Source: Candidatus Methylomirabilota bacterium
GTDB lineage: Bacteria; Methylomirabilota; Methylomirabilia; Rokubacteriales; CSP1-6
Assembly: GCA_036002485.1 (NCBI GenBank)
Contig: DASYTI010000214.1
Span: forward strand, 1-38,525
Direction: 5' to 3'
DNA length: 38,525 nucleotides
The notes below the pieces were generated by a model. That model had not been told where the DNA came from, did no database searches, and worked only from the letters and a program-made list of their open reading frames with translations. Shown one piece after another: positions 1 through 38,525 of the stretch (position 1 is its first letter; every line of letters begins with the position of its first letter). The translations under genes and the position numbers were made by a program.

Positions 1-39
1 GAGCGAGAGGGCGAGGGTGAGGGCCAGAACCTTCAGCAT
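1..39 (-). CDS. 5' end of an exported protein gene, cut by the window edge
   Basis: Reading the minus strand from an ATG at 39, the first 13 codons give M-L-K-V-L-A-L-T-L-A-L-S-L. A lysine followed by an unbroken hydrophobic run is typical of the start of a signal peptide. The ATG lies 34 bases past the stop of the alpha/beta hydrolase on the same strand, so it would be the next gene of that operon. No clear Shine-Dalgarno sequence is seen in front of it, and nothing can be said about the mature protein. It could be a chance open stretch. Confidence 0.4.
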   Translation of the reverse strand, partial: MLKVLALTLALSL

Positions 40-73
40 CTCAACCAGACGCTACCACTACCCCCAGGGCTGT

Positions 74-889
74 TCAAAAGCCCAGGAACTCCTTCAGGGC
101 GGCGAGCACCGCGTCGGGATTGTCTTCATGCAGCGTGTGGACGGCCCGCGGGATCTCGACGAACTTCCCCCGGGGGAGCTGCTGGGCCATCCGCTCGGCG
201 ACCTCGCGGTCGAGAACCATGCTCTCCTCGCCGCGCAGCACCAGAGTCGGCACGGGAATCGTCTGCAGCACGCCCCACCAGTCGATGTCGAGCTGGGCTC
301 GCTTCTCCTTGATGCTGGGATGCCAGCCCCACACCAGCTTGCCGTCGGGGCGCTGCTTGAGGCTGTGCGAGGCCACCCAGCGGAAATAGTGGATGCCGGG
401 ATGCGGGTTGCCTCGGTGCAGGTGCTGGGCGGCCTGCTCGATGCTCTCCCACGTCTCCGGCTCCGGAGGGCCGGGCGGCGCCTGGGCCATGCGCTTGCTG
501 ACCTCGGGCCCGATATCGACGATGACGAGCTTCTGCACGGCATCGGGCCGCTTGGAGGCGAAGTACATCGCATTGCGCCCGCCCATGGAGAGGCCGACCA
601 TCACGAATGATCGGAGGCTGAGCTCGTCCACCACGCCGGTCAGGTCATCGTAGGCCGCGATGGGATGGTAGATGTCCGCGGGATCGCTCTCGCCGTGCCC
701 GCGCTGGTCCATGGCATAGACGTGGAAGTGAGGCTGGAGCGCGATGCTGAGAGTGTCCCAGGCATGGGCATGGCCCGTGAAGCCGTGCAGGAGCAGGAGC
801 GGCGTGCGGCCCTCGCCGCCCCAGTCGAGAACGTGGAGCCGCAGATCGTTGACCGTGATGTAGCGGTCGATGGGGCGCAAGAGATTCAT
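74..889 (-). CDS. Alpha/beta hydrolase
   Basis: A 271-residue alpha/beta-hydrolase-fold enzyme of usual length for single-domain members. The oxyanion motif HGF is at about residues 35-37. The nucleophile elbow G-L-S-M-G-G has the serine at about 101. A histidine near the C-terminus in the context V-H-T-L-H-E completes a plausible Ser-acid-His triad. There is no signal peptide, so it should be cytoplasmic. The start at 889 is chosen because GGGAGG lies just upstream and the homologous region begins there; longer in-frame readings run into the cupin gene. It follows the cupin gene by 16 bases, so the two are probably co-transcribed. The substrate is unknown; esters or ring-cleavage products are typical for this group. 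Confidence in fold is high, in function low. Confidence 0.9.
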   Translation of the reverse strand: MNLLRPIDRYITVNDLRLHVLDWGGEGRTPLLLLHGFTGHAHAWDTLSIALQPHFHVYAMDQRGHGESDPADIYHPIAAYDDLTGVVDELSLRSFVMVGLSMGGRNAMYFASKRPDAVQKLVIVDIGPEVSKRMAQAPPGPPEPETWESIEQAAQHLHRGNPHPGIHYFRWVASHSLKQRPDGKLVWGWHPSIKEKRAQLDIDWWGVLQTIPVPTLVLRGEESMVLDREVAERMAQQLPRGKFVEIPRAVHTLHEDNPDAVLAALKEFLGF

Positions 890-905
890 GGAAGCCTCCC
901 GTGGA

Positions 906-1385
906 TCATGCGTGCCATTCGCGCGGACCGTCGTCGGTGAAGCCGCACTGCTCGCATGGGCTGAAGTAGTGCATGGCCGGCGGCATGGCCACGGCAAGGC
1001 GAAGCGAAAGATCCTGGCCGACATTGCGGATGTGGTGCACGGTCCCTCGCGGCACCCACACGATGTCGTCCTTCTGGCCCTGCACGACGACACCGCCCGT
1101 CAGCTCCCACTCGAGAGTTCCCGCGAGCACCACCCACCATTCGTCGAACTCGCGATGCCAGTGGGGGCGATTGCCGCCGCCGGGCGCGCTCGCGATCAGG
1201 GTGACGAGGTTGCGCTCGTCGGCGATGATCCGCTTCGCCCACGGAGCGGGCCCCATCTTCGCGACCAGATCCGCCACGCGCGTGTGGAGCACGTTGGGCC
1301 AGGTCGAGTTGGCAGCGCTGGGCGGGCTCGGCCCGTCCGCCAGATGGCTAATTGAGATGGAGAATGGTGTTTCTGTAGTAGGCAT
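906..1385 (-). CDS. Cupin-domain protein with a C-terminal CxxC
   Basis: A 159-residue single-domain cupin, probably a metal-dependent enzyme or binding protein. Cupin motif 1 is visible as H75-x-H77-x4-E82 followed by G89. Motif 2 is P112-x-G114-x2-H117-x3-N121. These supply the usual 3-His/1-Glu metal set. After the second motif comes C144-E-Q-C147, a possible second metal or redox site that most small cupins lack. Bacterial 3-hydroxyanthranilate dioxygenases carry C-terminal CxxC pairs, but only one pair is present here, so that identity is not claimed. The start at 1385 has AGAGGAGG four bases ahead. It is the first gene of a pair with the downstream alpha/beta hydrolase. Confidence 0.88.
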   Translation of the reverse strand: MPTTETPFSISISHLADGPSPPSAANSTWPNVLHTRVADLVAKMGPAPWAKRIIADERNLVTLIASAPGGGNRPHWHREFDEWWVVLAGTLEWELTGGVVVQGQKDDIVWVPRGTVHHIRNVGQDLSLRLAVAMPPAMHYFSPCEQCGFTDDGPREWHA

Positions 1386-1409
1386 CGATCCTCCTCTGAA
1401 CTAGGACTG

Positions 1410-1641
1410 CCCCCTCACCCTGCCCTCTCCCCAGAGGGGAGAGGGATATGAGGAAGGAATCACGTTGAATCCCCTCTCCCCCAATGGGGGAGAACTTCTG
1501 GACCAGGACTACCCCTCACCCTGCCCTCTCCCCAGAGGGGAGAGGGATGTTTCAAGTAGGACACCTCTCTCCAAGGAGGGAGAGGATCTGTCGAATTGAA
1601 ACCCTCTCCCCCAGTGGGGGAGAGGGCAGGGTGAGGGGGTC
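1410..1641. repeat. Structured CCTC-rich repeat, copy A (complex inverted repeat)
   Basis: Two direct copies of a C-rich module (CCCCTCACCCTGC followed by CCCTCTCCCC-AGA-GGGGAGAGGG) start near 1410 and 1512. An inverted copy ends at 1641 with GCAGGGTGAGGGGG. The local hairpins have stems of 10-11 bp. The outer arms at 1410 and 1641 can also pair over more than 20 bp. This fills most of the spacer between the cupin start and the stop of the deacetylase (1386-1674). No gene is seen in it. It belongs to the same family as the copies near 6819, 11061, 12769 and 27934. Confidence 0.8.
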
Positions 1642-1674
1642 GGGACCCTCTCCGCCCCGAAGTATAGCCGGCCG

Positions 1675-2535
1675 CTATGCTCTCTTTCGCGAAGCCTTCG
1701 CGGGCCGGGATTTCGCGACGGCGGCGCCCTTGCCGCTCGCGTGCCAGCGCGCCACCTCCTCGCACGTGGTGAACCACACGCCGCGGGAGCGGCGCATGAA
1801 GGCCACGAGGTCCGCGAGGAGGGCGATCCGCGAGGCGCGCCCGCTCACGAAGGGATGGCAGGTCAGGACGAAGCAGCCGTTCTCCGCGTGCATCGCGGCG
1901 AACTCCTTGCTCCACATCTGCAGCACCCGGCCCGGGTCGGCGATGGCATTCGTGGACCCGTACACATGGCGGAAGAGCGGCGCGTCGTCCAGCAGCCACT
2001 GCACCGGCACCTCGACGAGCGGCCCGTCCTCGCTGTCGATCTCGTAGGGGATGTCATTGCCCATGAGCGAGGTGTCGTAGAGAAAGCCGTGACGCTTCAG
2101 GATGCCCGGGGTCCAGACATTCACGTCCCATGATGGCGAGCGGTAGCCGGCCGGCTTGACGCCGAGCTGATCGCGCAGGATGGCGAGCTGCTCCTGCATG
2201 ATCCGCTCTTCCTGCGTGGCGTCGAGGAAGCCCACGGCCTCGTGGACATTCCCATGGGCGCCCACCTCGTGCCCCGCGTCGCGGATCCGCTTGGACGGGG
2301 CGAGGTGATTCTCGACCGTCCAGCCAGGAATAAAGAAGCTGGCGCGGAGCTTCAGCTTGTCGAGCAGGGCGAGAATCCGGTCCACCCCGACCCGGGGCCC
2401 GAAGCGACGCTCCTCGAGGTCGCCCAGGCTCCGCTTGGCCTTTTCCGGCTCGCGGAAGAGAAATCCCGACTCGGCGTCGAAGTCGAAGGACAGCACCACC
2501 GCGGATTGCTTGCCGTCCGGCCACCGATAGCGCAT
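1675..2535 (-). CDS. Polysaccharide-deacetylase (CE4/NodB-like) family protein
   Basis: A 286-residue protein of the CE4 / NodB fold. The first metal motif reads S-F-D-F-D. The zinc-histidine motif appears as H-G-N-V-H-E after G-H-E-V-G-A. The arginine-containing motif reads Y-R-S-P-S-W-D. The segment F-F-I-P-G-W-T-V-E and the lack of a signal peptide resemble the cytoplasmic PuuE-like branch, which acts on small amides or ureides, more than secreted chitin or peptidoglycan deacetylases. The last 15 or so residues are a Lys/Arg/Ala-rich tail. AGGAGG lies upstream of the ATG at 2535. It shares its plan and several motifs with the paralogue at 3353-4192, and the two flank a dehydrogenase gene. 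The substrate cannot be assigned. Confidence 0.9.
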   Translation of the reverse strand: MRYRWPDGKQSAVVLSFDFDAESGFLFREPEKAKRSLGDLEERRFGPRVGVDRILALLDKLKLRASFFIPGWTVENHLAPSKRIRDAGHEVGAHGNVHEAVGFLDATQEERIMQEQLAILRDQLGVKPAGYRSPSWDVNVWTPGILKRHGFLYDTSLMGNDIPYEIDSEDGPLVEVPVQWLLDDAPLFRHVYGSTNAIADPGRVLQMWSKEFAAMHAENGCFVLTCHPFVSGRASRIALLADLVAFMRRSRGVWFTTCEEVARWHASGKGAAVAKSRPAKASRKRA

Positions 2536-2588
2536 GCGGGCCTCCTTGGCGAGGGTGAGCGCCGGATCCTACCGCGAAGCTGGCCACC

Positions 2589-3356
2589 TCATCCCGAGAC
2601 CCAGCCGCCGCTCGGGTGGAGTATCTGACCCGTGAGATAGCCGGCCTCGTCGGCGGCTAGAACCACCGCGCAGTAGGCGACATCCTCCACGCTGCCGAAG
2701 CGGCGCAGCGGCAGCTCGGCCAGCCGTCGCGACCGGTACTCCGGCGTCATGACGTCCTTGCTCATGTCGGTCTCGATCCCGCCGGGGGCGATGGCATTCA
2801 CGGTGATCCCGTGGGCTCCCACCTCCGAGGCAAGGGCACGGGTGAGCGCCTCGATGGCGCCCTTGGTCGCGGCGTAGGCCGCGAAGCCGCCACCGCCGAC
2901 CGCGCGCTGGGCGAGCTGCGTGGACAGATTGATGATGCGCCCGTAGCCGTTCTCGATCATCGACGGCAGTGCGTGACTCGTGCACAGAATGGTGCCGGTG
3001 ACGTTGATGTCGAACATGCGCTGGTACGCGTCCACGGGCACCTGGAGGAGCGCGCCCCGCACCATGATGCCGGCGTTGTTGACGAGGATATCCAGGCGGC
3101 CGAATCGATCGAGCGTCGACTTGACGAGAGAGCGCGCATCGTCGTCGCGCGCCACGTCGCCCTGGAGGGCGATGGCCTCGGCGCCCAGCCGGCCGGCTTC
3201 CGCGACAGCCTCGTCGGCCTCCCGCCGGCTCGCCAGGTAGTTCACGGCCACCCGCGCCCCTTCGCGGGCGAAGGCCAGCGCGATGGCCCGCCCGAAGCCG
3301 CGGCTGGCGCCCGTGACGAGCGCGACGCGGCCGGCTAGCCGTCCCCCGCCCGTCAC
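2589..3356 (-). CDS. Short-chain dehydrogenase/reductase (SDR)
   Basis: A 255-residue classical SDR, probably a NAD(P)-dependent alcohol dehydrogenase or ketoreductase. The cofactor motif T-G-A-S-R-G-F-G is at about residues 15-22 and N-N-A-G at 93-96. The catalytic serine is about S145, with Y161-A-A-T-K165 completing the set. The end reads G-G-W-V-S-G, as in FabG-type enzymes. The start is taken as the GTG at 3356. It overlaps the TGA of the upstream deacetylase gene in a four-base GTGA, which implies translational coupling. A longer reading of this frame runs antisense-like through the deacetylase and is not real. FabG itself is less likely because of the catabolic context. The substrate is unknown. 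Confidence 0.92.
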   Translation of the reverse strand: MTGGGRLAGRVALVTGASRGFGRAIALAFAREGARVAVNYLASRREADEAVAEAGRLGAEAIALQGDVARDDDARSLVKSTLDRFGRLDILVNNAGIMVRGALLQVPVDAYQRMFDINVTGTILCTSHALPSMIENGYGRIINLSTQLAQRAVGGGGFAAYAATKGAIEALTRALASEVGAHGITVNAIAPGGIETDMSKDVMTPEYRSRRLAELPLRRFGSVEDVAYCAVVLAADEAGYLTGQILHPSGGWVSG

Positions 3357-4192
3357 CGTGCCGCGCCGCTCGGGCCCTGCTCGAGCCAGAACCGCGCGAG
3401 CTCGACGGGGCGGGGCCACCACACGTCCTTCTTGCCGACGATTCTCTGGATGAGGCGCTCGACCATGCGCATGCGCGAGGGCCGGCCCACCACCTGGGGA
3501 TGGCCGAGCCAGTTGAAGAAGCCGCCTTCCGCGTACATGCCCTCGAACTCCTCGGACCAGATCTCCCAGACGTCTTCCTGGCTCCAGATACCATTGCCCA
3601 CCGGCGGCACCGAGCTGAACAGGAAGAAGGGCGCGTCGTTGTTGCACCAGGCGGTGGGAAACTCCACGAGCGGGCCGTGGGGCGTCTCGTGACAGTACGG
3701 CAGGTCCGTATCGAGGGCATTGCTGTGATAGACGAACCCGTGCTTCTTGAGCAGGTCCATGGTGTGCCGGCTCGGATCGGCGGAGGGCGCCCGCGCCCCG
3801 AGCGGCTTGGCGCCCAGGATCTTCTTGAAGATGTCCAGGCTCTTGACGAGCAGCTCCTCCTCCTCCTCGCGGTCCTTCATGAAGAAGGGCTTCTCGTGCA
3901 GGTAGCCGTGGTGCCCCACCTCGTGGCCCCGGCGCACGATGTCCTCGCAGAGCGCCGGATAGCGCTCGACGATCCATCCCGGAATGAAAAAGCAGGTCTT
4001 GACCCCGTACCGGTCCAGCAGCTCCAGGATGCGCGGCATGCCGGTCTTGGGACCATAGGCGCCCATCGACATGTGCAGCGGCCGCTCGGCGAGGGCGGGA
4101 TCGCGGTGGATCCAGGGACTCTCGCCGTCGAGATCGAAGGTCATCATGATGGCGCAGCGGGCGCCCTCGGGCCACTGCACGGGCTGGGTCAT
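3353..4192 (-). CDS. Polysaccharide-deacetylase (CE4/NodB-like) family protein, second copy
   Basis: A 279-residue CE4/NodB-fold protein. Its motif 1 reads M-T-F-D-L-D-G-E-S, followed by F-F-I-P-G-W-I-V-E and the metal motif G-H-H-G-Y-L-H-E after G-H-E-V. A motif 3 equivalent R-A-P-S-A-D follows. It has no signal peptide and looks like a cytoplasmic PuuE-like amidase rather than a secreted deacetylase. It is a clear paralogue of the protein at 1675-2535. The start at 4192 is the only methionine that avoids overlap with the next gene upstream; its Shine-Dalgarno is weak. Its stop overlaps the GTG of the SDR, so these two are made together. Substrate unknown. Confidence 0.9.
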   Translation of the reverse strand: MTQPVQWPEGARCAIMMTFDLDGESPWIHRDPALAERPLHMSMGAYGPKTGMPRILELLDRYGVKTCFFIPGWIVERYPALCEDIVRRGHEVGHHGYLHEKPFFMKDREEEEELLVKSLDIFKKILGAKPLGARAPSADPSRHTMDLLKKHGFVYHSNALDTDLPYCHETPHGPLVEFPTAWCNNDAPFFLFSSVPPVGNGIWSQEDVWEIWSEEFEGMYAEGGFFNWLGHPQVVGRPSRMRMVERLIQRIVGKKDVWWPRPVELARFWLEQGPSGAAR

Positions 4193-4251
4193 GGAGCAGA
4201 AGAATAGACCAGAGGAGCGATGACCGCAAACATGGCAACGCGGCGCGCGAG

Positions 4252-5820
4252 CTACTCGGCGAGTCTGACGGTCACGCGCACGGGATCGGGCAGTCGGGAT
4301 CGCCCGGCCTCGATCTGCCACGAGCCGATGCGGGTCAGGCCTTCGGCGAACTTGCCATAGCTGGGATTCGGGATCACCGCCTCGATCACCGTGATCTTCT
4401 CGCCGCGCTGCCGGCTCACCGTGGTCCCCCCCGCCTTCGCGAGCAAGGCCGCGAGGTCGCGCTCCGCGCCGCTCCGGCTCTTGACTCGAAGTTTCCCGAC
4501 CACGTCGAGTGACGGGCGCGCGTCACCGGGGGCGGGAGGCGTGGACGCGGACACCGTCCCGACCGGATTGTCCCTTCGCGGAGCCGGGGCGGCGGCGACC
4601 TTGTCCTGCTTGGCGCTTCCATTCTTCGCCTTGGGCGACGGCGACTCGCCCCGCTCGGACTTGCCCGCATCCGGCTTCTCGACACGACTCGCACGGGTGT
4701 CACGAACCGGCGGGGAGGGAGCGCGACGGGGTGTGACAGACTCCGGGGGCGAGGCTGAGGTCTTCGCCCGCGCGGGGGGAGCAGTGACCCTCGCTGGCAT
4801 CTCCGGCGTTGGCCGCTCTGGTGCTGGTGGCGCGGGGGGCGGGTGCAGCGCGGGCGGCGCCGGCACTACCGTGACGGGCGCAGTTACTGGAGGAATCTCA
4901 GGTCGCGTCGCCGGCTCGGTGGAGGCCATACGCTTCGGGGGCGTGGCGTCGCCGCTCGAAGGAGCGGAAGGCACCCAGCGACGGACCGCAAGATCCAGAT
5001 CGGCTCGGTACGTGAAGAGTCCGACGGCACCGAGCGAGACCAGGAGCACGGTGGCGGTCAGACGAAGATGTCTGGCCTGGACGGGAAGGAAGATACGTCG
5101 GTGGTCCCAGACGAGAATGGCAAGTCCACAGGCCATCAAGAGCATATGGCGGGCGCTCTGGAGCACTCTCCGGGCAATTCCGATCATCTTCCGGCTACCC
5201 TCGAGGGCCTTGTGGGCAACCCCGAGCGCCTGCCTCGCAGCCCGGAGCGCCCTCCCGCCGCCATCGAGAGCGGCCTTCCCCACAACCTCGAGTGATCTCC
5301 CGATGATATTGAGCGCCGACGGGACACGGCGGAAGATCAGACGGAGTGATGACCCCGCGCGGCGGACCGGGCCAGCAATGTCGATGCGCCGAACGGCCGC
5401 GAGGACGTTTGCCGCGCGAGCCACACCGGGACGGGACCGCCAAGGGATCCTTTCCCGGGCGTGCACGCTGCGGCGCGGAGAGGGCTCGTCCCGTGCACGT
5501 AGCATCTCGAGCGTCTTACCGATGAGAACCGGTCGGGGTCGCGCGCGCCGGATGACCCGGTTGCGAGGGAAAAGCCGCTGGCGGAGCCGGTCCACCAGAT
5601 CATTCGGACGCAAGCGGTCGAGCGCCTTGCTGAAGAAGTCGAGCTTGAAATTTGATCGCCACGCGACGGGGTGAGGCCGTTCAGTGAGACGAAGACCCTC
5701 GAGCTCTTGCTGACAAGCCGCGCACTCGCGCAGATGCGCTTCCAGCGGGACTCGCTCCGTGAGCCCGATGTGCGCGTCGAGGAGCGCCGAGAATTGCTCG
5801 CGAGCGTCCTGGCAGTTCAT
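4252..5820 (-). CDS. Membrane protein with anti-sigma-type zinc motif, 14-residue repeats and Pro-rich region
   Basis: A 522-residue protein with several parts. Residues 1-45 hold a zf-HC2 / ZAS-like motif: C3, then H29-x3-C33-x2-C36. A strongly basic region follows. At about 174-230 there are four 14-residue units of the pattern [GHR][RK]xLxxx[GR][KQH], with one extra Gly between units 1 and 2. Hydrophobic stretches lie at about 225-238 and 254-271. A Pro/Ala/Lys-rich region runs over about 286-430. A compact C-terminal domain (about 435-522) resembles the outer domain of some zinc-finger anti-sigma proteins. ZAS motifs normally bind ECF sigma factors at the membrane, but no sigma gene is adjacent. 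The start at 5820 is picked because C3 belongs to the motif and a GGGGGTG lies upstream. Function as a regulator is inference. Confidence 0.72.
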   Translation of the reverse strand: MNCQDAREQFSALLDAHIGLTERVPLEAHLRECAACQQELEGLRLTERPHPVAWRSNFKLDFFSKALDRLRPNDLVDRLRQRLFPRNRVIRRARPRPVLIGKTLEMLRARDEPSPRRSVHARERIPWRSRPGVARAANVLAAVRRIDIAGPVRRAGSSLRLIFRRVPSALNIIGRSLEVVGKAALDGGGRALRAARQALGVAHKALEGSRKMIGIARRVLQSARHMLLMACGLAILVWDHRRIFLPVQARHLRLTATVLLVSLGAVGLFTYRADLDLAVRRWVPSAPSSGDATPPKRMASTEPATRPEIPPVTAPVTVVPAPPALHPPPAPPAPERPTPEMPARVTAPPARAKTSASPPESVTPRRAPSPPVRDTRASRVEKPDAGKSERGESPSPKAKNGSAKQDKVAAAPAPRRDNPVGTVSASTPPAPGDARPSLDVVGKLRVKSRSGAERDLAALLAKAGGTTVSRQRGEKITVIEAVIPNPSYGKFAEGLTRIGSWQIEAGRSRLPDPVRVTVRLAE

Positions 5821-5898
5821 GACTAGGGGCACCCCCAACCCTCCTACTAGCTGGATGATACTTGAGACGGCCCCCCGGGGAAGCAATCTGAGAAGCCA

Positions 5899-5907
5899 TG
5901 CTAGACT
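5899..5907 (+). promoter_or_regulatory. Putative extended -10 promoter element
   Basis: TGCTAGACT fits the TGnTAnnnT pattern of an extended -10 box. It lies about 50 bases before the GTG of the metallo-hydrolase gene in the divergent spacer 5821-5955. No convincing -35 box is seen at 16-18 bases. Similar elements stand before several other genes in the window. Confidence 0.35.
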
Positions 5908-5955
5908 CCCTCATCTCCGCCCTTGCTGGGATCGCCCACGAGAGGAGCGCCCGCC

Positions 5956-6795
5956 GTGCCAAAGAATGTCATCCGCGTAGGCAATGTCGAGATCATGTCG
6001 CTGTCGGACGGCATGCTCGAGTTCGATCTCTGTAATTTCTTCCCGACCATTCCCGAGGACAACTGGCAGGGCCATGAGTCCGACCTGACCGAGGAGCACA
6101 AGGTCCGCTTCAACCTCGGCTCCTTTCTGATCCGCTCGCAAGGACGGACCATCCTCGTCGACACGGGCCTCGGGCCCAAGCCGGCGGACGCGCCCGATGT
6201 CCCGTGGGGTCAGCTCATGCGTGACTTTCAGGACAATGGCGTGCGCCCGGACGAGGTGGACATGGTCGTGCTGACCCACCTCCACCGCGACCACGTCGGC
6301 TGGAACCTGATGCCGCAGGGCGAGCGATACGTCCCGACTTTCCCGAATGCGCGCTACTGGATGAGCACGAAGGATTGGGAGGTGTGCCACGAGCCGGAAG
6401 TCCAGCCGCAGCGCTTTCCCAATGCCCCCACCTGCGTCTGGCCCCTGGCCGACCTCGGTCTGATCGAGCTGATGGATGGGGAGCACAGCATCACGCCCGA
6501 GCTGACCGCGCTGCCCACCCCTGGTCACACGCCGGGGCACATGAGCATCCTGATCACCTCGCAAGGCGAGCGCGCGCTCGTCCTGGGAGACGCCGCCCAC
6601 AACCCGGTGCAGCTCCACGAGACGGACTGGGTCTCGCGGGCCGACATGGATCCCGAGCTGACGCGCCATACGCGACGGGTCCTCATGGAACGCCTGGAGC
6701 GCGAAGAGATCATCGTGGCGGCCGGACACTTCAAGGCGCCCGGCTTCGGCAAGGTGATACGCCTCCAGGGCCGCCGCTACTGGCAAGTCCTCTAG
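5956..6795 (+). CDS. Metallo-beta-lactamase-fold hydrolase
   Basis: A 279-residue MBL-fold enzyme with a full di-zinc set. H108-x-H110-x-D112-H113 is the signature motif (T-H-L-H-R-D-H). A further histidine is at about 191 or 195 in P-G-H-T-P-G-H, the bridging aspartate is D212 in L-G-D-A, and the last histidine is about H258 in A-G-H-F. This layout is common in lactonases and other small-molecule hydrolases, including acyl-homoserine-lactone lactonase relatives; a true beta-lactamase is not indicated. There is no signal peptide. The GTG at 5956 is chosen as start because AGAGGAG lies eight bases upstream; an earlier TTG at 5923 has no such site. It is divergent from the zinc-motif membrane protein. 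Substrate unknown. Confidence 0.9.
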   Translation: MPKNVIRVGNVEIMSLSDGMLEFDLCNFFPTIPEDNWQGHESDLTEEHKVRFNLGSFLIRSQGRTILVDTGLGPKPADAPDVPWGQLMRDFQDNGVRPDEVDMVVLTHLHRDHVGWNLMPQGERYVPTFPNARYWMSTKDWEVCHEPEVQPQRFPNAPTCVWPLADLGLIELMDGEHSITPELTALPTPGHTPGHMSILITSQGERALVLGDAAHNPVQLHETDWVSRADMDPELTRHTRRVLMERLEREEIIVAAGHFKAPGFGKVIRLQGRRYWQVL

Positions 6796-6818
6796 GCTGG
6801 CGGATTCGCGAGGCAACG

Positions 6819-6955
6819 CCACCCTGGTCTACTCAGCCCTCGCCTCAGGGCTTCGCCCTTCAGCTCGAACTGCGGCCCTCTCCCTCTCCGAGGGAGAGGG
6901 ATCCATTTTCATCCCTCGCCCCCAGAGGGGGAGAGGGCAGGGTGAGGGGGAGGCC
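6819..6955. repeat. Structured CCTC-rich repeat, copy B
   Basis: This spacer copy begins with CCACCCTGGTCTACTCAGCC and holds three hairpins in order. The first is a small AGGGC-TTC-GCCCT stem at 6847-6859. The second is a 10-bp CCCTCTCCCT/AGGGAGAGGG stem at about 6876-6900. A C-rich/G-rich arm follows, ending in GCAGGGTGAGGGGG. It lies directly after the metallo-hydrolase gene and before the amidohydrolase. It is near-identical in plan to the copy at 27934-28117. Confidence 0.82.
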
Positions 6956-7003
6956 AGAATGCGGCACGCGCGCCCATGAAAGGTTCGGTCTGAGATCTTG
7001 ACG

Positions 7004-8272
7004 ATGACGACGAGACGGGCCGCCCTGGGAAGGATCATCACGTTCTGCCTGGCCGCCGTCGGCTGTCGCGCGGGGGTGGAGGGCTCGCGCGCGAACGAAG
7101 GGCGCGATGTGTTGGTGATCGCGGGCGCCCGGATCTATCCCTCCCCCTCCGAGCCGCCGATCTCGAATGGGACGGTGGTCGCCAGCGATGGCCTCATCAC
7201 CTCGGTGGGCCCTCGCGATCGCGTCCGCGTCCCCGCGCGGGCCACGGTGCTCGACGGCGCCGGGCTCACCGTCACCGCCGGCTTCTGCAATGCGCACGTG
7301 CACTTCACGGAAGCCAGGTGGCAGGCCGCCGATTCCGCGTCCGCGCCAGAGCTGACCGCCTCGCTCCGCGCGATGCTGACCCGCTGGGGAGTGGTCCGCG
7401 TGGTTGACACCGGCTCGCCGTTCGCCAATACGCTGGCCCTGCGGCGAAGGATCGAGAGCGGGGAGATCGCCGGCCCGCACATCACGCTCGCCAGCGGCAG
7501 CTTCGTCCCCGTCGGCGGCAGCCCCTATTACGTGCTGCCCACACGCCTGCCCGAGCTGGCCAACCCCGAACAGGCCAGGCAAGCTGTCGAGGGTCTCCTG
7601 GACATCGGAGGCATCGAGGCGGTCAAGCTCTTCACGGGCTCCTGGGCGAGTCGCGAATCCATCGTGGTAATGCCCGTCGATATCGTCCGGGCCGCCGCGG
7701 AGGCGGCGCATCGGCGCGGGAAGCTGGTCTTCTCTCACCCCTCCAACAGCGCGGGGGCGCGGGCGGCGCTCGAGGGCAGCGTCGACGTGCTCGCCCACAC
7801 CTTCCCATCGGGTCCGGACTGGGACCGTACGCTGCCGCGCCGGATGCGCGAGGCCAACATGGCTTTGATACCCACGCTCAAGCTCTGGCCCTGGGAGCTG
7901 GGGCGGCTCGGCGTCCCTGCGGCGGGCCTCGAGCGGGTCCAGGGCAATGCCCAGGCCCAGCTCCGCGCCTTCATGGAGGCGGGCGGGCAGCTTCTCTTCG
8001 GCACCGATGTCGGCTACATGACCGACTACGATCCCACCGACGAATACCTCTTGCTGGAGCGCGCCGGACTCTCGTTCCCCGATGTTCTGTCAGCTCTGAC
8101 CACGGCGCCCGCCCGGCGCCTGGCCACGGAACGCGGGGCGGGGCTCGTGGCGGTCGGGAGCCCGGCCGATCTCGTCGTGCTCGAGCGAGATCCGGCCACC
8201 GATATCCGGGCTCTCGCTGATGTGCGATACACGATCCGGCGGGGACGCGTGATCTACGAGCGAGGGCGATAG
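7004..8272 (+). CDS. Exported amidohydrolase (imidazolonepropionase/prolidase-like)
   Basis: A 422-residue member of the amidohydrolase superfamily. H98-V-H100 gives the first metal pair after the N-terminal beta-sandwich (I-A-G-A-R-I). A lysine in V-K-L-F may be the bridging carboxylated lysine. Histidines in F-S-H-P and L-A-H-T and the aspartate in F-G-T-D-V-G complete the usual set. The C-terminal strand (G-S-P-A-D-L-V-V-L) closes the composite domain. The N-terminus has paired arginines and a hydrophobic stretch ending in A-A-V-G-C21. It is therefore exported, perhaps by Tat and perhaps as a lipoprotein, although the lipobox is not ideal. The ATG at 7004 is preferred over the TTG two codons earlier. 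Substrate unknown; cyclic amides, dipeptides or lactones are typical. Confidence 0.88.
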   Translation: MTTRRAALGRIITFCLAAVGCRAGVEGSRANEGRDVLVIAGARIYPSPSEPPISNGTVVASDGLITSVGPRDRVRVPARATVLDGAGLTVTAGFCNAHVHFTEARWQAADSASAPELTASLRAMLTRWGVVRVVDTGSPFANTLALRRRIESGEIAGPHITLASGSFVPVGGSPYYVLPTRLPELANPEQARQAVEGLLDIGGIEAVKLFTGSWASRESIVVMPVDIVRAAAEAAHRRGKLVFSHPSNSAGARAALEGSVDVLAHTFPSGPDWDRTLPRRMREANMALIPTLKLWPWELGRLGVPAAGLERVQGNAQAQLRAFMEAGGQLLFGTDVGYMTDYDPTDEYLLLERAGLSFPDVLSALTTAPARRLATERGAGLVAVGSPADLVVLERDPATDIRALADVRYTIRRGRVIYERGR

Positions 8273-8349
8273 GGCCCGCACCCCGCGGCGTGGCCCGCCC
8301 CACCGGGCTCGAGCCTGCCACCAATCCCCTCGCCCTCTTCCAGCTCCGC

Positions 8350-8358
8350 TGATAGACT
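8350..8358 (+). promoter_or_regulatory. Putative extended -10 promoter element
   Basis: TGATAGACT lies about 47 bases before the ATG of the small membrane protein at 8405 and matches the TGnTAnnnT pattern. No clear -35 box is present. This would start a transcript separate from the amidohydrolase. Confidence 0.35.
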
Positions 8359-8404
8359 CCCTGCCAGCCAAAAAGGCGTCTGCCCATGAGGGCGGGAGGG
8401 ATCG

Positions 8405-8632
8405 ATGAAGCGACAGCTCATCACGCTGCTGGTAGGCATCGTCATAGGAGTGTTGATCATGCTCGGCTGGAACTACAGGTCCCGCGAGGACGTGGGCGCG
8501 CAAGCGTACCGGACCTGCTTCAGCCTCCTTCACGCGGCCAACGAAGCGTATCGCCACGTGGGAGAGGTCGACCCTCGCCGCGAATGGGAGCTGCTCGCCG
8601 CCTGTCTGTACGCCAAGGCCGGGGTGAGATGA
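8405..8632 (+). CDS. Small single-pass membrane protein
   Basis: A 75-residue protein that starts M-K-R-Q and has one hydrophobic helix at about residues 5-22. A short soluble part with two cysteines follows (residues about 39 and 67). GGGAGGGATCG precedes the ATG, and the downstream small gene follows closely, so the two are likely co-transcribed. I do not recognise the family. The positive start and helix suggest that the C-terminal part faces outward, where its cysteines might pair. It is short, but the ribosome site, codon use and promoter-like element support it as a real gene. Confidence 0.7.
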   Translation: MKRQLITLLVGIVIGVLIMLGWNYRSREDVGAQAYRTCFSLLHAANEAYRHVGEVDPRREWELLAACLYAKAGVR

Positions 8633-8670
8633 TGACACGTCACGCATCAGGATCTCCCCAGGGGACATTC

Positions 8671-8724
8671 ATGAAGACAACGATTGGCATGAAGACAACG
8701 CTGGGTATGAAGACAACGCTGGGC
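8671..8724 (+). repeat. Three tandem 18-bp repeats at a gene start
   Basis: Units at 8671-8688, 8689-8706 and 8707-8724 share ATGAAGACAACG and differ only in the last six bases. Each encodes M-K-T-T-(I/L)-G. Copy-number change by slippage would keep the reading frame and alter only the positively charged n-region of the signal peptide. Confidence 0.9.
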
Positions 8725-9063
8725 CTGGTCGGCACATTGCTGCTGGCTTCCGCTTCCTCCGCGGGCGCCGACGAGGCGGAACACCTCGCCATGGCGCGCG
8801 TGCGTCTGACCACGGAGGCTTCCGTGGCCAGAGGCTGCACGCGCATCGGTCAGGTGAGCGACGATTCGGTCAAGGACCTGCGGAGGAAGATCGTGAGGGC
8901 GGGGGGCGACGTGGGCGTCCTGTCGTTCAGCACGGACAACATGGAGAATATTCTCGCCCAGGTCTACCGGTGTCCCGCCCCCGGCAGCGCGGCACCAAGG
9001 CCGGCCCCGCCCACGGCCGCCCCTCCCCCGCCACCGCCGCCTCCGCCCAAGCCCCCTCGCTAA
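8671..9063 (+). CDS. Exported DUF4156-like protein with Pro-rich tail
   Basis: A 130-residue secreted or periplasmic protein. Residues 1-18 are three tandem M-K-T-T-(I/L)-G units, encoded by three 18-bp DNA repeats. A hydrophobic signal segment then leads to a likely cleavage near A-S-S-A-G-A. The core (about 35-100) has two cysteines at about 56 and 101 and the feel of DUF4156 small lipoproteins such as YjeI, with L-T-T-E-A near the start and a V-G-V-L strand. It ends in a run of nine prolines and K-P-P-R. The ATG at 8671 has AGGGGA in front; an ATG at 8629 overlapping the previous stop would add a non-signal-like leader. Each repeat unit carries its own in-frame ATG, so the real start may vary by 6 or 12 codons. 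Confidence 0.7.
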   Translation: MKTTIGMKTTLGMKTTLGLVGTLLLASASSAGADEAEHLAMARVRLTTEASVARGCTRIGQVSDDSVKDLRRKIVRAGGDVGVLSFSTDNMENILAQVYRCPAPGSAAPRPAPPTAAPPPPPPPPPKPPR

Positions 9064-9226
9064 GGGGGCTAGGAGTCTGTCCAAGCAGTTCCCCTGCCCT
9101 CGCGAGCAGGAGAGTTCCGCTTCGAGCGCCGGCTCTGCCGGCGTCGTTCTCAGATTGCTCGCCTCGGACGGCAGGGCCCCGACCCCGCGACGTCCTGCGG
9201 CTCGCACTGCGTCGGGGGGGAGGCTT

Positions 9227-9251
9227 CGGAAGGGGGCGGAGCCCCCCTCCG
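9227..9251. terminator. Hairpin between converging genes
   Basis: CGGA-A-GGGGGC, loop GGA, GCCCCC-C-TCCG forms an 11-base stem with one A-C mismatch. It lies just past the DUF4156-like gene and just before the stop of the converging permease gene. There is no T-tract on either strand, so it may act as a transcript end-stabiliser rather than a classical intrinsic terminator. The rest of 9064-9226 holds no gene that I can support. Confidence 0.5.
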
Positions 9252-9257
9252 AGTTAC

Positions 9258-10106
9258 CTAGCCCTTGAGGCCGCTCACCCGGGTGCCCTCGATGATGCGA
9301 CGGTTGGCCAGGAGGAAGACGACGAGCAGGGGCAGGGCGCTGAGGGTGGCCCCGGCCATGATGGGGCCGTACGACTCGGAGCTGTAGGCGCCCCGCAGGA
9401 GGGCGAGGGCGACGGGCAACGGAAACATCTCGGGCTTGTTCACCGCGATGAGGGGCCAGAGGAAATCGTTCCACGCCGATCGAAACGCGAAGATGGCCAG
9501 GGCCCCCAGCGCGGGCTGAGAGAGCGGCAGGAGGATGCGCGTGAAGATGCGCCAGGGACCGGCGCCGTCGATCCGCGCCGCGTCCTCGAGCTCGGCGGGC
9601 ATGGTCAGGAAGAACTGACGGAGCAGGAATACCCCGAAGGCGAAGGTCATGGCGGCTTCCGGCACGATGAGGCCCTGATAGGTGCTCAGCCATCCGAGGC
9701 GCTGGGTCAGGATGTACTGAGGCACCAGCACCACGGCATTGGGGATCATCAGGCTACCCACGAGGACGGCGAAGATCAGATTGCGGCCCCGGAAGCGCAT
9801 CCGCGCCAGGGGGTAGGCGGCCATGGCGCTCGTGAGGACGACCAGGATCACCGCCCCCACCGAGACGATCGCGCTGTTGAGGAATGCGCGGCCGATCCGC
9901 GCCGTCCGCGAGCTGCTGAACAAGACCTCGCCGTAGTGCACGAGGGTGGCGGGCCAGGGAATCCATTCGGGGGGCACCCTGATGATGTTCTCGGTCAGCT
10001 TGAGCGAGGTCACGAGGACCCAGACGGCGGGCAGGAGCCACAGGATGGCGCCCGAGACCATCAGCACGCTCAGCCACATCCCGGAGCGTCTGAACGCGGA
10101 GGACAT
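9258..10106 (-). CDS. Sugar ABC transporter permease, MalG/CUT1 type
   Basis: A 282-residue inner-membrane permease with about six hydrophobic helices. The cytoplasmic EAA loop that docks the ATPase reads E-L-E-D-A-A-R-I-D-G-A-G and continues to I-L-L-P-L-S-Q-P-A. The C-terminal end (R-R-I-I-E-G-T-R-V-S-G-L-K-G) is typical of CUT1 MalG/LacG-type subunits. The ATG at 10106 is preferred to the GTG one codon earlier because of AGG spacing. It follows the MalF-type permease by 24 bases. No ATPase gene is present in this operon, so a shared MsmX/UgpC-type ATPase from elsewhere is expected. The substrate is probably an oligosaccharide, given the divergent arabinofuranosidase. Confidence 0.93.
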   Translation of the reverse strand: MSSAFRRSGMWLSVLMVSGAILWLLPAVWVLVTSLKLTENIIRVPPEWIPWPATLVHYGEVLFSSSRTARIGRAFLNSAIVSVGAVILVVLTSAMAAYPLARMRFRGRNLIFAVLVGSLMIPNAVVLVPQYILTQRLGWLSTYQGLIVPEAAMTFAFGVFLLRQFFLTMPAELEDAARIDGAGPWRIFTRILLPLSQPALGALAIFAFRSAWNDFLWPLIAVNKPEMFPLPVALALLRGAYSSESYGPIMAGATLSALPLLVVFLLANRRIIEGTRVSGLKG

Positions 10107-10130
10107 CACGACCTGGCCAGGCCCATGGGA

Positions 10131-11024
10131 TCAGTACTGCGTGTGCCCGCGCAGGAGCCGGAACTGAAGCAGGGAGAAGACGAGAATCAGGGCGAAGAGC
10201 ACCCAGGCCATGGCCGAGGCGGAGCCGAAGTGGAAGAAGTTCTGGAAGGCCGTCTCGTACAGGTGCTGCACCACCGTCCGCGTGGCATCCCCCGGCCCCC
10301 CCTGGGTCAGGATGAACACCTGCCCGAAGATCTGGAACGAGCCGATGACGTGGGTGACGAAGACGAAGAGGAAGACCGGACGGAGCAGCGGCAGCGTGAT
10401 GGCCCAGAAGGCCCGCCCCCCACCCGCGCCGTCGAGGGCCGCGGCCTCGTAGAGCTCGCGGGGTATGTCTTGAAGTCCGGCCAGGTAGATCACGAGGTAG
10501 TAGCCCGTCACCCACCAGACCGACGTCACGATGATGGCCCACATGGCGGTGGTGGGATCCGCCAGCCAGGAGCGGACGGGGAGCCCGAGCGCCTTCAGGT
10601 AGTAGTTGAAGGGCCCTACCACCGGATCGAGGAGCCAGAGCCAGGTGAGCCCCACCGTGACCACGGACAGGGTGAAGGGAAAGAAGAACGCGCTCCGGAG
10701 AAATGTTCGAAGGGCGACCCCGCGGTTGAGCGCGACGGCGAGCAGGAGCGGAATGGCCAGGATGGGCAGCGTGCTCGCCATGGCGTAGAACGCGGTATTC
10801 ACGAGGCTCACGTGGAAGCGCGTGTCCTCGAGGAGCTTGTCGTAGTTCGCGAGCCCGACGAACGCGTATTGCGCGCGGCCGAGCCGGGCATTCGTGAAGG
10901 AAAGGCGCAGGCCGTCGAGCAGCGGGTACACGCGGAAGGCCACGAACAGGGCGAGCCCCGGCGCCAGGAACAAATACGGGGTCAGCGCGCCCCTGCGGAG
11001 CCACGGACGCCGTCGCGAGCTCAC
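10131..11024 (-). CDS. Sugar ABC transporter permease, MalF/CUT1 type
   Basis: A 297-residue integral membrane subunit of a carbohydrate importer. After a basic N-terminus (S-S-R-R-R-P) come six hydrophobic helices. The EAA loop reads E-L-Y-E-A-A-A-L-D-G-A-G-G and runs into I-T-L-P-L-L-R-P, as usual in CUT1 permeases. The phrase I-L-T-Q-G-G-P-G near the end is a family hallmark. The start is a GTG at 11024 with GGGGAG upstream. It should pair with the MalG-type permease downstream to form the channel. Upstream lies a structured repeat and then the binding-protein gene. Confidence 0.93.
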   Translation of the reverse strand: MSSRRRPWLRRGALTPYLFLAPGLALFVAFRVYPLLDGLRLSFTNARLGRAQYAFVGLANYDKLLEDTRFHVSLVNTAFYAMASTLPILAIPLLLAVALNRGVALRTFLRSAFFFPFTLSVVTVGLTWLWLLDPVVGPFNYYLKALGLPVRSWLADPTTAMWAIIVTSVWWVTGYYLVIYLAGLQDIPRELYEAAALDGAGGGRAFWAITLPLLRPVFLFVFVTHVIGSFQIFGQVFILTQGGPGDATRTVVQHLYETAFQNFFHFGSASAMAWVLFALILVFSLLQFRLLRGHTQY

Positions 11025-11060
11025 ACGTCTCCCCTTACCTCGGCCACGCGTGAAGACCGC

Positions 11061-11296
11061 GCCACCCTGGTCTACTCAGCCCTCGCCTCAGGGCTTCGCC
11101 CTTCGGCTCGAACTGCGGAGCCATTTTGAATCCCTCGCCCCCGGAAGTTGCCCCCTCACCCTGCCCTCTCCCCCGATGGGGGAGAGGGATCAAAGAGTCC
11201 TCTCCTCATCCCTCGCCCCTGCAGGGGGAGAAGATCAAACAGTCCTCTCCTCATATCCCTCGCCCCCGCAGGGGGAGAGGGCAGGGTGAGGGGGAT
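11061..11296. repeat. Structured CCTC-rich repeat, copy C, inside the sugar ABC operon
   Basis: This copy fills most of the 310-base spacer 11025-11334. It starts with GCCACCCTGG and the AGGGC-TTC-GCCCT hairpin. It then has a degenerate stretch and several C-rich/G-rich hairpin modules (one CCCTCTCCCCC-GAT-GGGGGAGAGGG and two CCCTCGCCCC..GCAGGGGGAG units). It ends in GCAGGGTGAGGGGGAT. It sits between the binding-protein gene and its permease genes, all on the minus strand, where it would be transcribed as a strongly folded spacer. No gene is seen in it. Confidence 0.82.
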
Positions 11297-11334
11297 CTCC
11301 GGAACGCCGGACAGGCGCTGGTGAATCGTCCAGG

Positions 11335-12606
11335 CTAATCGGGTAAAGCGTTGATCTGACGGGTCAGATCCTGCATGGCCGCGGCCGCCGGCTTCTGGCC
11401 GATGTAGACGCTCTCGATCACGGGACGCGTGAGGTTCTCGGCGGCCACCCACTTCGGAGTCGGCTGTCCGCCCTGCCAGTTCGGCGCCTGGGCCAGCAGG
11501 GTGCGGAGGACCGGATCACCCGTGATGCGTGGGTCCGAATGCGGCTTCCGCAGGGCCGAGACCTGGCCGGCCTTGAGCGTCCACTCCGCCACGTGATCGC
11601 TGATCCAGCGCATGTACGCCCACGCCGCCTCGCGCTTGGCCGCATCGACCGCCGTGGGTTTGGGGAACGTGAACTGGTGGGGCATCGACCAGACCACCGG
11701 CTGCTTGAAGAGTCTGGGCACCGGACTGACCGCGAAGTCGACCTTGGCCTCGCGAAGACCGGTGAAGTTCCACGAGCCGGCGATCCAGATGCCGAGCTTG
11801 CCCGCGATGAAGGCGTCCCGACAACTGGCATTGGCGGGCAGCGCGATCTTGTGCTGGGCATGGATGGCGCCCCAGAACTCGGCGACCTCGATGGCCGCCG
11901 GCTCCGCCAGCGCCGAGCGCTTGAGATCGGACGCGTAGACATTGGCGCCGTTCTGCCAGAGGAGGTTCTGGAAGCCCCACGTGTACTTCCCCGGGTTCAC
12001 GGTGCCGATGGAGAACCCGAAGGTGTCGCCCTTGGTGATCTGCTTGGCCATGGCCAGGAGCTCGACGCGGCTCGCGGGGATCTTCGGTTTGCCGTCGGAA
12101 CCCACGAGCCCAGCATCGCGCATGACCTTGACGTTGAGGTAGAGAAGATGCTGGGGGACGTCGAGAGGCAGCGCGTAGCGCTTGCCCTGGTAGAGGCCGC
12201 CCTGCCACGTCGAGGGAAGGTAGTCCTCGCCACGGAATCCCTTGGTGGTGGCCCTCGCCTCGTCGATCGCTTCCAGCACGCTGTCGCTGGCGAAATGCGG
12301 GACCTCGATGGTGTGGATCAAGGCGAGGTCGGGACCCTGGCCGGAGGGGACCGCCACCTGGAGCTTGGCGTAGAGATCCGCCCACGGGATGCGCTGCTGC
12401 TCGATGCGAATGCCCGTGTCGCGGGTGAACTGGTCGTTCAGCTCGTCCATGACCTTGCCATCGGCGCCCGTGAGCCCGTTCCAGTAGCTGATGGTCGGCT
12501 TCGCCTGGGCGGAGGCGCGGTGCGTGATCACGGGAAGCGAGGCGGTGGCGCCGGCGGCGGCACGAAGGAATGCGCGACGGTCGACCTTGCTCAGGGCCCG
12601 GTCCAT
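11335..12606 (-). CDS. Sugar ABC transporter substrate-binding protein (Tat-exported)
   Basis: A 423-residue family-1 extracellular solute-binding protein, the ligand receptor of the sugar importer encoded downstream. The N-terminus has a Tat-type signal (V-D-R-R-A-F-L-R-A-A-A-G) with cleavage likely after A-S-A. The body starts K-P-T-I-S-Y-W-N-G-L-T-G, the usual first strand. Aromatic residues that may stack on sugars are frequent (W-A-D-L-Y, T-W-Q-G-G-L-Y, W-N-F-T-G). The start at 12606 has GAGAGGAGGAG just ahead. It is the first gene of an operon with the two permeases and is divergent from the GH51 gene. Ligand not determinable; arabino- or xylo-oligosaccharides are a fair guess from the neighbour. 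Confidence 0.93.
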   Translation of the reverse strand: MDRALSKVDRRAFLRAAAGATASLPVITHRASAQAKPTISYWNGLTGADGKVMDELNDQFTRDTGIRIEQQRIPWADLYAKLQVAVPSGQGPDLALIHTIEVPHFASDSVLEAIDEARATTKGFRGEDYLPSTWQGGLYQGKRYALPLDVPQHLLYLNVKVMRDAGLVGSDGKPKIPASRVELLAMAKQITKGDTFGFSIGTVNPGKYTWGFQNLLWQNGANVYASDLKRSALAEPAAIEVAEFWGAIHAQHKIALPANASCRDAFIAGKLGIWIAGSWNFTGLREAKVDFAVSPVPRLFKQPVVWSMPHQFTFPKPTAVDAAKREAAWAYMRWISDHVAEWTLKAGQVSALRKPHSDPRITGDPVLRTLLAQAPNWQGGQPTPKWVAAENLTRPVIESVYIGQKPAAAAMQDLTRQINALPD

Positions 12607-12695
12607 GGCTCCTCCTCTCTGAGGAACGGTGCGCGCTTCACGATCACGGCGCACCGTGGAACACGACAGCGGCGCCTCCGATCGAGGCCGCTGCG

Positions 12696-12701
12696 ACTAT
12701 A
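12696..12701 (-). promoter_or_regulatory. Putative -10 element of the sugar ABC operon
   Basis: On the minus strand GGCTATAGT carries a -10-like TATAGT about 90 bases before the binding-protein start. No good -35 box is seen. It lies in the 325-base divergent spacer 12607-12931. Confidence 0.35.
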
Positions 12702-12768
12702 GCCAGCGTCTCCATCCCCGTCAACTTGGTCCACTGAGGTCACGGCGCGCGGGCCACTTCTCGCTCTC

Positions 12769-12850
12769 ATCCCTCTCCCCCACCGGGGGAGAGGGCCGCA
12801 GTTCGAGCTGAGCGGCGAAGCCGCGAGGCGAGGGCTGAGTAGATGAGGGG
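12769..12850. repeat. Structured CCTC-rich repeat, copy D (inverted)
   Basis: This short copy is in the opposite orientation to copies B, C and E. It holds CCCTCTCCCCC-ACC-GGGGGAGAGGG (11-bp stem) and a GCGGC-GAA-GCCGC hairpin at the place where other copies have AGGGC/GCCCT. It ends with GGGCTGAGTAGATGAGGGGG. It lies between the divergent sugar ABC operon and the GH51 gene; the rest of the spacer 12607-12931 holds only promoter-like elements. Confidence 0.78.
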
Positions 12851-12888
12851 GCGCGCGATGACAAGGCGCGTTCACGATCACTCTGAGC

Positions 12889-12894
12889 TAGACT
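12889..12894 (+). promoter_or_regulatory. Putative -10 element of the GH51 gene
   Basis: TAGACT lies about 40 bases upstream of the GH51 ATG. It matches the TAGACT hexamers found before four other genes in the window. No -35 box is recognised. Confidence 0.33.
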
Positions 12895-12931
12895 GCGGCG
12901 GCGGAAGGATTCGAGCTTCGAGAGGAGTGTC

Positions 12932-14428
12932 ATGGCGCGGATCGGCATCGACCTGAATCGTCGCCTGGGCAGCGTGGACCGCCGCATCTTTGGAAACTTC
13001 ATCGAGCATCTCGGCCGCTGCATCTACGGCGGCATCTTCGAAGAGGGCTCTTCGCTGAGCGACGAGCGCGGCTACCGCCGCGACGTGCTGGAGGCCGTCC
13101 GCCCCCTCCGGGTGCCCGTGCTCCGCTGGCCCGGCGGCAACTTCGTCAGCGGCTATCACTGGCTCGACGGCGTGGGGCCCGTCCACGACCGCCCGCGCCG
13201 GTCGGAGCTCGCCTGGTACGCCGAAGAGTCCAACCGCTTTGGCACCAACGAGTTCATCGAGTACTGCCGGCGCATCGGGGCCGAGCCCTATATCTGCGTC
13301 AACATGGGCACGGGCACCATGGACGAGGCGCAAGCCTGGGTCGAGTACTGCAATGGCGCGGGCCATACCTCCTGGGCGAACCTGCGGCGCCAGCACGGAC
13401 ACCCCGAGCCTCACCGCGTCCGCTACTGGGGCCTCGGCAACGAGATGTACGGCGGCTGGCAGATCGGGAGCCTCAGCGCCCAGGACTACGTCAAGAAGGC
13501 CCGCGCCTTCGCGCTGGTCATGAAACGCACGGATCCCACCATCGAGCTCATCGGGTGCGGGCACAATGGCTGGAGCGACTGGGACACCGTGGTGCTCGAG
13601 GGTCTGGCCCCCGTGGTGGACTATCACAGCATTCACCTCTACACGGGCCAGCCCGATCACTATGCGAACGTCTTCCAGTCCCATCAGGCCGAGCGGGCCA
13701 TCCGCATCTGCTCGGCCCTGATCGAGCAGGTCCGCCTGACCCAGCGGATCGCCCACCCGATTCACATCGCCTTCGACGAGTGGAACGTGTGGTATCGCAC
13801 CCGCAGTCACGAGGATCGCGTCGGCGGAGTGGAGGAGCGCTACAACCTCTCCGACGCGCTTGCCATCGCCACCTACCTGAACGGCTTCATCCGCCACTGC
13901 CGCACGGTGCGCCTGGCAAACTTCGCCCAGCTCGTGAACGCCATCGCGCCCATCTTCACGAATCCGCAGGGCCTCTTCCTGCAGACCATCTACCATCCCC
14001 TGCGCCTCTACGCGGAGCACACCCTCGGCACCGCCCTCGACGTTCAGGTTGACGGTCCCACCTACGACCTGCCATCCGATATGGAGCGGGAGGGAGTCGG
14101 TCGGGTGCACCACGTGGCCGACCTCGGCCCCTTCTCGCTCCTGGACGCCTCGGCGACCTGCGATCCCGCCACCGGCCAGCTCACCCTCGCCGTGGTGAAC
14201 CGCGATCGGGAGCGCGGCCACGCGGCCACCATCGATCTTGGCGCGGCCGCGGTCACCGGCGGTCTCGAGGTCTCGGAAGTGAGCGGCCCGGACGTCGACG
14301 CCACGAACTCCTTCACGGAGCCCGATACGGTCCGCGTCCACCCGCGTCGCGTCGAGGCCGCCGGCGCCACCATCGAGCACGACTTCCCGGCGCATTCGGT
14401 CAGCGTCCTGCGCCTGCGTCTCCGCTGA
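12932..14428 (+). CDS. Alpha-L-arabinofuranosidase, glycoside hydrolase family 51
   Basis: A 498-residue GH51 enzyme that releases terminal L-arabinofuranose from arabinan or arabinoxylan oligomers with retention. The acid/base is E171 in G-L-G-N-E-M-Y-G, and the nucleophile is E283 in F-D-E-W-N-V-W-Y. The conserved R-W-P-G-G-N segment (about 65-70) and the N-terminal I-F-G-N-F-I-E-H-L-G also fit. Length is normal: a TIM barrel plus a C-terminal beta domain. No signal peptide is present, so it acts on sugars brought in by a transporter. GAGAGGAG lies in front of the ATG. It is divergent from the sugar ABC operon, which supports a joint role in hemicellulose-derived sugar use. Confidence 0.96.
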   Translation: MARIGIDLNRRLGSVDRRIFGNFIEHLGRCIYGGIFEEGSSLSDERGYRRDVLEAVRPLRVPVLRWPGGNFVSGYHWLDGVGPVHDRPRRSELAWYAEESNRFGTNEFIEYCRRIGAEPYICVNMGTGTMDEAQAWVEYCNGAGHTSWANLRRQHGHPEPHRVRYWGLGNEMYGGWQIGSLSAQDYVKKARAFALVMKRTDPTIELIGCGHNGWSDWDTVVLEGLAPVVDYHSIHLYTGQPDHYANVFQSHQAERAIRICSALIEQVRLTQRIAHPIHIAFDEWNVWYRTRSHEDRVGGVEERYNLSDALAIATYLNGFIRHCRTVRLANFAQLVNAIAPIFTNPQGLFLQTIYHPLRLYAEHTLGTALDVQVDGPTYDLPSDMEREGVGRVHHVADLGPFSLLDASATCDPATGQLTLAVVNRDRERGHAATIDLGAAAVTGGLEVSEVSGPDVDATNSFTEPDTVRVHPRRVEAAGATIEHDFPAHSVSVLRLRLR

Positions 14429-14431
14429 CCA

Positions 14432-14458
14432 GCGGCGTGGTCCCTCGGACCATGCCGC
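14432..14458. terminator. Bidirectional hairpin between converging genes
   Basis: GCGGCGTGGTCC, loop CTC, GGACCATGCCGC gives a 12-bp stem with one internal G-T pair. It begins four bases past the GH51 stop and ends 21 bases before the stop of the converging binding-protein gene. It fits a shared transcript end. There is no long T-run, so intrinsic termination strength is uncertain. Confidence 0.65.
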
Positions 14459-14479
14459 GCCGCCGGTGATTCTCGCGAC

Positions 14480-15673
14480 TCAGAACGTGAGGGGGTCGGT
14501 CAGGCGGGCCCAGCGGCCGCCCTTGACCACGGCCAGGAACGACGAGTTGGCGCCCTGGCGCTTGTTGGGACCGAAGCTCACCTTCGGCCCGTTGAAGATG
14601 TCGCGATAGTCCTTGATCGACTCCAATCCCTTGACGAAGTTGTCGAGGGTCAGGTCGGCGCCCGACTTCCCGATCGCCGTCACCGTCAAGTCCGCGGCCA
14701 CGTGGCCGTAGACCGCGCCGATGTTCGGCTCGACCTTGAAGCGCTCCTTGTAGCGGTCGAACCAGGCCTGGGCCACGGGGCTCAGGGTGTCCCGGTACGG
14801 CATGTCCGTGAGACCCATGGCGTAGAGGCCCTCCGTCACCCCGCCCTGGGCGGCGGCGACAAAGAGATCATAGGTGGCCGCGGAGCCCAGGAAGTCCACG
14901 TCGGTCCAGCCGATCTTGCGCGCCGTCGCGTACGGCACGATCGAATCGCGCACGATGGTCCCGAGCACCACGAGGTCGCAGCCCGCCGCCTTGAGCTTGG
15001 TGATCTGCGCCGTGAAGTCCTGGTCCGTCGGCTTGTGCGAGACCGTCTCCGCGAGCTTGATCTTCATCCTGTCGACCTGGGCCTGCACACCGTCCAGGAC
15101 TTCCTTCCCGAAGTCGGTGTCCTGGTACATCGCGCAGACCGCCTTCTTCCCCTTCTTCGTGACGAAGTAGTTGATCCCCGCGCGCACCTGGTCCACATAG
15201 GTGGCAGCCCCGTAGAACTTCAGCTTGTGGAAAGGCTCGAACATCGAGCGCGCGGCCGACAGCGGGAACAGGTTCGGCACTCCGGCCTCGAGCTGGTCCT
15301 TGAAGAGCGCGTTGTTCATGGGCGTCCCCAGCCCGGCCACCATGGCGAAGATGCGGTCACGGTTGATCAGCTTCGCTCCCGCCTGCACCGCCCGCGGCAC
15401 CTGGTACTGTGTGTCCTCGACCACCAGCTTGATCTTGCGGCCGTGGATGCCGCCCAACTCGTTGGCCTCGTCGAAGCGCATCTTGACCGCGTTCGATGAG
15501 GACGCGCCGTAGGTCGCGGCCGGTCCCGACAGGTCCGTGTGCATGCCGAGAACGATCTCGGTCTTGGTGACGCCCCGCGTCTCCTTCTGCGCCATGGCCA
15601 CGCCGGCCAGCGCCACCGCGCCGGCCAGGGCCACCGCGCCGACCAGCACTCCCACACCCAGCAGCTTCCTCAT
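14480..15673 (-). CDS. Branched-chain-amino-acid-type ABC substrate-binding protein (distal copy)
   Basis: A 397-residue periplasmic binding protein of the LivJ/LivK class (type I fold). It starts M-R-K-L-L-G and has a long hydrophobic Sec signal with cleavage likely after V-A-M-A. The mature protein opens with E-I-V-L-G-M-H-T-D-L-S-G-P-A, the usual ligand-binding loop. The segment A-V-Y-G-H-V-A-A-D is also typical. The start at 15673 has AGGAG seven bases ahead. It closes the liv-type operon, 43 bases after the acyl-CoA ligase. Such proteins in soil bacteria often bind organic or aromatic acids rather than leucine; with the acyl-CoA ligase next door, an acid ligand is the better guess. Confidence 0.94.
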   Translation of the reverse strand: MRKLLGVGVLVGAVALAGAVALAGVAMAQKETRGVTKTEIVLGMHTDLSGPAATYGASSSNAVKMRFDEANELGGIHGRKIKLVVEDTQYQVPRAVQAGAKLINRDRIFAMVAGLGTPMNNALFKDQLEAGVPNLFPLSAARSMFEPFHKLKFYGAATYVDQVRAGINYFVTKKGKKAVCAMYQDTDFGKEVLDGVQAQVDRMKIKLAETVSHKPTDQDFTAQITKLKAAGCDLVVLGTIVRDSIVPYATARKIGWTDVDFLGSAATYDLFVAAAQGGVTEGLYAMGLTDMPYRDTLSPVAQAWFDRYKERFKVEPNIGAVYGHVAADLTVTAIGKSGADLTLDNFVKGLESIKDYRDIFNGPKVSFGPNKRQGANSSFLAVVKGGRWARLTDPLTF

Positions 15674-15716
15674 GTCCTGCTCCTTTCGTGGTTGCCCATC
15701 CGCCATCCGGCGGCCG

Positions 15717-17615
15717 TCAAGTCCCCGCGTACATTCCGTCGATGATCCCTTTGTATTTCAGGTTGACGAATGACCGCTTCAGCTTCATGGTGGGCGTCAG
15801 CTCTTCGTCCTCGGCGGTGAGGATCTCCTCGATGAGGCAGAACTTCTTGATGGTCTCCACCCGCGCGAGCTGCCGGTTCACCCGCTCGATCTCGCCCCAG
15901 ATCAGGTCCTGGATCTCCTTGGCGCGACACAGGGAGGCGAAATTCGTGAAGGGCACGTTCCGCTCCTGGGCGAACTGGGCCACCGTCTCGTGGTCGATCA
16001 TGATCAGACAGGACAGGAACTTGCGCCGGTCGCCGATGACCACCGCGTCCGAGATGTACGGGGAGAACTTGAGCTGGTTCTCGATCTCGGAGGGCGTGAC
16101 GTTCTTCCCCCCCGCCGTGATGATGATGTCCTTCATCCGGTCGGTGATCTTGACGAACCCCTCCTCGTCCACGACCCCCACATCGCCCGTATGCAGCCAC
16201 CCGTCGACGATCGTCTCCGCGGTCTTCTGGGGGTTCTTGTAGTACCCGAGAAACACGTGCGGCCCTTTCAAGAGGATCTCACCTTCCCGGGAGAGCATGA
16301 GCTCGGTGTCCGGCCGGGTCAGCCCGACCGTACCGAGCTTGATCCGGGTGGCGGGCATGGCGGTGGCGAGCCCGCAATTCTCCGTCTGGCCGTAGACCTC
16401 CCGCATGTCGATGCCGAGGGCCAGGTACCACTTGATCAGCTCGGGGGCGATGGGCGCGGCGCCCGTGGCCGCCCCCCGGGCCCGGTGCAGCCCCAGGGAG
16501 CGCTTGATGTTGTCGAGCACCAGGAGGTCCGCCGCGCCGTAGAGCAGCCGGAGCCAGGCCGTGGGCTTCCCGCCCGCGATCCTCCGCTCGGCCACCCGCA
16601 TGCCGATTCTCATGGCCCACGCGTAGGCGATCTTGCCCGGCCACGTCGCCTCGCGCATGCGCAGGGCCACCGCGGAGTAGAACTTCTCCCAGATCCTCGG
16701 CACCGCGAAGAAGATCGCGGGCGCCACCTCCCGGATGTTCTCGGGCACCGTGTCGATGCTCTCGGCAAAGTTGACGGTGGCCCCGGAGCGCAGCGGATAG
16801 AACACGCTGAACGTCCGTTCCGCGATGTGGGCGAGGGGCAGAAAAGAGAGCTGCTGGTCGCCCTCGCGCGGCTCGCTGATGAAGTCGGAGTAGCCGAGCT
16901 GGAACAGGATGTTCCGGTGGCTCAGCATGGCCCCCTTGGGGGGGCCGGTGGTGCCGGAGGTGTACACGAGGATGGCGAGGTCCTCCGGCTTCGCGATCTC
17001 GACCATGGGCGCGAAGGCCCCGGGATGCTCGCGCTCGTAGCGCGCCCCCAGGGCCAGCAATGCCTCGAAGGGCATCACCTGGTCGTCAGCGAAGCCGTGC
17101 AGCCCTTCCATGTCGTACACGACGATCTTGACGAGCTGCGGGCAGCGCGCGCGGACCTCCAGGATCTTGTCGAGCTGCTCCTCGTTCTCCGCGAAGAAGA
17201 AGCGCGTGCCGCTGTCGTTGACGATGTACTCGATCTGCTTCGCGGAGTCGGTCGTATAGATGCCGTTGGTGACGCCGCCCACCGACATGGTGCCGAGATC
17301 CGTGTAGAGCCACTCCGGACAGTTTTCGGCGACCACCGACACGACGTCTTTCGGCCGGAGGCCGAGGGCTACGAGCCCGAGCCCGACCTGTCTCGCTCTC
17401 TCCCCGTACTCACGCCAGGTGATGGAGCGCCAGATGCCGAGATGCTTCTCGCGCATGGCGACCCTGTCGCCCCGGTCTCCGACCACGTGCTGGAACAGCC
17501 TGGGCAGGGTGGCCTGGCCGAAGATGGTCCACACCCGTTGCTCCGGCCTGGTCAGCCGTGGCTCGATGGCGACCGGCCGGGCATCGTCCTTCGCGAGGTC
17601 CGGCCTCAGCGCCAC
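15717..17615 (-). CDS. Long-chain acyl-CoA ligase (AMP-binding)
   Basis: A 632-residue adenylate-forming enzyme of the eukaryote-like long-chain acyl-CoA synthetase group (FadD15-like by length). It activates a carboxylic acid with ATP and CoA. The P-loop-like motif Y-T-S-G-T-T-G-P-P-K-G is at about residues 218-228. Other motifs are Y-G-Q-T-E-N, G-W-L-H-T-G-D-V-G and the C-terminal lysine region P-T-M-K-L-K-R. The GTG at 17615 has GAGGAAG before it and overlaps the upstream livF stop by 10 bases, so it is translated with the transporter. Coupling import to CoA activation would trap the substrate inside the cell. The acid could be fatty or aromatic. Confidence 0.94.
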   Translation of the reverse strand: MALRPDLAKDDARPVAIEPRLTRPEQRVWTIFGQATLPRLFQHVVGDRGDRVAMREKHLGIWRSITWREYGERARQVGLGLVALGLRPKDVVSVVAENCPEWLYTDLGTMSVGGVTNGIYTTDSAKQIEYIVNDSGTRFFFAENEEQLDKILEVRARCPQLVKIVVYDMEGLHGFADDQVMPFEALLALGARYEREHPGAFAPMVEIAKPEDLAILVYTSGTTGPPKGAMLSHRNILFQLGYSDFISEPREGDQQLSFLPLAHIAERTFSVFYPLRSGATVNFAESIDTVPENIREVAPAIFFAVPRIWEKFYSAVALRMREATWPGKIAYAWAMRIGMRVAERRIAGGKPTAWLRLLYGAADLLVLDNIKRSLGLHRARGAATGAAPIAPELIKWYLALGIDMREVYGQTENCGLATAMPATRIKLGTVGLTRPDTELMLSREGEILLKGPHVFLGYYKNPQKTAETIVDGWLHTGDVGVVDEEGFVKITDRMKDIIITAGGKNVTPSEIENQLKFSPYISDAVVIGDRRKFLSCLIMIDHETVAQFAQERNVPFTNFASLCRAKEIQDLIWGEIERVNRQLARVETIKKFCLIEEILTAEDEELTPTMKLKRSFVNLKYKGIIDGMYAGT

Positions 17616-18379
17616 GTTTTCTTCCTCTTCCAGCGGCGCGTACCCCGGACGCTGCTTTCCTTGATACCCAGATAGAACTCCTTGATGTCGTCCTTCTCGA
17701 GCAGCCGGGCGCAGGTGTCCTCCATGACGATGCGACCCACCTCCAGGACATAGCCATAGTCGGCGACGTGCAGGGCCATGTTGGCGTTCTGCTCCACGAG
17801 AAGGACGGTCACCCCCTGCTCGCGGTTGATCCGGAGGATTATATCGAAGATCTCCTTCACCAACTTGGGCGAGAGGCCCAGGGACGGCTCGTCGAGCAGC
17901 ATCATCTTCGGCCGCGCCATCAGGGCCCGGCTGATCGACAGCATCTGCTGCTCCCCGCCCGAGAGCCGGCCCGCGGGCTGATGAGCACGCGCTCTCAAGA
18001 ACGGAAAGTAGTCGTACACCATGCCCAGGTCCTTGACGATCCCCTCGCCGTCGTTCCGGATATAGGCGCCCATCTTCAGATTTTCCTGGACGGTGAGGAG
18101 GGGAAAAACCTCGCGCCCCTCCGGCACATGGCTGAGCCCGAGCCGCGCCACCTTGTCGGGGTCCATTCCCTGGATCTCTCGTCCCTCGAGGGTCACCGTC
18201 CCCTTCTGGGGATCCATGACTCCCGACACGGTCTTCAGAATTGTCGTCTTGCCGGCGCCGTTGGCGCCGAGGATGGTCACGATGCTCCCCCGGGGCACCG
18301 CGAAGCTCACCCCCCGGATGGCCATGATCGGCCCGTAGTACGTCTCGACGTTGCTGACGGTGAGGAGGGCGTCGGCCAT
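17606..18379 (-). CDS. livF: Branched-chain-type ABC transporter ATP-binding protein LivF
   Basis: A 257-residue ATPase of the LivF class. Walker A reads G-A-N-G-A-G-K-T-T, the signature L-S-G-G-E-Q-Q, and Walker B M-M-L-L-D-E-P-S. LivF proteins are usually about 235 residues; this one has an extra basic C-terminal tail ending R-R-W-K-R-K-K-T-W-R. The ATG at 18379 follows the livG stop by three bases. It works as a heterodimer with LivG on the cytoplasmic face of LivH-LivM. Confidence 0.95.
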   Translation of the reverse strand: MADALLTVSNVETYYGPIMAIRGVSFAVPRGSIVTILGANGAGKTTILKTVSGVMDPQKGTVTLEGREIQGMDPDKVARLGLSHVPEGREVFPLLTVQENLKMGAYIRNDGEGIVKDLGMVYDYFPFLRARAHQPAGRLSGGEQQMLSISRALMARPKMMLLDEPSLGLSPKLVKEIFDIILRINREQGVTVLLVEQNANMALHVADYGYVLEVGRIVMEDTCARLLEKDDIKEFYLGIKESSVRGTRRWKRKKTWR

Positions 18380-18382
18380 CTC

Positions 18383-19137
<755 letters not shown>

Positions 19138-19141
<4 letters not shown>

Positions 19142-20280
19142 CGCAGACGCTCCGATCTCATGTACGACTTCTGCCGCCGGAAGGTCGCGTGCTTGTAGAG
19201 GGGGAAGGTCGAGAAGAAGATCTTGATCTTCATCCAGCGGCCGTAGATGCCCAGGGGCTCGAAGAGGATGAAGAGCACGAGGATCAGCCCGAAGATCCCG
19301 GGCTCCAGGCCGGGCTGCTTGACGAACCGGTCCACCGCGGAGAAGACGGCGCTGCTCGCGTCCTTGCCGAAGACGGCGAAGAGCTGGCTCACCCACACCG
19401 GCACGGCATCCCGCGCCTGGGAGATGGCCACGGGCAGCATGGCCACGAAGATGGCCCCGAAGACGGCCCCGTGCAGGCTGCCCAGGCCGCCCACCACGAC
19501 CATCAACAGGAACTGGATCGAGAGCAGCACGCTGAAGATATCGGGGGCGAGGAAGGCGATCTTGTGGGCGAAGAGCGCGCCGGCCAGACCCATGACGGCC
19601 GCGGAGTAGGCGAAGGCCATGGTCTTGTACGCGGCGAGGTTGACGCCCATTGACTGCGCGGCGACCTCGCTGTCCCGGATGGCCACCCACGCCCGCCCGG
19701 TGGCCGACCGGAGCAGGTTGCCCGTGAGCCAGAGGGCGCCGATCAAGAGCGCCAGGCAGAGGAAGTAGAAGCTCAGGTCGCTCCCCAGGGGCAGGCCGAA
19801 GAGGACCACCTTCTGCACCGGCTTGCCCTTGAGCCCATGGGTGACGCGCTCCCACCGTGTGAACACTTCCTGGATGATGAGGGCGAAGGCGAGGGTGGCG
19901 ATGGCGAGGTAGACACCGGTCATGCGCAGCGCGGGCAGACCCACGAGCACCCCGGCCGCCGCCGTCACTGTCACCGCCAGGGCCACCGAGACGATCCAGG
20001 GCATCCCGAGATCCTGCGACAGGTACACGTGGGCGTAGGCTCCGATACCGAGAAAGGCGGCGTGGCCCAAGCTGACGAGGCCGGTGTAGCCGGTGAGCAC
20101 CATGAGGGAGAGACCGCAGAGTCCGTAGATGAAGACGAGGCTCAGATCGCCCACGTACTCGGGGACGAGGCGCGGAAGCACGAGCAGGGCGACGAAGAGG
20201 GCGATATACCAGTTCCGCTGGACGCCGTCTCGGAAGAGGGCCAGGTCCTGGCCGTAGGAGGTCTTGAACAGGAACCGCAT
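19138..20280 (-). CDS. livM: Branched-chain-type ABC transporter permease LivM
   Basis: A 380-residue inner-membrane permease of the LivM class with about ten hydrophobic helices. The hallmark G-Y-T-G-L-V-S-L-G-H-A-A-F-L-G-I-G-A-Y segment is present. Near the C-terminus come G-G-L-G-S-L-H-G-A-V and a L-F-E-P-L-G-I-Y-G-R-W phrase. A basic tail of about 30 residues follows. It pairs with LivH to form the membrane channel. It starts six bases after the livH stop and overlaps livG by four bases. Confidence 0.95.
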
Positions 20281-20286
20281 GCCGGG

Positions 20287-21159
20287 TCAGACCTTCTTCC
20301 GGCCCACGCTGCCGAACATTCCCTGGGGCCGCACGGCCAGCACGACGAGCAGGACGACGTAGGCGGCGACATCCTTGAAGCCCTGCGGCAGATAGGTGCC
20401 GCTGAACAGCTCGATGAGTCCGATGGTCAGGCCTCCCACGAGCGCTCCGGGAATCGACCCGAATCCGCCGAGCACGGCGGCCGCGAACGCTTTGAGCCCG
20501 ATGAATCCGAGATTGGTGTCGATGAGGGAGACGGGGGCGAGCAGGACCCCAGCCACCGCGGCCACCGCCGCGGAGATCGCCCAGATGAGCGAGAACATTC
20601 GCTTGACGGGAATGCCCATGTAGTAGGCGGCGAGCTGGTTCTGGGAGGTGGCCTGCATGGCCACCCCGACCTTCGTGTAGGTGAAGAAGACGTACAGCAC
20701 CGCGCAGAGGAGGACGGTGCCCACGATGATGGAGACGTACTCGTGGCTGACGCTCACATTGCCCAGCCGGGTCGCCCGCGCGCTGAACGGGGTGGGGAGG
20801 GTGTAGATCTCCGATCCCCAGGTGATCGACGCGAAGCTCCGGAACGTCGCGGCGAGGCCGATGGTGAGCATGACCACGGCGAACTGCGGCTGGCCGATGA
20901 CCCGGCGGAGCACGGTGGCATCCAGCACGGCGCCAAAGAGTGCCACCGCCCCGATGGCGAGGGCGAAGGCCGGCCAGTAGCCGACCCCGTACCACACCAC
21001 GAACATGTAGCAGGTGAAGGCGCCCAGCATCATGAAGTCGCCCTGGGCGAAGTTCACCAGCTCGGTGGTCTTGTAGATGAGGACGAAGCCGAGGGCGACC
21101 AGGCCGTAGATGCAGCCGACGGCGAGGCCATTCAAGGCCAGCTGCAGAATGATCTCCAG
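20287..21159 (-). CDS. livH: Branched-chain-type ABC transporter permease LivH
   Basis: A 290-residue permease of the LivH class. The family N-terminus normally reads like E-I-I-L-Q-L-A-L-N-G-L-A-x-G-C-I-Y-G-L-V-A-L-G. All of that is encoded here only if translation begins at a CTG at 21159, with GGAAGGG about five bases ahead. A TTG at 21135 would drop eight conserved residues, and no ATG or GTG is available in frame. The motif L-V-N-F-A-Q-G-D-F-M-M-L-G-A is diagnostic, as is A-A-V-L-G-G-F-G-S-I-P-G-A near the end. It is the first permease gene of the operon and sits 236 bases after the upstream binding-protein gene, with a strong hairpin in between. Confidence 0.92.
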   Translation of the reverse strand: MEIILQLALNGLAVGCIYGLVALGFVLIYKTTELVNFAQGDFMMLGAFTCYMFVVWYGVGYWPAFALAIGAVALFGAVLDATVLRRVIGQPQFAVVMLTIGLAATFRSFASITWGSEIYTLPTPFSARATRLGNVSVSHEYVSIIVGTVLLCAVLYVFFTYTKVGVAMQATSQNQLAAYYMGIPVKRMFSLIWAISAAVAAVAGVLLAPVSLIDTNLGFIGLKAFAAAVLGGFGSIPGALVGGLTIGLIELFSGTYLPQGFKDVAAYVVLLVVLAVRPQGMFGSVGRKKV

Positions 21160-21223
21160 GGTCGCCCTTCCCCCGCGCCGGCCGTCATGCTCGGCGCGTT
21201 TTCCGAGTCTTGCTTCGCGCCGA

Positions 21224-21232
21224 ATGTTAGCA
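21224..21232 (-). promoter_or_regulatory. Putative extended -10 element before livH
   Basis: On the minus strand TGCTAACAT fits the TGnTAnnnT pattern about 65 bases upstream of the livH start. It could give livHMGF its own promoter in addition to read-through from the binding-protein gene. Confidence 0.33.
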
Positions 21233-21303
21233 GATCGCCGATTCTTCCACCATGATGGCCTCGGCGGCCCCTGGCCGTCGCGAGACGAGCGCTGAGTCGA
21301 TCC

Positions 21304-21338
21304 GCAGGCGAGACGTAGTCTCTCTACGTTGAGCCTGC
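21304..21338 (-). promoter_or_regulatory. Strong intercistronic hairpin between a binding-protein gene and livH
   Basis: Two 6-bp stems (GCAGGC/GCCTGC and ACGTAG/CTACGT) stack around a symmetric 3x3 internal loop and close on a five-base loop. The internal loop, GAG opposite TGA, could form tandem G-A pairs plus a G-T pair on the plus-strand reading. An alternative small stem, GAGAC-GTA-GTCTC (21310-21322), would compete. It lies after the stop of the binding-protein gene and before livH, both on the minus strand. No T-run follows it. The rest of 21160-21395 holds no gene. Confidence 0.6.
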
Positions 21339-21395
21339 AGTCGAGGGCGCCAACGAAGCAGATGGGCCTTTTTCAGCCGCCTGCGAGCGAAAGAT

Positions 21396-22664
21396 CTACG
21401 CTTTGGGGCGCGGGAAGACGAAACGTTGCTCCGCTGCGTCTTTGGGCCAGACCACCTTGGGCTTCTGGCCCAGGATCTGGAGCATGGCCGTGCTGGCATT
21501 CGGGTTGTCGCCCGTCTCGTTGAAGACCACGGGCCCCGTCGACACGGTCACCCCGCCGCCGAAGCTGGTCTTCTTGATGGCGGCCACCACGGCGTCGGGA
21601 TCGGTGGTGGCCGCGCGCTCGAGAACATCCGCGATCACGAGCACGCCCTCGTACGAATAGGCGGCGCTGGCGTCGAAGTTCCGCCCCCCGGACCGTTTCA
21701 GGTACTCGGGGGCGATCCGCTGGGTGGCGGGGAGCCGGTAGTTCGCGTACACCGTGCAGTCCATGACGTACTCGATCCGCTCCTTGAGCTGCTGGATCTG
21801 CCTCGTCTCGTACAAGCCGGGCGCGCCCGGGCTGATGATGCCCATCACGTCCACCCTCTGCTTGGCGAGCTCATCGAGCAGCAGGATGGCCGTGGCCGGA
21901 CGCGTCACCGGCGCGATGATGTCGGGCTTGGTCGCCCGGGCTCGCGAGACCTCCGTGGCGAGGTCGACGGCGTTTTCCGGGTACGGGATCACGTCGACGA
22001 TGTCGAACCCCGGGCTGGCGGCCTTGTGCGCCACCTGGAAGCTCTCCGTCTGCGTCTTGCCGAAGAGGTCATTGGAGTACAGGACCACCACGCGCTTGGG
22101 GCTGACGCCCGCCTCGCGGAAGATCTCCGTCATGTAGCGGACGGCATTGCGCCCGAAGATGACGCTGCCCGGGAAGATGCGGTACACGTACTGCAGCTTC
22201 TGCTGGCCCTCCCGCACGGACTTGGCGATATTGGCGGTGGGCGCGTCGGCGGCCGTGATGTCGATCACGTAGGGCACCCGCCGTTGCTGCGCCAGGGCGG
22301 CGATCGAGGCGACGTGCGCGGAGTGAAACCCGCCCGTCAAGAGCTGGGCGCCGGCGTTGATGAGCCGCTCCGCTTCCGAGCGGGCGACATCGGGCTTGGT
22401 CTCGCTGTCCGCGTGCAGCAGCTCGAGACGGGCGCCTCCCATCGACTTGATCCCGCCCGCGGCATTGATGGCCTCCGCGGCCATCTGCGCGCCGAGCTTG
22501 GAGTCCTGCCCCACCTCGGCCATGGGGCCCGAGACCGGGCTGACCATGCCGACCTTGATCGTCCGCGGCTGGGCGCGGAGCAGAGTCGGGAAAGCGGTGA
22601 CGCCGACGGAGGACACCGTGGCCCCGCGAAGAAATGCGCGCCGGCTCACCCGCGGTGCGGCCAT
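21396..22664 (-). CDS. Branched-chain-amino-acid-type ABC substrate-binding protein (Tat-exported)
   Basis: A 422-residue type I periplasmic binding protein. The N-terminus has a Tat signal (V-S-R-R-A-F-L-R-G-A) with cleavage near L-L-R-A. The mature part opens I-K-V-G-M-V-S-P-V-S-G-P-M-A, the ligand-loop motif, and continues with A-E-A-I-N-A-A-G-G-I. It is the proximal gene of the liv-type operon; a second, Sec-exported binding protein closes the same operon. The ATG at 22664 has AGGAG seven bases ahead and is preferred to the GTG one codon earlier. Ligand unknown; family members bind amino acids, amides or aromatic acids. Confidence 0.94.
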   Translation of the reverse strand: MAAPRVSRRAFLRGATVSSVGVTAFPTLLRAQPRTIKVGMVSPVSGPMAEVGQDSKLGAQMAAEAINAAGGIKSMGGARLELLHADSETKPDVARSEAERLINAGAQLLTGGFHSAHVASIAALAQQRRVPYVIDITAADAPTANIAKSVREGQQKLQYVYRIFPGSVIFGRNAVRYMTEIFREAGVSPKRVVVLYSNDLFGKTQTESFQVAHKAASPGFDIVDVIPYPENAVDLATEVSRARATKPDIIAPVTRPATAILLLDELAKQRVDVMGIISPGAPGLYETRQIQQLKERIEYVMDCTVYANYRLPATQRIAPEYLKRSGGRNFDASAAYSYEGVLVIADVLERAATTDPDAVVAAIKKTSFGGGVTVSTGPVVFNETGDNPNASTAMLQILGQKPKVVWPKDAAEQRFVFPRPKA

Positions 22665-22710
22665 CACGTCGCTCCTGGAGTCGCTCGGGCTCCTACGCTT
22701 TGCGCGTATC

Positions 22711-23328
22711 TCAGGCCCGGCTGGCCGCTGACGGGGCTGCCTCGCCGAAGACGGGATTGTCCGTCCGGTCCACGAGCGACTCGGCTCCCTCCGTGGGAAG
22801 CTGCTCCGAGTAGTTCTGGGCGGCGTCGATGTCCTTCTCCCACACTTCGCGCGGCAGCTCGTACAGCACTTCGATGCCGTGCCCGTCCGGATCGGAGATG
22901 TACACGCTGTGGGTCATGCCGTGGTTGGTGCGCCGGTGAAACGGCACTCCCTTGCTCTGGAGGAACGCGACCTGCTTGAGCCAGGACTCGCGGTCCGGCC
23001 AGGCAATGGCCACGTGGTTGATCCCGGTCCGGCCGGGCATGAGGTCCCACTTCTCGCGGTCCCCGCCGTTGGCCTCGGGCTCCTGGACTTCGGCCAGGGC
23101 GAGGTCGTGATGCGTCACGTGCCCTTGCGCGTCGAGGCCGCTGTAGAAGCGCATCTTCGGCCGCTTGCGTCCCGGGATGGGCTTGAGCTCGGCCACGCAC
23201 CGGAAGCCGATGATCTCGGTCCAGAACCGATGCGAGGCTTCCAGGTTCCGCACGTTGAGGACGAGGTGATTGATGCCGCGCGGCGCTTGGGCCTGCCCTG
23301 AGGCTGCTGACGTGTCTTCCTTGGACAT
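22711..23328 (-). CDS. VOC-family (glyoxalase/extradiol dioxygenase-like) protein
   Basis: A 205-residue vicinal-oxygen-chelate fold protein made of two beta-alpha-beta-beta-beta modules. Likely metal ligands are H21 in I-N-H-L-V-L, a histidine in G-I-N-H-V-A or T-H-S-V-Y-I, and a glutamate in D-P-D-G-H-G-I-E-V-L-Y-E. That last phrase is common in catechol 2,3-dioxygenase-type and related enzymes. An extra 50-residue C-terminal tail is present. GGAGGG stands six bases before the ATG at 23328, which decides the start over an ATG ten codons earlier. It lies upstream of the liv-type operon and may be the first gene of it. Dioxygenase or isomerase activity cannot be told apart here. Confidence 0.9.
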   Translation of the reverse strand: MSKEDTSAASGQAQAPRGINHLVLNVRNLEASHRFWTEIIGFRCVAELKPIPGRKRPKMRFYSGLDAQGHVTHHDLALAEVQEPEANGGDREKWDLMPGRTGINHVAIAWPDRESWLKQVAFLQSKGVPFHRRTNHGMTHSVYISDPDGHGIEVLYELPREVWEKDIDAAQNYSEQLPTEGAESLVDRTDNPVFGEAAPSAASRA

Positions 23329-23405
23329 TGGTGTCCCTCCGTTACTCGACTGCTCCATGGCAACTCCGCCTCGCCGTCTGCATCCGCGCGGCTGAAGCAG
23401 CCATC

Positions 23406-23411
23406 AGTCTA
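23406..23411 (-). promoter_or_regulatory. Putative -10 element before the VOC gene
   Basis: TAGACT on the minus strand lies about 80 bases before the VOC gene start, within the 105-base spacer after the NIPSNAP gene. It is one of five identical hexamers placed ahead of genes in this window. Confidence 0.3.
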
Positions 23412-23433
23412 ACCCGATTCGCTCCCGTCCGGC

Positions 23434-24069
23434 TCACTTCATGGGTGATGCGGGGGCCGGGTTCAGGATGACCGAGCGCATCTCGATGAGGAGCGGCGCA
23501 GACTTGCCGAGGAAGGTCTGCCACTCGGGATCCTGCATCACCTGCCCGCGCACGGAGGCCCGATGGTTCAGGTCGCGATACGCCCACATGTGCACGACCT
23601 CGTTGAGCTGCCCCGCTTCCGTCTGCCAGACGCCCACGTTCGTGGAGTATTTCTCCCGTACCGGCATGATGGCCTTGAAGTGGCCCAGCCACTCCCCCGC
23701 CTTCCCGACGTGCGCGCGATACCAGCGGAGCTCGTAGAGATGGCCGGGCTCCACGGGCGGCTTGAAGGGAAGCTGCACGGACAGGATCTTGTTCTCCTGG
23801 GCCTGAATCATCGGGCGGATCTGCGGGACATAGCTCTTGGTCCACTCCTCGTTCTTGGCCAGCTCACCCCGCAGCCGGTCCCGCTCGTCGAGGCTCGGAT
23901 AGTTCCAGAGATGGACGAACTGGTTGAGGAGACCGAACTCGCTCGTCCACGAGCCCTCGAGCTTCCCGTACTTGTCGCCCCGGACCTTCCGACCGACCTG
24001 TTCGTTCAGCTTCAGGTACTCACCCTGCTTACCGGGCATCAGCGTGTAGGTGCGCAACTCGTGGATCAT
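23434..24069 (-). CDS. NIPSNAP-family protein with two tandem domains
   Basis: A 211-residue protein built from two NIPSNAP-type ferredoxin-like domains. The first starts M-I-H-E-L-R-T-Y-T-L at residue 1, and the second starts H-L-Y-E-L-R-W-Y-R at about 110. Each ends in a W-x-Y/W-A-Y-R-D-L-N-style strand. This dimeric alpha-beta-barrel fold occurs in small monooxygenase-like and stress proteins; the biochemical role is not known. AAAGGAG precedes the ATG. It is the most upstream gene of a long minus-strand run that includes the VOC protein and the liv-type importer. Confidence 0.9.
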   Translation of the reverse strand: MIHELRTYTLMPGKQGEYLKLNEQVGRKVRGDKYGKLEGSWTSEFGLLNQFVHLWNYPSLDERDRLRGELAKNEEWTKSYVPQIRPMIQAQENKILSVQLPFKPPVEPGHLYELRWYRAHVGKAGEWLGHFKAIMPVREKYSTNVGVWQTEAGQLNEVVHMWAYRDLNHRASVRGQVMQDPEWQTFLGKSAPLLIEMRSVILNPAPASPMK

Positions 24070-24135
24070 GGTCTACTCCTTTCGTCTGGCTATCGGTTCC
24101 GCTGCGAAGACGCAACCTGCGCCCAACCTCGGGTA

Positions 24136-24141
24136 AGTCTA
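24136..24141 (-). promoter_or_regulatory. Putative -10 element before the NIPSNAP gene
   Basis: TAGACT on the minus strand, about 70 bases before the NIPSNAP start, in the 208-base divergent spacer 24070-24277. It could start the whole minus-strand transcript towards the liv-type genes. Confidence 0.33.
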
Positions 24142-24277
24142 GGCCAAGTTCGACCCGAGTGCGAGACCCAGGAGAGTCTTGACGGAGGGCTATCGCCTCC
24201 GTACTCTGGCGGGCACTTGCTCCGGCCGGCCGCGCGGTCGGCGGCGGAGCCGCCACCTTCTCACCACGGAGGCTCAC

Positions 24278-25051
24278 ATGTGCGTCGATGATGACTCCTA
24301 TCCTCCAATTCACCCGATCGCCGGCGGCTCGGCCGGCTCCCGCGATTTTCGCCTCGCCTCTGCCGACGGCACGCGCTTCATGGCCCACGCGGCTCGCGCG
24401 AGCGCGCCCACGGGCGCCGGGATGGTCGTCATCCCGGACGTGCGCGGACTCCACCCGTACTACAAGGAGCTCGCCGACCGCTTTGCCGAGGTGGGAATAG
24501 ACTCGGTGGCCATCGATTTCTTCGCCCGCACTGCGCCCTCCGACGATCGCAGCGAGAGCTTCGACTTCATGGCCCAGGTCCCTCTCACCAAGCCCGAGAC
24601 CCTGCAGGCGGACATCGCGGCCGCGGCCGCGTACTTGCGCGGCACGGAAGGCGGTGGGGTGCGGTCGCTCTTCTCCGTGGGCTTCTGCTTCGGCGGGGCG
24701 CTCTCCTATCTCCAGGCGGCCAGCGGGCTCGGGTATGCCGGGGTGATCGGGTTCTACGGCTGGCCCCTCGGATTGAAGCGGTGGCCCGACCGGCCGAAGC
24801 CCATCGATGCGGTGAGCCGCTATACCTGCCCGGTGCTGTCGCTCTTCGGCGGGGCGGACGAAGGCATTCCGCAGAGCGACGTCGATCAGTTCGACGCGGC
24901 CTGCCGCAAGGCGGGGGTCAAGCACGATCTCACGGTCTATCCCGGCGCGCCCCACAGCTTCTTCGACCGCAAGTACGCGGAGTTCGCGGAGGCTTCGGCC
25001 GATGCGTGGCGACGCAGCCAGGAGTTCGTACGGCAGTACACCAAAGGGTGA
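24278..25051 (+). CDS. Dienelactone hydrolase family protein
   Basis: A 257-residue alpha/beta hydrolase of the dienelactone hydrolase class. The nucleophile is cysteine C137 in V-G-F-C-F-G-G, as in true dienelactone hydrolases, where serine is used by most other esterases. A histidine in Y-P-G-A-P-H-S-F-F-D and an aspartate in F-G-G-A-D-E complete the triad. There is no signal peptide. Dienelactone hydrolases open lactones made during breakdown of chlorinated or other catechols, though many relatives have other esters as substrates. The ATG at 24278 has CGGAGG five bases ahead. It is divergent from the NIPSNAP gene and ends 10 bases from the converging protease gene. Confidence 0.92.
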   Translation: MCVDDDSYPPIHPIAGGSAGSRDFRLASADGTRFMAHAARASAPTGAGMVVIPDVRGLHPYYKELADRFAEVGIDSVAIDFFARTAPSDDRSESFDFMAQVPLTKPETLQADIAAAAAYLRGTEGGGVRSLFSVGFCFGGALSYLQAASGLGYAGVIGFYGWPLGLKRWPDRPKPIDAVSRYTCPVLSLFGGADEGIPQSDVDQFDAACRKAGVKHDLTVYPGAPHSFFDRKYAEFAEASADAWRRSQEFVRQYTKG

Positions 25052-25061
25052 GTCGAAACAG

Positions 25062-26747
25062 CTACCTGGTGGCCACCACCTGACAGGCTGCTTGAGTCAC
25101 GCGGTCGATCGCCTCTGTCCTGCTCTTGGGAGAGGGCATGGCGGGCGGCTGGGCGTAAAGCGGTCTGCCGAAGTCCGCCTTGACCGCCCAGCTGACGTTC
25201 TGAGGCAGGATACTCGGCTCTCTGAGTAGCGGAATGATGGCGGTGATCGAGCTGACCACCCCGACCACCGATCCATCGCCGGTGACCACAGGTCCACCCG
25301 AATGGCCAGGCTGGACCGGCACGGTCATCCGGAGGAAGGCCGTCTCCGCATCGGGTCCGGACACGGCGCTCACGGATCCATCCGCGAGCTTCGAGGCGGC
25401 ATTGGCCGCCCCCTCGGCGGGGAAGCCCACCGTGAAGATGGGATCGCCCGGCTCCACCGACCGCGCCTCCCGCACATTGAGGTACGCGGGAGCGGCCAGA
25501 GAGGTCTTGAGGACGGCGAGATCCTGGCCGCGCGCACTATTGCTGATCGTGGCCGACGTCGGCTCGCGGCCGGGACACCTCACGACGATGGAGCGCGCGC
25601 CTTCCACGATGTGCAAGGCGGTGAGAAGCACGCCGTCCGGTCGCACGAAGAATGCGGTGCCCTGGCTGGAGGCCGCCGTGGGCACCAGCTGAGGCGCAGG
25701 CGCGGGACGAGGGGGAGGTGGCGGCTGAGTGGCCACCGGTGTCGGCGGCGAGGACGGAACCGGCCGGGGCGCGGTCGGCGTCGGCGGAGTCACGGGCGGT
25801 GGCGGGGTGACCGGTCTCGGCTGAGCCACGGGCGCCGGCGGAGCAGCGGGCGCCGGCGGAGCGAAAGGCGTGGGCTGGCCGAATGGTATCGGCTGAGCGG
25901 CCACAGGTCCGGGCTGGGGGTTGGCGAGCTCGGCTACGACGCGGGCGGGGGCACCTCGGAGCTGGTCCTCGAGATTCTCCGCATGCTCCCGGTAGCCCTC
26001 GCGGCGGAGGACGGCGACGCCCGCGAGGACCGATTCCTTGATCTCGTCGAGCCCGCCCGGCTCATAGCTCTTCTCTCGAAGGCGAAACACCTGCCATTCG
26101 TAGAGATCTCTCGCCATGTCGAGGTTGAATCGCTCGCCTCGCAGCAAGGTCCGGTAAAACCCGCACCGGCCACGGAACTCCAGGGCGAGGGCCTCGAAGA
26201 AACCCACGGAGTGGATGTAGTCGAGGGCGGCCGCTTGACACCTGTCCCAGTCCCCCGCCGCGGCTGCTTCTTGAATGCGTCGAGCGGAGAGCCACACCTC
26301 GGGATTGACCACGCAGGGCAGGGTCAGGGTGATCTGTCGACCGCCTCGCGCCACCACCACCTTGTGCGGCACCACTGGGCCGGCGGCGGAGGGGGGAAGA
26401 GGTCGACCGTCCAGACTCGCGACGGGAATCTCCTCCGCGCTGATGATCCGGTCGCCGCGGCGAAGCCCCGCCCGCTCAACCCACTCCGAGGTGGCGAGGA
26501 CCGTGAGCTGCTGGCCGCTCAGGTACCCGACTTCACACTTGGGAGGCCGCGGCTTCTCTCGCAGAAAATCGATGAGGCCCTGGCGCGCCTGCGCCTTGAA
26601 CGTGTCCGCTTCCTGGCGTTGCCGGGCCAGGGTCGCGGACGACGTCGATTCAGATGCGGGAGGAGTGTTGCCGTGGGAGGCGCACCCCAGGAGGGTGGCG
26701 GCGACCCCGCCGACAATGCACATCCAATGCAGGCAGCGCTTGAACAC
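25062..26747 (-). CDS. Lipoprotein serine protease with N-terminal PDZ-like domain
   Basis: A 561-residue envelope protein. A lipoprotein signal ends at L-L-G-C22. Residues about 70-146 look like a PDZ domain (A-G-L-R-R-G-D-R-I at 93-101). A helical, cysteine-containing segment runs to about 275, and a Pro-rich linker covers about 280-355. The C-terminal part (about 360-561) is a trypsin-like protease with H379 in T-A-L-H-I-V-E-G, D409 in G-Q-D-L-A-V-L, and S483 in P-G-H-S-G-G-P. In HtrA/DegP proteins the PDZ domain follows the protease; here the order is reversed. The start is a GTG at 26747 with GAGAGG upstream. A role in envelope protein quality control is likely but inferred. Confidence 0.87.
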   Translation of the reverse strand: MFKRCLHWMCIVGGVAATLLGCASHGNTPPASESTSSATLARQRQEADTFKAQARQGLIDFLREKPRPPKCEVGYLSGQQLTVLATSEWVERAGLRRGDRIISAEEIPVASLDGRPLPPSAAGPVVPHKVVVARGGRQITLTLPCVVNPEVWLSARRIQEAAAAGDWDRCQAAALDYIHSVGFFEALALEFRGRCGFYRTLLRGERFNLDMARDLYEWQVFRLREKSYEPGGLDEIKESVLAGVAVLRREGYREHAENLEDQLRGAPARVVAELANPQPGPVAAQPIPFGQPTPFAPPAPAAPPAPVAQPRPVTPPPPVTPPTPTAPRPVPSSPPTPVATQPPPPPRPAPAPQLVPTAASSQGTAFFVRPDGVLLTALHIVEGARSIVVRCPGREPTSATISNSARGQDLAVLKTSLAAPAYLNVREARSVEPGDPIFTVGFPAEGAANAASKLADGSVSAVSGPDAETAFLRMTVPVQPGHSGGPVVTGDGSVVGVVSSITAIIPLLREPSILPQNVSWAVKADFGRPLYAQPPAMPSPKSRTEAIDRVTQAACQVVATR

Positions 26748-26812
26748 TCGGGCCTCTCGTACGGGAGCAGGTTGGGTCGGGTAGAGCGAGGGCTCCCGTA
26801 AATGGGGACGTC

Positions 26813-26821
26813 ATCATAGCA
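26813..26821 (-). promoter_or_regulatory. Putative extended -10 promoter of the protease gene
   Basis: The minus strand reads TGCTATGAT, an extended -10 with TATGAT close to consensus, about 65 bases before the GTG of the protease gene. No clear -35 box. Confidence 0.42.
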
Positions 26822-26943
26822 GACTCCGCCCCCCCGCGGCCCGTTGTCCCCCGGACCCCATTCCGACACCTAGCGAGTGCTTCATGGGGCCCGGGAGCAA
26901 CGGTAAGAGAAACCCGGTAGTTTCGTCGTACCGGGGCTCCCGG

Positions 26944-27201
26944 TCAGACCCGATGGGGCCTTCCGCCGATGAATCGATAGAGGGCGAGCAGAACCATCGC
27001 CCCGATGACCGCCATGACGAAGCCCACGGAGTCGCCTTCTCCATAGAGCCCCATGGTGCGCCCGAGAAATCCGCCGATCAGGGCCCCGACGATCCCCAGA
27101 ACGACGGTGAAAATGAAGCCCCGAGGATCTCTGCCCGGCATCAGGAACTTGGCCACGATTCCCACGATCAACCCGAATACGATCCACATCAGCACGCTCA
27201 T
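26944..27201 (-). CDS. GlsB/YeaQ/YmgE-family small membrane protein
   Basis: An 85-residue, Gly-rich protein with three hydrophobic helices (about residues 3-20, 28-47 and 58-77). The pattern G-L-I-V-G-I-V-A-K-F-L-M-P-G-R-D-P-R-G is the signature of the transglycosylase-associated / GlsB family, membrane proteins linked to general and envelope stress. The ATG at 27201 has GGGAGG six bases ahead; an upstream start would add nine residues without family match. It is divergent from the hemerythrin gene, so both may answer the same stress signal. Confidence 0.92.
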   Translation of the reverse strand: MSVLMWIVFGLIVGIVAKFLMPGRDPRGFIFTVVLGIVGALIGGFLGRTMGLYGEGDSVGFVMAVIGAMVLLALYRFIGGRPHRV

Positions 27202-27382
27202 GATCCACCTCCCTCGCTGGTCTGGCAAAGCTACCCGTCTTCGACGACCTGATCACGCAGCAATTGCCATGCCGCGCGCGACAGGGTGGGCACGCGCCTT
27301 GCTTGCGCAATCGACGACAGCTCATCAGCTCACTCGCTCACTCATGGCGGCGCGAGCACATGTCTCGCGCCAGGAGGACACG

Positions 27383-27928
27383 ATGCGGACCCAGAAGATG
27401 ACCCGTCAGAGCACACGACAGAGCGCACGACGCACCGCGGAGAAGGACGCGATCGCCTTGCTCAAGGAGGATCACGAGAAGGTCCGCGAGCTGCTCGGCG
27501 AGCTCGAAAAGACCACCACCAAGGCCACCAGTCGGCGGGAGACCCTGCTCAAGTCGATCGAACAGGAGCTCAAGATCCACACCAAGATCGAAGAGGAGAT
27601 CTTCTATCCCGCCTTCCGCGACGCGGCCGAGAAGCAGGACGACAAGAAGCTGTACTACGAGGCCCTCGAGGAGCACCACGTCGTCGACATGGTGCTGCCG
27701 GAGATCAAGAAGCTCGACGCCGGGTCCGACGAGTTCGCCGCCAAGGCCAAGGTCTTGAAGGACCTCGTCGAGCACCACGCCGAGGAGGAGGAGACGGAGA
27801 TGTTCCCGCGGGCGCGCAAGCTCATGGACCGCGAGGAGCTCGTCCAGCTGGGTCAACGGCTCGCCCAGGCCAAGGAGTCGATGAACGGAAACATCCTGAC
27901 CAGGCTGACCGAGATGGTGCGGACCTAG
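27383..27928 (+). CDS. Hemerythrin HHE-domain protein
   Basis: A 181-residue four-helix-bundle protein with a hemerythrin-type diiron site. Candidate ligands are H31 (K-E-D-H-E-K), H66 (K-I-H-T-K-I-E-E-E with E70-E72), H98/H99 (L-E-E-H-H-V) and H131/H132 (V-E-H-H-A-E-E-E-E). Such proteins bind or sense O2, NO or reactive oxygen, or store iron; DNA-repair roles have been reported for some. The N-terminus is basic and Ser/Thr/Gln-rich for 20 residues. AGGAGG stands five bases before the ATG. It is a single gene, divergent from the GlsB-like gene. Confidence 0.93.
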   Translation: MRTQKMTRQSTRQSARRTAEKDAIALLKEDHEKVRELLGELEKTTTKATSRRETLLKSIEQELKIHTKIEEEIFYPAFRDAAEKQDDKKLYYEALEEHHVVDMVLPEIKKLDAGSDEFAAKAKVLKDLVEHHAEEEETEMFPRARKLMDREELVQLGQRLAQAKESMNGNILTRLTEMVRT

Positions 27929-27933
27929 TCTGG

Positions 27934-28117
27934 ACTATTCGCGAGATAACACCACCCTGGTCTACTCAGCCCTCGCCTCAGGGCTGCGCCCTTCAGCTCG
28001 AAGTGCGGCCCTCTCCCTCTCCGAGGAAGAGGGATTCATTTTCATCCCTCGCCCCCGAAGGGGGAGAGGGCAGGGTGAGAGGGAGGCGAGGATGCGGTAG
28101 ACATTCTCGTGAATAGT
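27934..28117. repeat. Structured CCTC-rich repeat, copy E, with terminal inverted repeats
   Basis: The full-length-looking copy is bounded by ACTATTCGCGAGA (27934-27946) and TCTCGTGAATAGT (28105-28117), inverted repeats matching at 12 of 13 bases. Inside, in order, are CACCCTGGTCTACTCAGCC, an AGGGC-TGC-GCCCT hairpin, a CCCTCTCCCT stem with one mismatch, and a C-rich/G-rich arm ending near 28085. It fills most of the 350-base spacer 27929-28278 and follows the hemerythrin stop by five bases. It encodes no protein; the shape is that of a small non-autonomous element. Confidence 0.8.
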
Positions 28118-28278
28118 TCGCGCTAGGCCGCTGACGCGGGCACCGCGCATCGCGCCCAGGGGGCGTCGAGCGCGGTGCCCTGGTCCGGGAGGCGCTTGAC
28201 TTTTCTCCGCCCTCCCCCGAAAGTGTGGGGACCGCTCGAGCAGCATGATTTCACACACGTGCTCGGCGGCGGAGCGCC

Positions 28279-29319
28279 ATGACGATCGTCGTAAGCGCCA
28301 GGAACGGGGCACGCGAGTTCGAGTGCGACCCCGGAGAAAAGATCCTCCACGCCGGCCTTCGGAGTGGTCTCGAGCTGCCCTACGAGTGTGCCACGGGCAC
28401 GTGCGGCACCTGCAAGGCTTGGCTCGTCAGTGGACGCGCCGAGAGCGAGTGGCCGGACGCCCCCGGCCGCCGCTATCTGAAGAGCGAGGGCGAGCTCCTC
28501 ATGTGTCAGTGCGTGGCCCAGGGGGATTGCGCACTCGACGTCGGTATCCCCTTGAAGGAGCGCGAGACGGGCACCCCCGCCCCGCGCGCGCTCGGGGGAA
28601 CCGTGCGCCGTCTGCGCCGGCTCACCCACGACGTCGCGGCCTTCGACATCGATCTCGAGGGTGCCCTCGACTTCGAGGCGGGGCAGTTCGCCCTCCTCAC
28701 CGTGCCGGGAATCACCGGGGCGCGCGCCTATTCGATGGTCAACTTCGACCCTCTCGCCGAGCGCCTGTCGTTCGTGGTCAAGAAGAAGCCGGGGGGCGCG
28801 GTCAGCGAGTGGCTCTTCCGCGACGGCGTCGAGGGCACGCGCCTCGGCCTCTTCGCCCCCCTCGGGCACGCGACCTTCCACCCTGCCCTGCGCAAGCACG
28901 TGCTCTGCATCGCGGGGGGAAGCGGCATCGCCGGCATGATGTCGATTCTCTCCCTGGCCTGTCAGGGCGGGCACTTCGGCGACTGGGATGGTCATGTCTT
29001 CTTCGGCGTCCGCACGGCGCGCGACGGATTCTTCCTCGACGAGCTGGAAGCCTTTCGGGCGCGGTTCCCGGATCGGCTCGCGGTGACCGTCGCCCTCTCC
29101 GACGAGGAGGTTCCCGACTCGCTGGCCGCCGCCTATCCGAGATTCGTCTTCGCGCGGGGCTTCGTGCACGCGGTGGCCGGCGAGAGGATGAAAACCCGCT
29201 TCGCCGACATTCGAGCCTACGTGGCGGGGCCACCCCCGATGGTCGACGCGAGTCTGCGCCTGCTCCTGCGCGAGGCGCGGCTGGCGCCCTCCGATATCCG
29301 GTACGATAAGTTCAGCTGA
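28279..29319 (+). CDS. Ferredoxin-NAD(P)H reductase with N-terminal plant-type [2Fe-2S] domain (oxygenase reductase)
   Basis: A 346-residue electron-transfer flavoprotein. Residues 1-90 form a plant-type ferredoxin with cluster ligands C37, C42, C45 and C76. A FAD-binding barrel follows (A-R-A-Y-S-M-V-N is the RxYS flavin motif). Then comes a NAD-binding domain with G-G-S-G-I-A-G-M. This Fd-FAD-NAD order is that of reductases of aromatic ring and methane/toluene-type oxygenases; they pass electrons from NADH to a ferredoxin or oxygenase. Length is normal. GGAG lies about five bases before the ATG. The next gene is an unusual double Fe-S protein, its likely partner, and a Rieske oxygenase is encoded about 5 kb downstream. 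Confidence 0.94.
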   Translation: MTIVVSARNGAREFECDPGEKILHAGLRSGLELPYECATGTCGTCKAWLVSGRAESEWPDAPGRRYLKSEGELLMCQCVAQGDCALDVGIPLKERETGTPAPRALGGTVRRLRRLTHDVAAFDIDLEGALDFEAGQFALLTVPGITGARAYSMVNFDPLAERLSFVVKKKPGGAVSEWLFRDGVEGTRLGLFAPLGHATFHPALRKHVLCIAGGSGIAGMMSILSLACQGGHFGDWDGHVFFGVRTARDGFFLDELEAFRARFPDRLAVTVALSDEEVPDSLAAAYPRFVFARGFVHAVAGERMKTRFADIRAYVAGPPPMVDASLRLLLREARLAPSDIRYDKFS

Positions 29320-29370
29320 CGGCACGCGGCCCTCAGCGGCACTACACCACAGTCAACCAAAGGAGCGGCA

Positions 29371-30063
29371 ATGGGCCAGTACGAGTGTCACGTGTTCGTG
29401 TGCACGAGCGGGGAGACGTGCCCCACCCAGGCCGATACCGAGCGTTTCGTGAAGGTCCTGCGGGACGGGGCTCGTCAGGCGGGTAAGCAGAGCGCCGTGC
29501 GCATCAACAAGGCCGGCTGCTTCTCGCAGTGCGGCCACGGCCCCATGATCGTGATCTATCCCGATGACGTCTGGTATGGCGGGGTCCAGGAGTCCGATCT
29601 CGAGGAGATCCTCACCTCGCACATCCTGGGCGGACGACCCGTGGAGCGGCTTCGCTACAATCCGGGCGTCGCGGGGGCCAACAAGATGAGCGACGACGAC
29701 ATCAAGCGCGCGGCGGAAAGCCGGGCGCCCCAGCCGGAGGTGCCCACCCAGCCCGCGACCTGGAAGCGCGTGTGTGGACGCGCCGATGTCCCCGCCAACG
29801 GCATGAAGCAGTTCTCGGTGGACGGTGTCGATGTTCTCATGGTGAACACCGGCGATGCCTTCGTCGCCTGCCAGGCCATCTGCCCTCACGAAGCCGTCCC
29901 CCTCGAGCAGGGCATCCACGACGGCTCCACCCTGACCTGCATGGAGCACATGTGGCAGTTCGATCTCAAGACGGGGGCGCCCCTGGGCGACGCGCAGGAG
30001 GGGCTCAAGGGCTATCGGCTCAAAGAGGAGCAGGGCGACCTGTACATCGCGCTCGAAGGCTGA
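29371..30063 (+). CDS. Fusion of thioredoxin-like [2Fe-2S] ferredoxin and Rieske ferredoxin
   Basis: A 230-residue soluble protein with two different [2Fe-2S] domains. Residues 1-95 match thioredoxin-fold ferredoxins: likely ligands C11, C17, C50 and C54, and the hallmark Y-P-D-D-V-W-Y-G-G-V and P-V-E-R-L. A linker rich in Lys, Ala and Pro spans about 100-130. Residues 131-230 are a Rieske domain with C171-P-H173 and C190-x2-H193. Each domain is common alone, but the fusion is not one I recognise as standard. AAAGGAG lies before the ATG, and the gene starts 51 bases after the reductase. It should relay electrons from the reductase to an oxygenase, or between two reductive branches; this is inference. 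Confidence 0.9.
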   Translation: MGQYECHVFVCTSGETCPTQADTERFVKVLRDGARQAGKQSAVRINKAGCFSQCGHGPMIVIYPDDVWYGGVQESDLEEILTSHILGGRPVERLRYNPGVAGANKMSDDDIKRAAESRAPQPEVPTQPATWKRVCGRADVPANGMKQFSVDGVDVLMVNTGDAFVACQAICPHEAVPLEQGIHDGSTLTCMEHMWQFDLKTGAPLGDAQEGLKGYRLKEEQGDLYIALEG

Positions 30064-30111
30064 GGCTCGCCCTCGGCGAGGAGTGATCAGGAGCCGACGG
30101 GAGGGCGAGAC

Positions 30112-30588
30112 ATGGCGCTTCGGGTGCGGCGGGTCATCACGGGTCATGACAAGAACGGGCGAGCGATCGTCAAGATCGACGAGCTCTCGGAGAATCTCTT
30201 CACGGGCCGGCCGGGAGCGACGGCCTGTAACGTGTGGACCACGGAAGGCTTTCCCGTCAACAACGACGGCGAGGCCGACGAGAGCTTGCGCAAGGTCGGC
30301 ACCACGCTGAAGCGCGGCACGATCTTCCGCATCATCGAGTTCGCGCCCGGTCTCGCCGCGCGCAACCACCGGACGGACTCCATTGACTACATCGTCGTCA
30401 TCTCCGGCGAGATCGACATGGAGCTGGACGACTCTCTCGTCCATCTGCAGGCCGGGGACGTCATGGTGCAGCGGGGCACCATCCACAACTGGGTCAATCG
30501 CGGTACCGCGCCCTGCGTGCTCGCCGTCGTCCTCATCGACGCCAAATCCGTCGAGGCGGGCGGGAAAGTCTTGCCCGCCGTCGGCTAG
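30112..30588 (+). CDS. Cupin-domain protein
   Basis: A 158-residue protein with a cupin barrel at about residues 68-145. The first motif is H86-R-T-D-S-I-D-Y, in which the usual H-x-H is reduced to one histidine. The second is G-D-V-M-V-Q-R-G-T-I-H125-N-W-V-N. This form recurs in small cupins next to dehydrogenases and oxygenases; metal binding may be weak, and a binding or sensor role is possible. GGGAGGGCGAG precedes the ATG. It lies 48 bases after the Fe-S fusion gene and 14-26 bases before an alpha/beta hydrolase, so it is in the same operon. Confidence 0.88.
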   Translation: MALRVRRVITGHDKNGRAIVKIDELSENLFTGRPGATACNVWTTEGFPVNNDGEADESLRKVGTTLKRGTIFRIIEFAPGLAARNHRTDSIDYIVVISGEIDMELDDSLVHLQAGDVMVQRGTIHNWVNRGTAPCVLAVVLIDAKSVEAGGKVLPAVG

Positions 30589-30614
30589 GCGTCGACCTAT
30601 CGGTGGGCCGGTTC

Positions 30615-31400
30615 ATGGCCGGAAATGGGGCGCCGCCCATGGCGGTGCGCACGAGGGGGAGCGGGCCCGACGTCGTGCTCTTTCACGGCGGGATGGGGTG
30701 CTGGCAGCACTGGATCCGAAACATCGAGCCCCTGGCCACCCGGTTCACCGTGCATGCCCTGGATCACCCGTCGTACGGCGCCTCGGCCTCGGTGCCGCGA
30801 GAGACGACGGGGAAAGAGTACCTGGATCTCGTCCACCGTCTCCTCGCGGAGATGTTCCCCGGGGATGCGCCGCTGCGCTTTGCCGGGTTCTCTTTCGGCG
30901 GGGTCATCGCGGCCAACCTGGCGCGCCGTCTTGGATCTCGGGTGACCCACCTGTGCCTCGTCTCTCCCGCCGGATTTCCGCCGCGCACCTTCGCCGAGCG
31001 GCCCACCCGCAGCTACCGGGAGGCGGGAGACGATGACCGGCTCTTCCGGGAGATTTGCCGCCACAACCTCCTCGTCAACATGCTGAGCGACCCGGCGAGC
31101 GTGACCGAGGACACCGTCGACATCCAGGCGTATTGCGTCCGCCACACCCGCTTCAATAGCCGAAAGGTCAGTGGGGGCGGAACCCTCCTCGACGATCTCG
31201 CCCGCCTCGAGGGTCGCCTTCGCGTGCTGTGGGGGGTGGGGGACGATTCAGCTTTTCGTCCCGCCGATGTCCTGATCGGGCAGATCCGCGAAGTGGTCGG
31301 GAACCTCGATCTCCATCGTATCCCCCGGGCCGGCCACTGGTCGGCCTATGAGAACGCCGGCGAGGTCAACCGGCTGATGCTCGAGTTCTTCACCCGATGA
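30615..31400 (+). CDS. Alpha/beta hydrolase
   Basis: A 261-residue single-domain alpha/beta hydrolase. The oxyanion motif is H-G-G-M-G and the nucleophile is the serine in A-G-F-S-F-G-G (about residue 93). The catalytic histidine is in A-G-H-W-S-A-Y-E near the end. It resembles the broad group that includes carbon-carbon hydrolases of meta-cleavage pathways (MhpC/BphD), which would suit the surrounding oxygenase parts, but lactonase or esterase activity is equally possible. The start is uncertain: ATG at 30615 is chosen, with a GTG at 30603 and an ATG at 30639 as options; none has a strong ribosome site. It precedes the dienelactone hydrolase gene by 13 bases. Confidence 0.88.
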   Translation: MAGNGAPPMAVRTRGSGPDVVLFHGGMGCWQHWIRNIEPLATRFTVHALDHPSYGASASVPRETTGKEYLDLVHRLLAEMFPGDAPLRFAGFSFGGVIAANLARRLGSRVTHLCLVSPAGFPPRTFAERPTRSYREAGDDDRLFREICRHNLLVNMLSDPASVTEDTVDIQAYCVRHTRFNSRKVSGGGTLLDDLARLEGRLRVLWGVGDDSAFRPADVLIGQIREVVGNLDLHRIPRAGHWSAYENAGEVNRLMLEFFTR

Positions 31401-31413
31401 AAGGAGAACGGAG

Positions 31414-32130
31414 ATGAGAGTGGTGGCGCGAAAGCTCACGCTGGACGAGGACGGCATCCCCGGCTACGTGGCGCATCCGGAAGGGAGCGGGCCTCGGCCC
31501 GGGGTGATGATGGTGCACCACGCCCATGGCGTCACCGCGGACTACAAGATCGACGCGTACCGGCTGGCCGCCCTCGGCTTCAACGTCCTCGTGCCCAGCC
31601 TCTTCAACATGTTCGGGGTGCCGGGACCGAATCACATCGGCCAGGGCGCCGACCTGCAGGCCAAGCACTCCGACAGCGAGTTTCTCGTGAAGATGGACGA
31701 GGCCTGGCACTACCTCATCGAGCGCCTGAAGTCAGACCCGGCCCGCACGGCGTGTATCGGGCATTGCCTGGGCGGCCGGCTCCTCATCCCCTTCGCGGCG
31801 GACCACCCTCAGGTGCGCGCCATCGTCCTCTACTACCCGTCCGTCCGCGATGAGCCCGAGACGTCGCACCGGCCGCGACATGCCTTCGCCCTCGCCAAGA
31901 CGCTCAAGTGCGCCTCCCTGGTGTTCTGCGCGGGCAAGGACCATATCGCCACGCCCGCCATCCAGGGCCCGCTCTGGCAGAGCTTCATCGGCAACGGCCA
32001 GCTCGTGGAATGGCACTTCTTCTCAGACGCCAATCACGGCTTCCGCCATCCCGACAATGACGGCTTCCAGCCCCACTACGCCGACCTCGCCTGGCCGCTC
32101 GTGACGAGCTTCCTGGAGCGCACGGTGTGA
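31414..32130 (+). CDS. Dienelactone hydrolase family protein
   Basis: A 238-residue alpha/beta hydrolase of the dienelactone hydrolase class, with cysteine nucleophile C118 in I-G-H-C-L-G-G and a histidine in A-N-H-G-F-R-H. AAAGGAG lies before the ATG. It is the last gene of the run that starts with the oxygenase-type reductase, so a role in opening lactones formed after ring oxidation fits. A second member of the class, only distantly similar, is encoded at 24278-25051. Confidence 0.92.
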   Translation: MRVVARKLTLDEDGIPGYVAHPEGSGPRPGVMMVHHAHGVTADYKIDAYRLAALGFNVLVPSLFNMFGVPGPNHIGQGADLQAKHSDSEFLVKMDEAWHYLIERLKSDPARTACIGHCLGGRLLIPFAADHPQVRAIVLYYPSVRDEPETSHRPRHAFALAKTLKCASLVFCAGKDHIATPAIQGPLWQSFIGNGQLVEWHFFSDANHGFRHPDNDGFQPHYADLAWPLVTSFLERTV

Positions 32131-32147
32131 TCCATCCGGCGGCCCCG

Positions 32148-33845
32148 TCACGGGAGCGAGTGGATCTCGATCAGCGACGCGCTCGGGAGGGGAAAGGGAA
32201 CCCTTAGCACGAGGGCCCCGTCTCGAATCGCCTCCTCCCGCTCGGGCTCGTACAGCTCGAGCCCCTGGCGCTCTTTGATGGCTCGGAGCTGGGTGTCCGT
32301 GGGATCCTGCGGGGCGTCGAGCCGCCTCCAGGCGGTGTGACTGTTGCTGTGCTTTGCGTCGACGCGCCAGTGACGGAGGCGGACCCGGCGGCTTTCGAAG
32401 GGCAAGCGCTCGACGCGAAACGTGACGTCGGTCTCCCCGGGATGGGTCAAGTACTGGTCATCGGCGTGTCGCCACGCGAGCAGGGTGACGCAATCGCCAC
32501 CGTTGAAGGTGGCCAGCGCGTCGATCTCCTCGGGCATGCCGGCCTCCCCGTCATCGAGCTTTTCGAGCGGCCAGGCATGGCTCGAGGCAACGGCGAGCCG
32601 CGTGTGGCCCAGCCGGGAAAGCATCCGATAGGCGTTGAGGACCGGCTTCTCCACGCCCTGAGCCGTGAAGAGGCTCCGAGTGCCCTCGAAGAAGCGCTCA
32701 CCTTCGAAATAGAAGCTCCAGGTCGTCGCCTGGTCGACGTGGGCGCCGCTCCAGTCGCTCAGATCCAGGAGCCTCTTCATCAGCTTGCACTGGAAGACCG
32801 GGAAATATTCGGTGTTCCGGTAGGCGAAGTTCGCGTTGTCGTAGACGCCCCAGTGCGCGGGAACGGAGGCGTCGCACTCGTCCACGATGCACGGGAGATC
32901 GCGAAACTGGGAATGGGCCGCCACCGCGTCCAGGGCCGCCCGCACCTCGCGCAGCATCTTGAGGCTCGAGGGGGATTGCTTCCGCGGCGCAGGGCCCCCC
33001 AGCGGTCCGTAGACCCGCCACGGGTCGAAACGCGCCCCTTTCGTGTGAAAGGAGACGAAGTCGAGAGGCACGGAGGTCTTCGCGCAGTGGGCCAGGAACC
33101 CGCGCAGGAACTCGTGGCCCCGTCTCCCGGGACCGAGATCGCCCGTGGTGGTGGGGCCGCCCACCAAGGCCTCGGGCAGCGCCGCCTTCACGGCGGCCGC
33201 CGTCACGTCGTAGAGCGCGTAGAATTCCTCGGCCGTTCCGCGCCAGTAGGAGATATCGGGCTCGTTCCACAGCTCCCACAGCCACCCGCGGACATGCGGG
33301 GCGCCGTAGCGAGCCACACAATGCTCGACGAGGGCGCGGACGAGACCGGCCCATTTCCCGTAATCCTTGGGAGGGAATGACCAGAGCCCCGCCTCGTACG
33401 GGCTCCACTGGGTGGGGCTGGGCTCGTACGCGAAGCGCGCCTCCGCGTCGTCGGGCACGAGGGCTCGCGGCGTGAAGGCGAGCTCCACCAGGGGCCGCAG
33501 CCCCGCCTCCACCACGGCGTCGTACACCTGATCGGCGATGGTGAAATCGTAGAAGGGCCGGCCGGCGGCGTCTTCGTGGTAGACGTTGCCCGCGCCCCAG
33601 TGCGGCAAGGACCACCCGATGCCGCTATTGAAGATGTAGTGGGAGCGCACGTAGTACGGCTGCTCGGCGAATTCGCCGATGACCCGGAGCGCCCTCTTGC
33701 CCGCGGGCGTCGAGGTCCAGTTGATCTCGTCGTAGCCGAAGCTGGTCCAGATCCGACGGAGGGGGCCCCCCCTGGCCCCGCCGTCGACGCGCACGGTCGC
33801 CTCGGCGATAGGAGCCTCAGAACGACGGCGAGTCTCGTCGAGCAA
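32148..33845 (-). CDS. Glycoside hydrolase family 39-type (beta-xylosidase-like) protein
   Basis: A 565-residue protein of the GH39 / clan A TIM-barrel type. The acid/base is E195 in E-L-W-N-E-P-D, and the nucleophile is probably E323 in I-V-D-E-C-D. The barrel covers about residues 30-400 and a beta-rich C-terminal domain the rest, as in beta-xylosidases and alpha-L-iduronidases. No signal peptide is seen, so it should act on imported sugars. In this frame only a TTG (33845) precedes the conserved part, without a clear Shine-Dalgarno sequence, and a stop lies 11-12 codons upstream. The true start may therefore be this TTG or a later GTG. It converges with the dienelactone hydrolase gene (17-base gap). 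Confidence 0.87.
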   Translation of the reverse strand: MLDETRRRSEAPIAEATVRVDGGARGGPLRRIWTSFGYDEINWTSTPAGKRALRVIGEFAEQPYYVRSHYIFNSGIGWSLPHWGAGNVYHEDAAGRPFYDFTIADQVYDAVVEAGLRPLVELAFTPRALVPDDAEARFAYEPSPTQWSPYEAGLWSFPPKDYGKWAGLVRALVEHCVARYGAPHVRGWLWELWNEPDISYWRGTAEEFYALYDVTAAAVKAALPEALVGGPTTTGDLGPGRRGHEFLRGFLAHCAKTSVPLDFVSFHTKGARFDPWRVYGPLGGPAPRKQSPSSLKMLREVRAALDAVAAHSQFRDLPCIVDECDASVPAHWGVYDNANFAYRNTEYFPVFQCKLMKRLLDLSDWSGAHVDQATTWSFYFEGERFFEGTRSLFTAQGVEKPVLNAYRMLSRLGHTRLAVASSHAWPLEKLDDGEAGMPEEIDALATFNGGDCVTLLAWRHADDQYLTHPGETDVTFRVERLPFESRRVRLRHWRVDAKHSNSHTAWRRLDAPQDPTDTQLRAIKERQGLELYEPEREEAIRDGALVLRVPFPLPSASLIEIHSLP

Positions 33846-33938
33846 GTCGGTGTCGAGTCCGGACGTCGATCGCCTCGATCATGACCGACGCGATGGCGGT
33901 TTGGCGCGTCGTCTCTTCGCTCGCATAGAACGGCGGCG

Positions 33939-33947
33939 AGTATAGCA
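33939..33947 (-). promoter_or_regulatory. Putative extended -10 promoter of the GH39 gene
   Basis: The minus strand reads TGCTATACT, an extended -10 with TATACT, about 95 bases upstream of the GH39 TTG in the divergent spacer 33846-34078. No clear -35 box. Confidence 0.42.
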
Positions 33948-34078
33948 GAGGGCAAGCCGGCCGTGATCCGCTTGACAAGCCGTGGGCGAGCGGCCTAGGG
34001 TTGCCCAAACCTTTGCAGACAACAACTCGAGCAAATGCTTCGCCGTGTTCAAGCCCTGAGAGGCGAGAGGAGGCCGGC

Positions 34079-35404
34079 GTGCCCGCACCCACTCCGCAAT
34101 CGACGCCCCGCCTGCACGTAGCGGACGCGCCGCCGGCAAACGGGAACGTCCCGAAGCTCGCCGGCGACATCCGACACCTCATCCCCAAGCTCGGCCTGCG
34201 CAACTACTGGTACCCCGCCATCGCGGAGAGCAAGGTCGCCCGGCGCAAGCCGGTGAAGGTCTCGATGCTCGGCGAGGAGCTGTGTCTCTTCCGCGGCACC
34301 CAGGGCGACGTCGTGGCCATCCAGGACGTCTGCCCGCACCGGGGCGCGCGCCTCAGCGAGGGCGACTGTCATTATCGCGGCACCGTCGCCTGCCCCTATC
34401 ACGGCTGGGTGTTCGACGAGTCGGGCAAGAACGTCATGGTGCTGTCGGAAGGGCCAGCCTCCGGCGTGTGCGGCAAGGCCGGCACCGAGGCCAAGGCCTA
34501 TCCCACGCGGACCCTCAAGGGCCTCGTCTTCGTGTGGATCGGCGAGGGCGCTCCCGCTCCTATCGAGGAGGACGTGCCCGAGGAGTTCTTCGACGCGGAG
34601 TCCCTCGTCCTCGTCGGCCAGGTCGAGTGGCGGTGCAACTGGGAGGTCGCCCTCGAGAACTCGATGGACTCGCACGTCAACTACGTTCACCGCAATGCCA
34701 TCGTGGTCGCCCGCAATGGCTTCATCGCCCGTGGCGCCCAGGGCGAGCACCCCATCTTCGTGGGCAACGGCTTCGGCGGCGACGTGGCCGAGAGCAACTA
34801 TCTGCGCCAGAACCCGCGGCAGGACCTCTATCCCGACGGCCGCAAGTGGCCGAAGACAACCTATCGCCGACTCTGGACCTGGCTGTCCCGGCCGCTCGCG
34901 GAGCGGGCGCGGCGTCACATTCCCTCCCCGCGCTCGGCCAAGTGGTGCGGCGGCCACCACCTGCCCGGCATGTTCCGCGCCGAGTTCGGCTGGGACCTCT
35001 ACACCCGCATGTGCGTGCCCGTCGAGGAGCACCGGACCCGGGTCTGGTACTACCACTGCACCCGGCCCAAGAGCGCGCTCGGGCGGCTCTGGGAGCGCGT
35101 CACCTACGCGGCCGTGCACCGGTGGATCATCGAGTACAACTTCTCGCGTCAGGACGAGCGCGTGATGATCAACCAGCGCTACGACACCCCGGAAAAGCTC
35201 TCGTCGACCGACGCCGAGGTGATCCAGTGGCGGCGGCTGGTCGTCACCAGGCATTTCGGCGGTCGCGACGCCCCGTTCGAGTACAAGAACCCCGACGGCA
35301 TGGCGCCGGAGGCCGTGCCCTTGAGCCGGGTCTCCGTACGCTACCTCCAGGAACAGGGGCGGATGCGGTCGACCTCGGCGGCCGAAGCTCCCAACGCCGG
35401 CTGA
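34079..35404 (+). CDS. Rieske non-heme iron oxygenase, catalytic subunit
   Basis: A 441-residue aromatic-ring-hydroxylating-type oxygenase. The Rieske cluster is held by C85-P-H87 and C105-x2-H108. The mononuclear iron site is seen as N194-x2-D197-x-H199-x4-H204, with D357 (R-Q-D-E-R) as the likely third ligand. D197 is the expected electron-bridge aspartate between subunits. Length and the Rieske-then-catalytic order are those of single-component-type alpha subunits such as the phthalate or carbazole dioxygenase group and O-demethylases. The start is the GTG at 34079 with AGGAGG five bases ahead. An ABC importer follows within 34 bases. Its reductase is likely the one at 28279. Substrate unknown. 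Confidence 0.95.
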   Translation: MPAPTPQSTPRLHVADAPPANGNVPKLAGDIRHLIPKLGLRNYWYPAIAESKVARRKPVKVSMLGEELCLFRGTQGDVVAIQDVCPHRGARLSEGDCHYRGTVACPYHGWVFDESGKNVMVLSEGPASGVCGKAGTEAKAYPTRTLKGLVFVWIGEGAPAPIEEDVPEEFFDAESLVLVGQVEWRCNWEVALENSMDSHVNYVHRNAIVVARNGFIARGAQGEHPIFVGNGFGGDVAESNYLRQNPRQDLYPDGRKWPKTTYRRLWTWLSRPLAERARRHIPSPRSAKWCGGHHLPGMFRAEFGWDLYTRMCVPVEEHRTRVWYYHCTRPKSALGRLWERVTYAAVHRWIIEYNFSRQDERVMINQRYDTPEKLSSTDAEVIQWRRLVVTRHFGGRDAPFEYKNPDGMAPEAVPLSRVSVRYLQEQGRMRSTSAAEAPNAG

Positions 35405-35438
35405 GTCAGGCACGCACGGCGAAAAGAAAGGGTCCAGG

Positions 35439-36554
35439 ATGGCCGACGAGCGAGTCAGCCGGCGGCAGCTGATCCAGTCCGTCGTGCTCGGTGGCGCCGC
35501 CCTGGCCATGGCCCGAGGCGGGTCCGGCGCGTGGGCGGCCGCGCCCTCCGAGTGGCCTCAGATCGTGGCGGCGGCCAAGAAGGAAGGCAAAGTCGTCGTC
35601 AACACGTTCCCCGGCGACGGCTACAAGCGGGCCCTCAAGGCCTTCACGCAGGCGTATCCCGACATCAAGGTCGAGCATACGGGCCTGCACTCGCAGGACT
35701 TCGCGCCGCGCATTCTCCAGGAGCGCCAGGCGAGCCTCTTCACCTGGGACGTCGCCACGATCCCGACGAGCACGGCGCTCCAGGTACTACGTCCGGCCGG
35801 CGTGTGGGATCCCGTGCGACCGGCCATCGTGCTGCCCGAAGCGACGGACGACGCCGCGTGGGACGGCGGCTTCGAGCGCGGCTTCGCGGTGGTGAAGGAT
35901 CGCGCGCTCGCCTACGGCTTCAGCGCCGTGCGCGGCGGCGGAGTCACCATCAATACCGACCTCGTGACGGAGGACCAGGTCAAGGGCCTCACCGAGCTGC
36001 TGAATCCCCGGTGGAAGGGCAAGCTGCTGCTGCCTGACGTGCGCGTGATGGGTGATGCCTTCTGGCCGATGACCAGTGCCCGTCTCCACCTGGGCGACGA
36101 CGTCATCAAACGGCTCTTCGTAGACCAGGAGCCGGCCCTGAGCCGTGACAGCCGTCAGATCGCCGAGTTCATGGTCCGCGGCCGCTATCCGATCGCCCTC
36201 GGGGTCAACCCTCTGCTCCTGAGTCAATTCCAGCGCCAAGGCCTCGGCAAGAACCTCAAGCTCCTCCGCTTCCCCGAGCTGGACACGTTCAGCTCCGGCG
36301 CCAGTACCGTGTGGCTGATCAACCGGGCGCCGCATCCGAGCGCGGCGAAGCTCTTCATCAACTGGCTGCTCACCAAGGACGCCCAGGTCGCCTGGGCGCG
36401 TGAGGTCGAGACGAACAGCCGCCGCGTCGGCGTCGAGCCGGGCAATCCGCTGTATGCGGTGCCGCGGGGCGCCAAGTTCCTGCAGGTGGACGCGGAGGAA
36501 AACCTGGCCGAGGTCATCAAGACGCAGGACATCGCCAAGGCGGTGATGAAGTAA
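35439..36554 (+). CDS. ABC transporter substrate-binding protein, iron/polyamine-type (Tat-exported)
   Basis: A 371-residue periplasmic binding protein of the type II fold (FbpA/PotD-like). A Tat signal (V-S-R-R-Q-L-I-Q-S) and cleavage near A-W-A-A begin it. The mature part reads A-A-K-K-E-G-K-V-V-V-N-T-F, typical of iron(III)-type members. The tyrosines that bind ferric iron in FbpA (a Y-Y pair near the C-terminus) are not obvious here, so an organic ligand is likely. It starts 34 bases after the Rieske oxygenase and is followed by its ATPase and permease genes. Confidence 0.92.
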   Translation: MADERVSRRQLIQSVVLGGAALAMARGGSGAWAAAPSEWPQIVAAAKKEGKVVVNTFPGDGYKRALKAFTQAYPDIKVEHTGLHSQDFAPRILQERQASLFTWDVATIPTSTALQVLRPAGVWDPVRPAIVLPEATDDAAWDGGFERGFAVVKDRALAYGFSAVRGGGVTINTDLVTEDQVKGLTELLNPRWKGKLLLPDVRVMGDAFWPMTSARLHLGDDVIKRLFVDQEPALSRDSRQIAEFMVRGRYPIALGVNPLLLSQFQRQGLGKNLKLLRFPELDTFSSGASTVWLINRAPHPSAAKLFINWLLTKDAQVAWAREVETNSRRVGVEPGNPLYAVPRGAKFLQVDAEENLAEVIKTQDIAKAVMK

Positions 36555-36577
36555 CGGACCCGAGGGTGGGCCCAAGC

Positions 36578-37717
36578 GTGGGAACGACGCCCGGCATCAG
36601 CGAGACCGTCCTTTCGCTCGACGGCGTCACCAAGCTGTTCGGCCCGACGGCGGCGGTGGACCGCGTGTCGCTGTCGATCCGCCGTGGGGAGGTCTTCACC
36701 CTGCTCGGCCCCAGCGGCTGCGGCAAGACCACCACTTTGCGGCTCGTGGCCGGCCTGGAGCATCCCGACGCGGGCGAGATTACCCTGCGCGACCGCGTGG
36801 TGGCGTCGGCGTCCCGCCGGCTCTTCGCGGCGCCGAACCAGCGCAACCTCGGCATGGTCTTCCAGTCGTACGCCGTGTGGCCGCACATGACCGTGTTCGA
36901 GAACGTCGCCTACCCGCTCGAGGTGCGCGGCATGAAGCGGGCTCTCGTCCGCGACAAGGTCGCCCGCGTGCTCGACCTGGTGGGCCTGGGGGGGATGGAG
37001 GCCCGACCCGGCACGCTCCTGAGCGGCGGCCAGATGCAGCGCCTGGCCTTGTGCCGCGCCCTCGTGTACGAGCCGGATCTCTTGCTCCTGGACGAGCCCT
37101 TCAGCAACCTGGACGCGAAGCTGCGGGAGCAGATGCGCGTGGAGGTGAAGCTACTCCAGCGCCGCCTCGGCATCACCGTGCTCTTCGTCACCCATGACCA
37201 GGTCGAGGCCCTCAGCCTCTCCGACCGCATCGCGGTGATGCACCGCGGGCGCGTGGAGCAGGTCGGTCCCCCGCGCAGCCTGTACGAAGAGCCTGCCTCC
37301 GCCTTCGTGCGCGACTTTCTCGGTCAGACGGTGATCCTGCATGGCCGTGTCGGTCCCGCCTCGTCCGGTCACGAGCTCGCCCGTGTCGCCGTGGAGCTGA
37401 ACGGAGCGCTCTCCGGGCGCACCCTGGCCGGCCGGGCCGCCCCCAGCGTCGCCCTCGCTCCGGGCGCGGCGGCGCACCTCGCCATCCGACCGGAAGACAT
37501 CCAGGTGTTCCCGGATGACCTCGCGCAGGGAGAGACCAACCGGTTACCGGGTGTCATCGACACCCTGTCCTTCGTCGGCGACCGGTACGAGGCGCGGGTG
37601 GCGCTTGGCGGAGAGTACCGTATCGTGCTGTTCTTGCCCCGCGCGCGCGAGTGGCGCGAGGGCGAGCGGCTACAGCTCGGCTTCCCACCGGAAACGGTGA
37701 GCGTGTGGCCGGCCTGA
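36578..37717 (+). CDS. ABC transporter ATP-binding protein, PotA/FbpC type
   Basis: A 379-residue ATPase with a C-terminal regulatory TOBE-type region. Walker A is G-P-S-G-C-G-K-T-T, the Q-loop is F-Q-S-Y-A-V-W-P, the signature is L-S-G-G-Q-M-Q-R, Walker B is L-L-L-D-E-P-F, and the switch histidine is in T-H-D-Q. The V-W-P-H-M-T-V-F-E-N stretch is usual in PotA/FbpC/UgpC subunits. The start could be the GTG at 36566 or at 36578; the second leaves better room for the GGGTGGG ribosome site. It overlaps the following permease gene by 13 bases. Confidence 0.94.
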   Translation: MGTTPGISETVLSLDGVTKLFGPTAAVDRVSLSIRRGEVFTLLGPSGCGKTTTLRLVAGLEHPDAGEITLRDRVVASASRRLFAAPNQRNLGMVFQSYAVWPHMTVFENVAYPLEVRGMKRALVRDKVARVLDLVGLGGMEARPGTLLSGGQMQRLALCRALVYEPDLLLLDEPFSNLDAKLREQMRVEVKLLQRRLGITVLFVTHDQVEALSLSDRIAVMHRGRVEQVGPPRSLYEEPASAFVRDFLGQTVILHGRVGPASSGHELARVAVELNGALSGRTLAGRAAPSVALAPGAAAHLAIRPEDIQVFPDDLAQGETNRLPGVIDTLSFVGDRYEARVALGGEYRIVLFLPRAREWREGERLQLGFPPETVSVWPA

Positions 37718-38525
37718 CCCAGGCGGTCGCGGTCATCACGCCGCGGAGGATCGAGCAGCAGACCGTGCTCTGCACCGTGGCCCTCGCCGCGGTGACCCTG
37801 TGCGTCGTCTTCCCCCTCGTCCTCGTCGCCGTCCAGAGCCTTCAGGTCGCCCCGCCGGGACAGCCGGCCAGCTACGGCCTCGACGGCTGGCGAGCGGCCC
37901 TGGGCGAGCCCGGCCTCCGCGCCGCGCTCTTCAACACGCTCAAGGTGACGTTCGTCCGCCAGCTTCTCTCGCTCCCGCTCGCCATCCTGGTCGCCTGGCT
38001 CCTCGCCCGCACGGATCTCCCGGGCCGCGGCTGGATCGAGTTCGCCTTCTGGGCCGCCTTCTTCCTGCCCCCCTTCACGGTCACCTTGAGCTGGATCCTC
38101 TTGCTCGACCCCGAGTACGGCCTCGTCAACACCTGGCTCGCCAGGCTCCCCTTCGTGGGCGCGAGGCCGTTCAACATCTACTCGTTCTGGGGAATCGTGT
38201 GGGTCCACATCATCACCGGGTCCCTCACCGTGAAGGTGATCCTTCTCACCCCGGCCTTCCGCAACATGAACGCCTCGTTCGAGGAAGCCTCGCGCGTGGC
38301 GGGGGCCGGCACGCTCCGGACGGCCCTCCGGATCACCGTCCCCGTCATGGCGCCCGTCATCCTGTCCGTGCTGCTCCTCGGGACCATGGTCTCGCTCCAG
38401 ACCTTCGAGGTGGAGCAGGTGCTGGGCCTGCCCTTCCGCTTCTTCGTCTTCAGCACCACCATCTACGACCTGCTCGTCACCCGGGTGCCGCGCTACGACG
38501 CGGCCACCGCCCTGTCCGTCCTGAT
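37705..38525 (+). CDS. ABC transporter permease, iron/polyamine type (5' part; runs off the window)
   Basis: From a GTG at 37705, overlapping the ATPase stop by 13 bases, a frame stays open to the window end (273 codons). It encodes a membrane protein whose first helix is at about residues 25-45, with further helices after residue 80. The permease EAA loop reads S-F-E-E-A-S-R-V-A-G-A-G and leads to R-I-T-V-P-V-M-A-P. This is the pattern of PotB/FbpB-type permeases. FbpB-type proteins often have 500 or more residues and two such halves, so about half of the gene may be missing. It completes the importer placed behind the Rieske oxygenase gene. Confidence 0.9.
   Translation, partial: MAGLTQAVAVITPRRIEQQTVLCTVALAAVTLCVVFPLVLVAVQSLQVAPPGQPASYGLDGWRAALGEPGLRAALFNTLKVTFVRQLLSLPLAILVAWLLARTDLPGRGWIEFAFWAAFFLPPFTVTLSWILLLDPEYGLVNTWLARLPFVGARPFNIYSFWGIVWVHIITGSLTVKVILLTPAFRNMNASFEEASRVAGAGTLRTALRITVPVMAPVILSVLLLGTMVSLQTFEVEQVLGLPFRFFVFSTTIYDLLVTRVPRYDAATALSVL

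Follow-up and report, generated by a model that had tools for sequence, protein, structure and literature searches.

Does a protein that joins two kinds of [2Fe-2S] electron carrier in a single chain pass electrons through both of its clusters, and which oxygenases does it supply? This question is raised by positions 28279-30063 of the window, i.e., the whole 38,525-nucleotide stretch of DNA analysed here, which is contig C214 of a 4.4-Mb draft genome (G000, 95.7% complete) from Candidatus Rokubacteria, bacteria of soil and groundwater. Two co-directional genes separated by a 51-bp gap lie there, the first for an oxygenase-type reductase and the second for a protein carrying a thioredoxin-like ferredoxin and a Rieske ferredoxin. 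A previous sequence-only reading had proposed that the plant-type, thioredoxin-like and Rieske clusters form a relay serving an oxygenase; its coordinates, frames, ligands and domain assignments for both proteins all proved correct on re-examination. The reading that we prefer, and hold to be somewhat better than an even bet, differs in what the second cluster does: the pair would be a portable NADH-to-oxygenase supply module, to which the ferredoxin half was added once as a non-obligatory part, and which serves several oxygenases.

The two genes and their products

The features of the locus and its surroundings are as follows.

28279-29319, plus strand: NADH-dependent reductase, 346 aa, with a plant-type [2Fe-2S] cluster (C37/C42/C45/C76), an FAD and an NAD domain (Pfam and PDB matches)
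29360-29365, plus strand: Shine-Dalgarno-like AAGGAG ahead of the fusion gene, inside the 51-bp gap (sequence)
29371-30063, plus strand: fusion protein, 230 aa, thioredoxin-like ferredoxin plus Rieske ferredoxin (sequence, profile matches, alignment)
29371-29688, plus strand: thioredoxin-like [2Fe-2S] ferredoxin domain, residues 1-106, C11/C17/C50/C54 (profile and PDB matches, alignment)
29689-29757, plus strand: linker, residues 107-129, variable and fast-evolving, Ala/Pro-rich in most relatives (alignment)
29758-30063, plus strand: T4moC-like Rieske [2Fe-2S] domain, C171/H173/C190/H193, with W195 at the T4moC Trp position (Pfam, PDB and fold matches)
30112-30588, plus strand: cupin gene downstream of the module (Pfam)
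30603-31400, plus strand: alpha/beta hydrolase gene downstream of the module (Pfam)
31414-32130, plus strand: dienelactone-hydrolase-type gene downstream of the module (Pfam)
34001-35404, plus strand: Rieske oxygenase with a CarAa-like Rieske domain, candidate electron acceptor (Pfam and PDB matches, co-occurrence)

The reductase has an N-terminal plant-type cluster domain (Fer2, E 9e-13) followed by FAD_binding_6 (2e-8) and NAD_binding_1 (8e-8), the order found in the oxygenase reductases BenC, CarAd and that of toluene 4-monooxygenase (T4MO), and its top PDB matches are CarAd (E 5e-45), then the T4MO reductase and BenC. The fourth Fer2 ligand is C76 rather than C78, because the homolog at L065 has TCQS at this place. 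No other protein with an FNR-type FAD domain (PF00970) was found in the genome, but one GR-type ferredoxin reductase (PF14759, on contig C221) is present, so that the module reductase is not the sole possible donor. Reductase and fusion are likely carried on one transcript, and a GGAG-type site precedes the fusion gene in most other loci as well. Directly 5' of the reductase, at 27308-27928, lies a gene for a hemerythrin-family (HHE) protein, which is conserved in the sister genome G004.

As for the fusion protein, residues 1 to about 106 match thioredoxin-like [2Fe-2S] ferredoxins (PDB 1f37, E 2e-14; NCBIfam NF041612, E 1e-17). The scores are below the curated cut-offs (19.3 bits for PF01257, cut-off 24.8; 64.7 bits for NF041612, cut-off 150), but the PDB match still places this half in the superfamily, and it has the four Cys ligands, the second pair spaced C-x3-C, that characterise these ferredoxins. 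Residues 130-230 match Rieske proteins (PF00355, E 4e-14; T4moC, PDB 1vm9, E 7e-14) and show the motif C-x-H-x16-C-x2-H in a Rieske fold of about 100 aa. In the AlphaFold model the Rieske half is good and matches Rieske ferredoxins with TMt values mostly of 0.8-0.94, while the thioredoxin-like cluster region is poor.

The 230-aa frame is free of stops and frameshifts, including between the two domains, where the sequence-only reading had said that one would refute it. The same open fused frame recurs in eleven genomes at 63-100% identity, which rules out a sequencing, assembly or frameshift artefact, and all eight cluster ligands (C11/C17/C50/C54/C171/H173/C190/H193) are invariant in 9 of 9 aligned fusions. 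When the window is compared with G004, synonymous codon changes predominate in the ferredoxin half (26 synonymous, 5 non-synonymous) and in the Rieske half (16 and 8), indicating that both domains are maintained under purifying selection; in the linker, which varies in length and sequence among relatives, the counts are 3 and 9 (over residues 107-126).

Distribution and origin of the fusion

Among the 57 genomes of the family, 12 have the reductase and 11 the full-length fusion, always directly behind this reductase; this answers positively the question, raised in the sequence-only reading, of whether such fusions always neighbour this reductase type. In every locus reductase and Rieske genes are adjacent with the reductase upstream, and nowhere in the family does the reductase occur without a Rieske gene. 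One reductase gene (L046, G034:C3, 8149-9100) is broken into two frames, either through an assembly error or because the gene is decaying, while the fusion behind it stays open.

In 38 further genomes of the phylum, searches at the same threshold returned either the ferredoxin half or no match. A motif scan covering about 85,000 species, one genome each, found full-length fusions from Rokubacteria only; because it requires exact short motifs, it would overlook diverged fusions. All named relatives with the full fusion are Candidatus Rokubacteria, and tblastn against plasmids gave no full-length match. Sequence and fold searches turned up no solved chain covering both halves, no NCBIfam or Pfam model spans them, and no paper describing the fusion was found in literature searches of open-licence papers, in line with the earlier remark that no standard enzyme system has this architecture. 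The fusion is thus real, conserved and narrowly distributed, a natural domain architecture in oxygenase electron transfer that is apparently undescribed.

It had also been remarked that such carriers normally reside on separate proteins, and the same genomes do still keep an unfused copy of the ferredoxin. This solo paralog, 57-77% identical to the ferredoxin half, is present in most genomes of the family (in the window's own genome on contig C222) and sits, at the six solo loci examined closely, in a housekeeping cluster between rseP (or ispG) and proS; the full order at L048 is dxr-rseP-ferredoxin-proS-rimP-nusA-infB, and ispG (gcpE) lies directly upstream of the ferredoxin gene in L050, L051, and L052. 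Since IspG carries a [4Fe-4S] cluster and is known to receive electrons from ferredoxin in some organisms, the solo protein is plausibly a candidate electron donor to it. A thioredoxin-like [2Fe-2S] ferredoxin in a dxr-rseP-(ispG)-proS cluster is found across Rokubacteria and in some relatives of the phylum (L048, L051, and other loci). The tree places the family's solo ferredoxins together and largely separate from the fused copies; the AU test does not reject monophyly of the latter (p=0.55), in agreement with a single origin. Taken at face value, the housekeeping ferredoxin would have been duplicated in the ancestor of these Rokubacteria and one copy fused to the Rieske gene. A 3.4-kb contig labelled Hyphomicrobiales (L068) bears a Rokubacteria-like ferredoxin copy that diverges after about 70 residues; it is probably mis-binned.

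The Rieske half resembles T4moC (57 bits) more than CarAc (37.5 bits). E174 after the first His and W195 two residues after the second His align with T4moC, whereas dioxygenase ferredoxins have Gly both after the first His and at the T4moC Trp site (PMC1847435, Table 3).

The place of the thioredoxin-like cluster

The most informative locus is that of isolate AR40 (G062, L065), in which the gene behind the reductase, starting within 20-odd bases of it, encodes a Rieske-only protein, MGQ-EDEAVWTRVC... This protein retains the first three residues of the fusion (MGQ), the ferredoxin half being missing cleanly and in frame, and the housekeeping ferredoxin is still present in the genome. In the tree it falls among the fusions, where the fused protein of G022, a genome of the same genus, is its sister (support 100/98); a solo Rieske protein as the ancestral state is therefore ruled out, and the ferredoxin half was lost secondarily. 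This loss is seen in one metagenome-assembled genome, with 8% estimated contamination.

The persistence of reductase and Rieske protein in G062 bears directly on the three-cluster relay of the sequence-only reading, in which electrons would have to pass from NADH via FAD, the plant-type, the thioredoxin-like and the Rieske cluster to the oxygenase. The fusion itself stands, and the strict co-occurrence and order of the genes, together with the invariant ligands of both clusters, would suit such a chain. However, the reductase-Rieske pair has apparently been kept in G062 in the absence of a fused middle cluster, which makes an obligatory passage through that cluster unlikely. Thioredoxin-like ferredoxins are moreover usually more reducing than the clusters of the reductase and of Rieske ferredoxins, potentials that would place an uphill step in the middle of the chain. 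An obligatory linear relay is thus, in our view, improbable, and the thioredoxin-like half is suggested to be an optional extra rather than an essential middle step, even if its invariant ligands and the purifying selection acting on it indicate that the domain is important wherever it is kept.

The most economical path would accordingly run from NADH to FAD, to the plant-type cluster, to the Rieske cluster and on to several oxygenases. The reductase would take a hydride from NADH onto FAD and send single electrons on to the plant-type cluster that it carries itself. From there they would reach the Rieske domain, which would dock on the terminal oxygenase in the manner of T4moC and CarAc. The thioredoxin-like cluster, retained but not an obligatory link, would sit beside this main path, where the ferredoxin half would most likely hold the protein as a dimer, provide an additional, low-potential entry point for electrons to the Rieske cluster, or both.

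Each of these two roles could also be the whole answer. If the ferredoxin half served solely for dimerisation, its cluster would stabilise the fold and carry no electrons to the Rieske domain. Relatives of this half are homodimeric, and five dimer-interface positions have been reported for Azotobacter FeSI (PMC8561814); four of the five are kept at matching offsets (H7, F9, G49, Y63), which suggests that the thioredoxin-like half may dimerise like FeSI. The linker, variable in both length and sequence, is also compatible with a purely structural domain, but four invariant ligands seem more than dimerisation needs, and we regard this explanation as unlikely. Alternatively, the ferredoxin half could take electrons from the putative donor of the housekeeping ferredoxin and hand them to the Rieske domain. 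The close identity to a ferredoxin that adjoins ispG in relatives, the purifying selection on the domain, and the apparent retention of NADH input in G062 would all be expected of such a dual-input hub, to which we nonetheless give a rather small chance. Were it true, oxygenases could run either on NADH, through the adjacent reductase, or on the low-potential ferredoxin pool, and a ferredoxin of the isoprenoid pathway would have been captured into one covalent carrier. Because G062 offers a natural deletion and the genomes with the fusion also keep an unfused paralog, the purpose of the second [2Fe-2S] domain is directly testable.

Candidate acceptors and known systems

Coming back to the supply module that we prefer, it probably serves several oxygenases per cell, a possibility with a precedent in a single reductase-ferredoxin pair that supplies many Rieske oxygenases (PMC1847435). 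The window's genome contains some solo Rieske ferredoxins besides four Rieske-oxygenase-type frames, and genomes with the module are rich in Rieske proteins (median 14.5 versus 6 in the others, p=0.01). Which oxygenases neighbour the module varies between loci. In the window, the neighbours are the cupin and the hydrolases, kept beside the module only in G004 (30112-32130), with a Rieske oxygenase 4 kb away; G029 and G011 have a luciferase-like (LLM flavin) monooxygenase whose stop overlaps the reductase start, with HpaB also near the module in G011; G016 has LigB and a LigXa-like Rieske oxygenase, G030 a two-cupin dioxygenase-like gene, an HpcH aldolase and LigB, and G034 TauD; and in G022 and G062 a gene for a 263-aa PF02332 diiron protein is adjacent to and divergent from the reductase gene. 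Should one module indeed feed several oxygenases, it would offer a generic electron donor for expressing many uncharacterised Rokubacteria oxygenases.

The sequence-only reading had named as partner the Rieske oxygenase placed at 34079 (frame 34001-35404), on the same strand 4 kb downstream. Homologs, 78-90% identical, occur in 15 of the 57 genomes, namely in 8 of the 12 with the module and 7 of the 45 others (Fisher p=0.001). This association is lost upon stratification by Rieske richness, as the Rieske-rich genomes alone give 8/11 versus 7/13 (p=0.42). In addition, homologs and fusion lie on different contigs in the other genomes that have both, and in the window an opposite-strand GH39 gene lies between the module and the oxygenase gene. 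The link to this oxygenase as a dedicated partner was therefore abandoned, and we consider it distinctly doubtful. The oxygenase itself reads NSMDSHVNYVH where the iron ligands are expected; compared with the D-x-x-H of known enzymes, it appears to be one residue short. PF04909 amidohydrolase-family genes adjoin two of its homologs (G004:C98:1536-2516 and G011:C68:11297-12175).

Less usual oxygenases, either PF04909 dinuclear enzymes or the 263-aa diiron protein, could be the acceptors instead, and the T4moC-like character of the Rieske half would agree with this. The proximity of PF04909 genes is of interest because some members of the family are dinuclear oxygenases presumed to rely on a small Rieske protein, as predicted for the AibG/AibH system (PMC10811679). 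Such genes lie within 8 kb of the module in G016, G030, G011, and G029 (4 loci versus 1.3 expected, p=0.03, in a test chosen after the neighbours had been seen), but the family is a large one, with 17-65 members per genome, and often supplies decarboxylases or hydrolases for aromatic catabolism. The diiron gene is divergent from the reductase gene in G022 and G062, but it shows no association with the module at the genome level (p=0.74), which led to its rejection as a general partner, and no PF02332 protein is found in the window's genome. Acceptors of either kind thus look like a long shot.

The 263-aa PF02332 protein (methane/phenol hydroxylase family) merits a word of its own. Encoded for instance at L043 (G022:C51, 7011-7802, minus strand), with DEQRH and DETRH motifs, and further at L041 (13004-13798, minus strand), L123 (15407-15868), and L126-L138, it recurs in about 15 Rokubacteria genomes with 81-95% conservation. 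It is much smaller than the alpha subunits of about 500 aa and is possibly a minimal single-subunit diiron oxygenase.

Among characterised chains, that of toluene 4-monooxygenase likewise combines a Fer2-FAD-NAD reductase with a Rieske ferredoxin, and the fused Rieske domain has T4moC as its best match, including the Trp of the HxW motif. In contrast, T4moC has no thioredoxin-like domain, and no multi-subunit TmoA/TmoE-type hydroxylase was found in the window's genome. The carbazole 1,9a-dioxygenase chain is similar in its reductase, CarAd being the best PDB match, and in the CarAa-like Rieske part of the oxygenase at 34001, but CarAc is a solo Rieske ferredoxin, whereas the Rieske domain here is fused and more T4moC-like. 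The caffeine demethylase reductase NdmD is another natural multidomain electron carrier and also has a Rieske domain, in this case fused to the reductase and without a thioredoxin-like ferredoxin, whereas the reductase is separate here. NdmD feeds more than one Rieske oxygenase, NdmA and NdmB, and according to a 2025 review, self-sufficient Rieske oxygenases have yet to be found and there is a demand for better redox-partner fusions (PMC12445004). The AibG and SfbO systems share with the present one a Rieske protein, small and predicted to feed a dinuclear oxygenase (PMC10811679); their acceptor belongs to PF04909, and no thioredoxin-like fusion is described for them. Lastly, the thioredoxin-like half shares with Aquifex aeolicus Fd, Azotobacter FeSI and Clostridium pasteurianum Fd the fold family, the four Cys ligands and conserved dimer-interface positions, and differs from them in the spacing of its first Cys pair (C-x5-C here versus C-x12-C, C11/C24 in FeSI) and in being fused to a Rieske domain.
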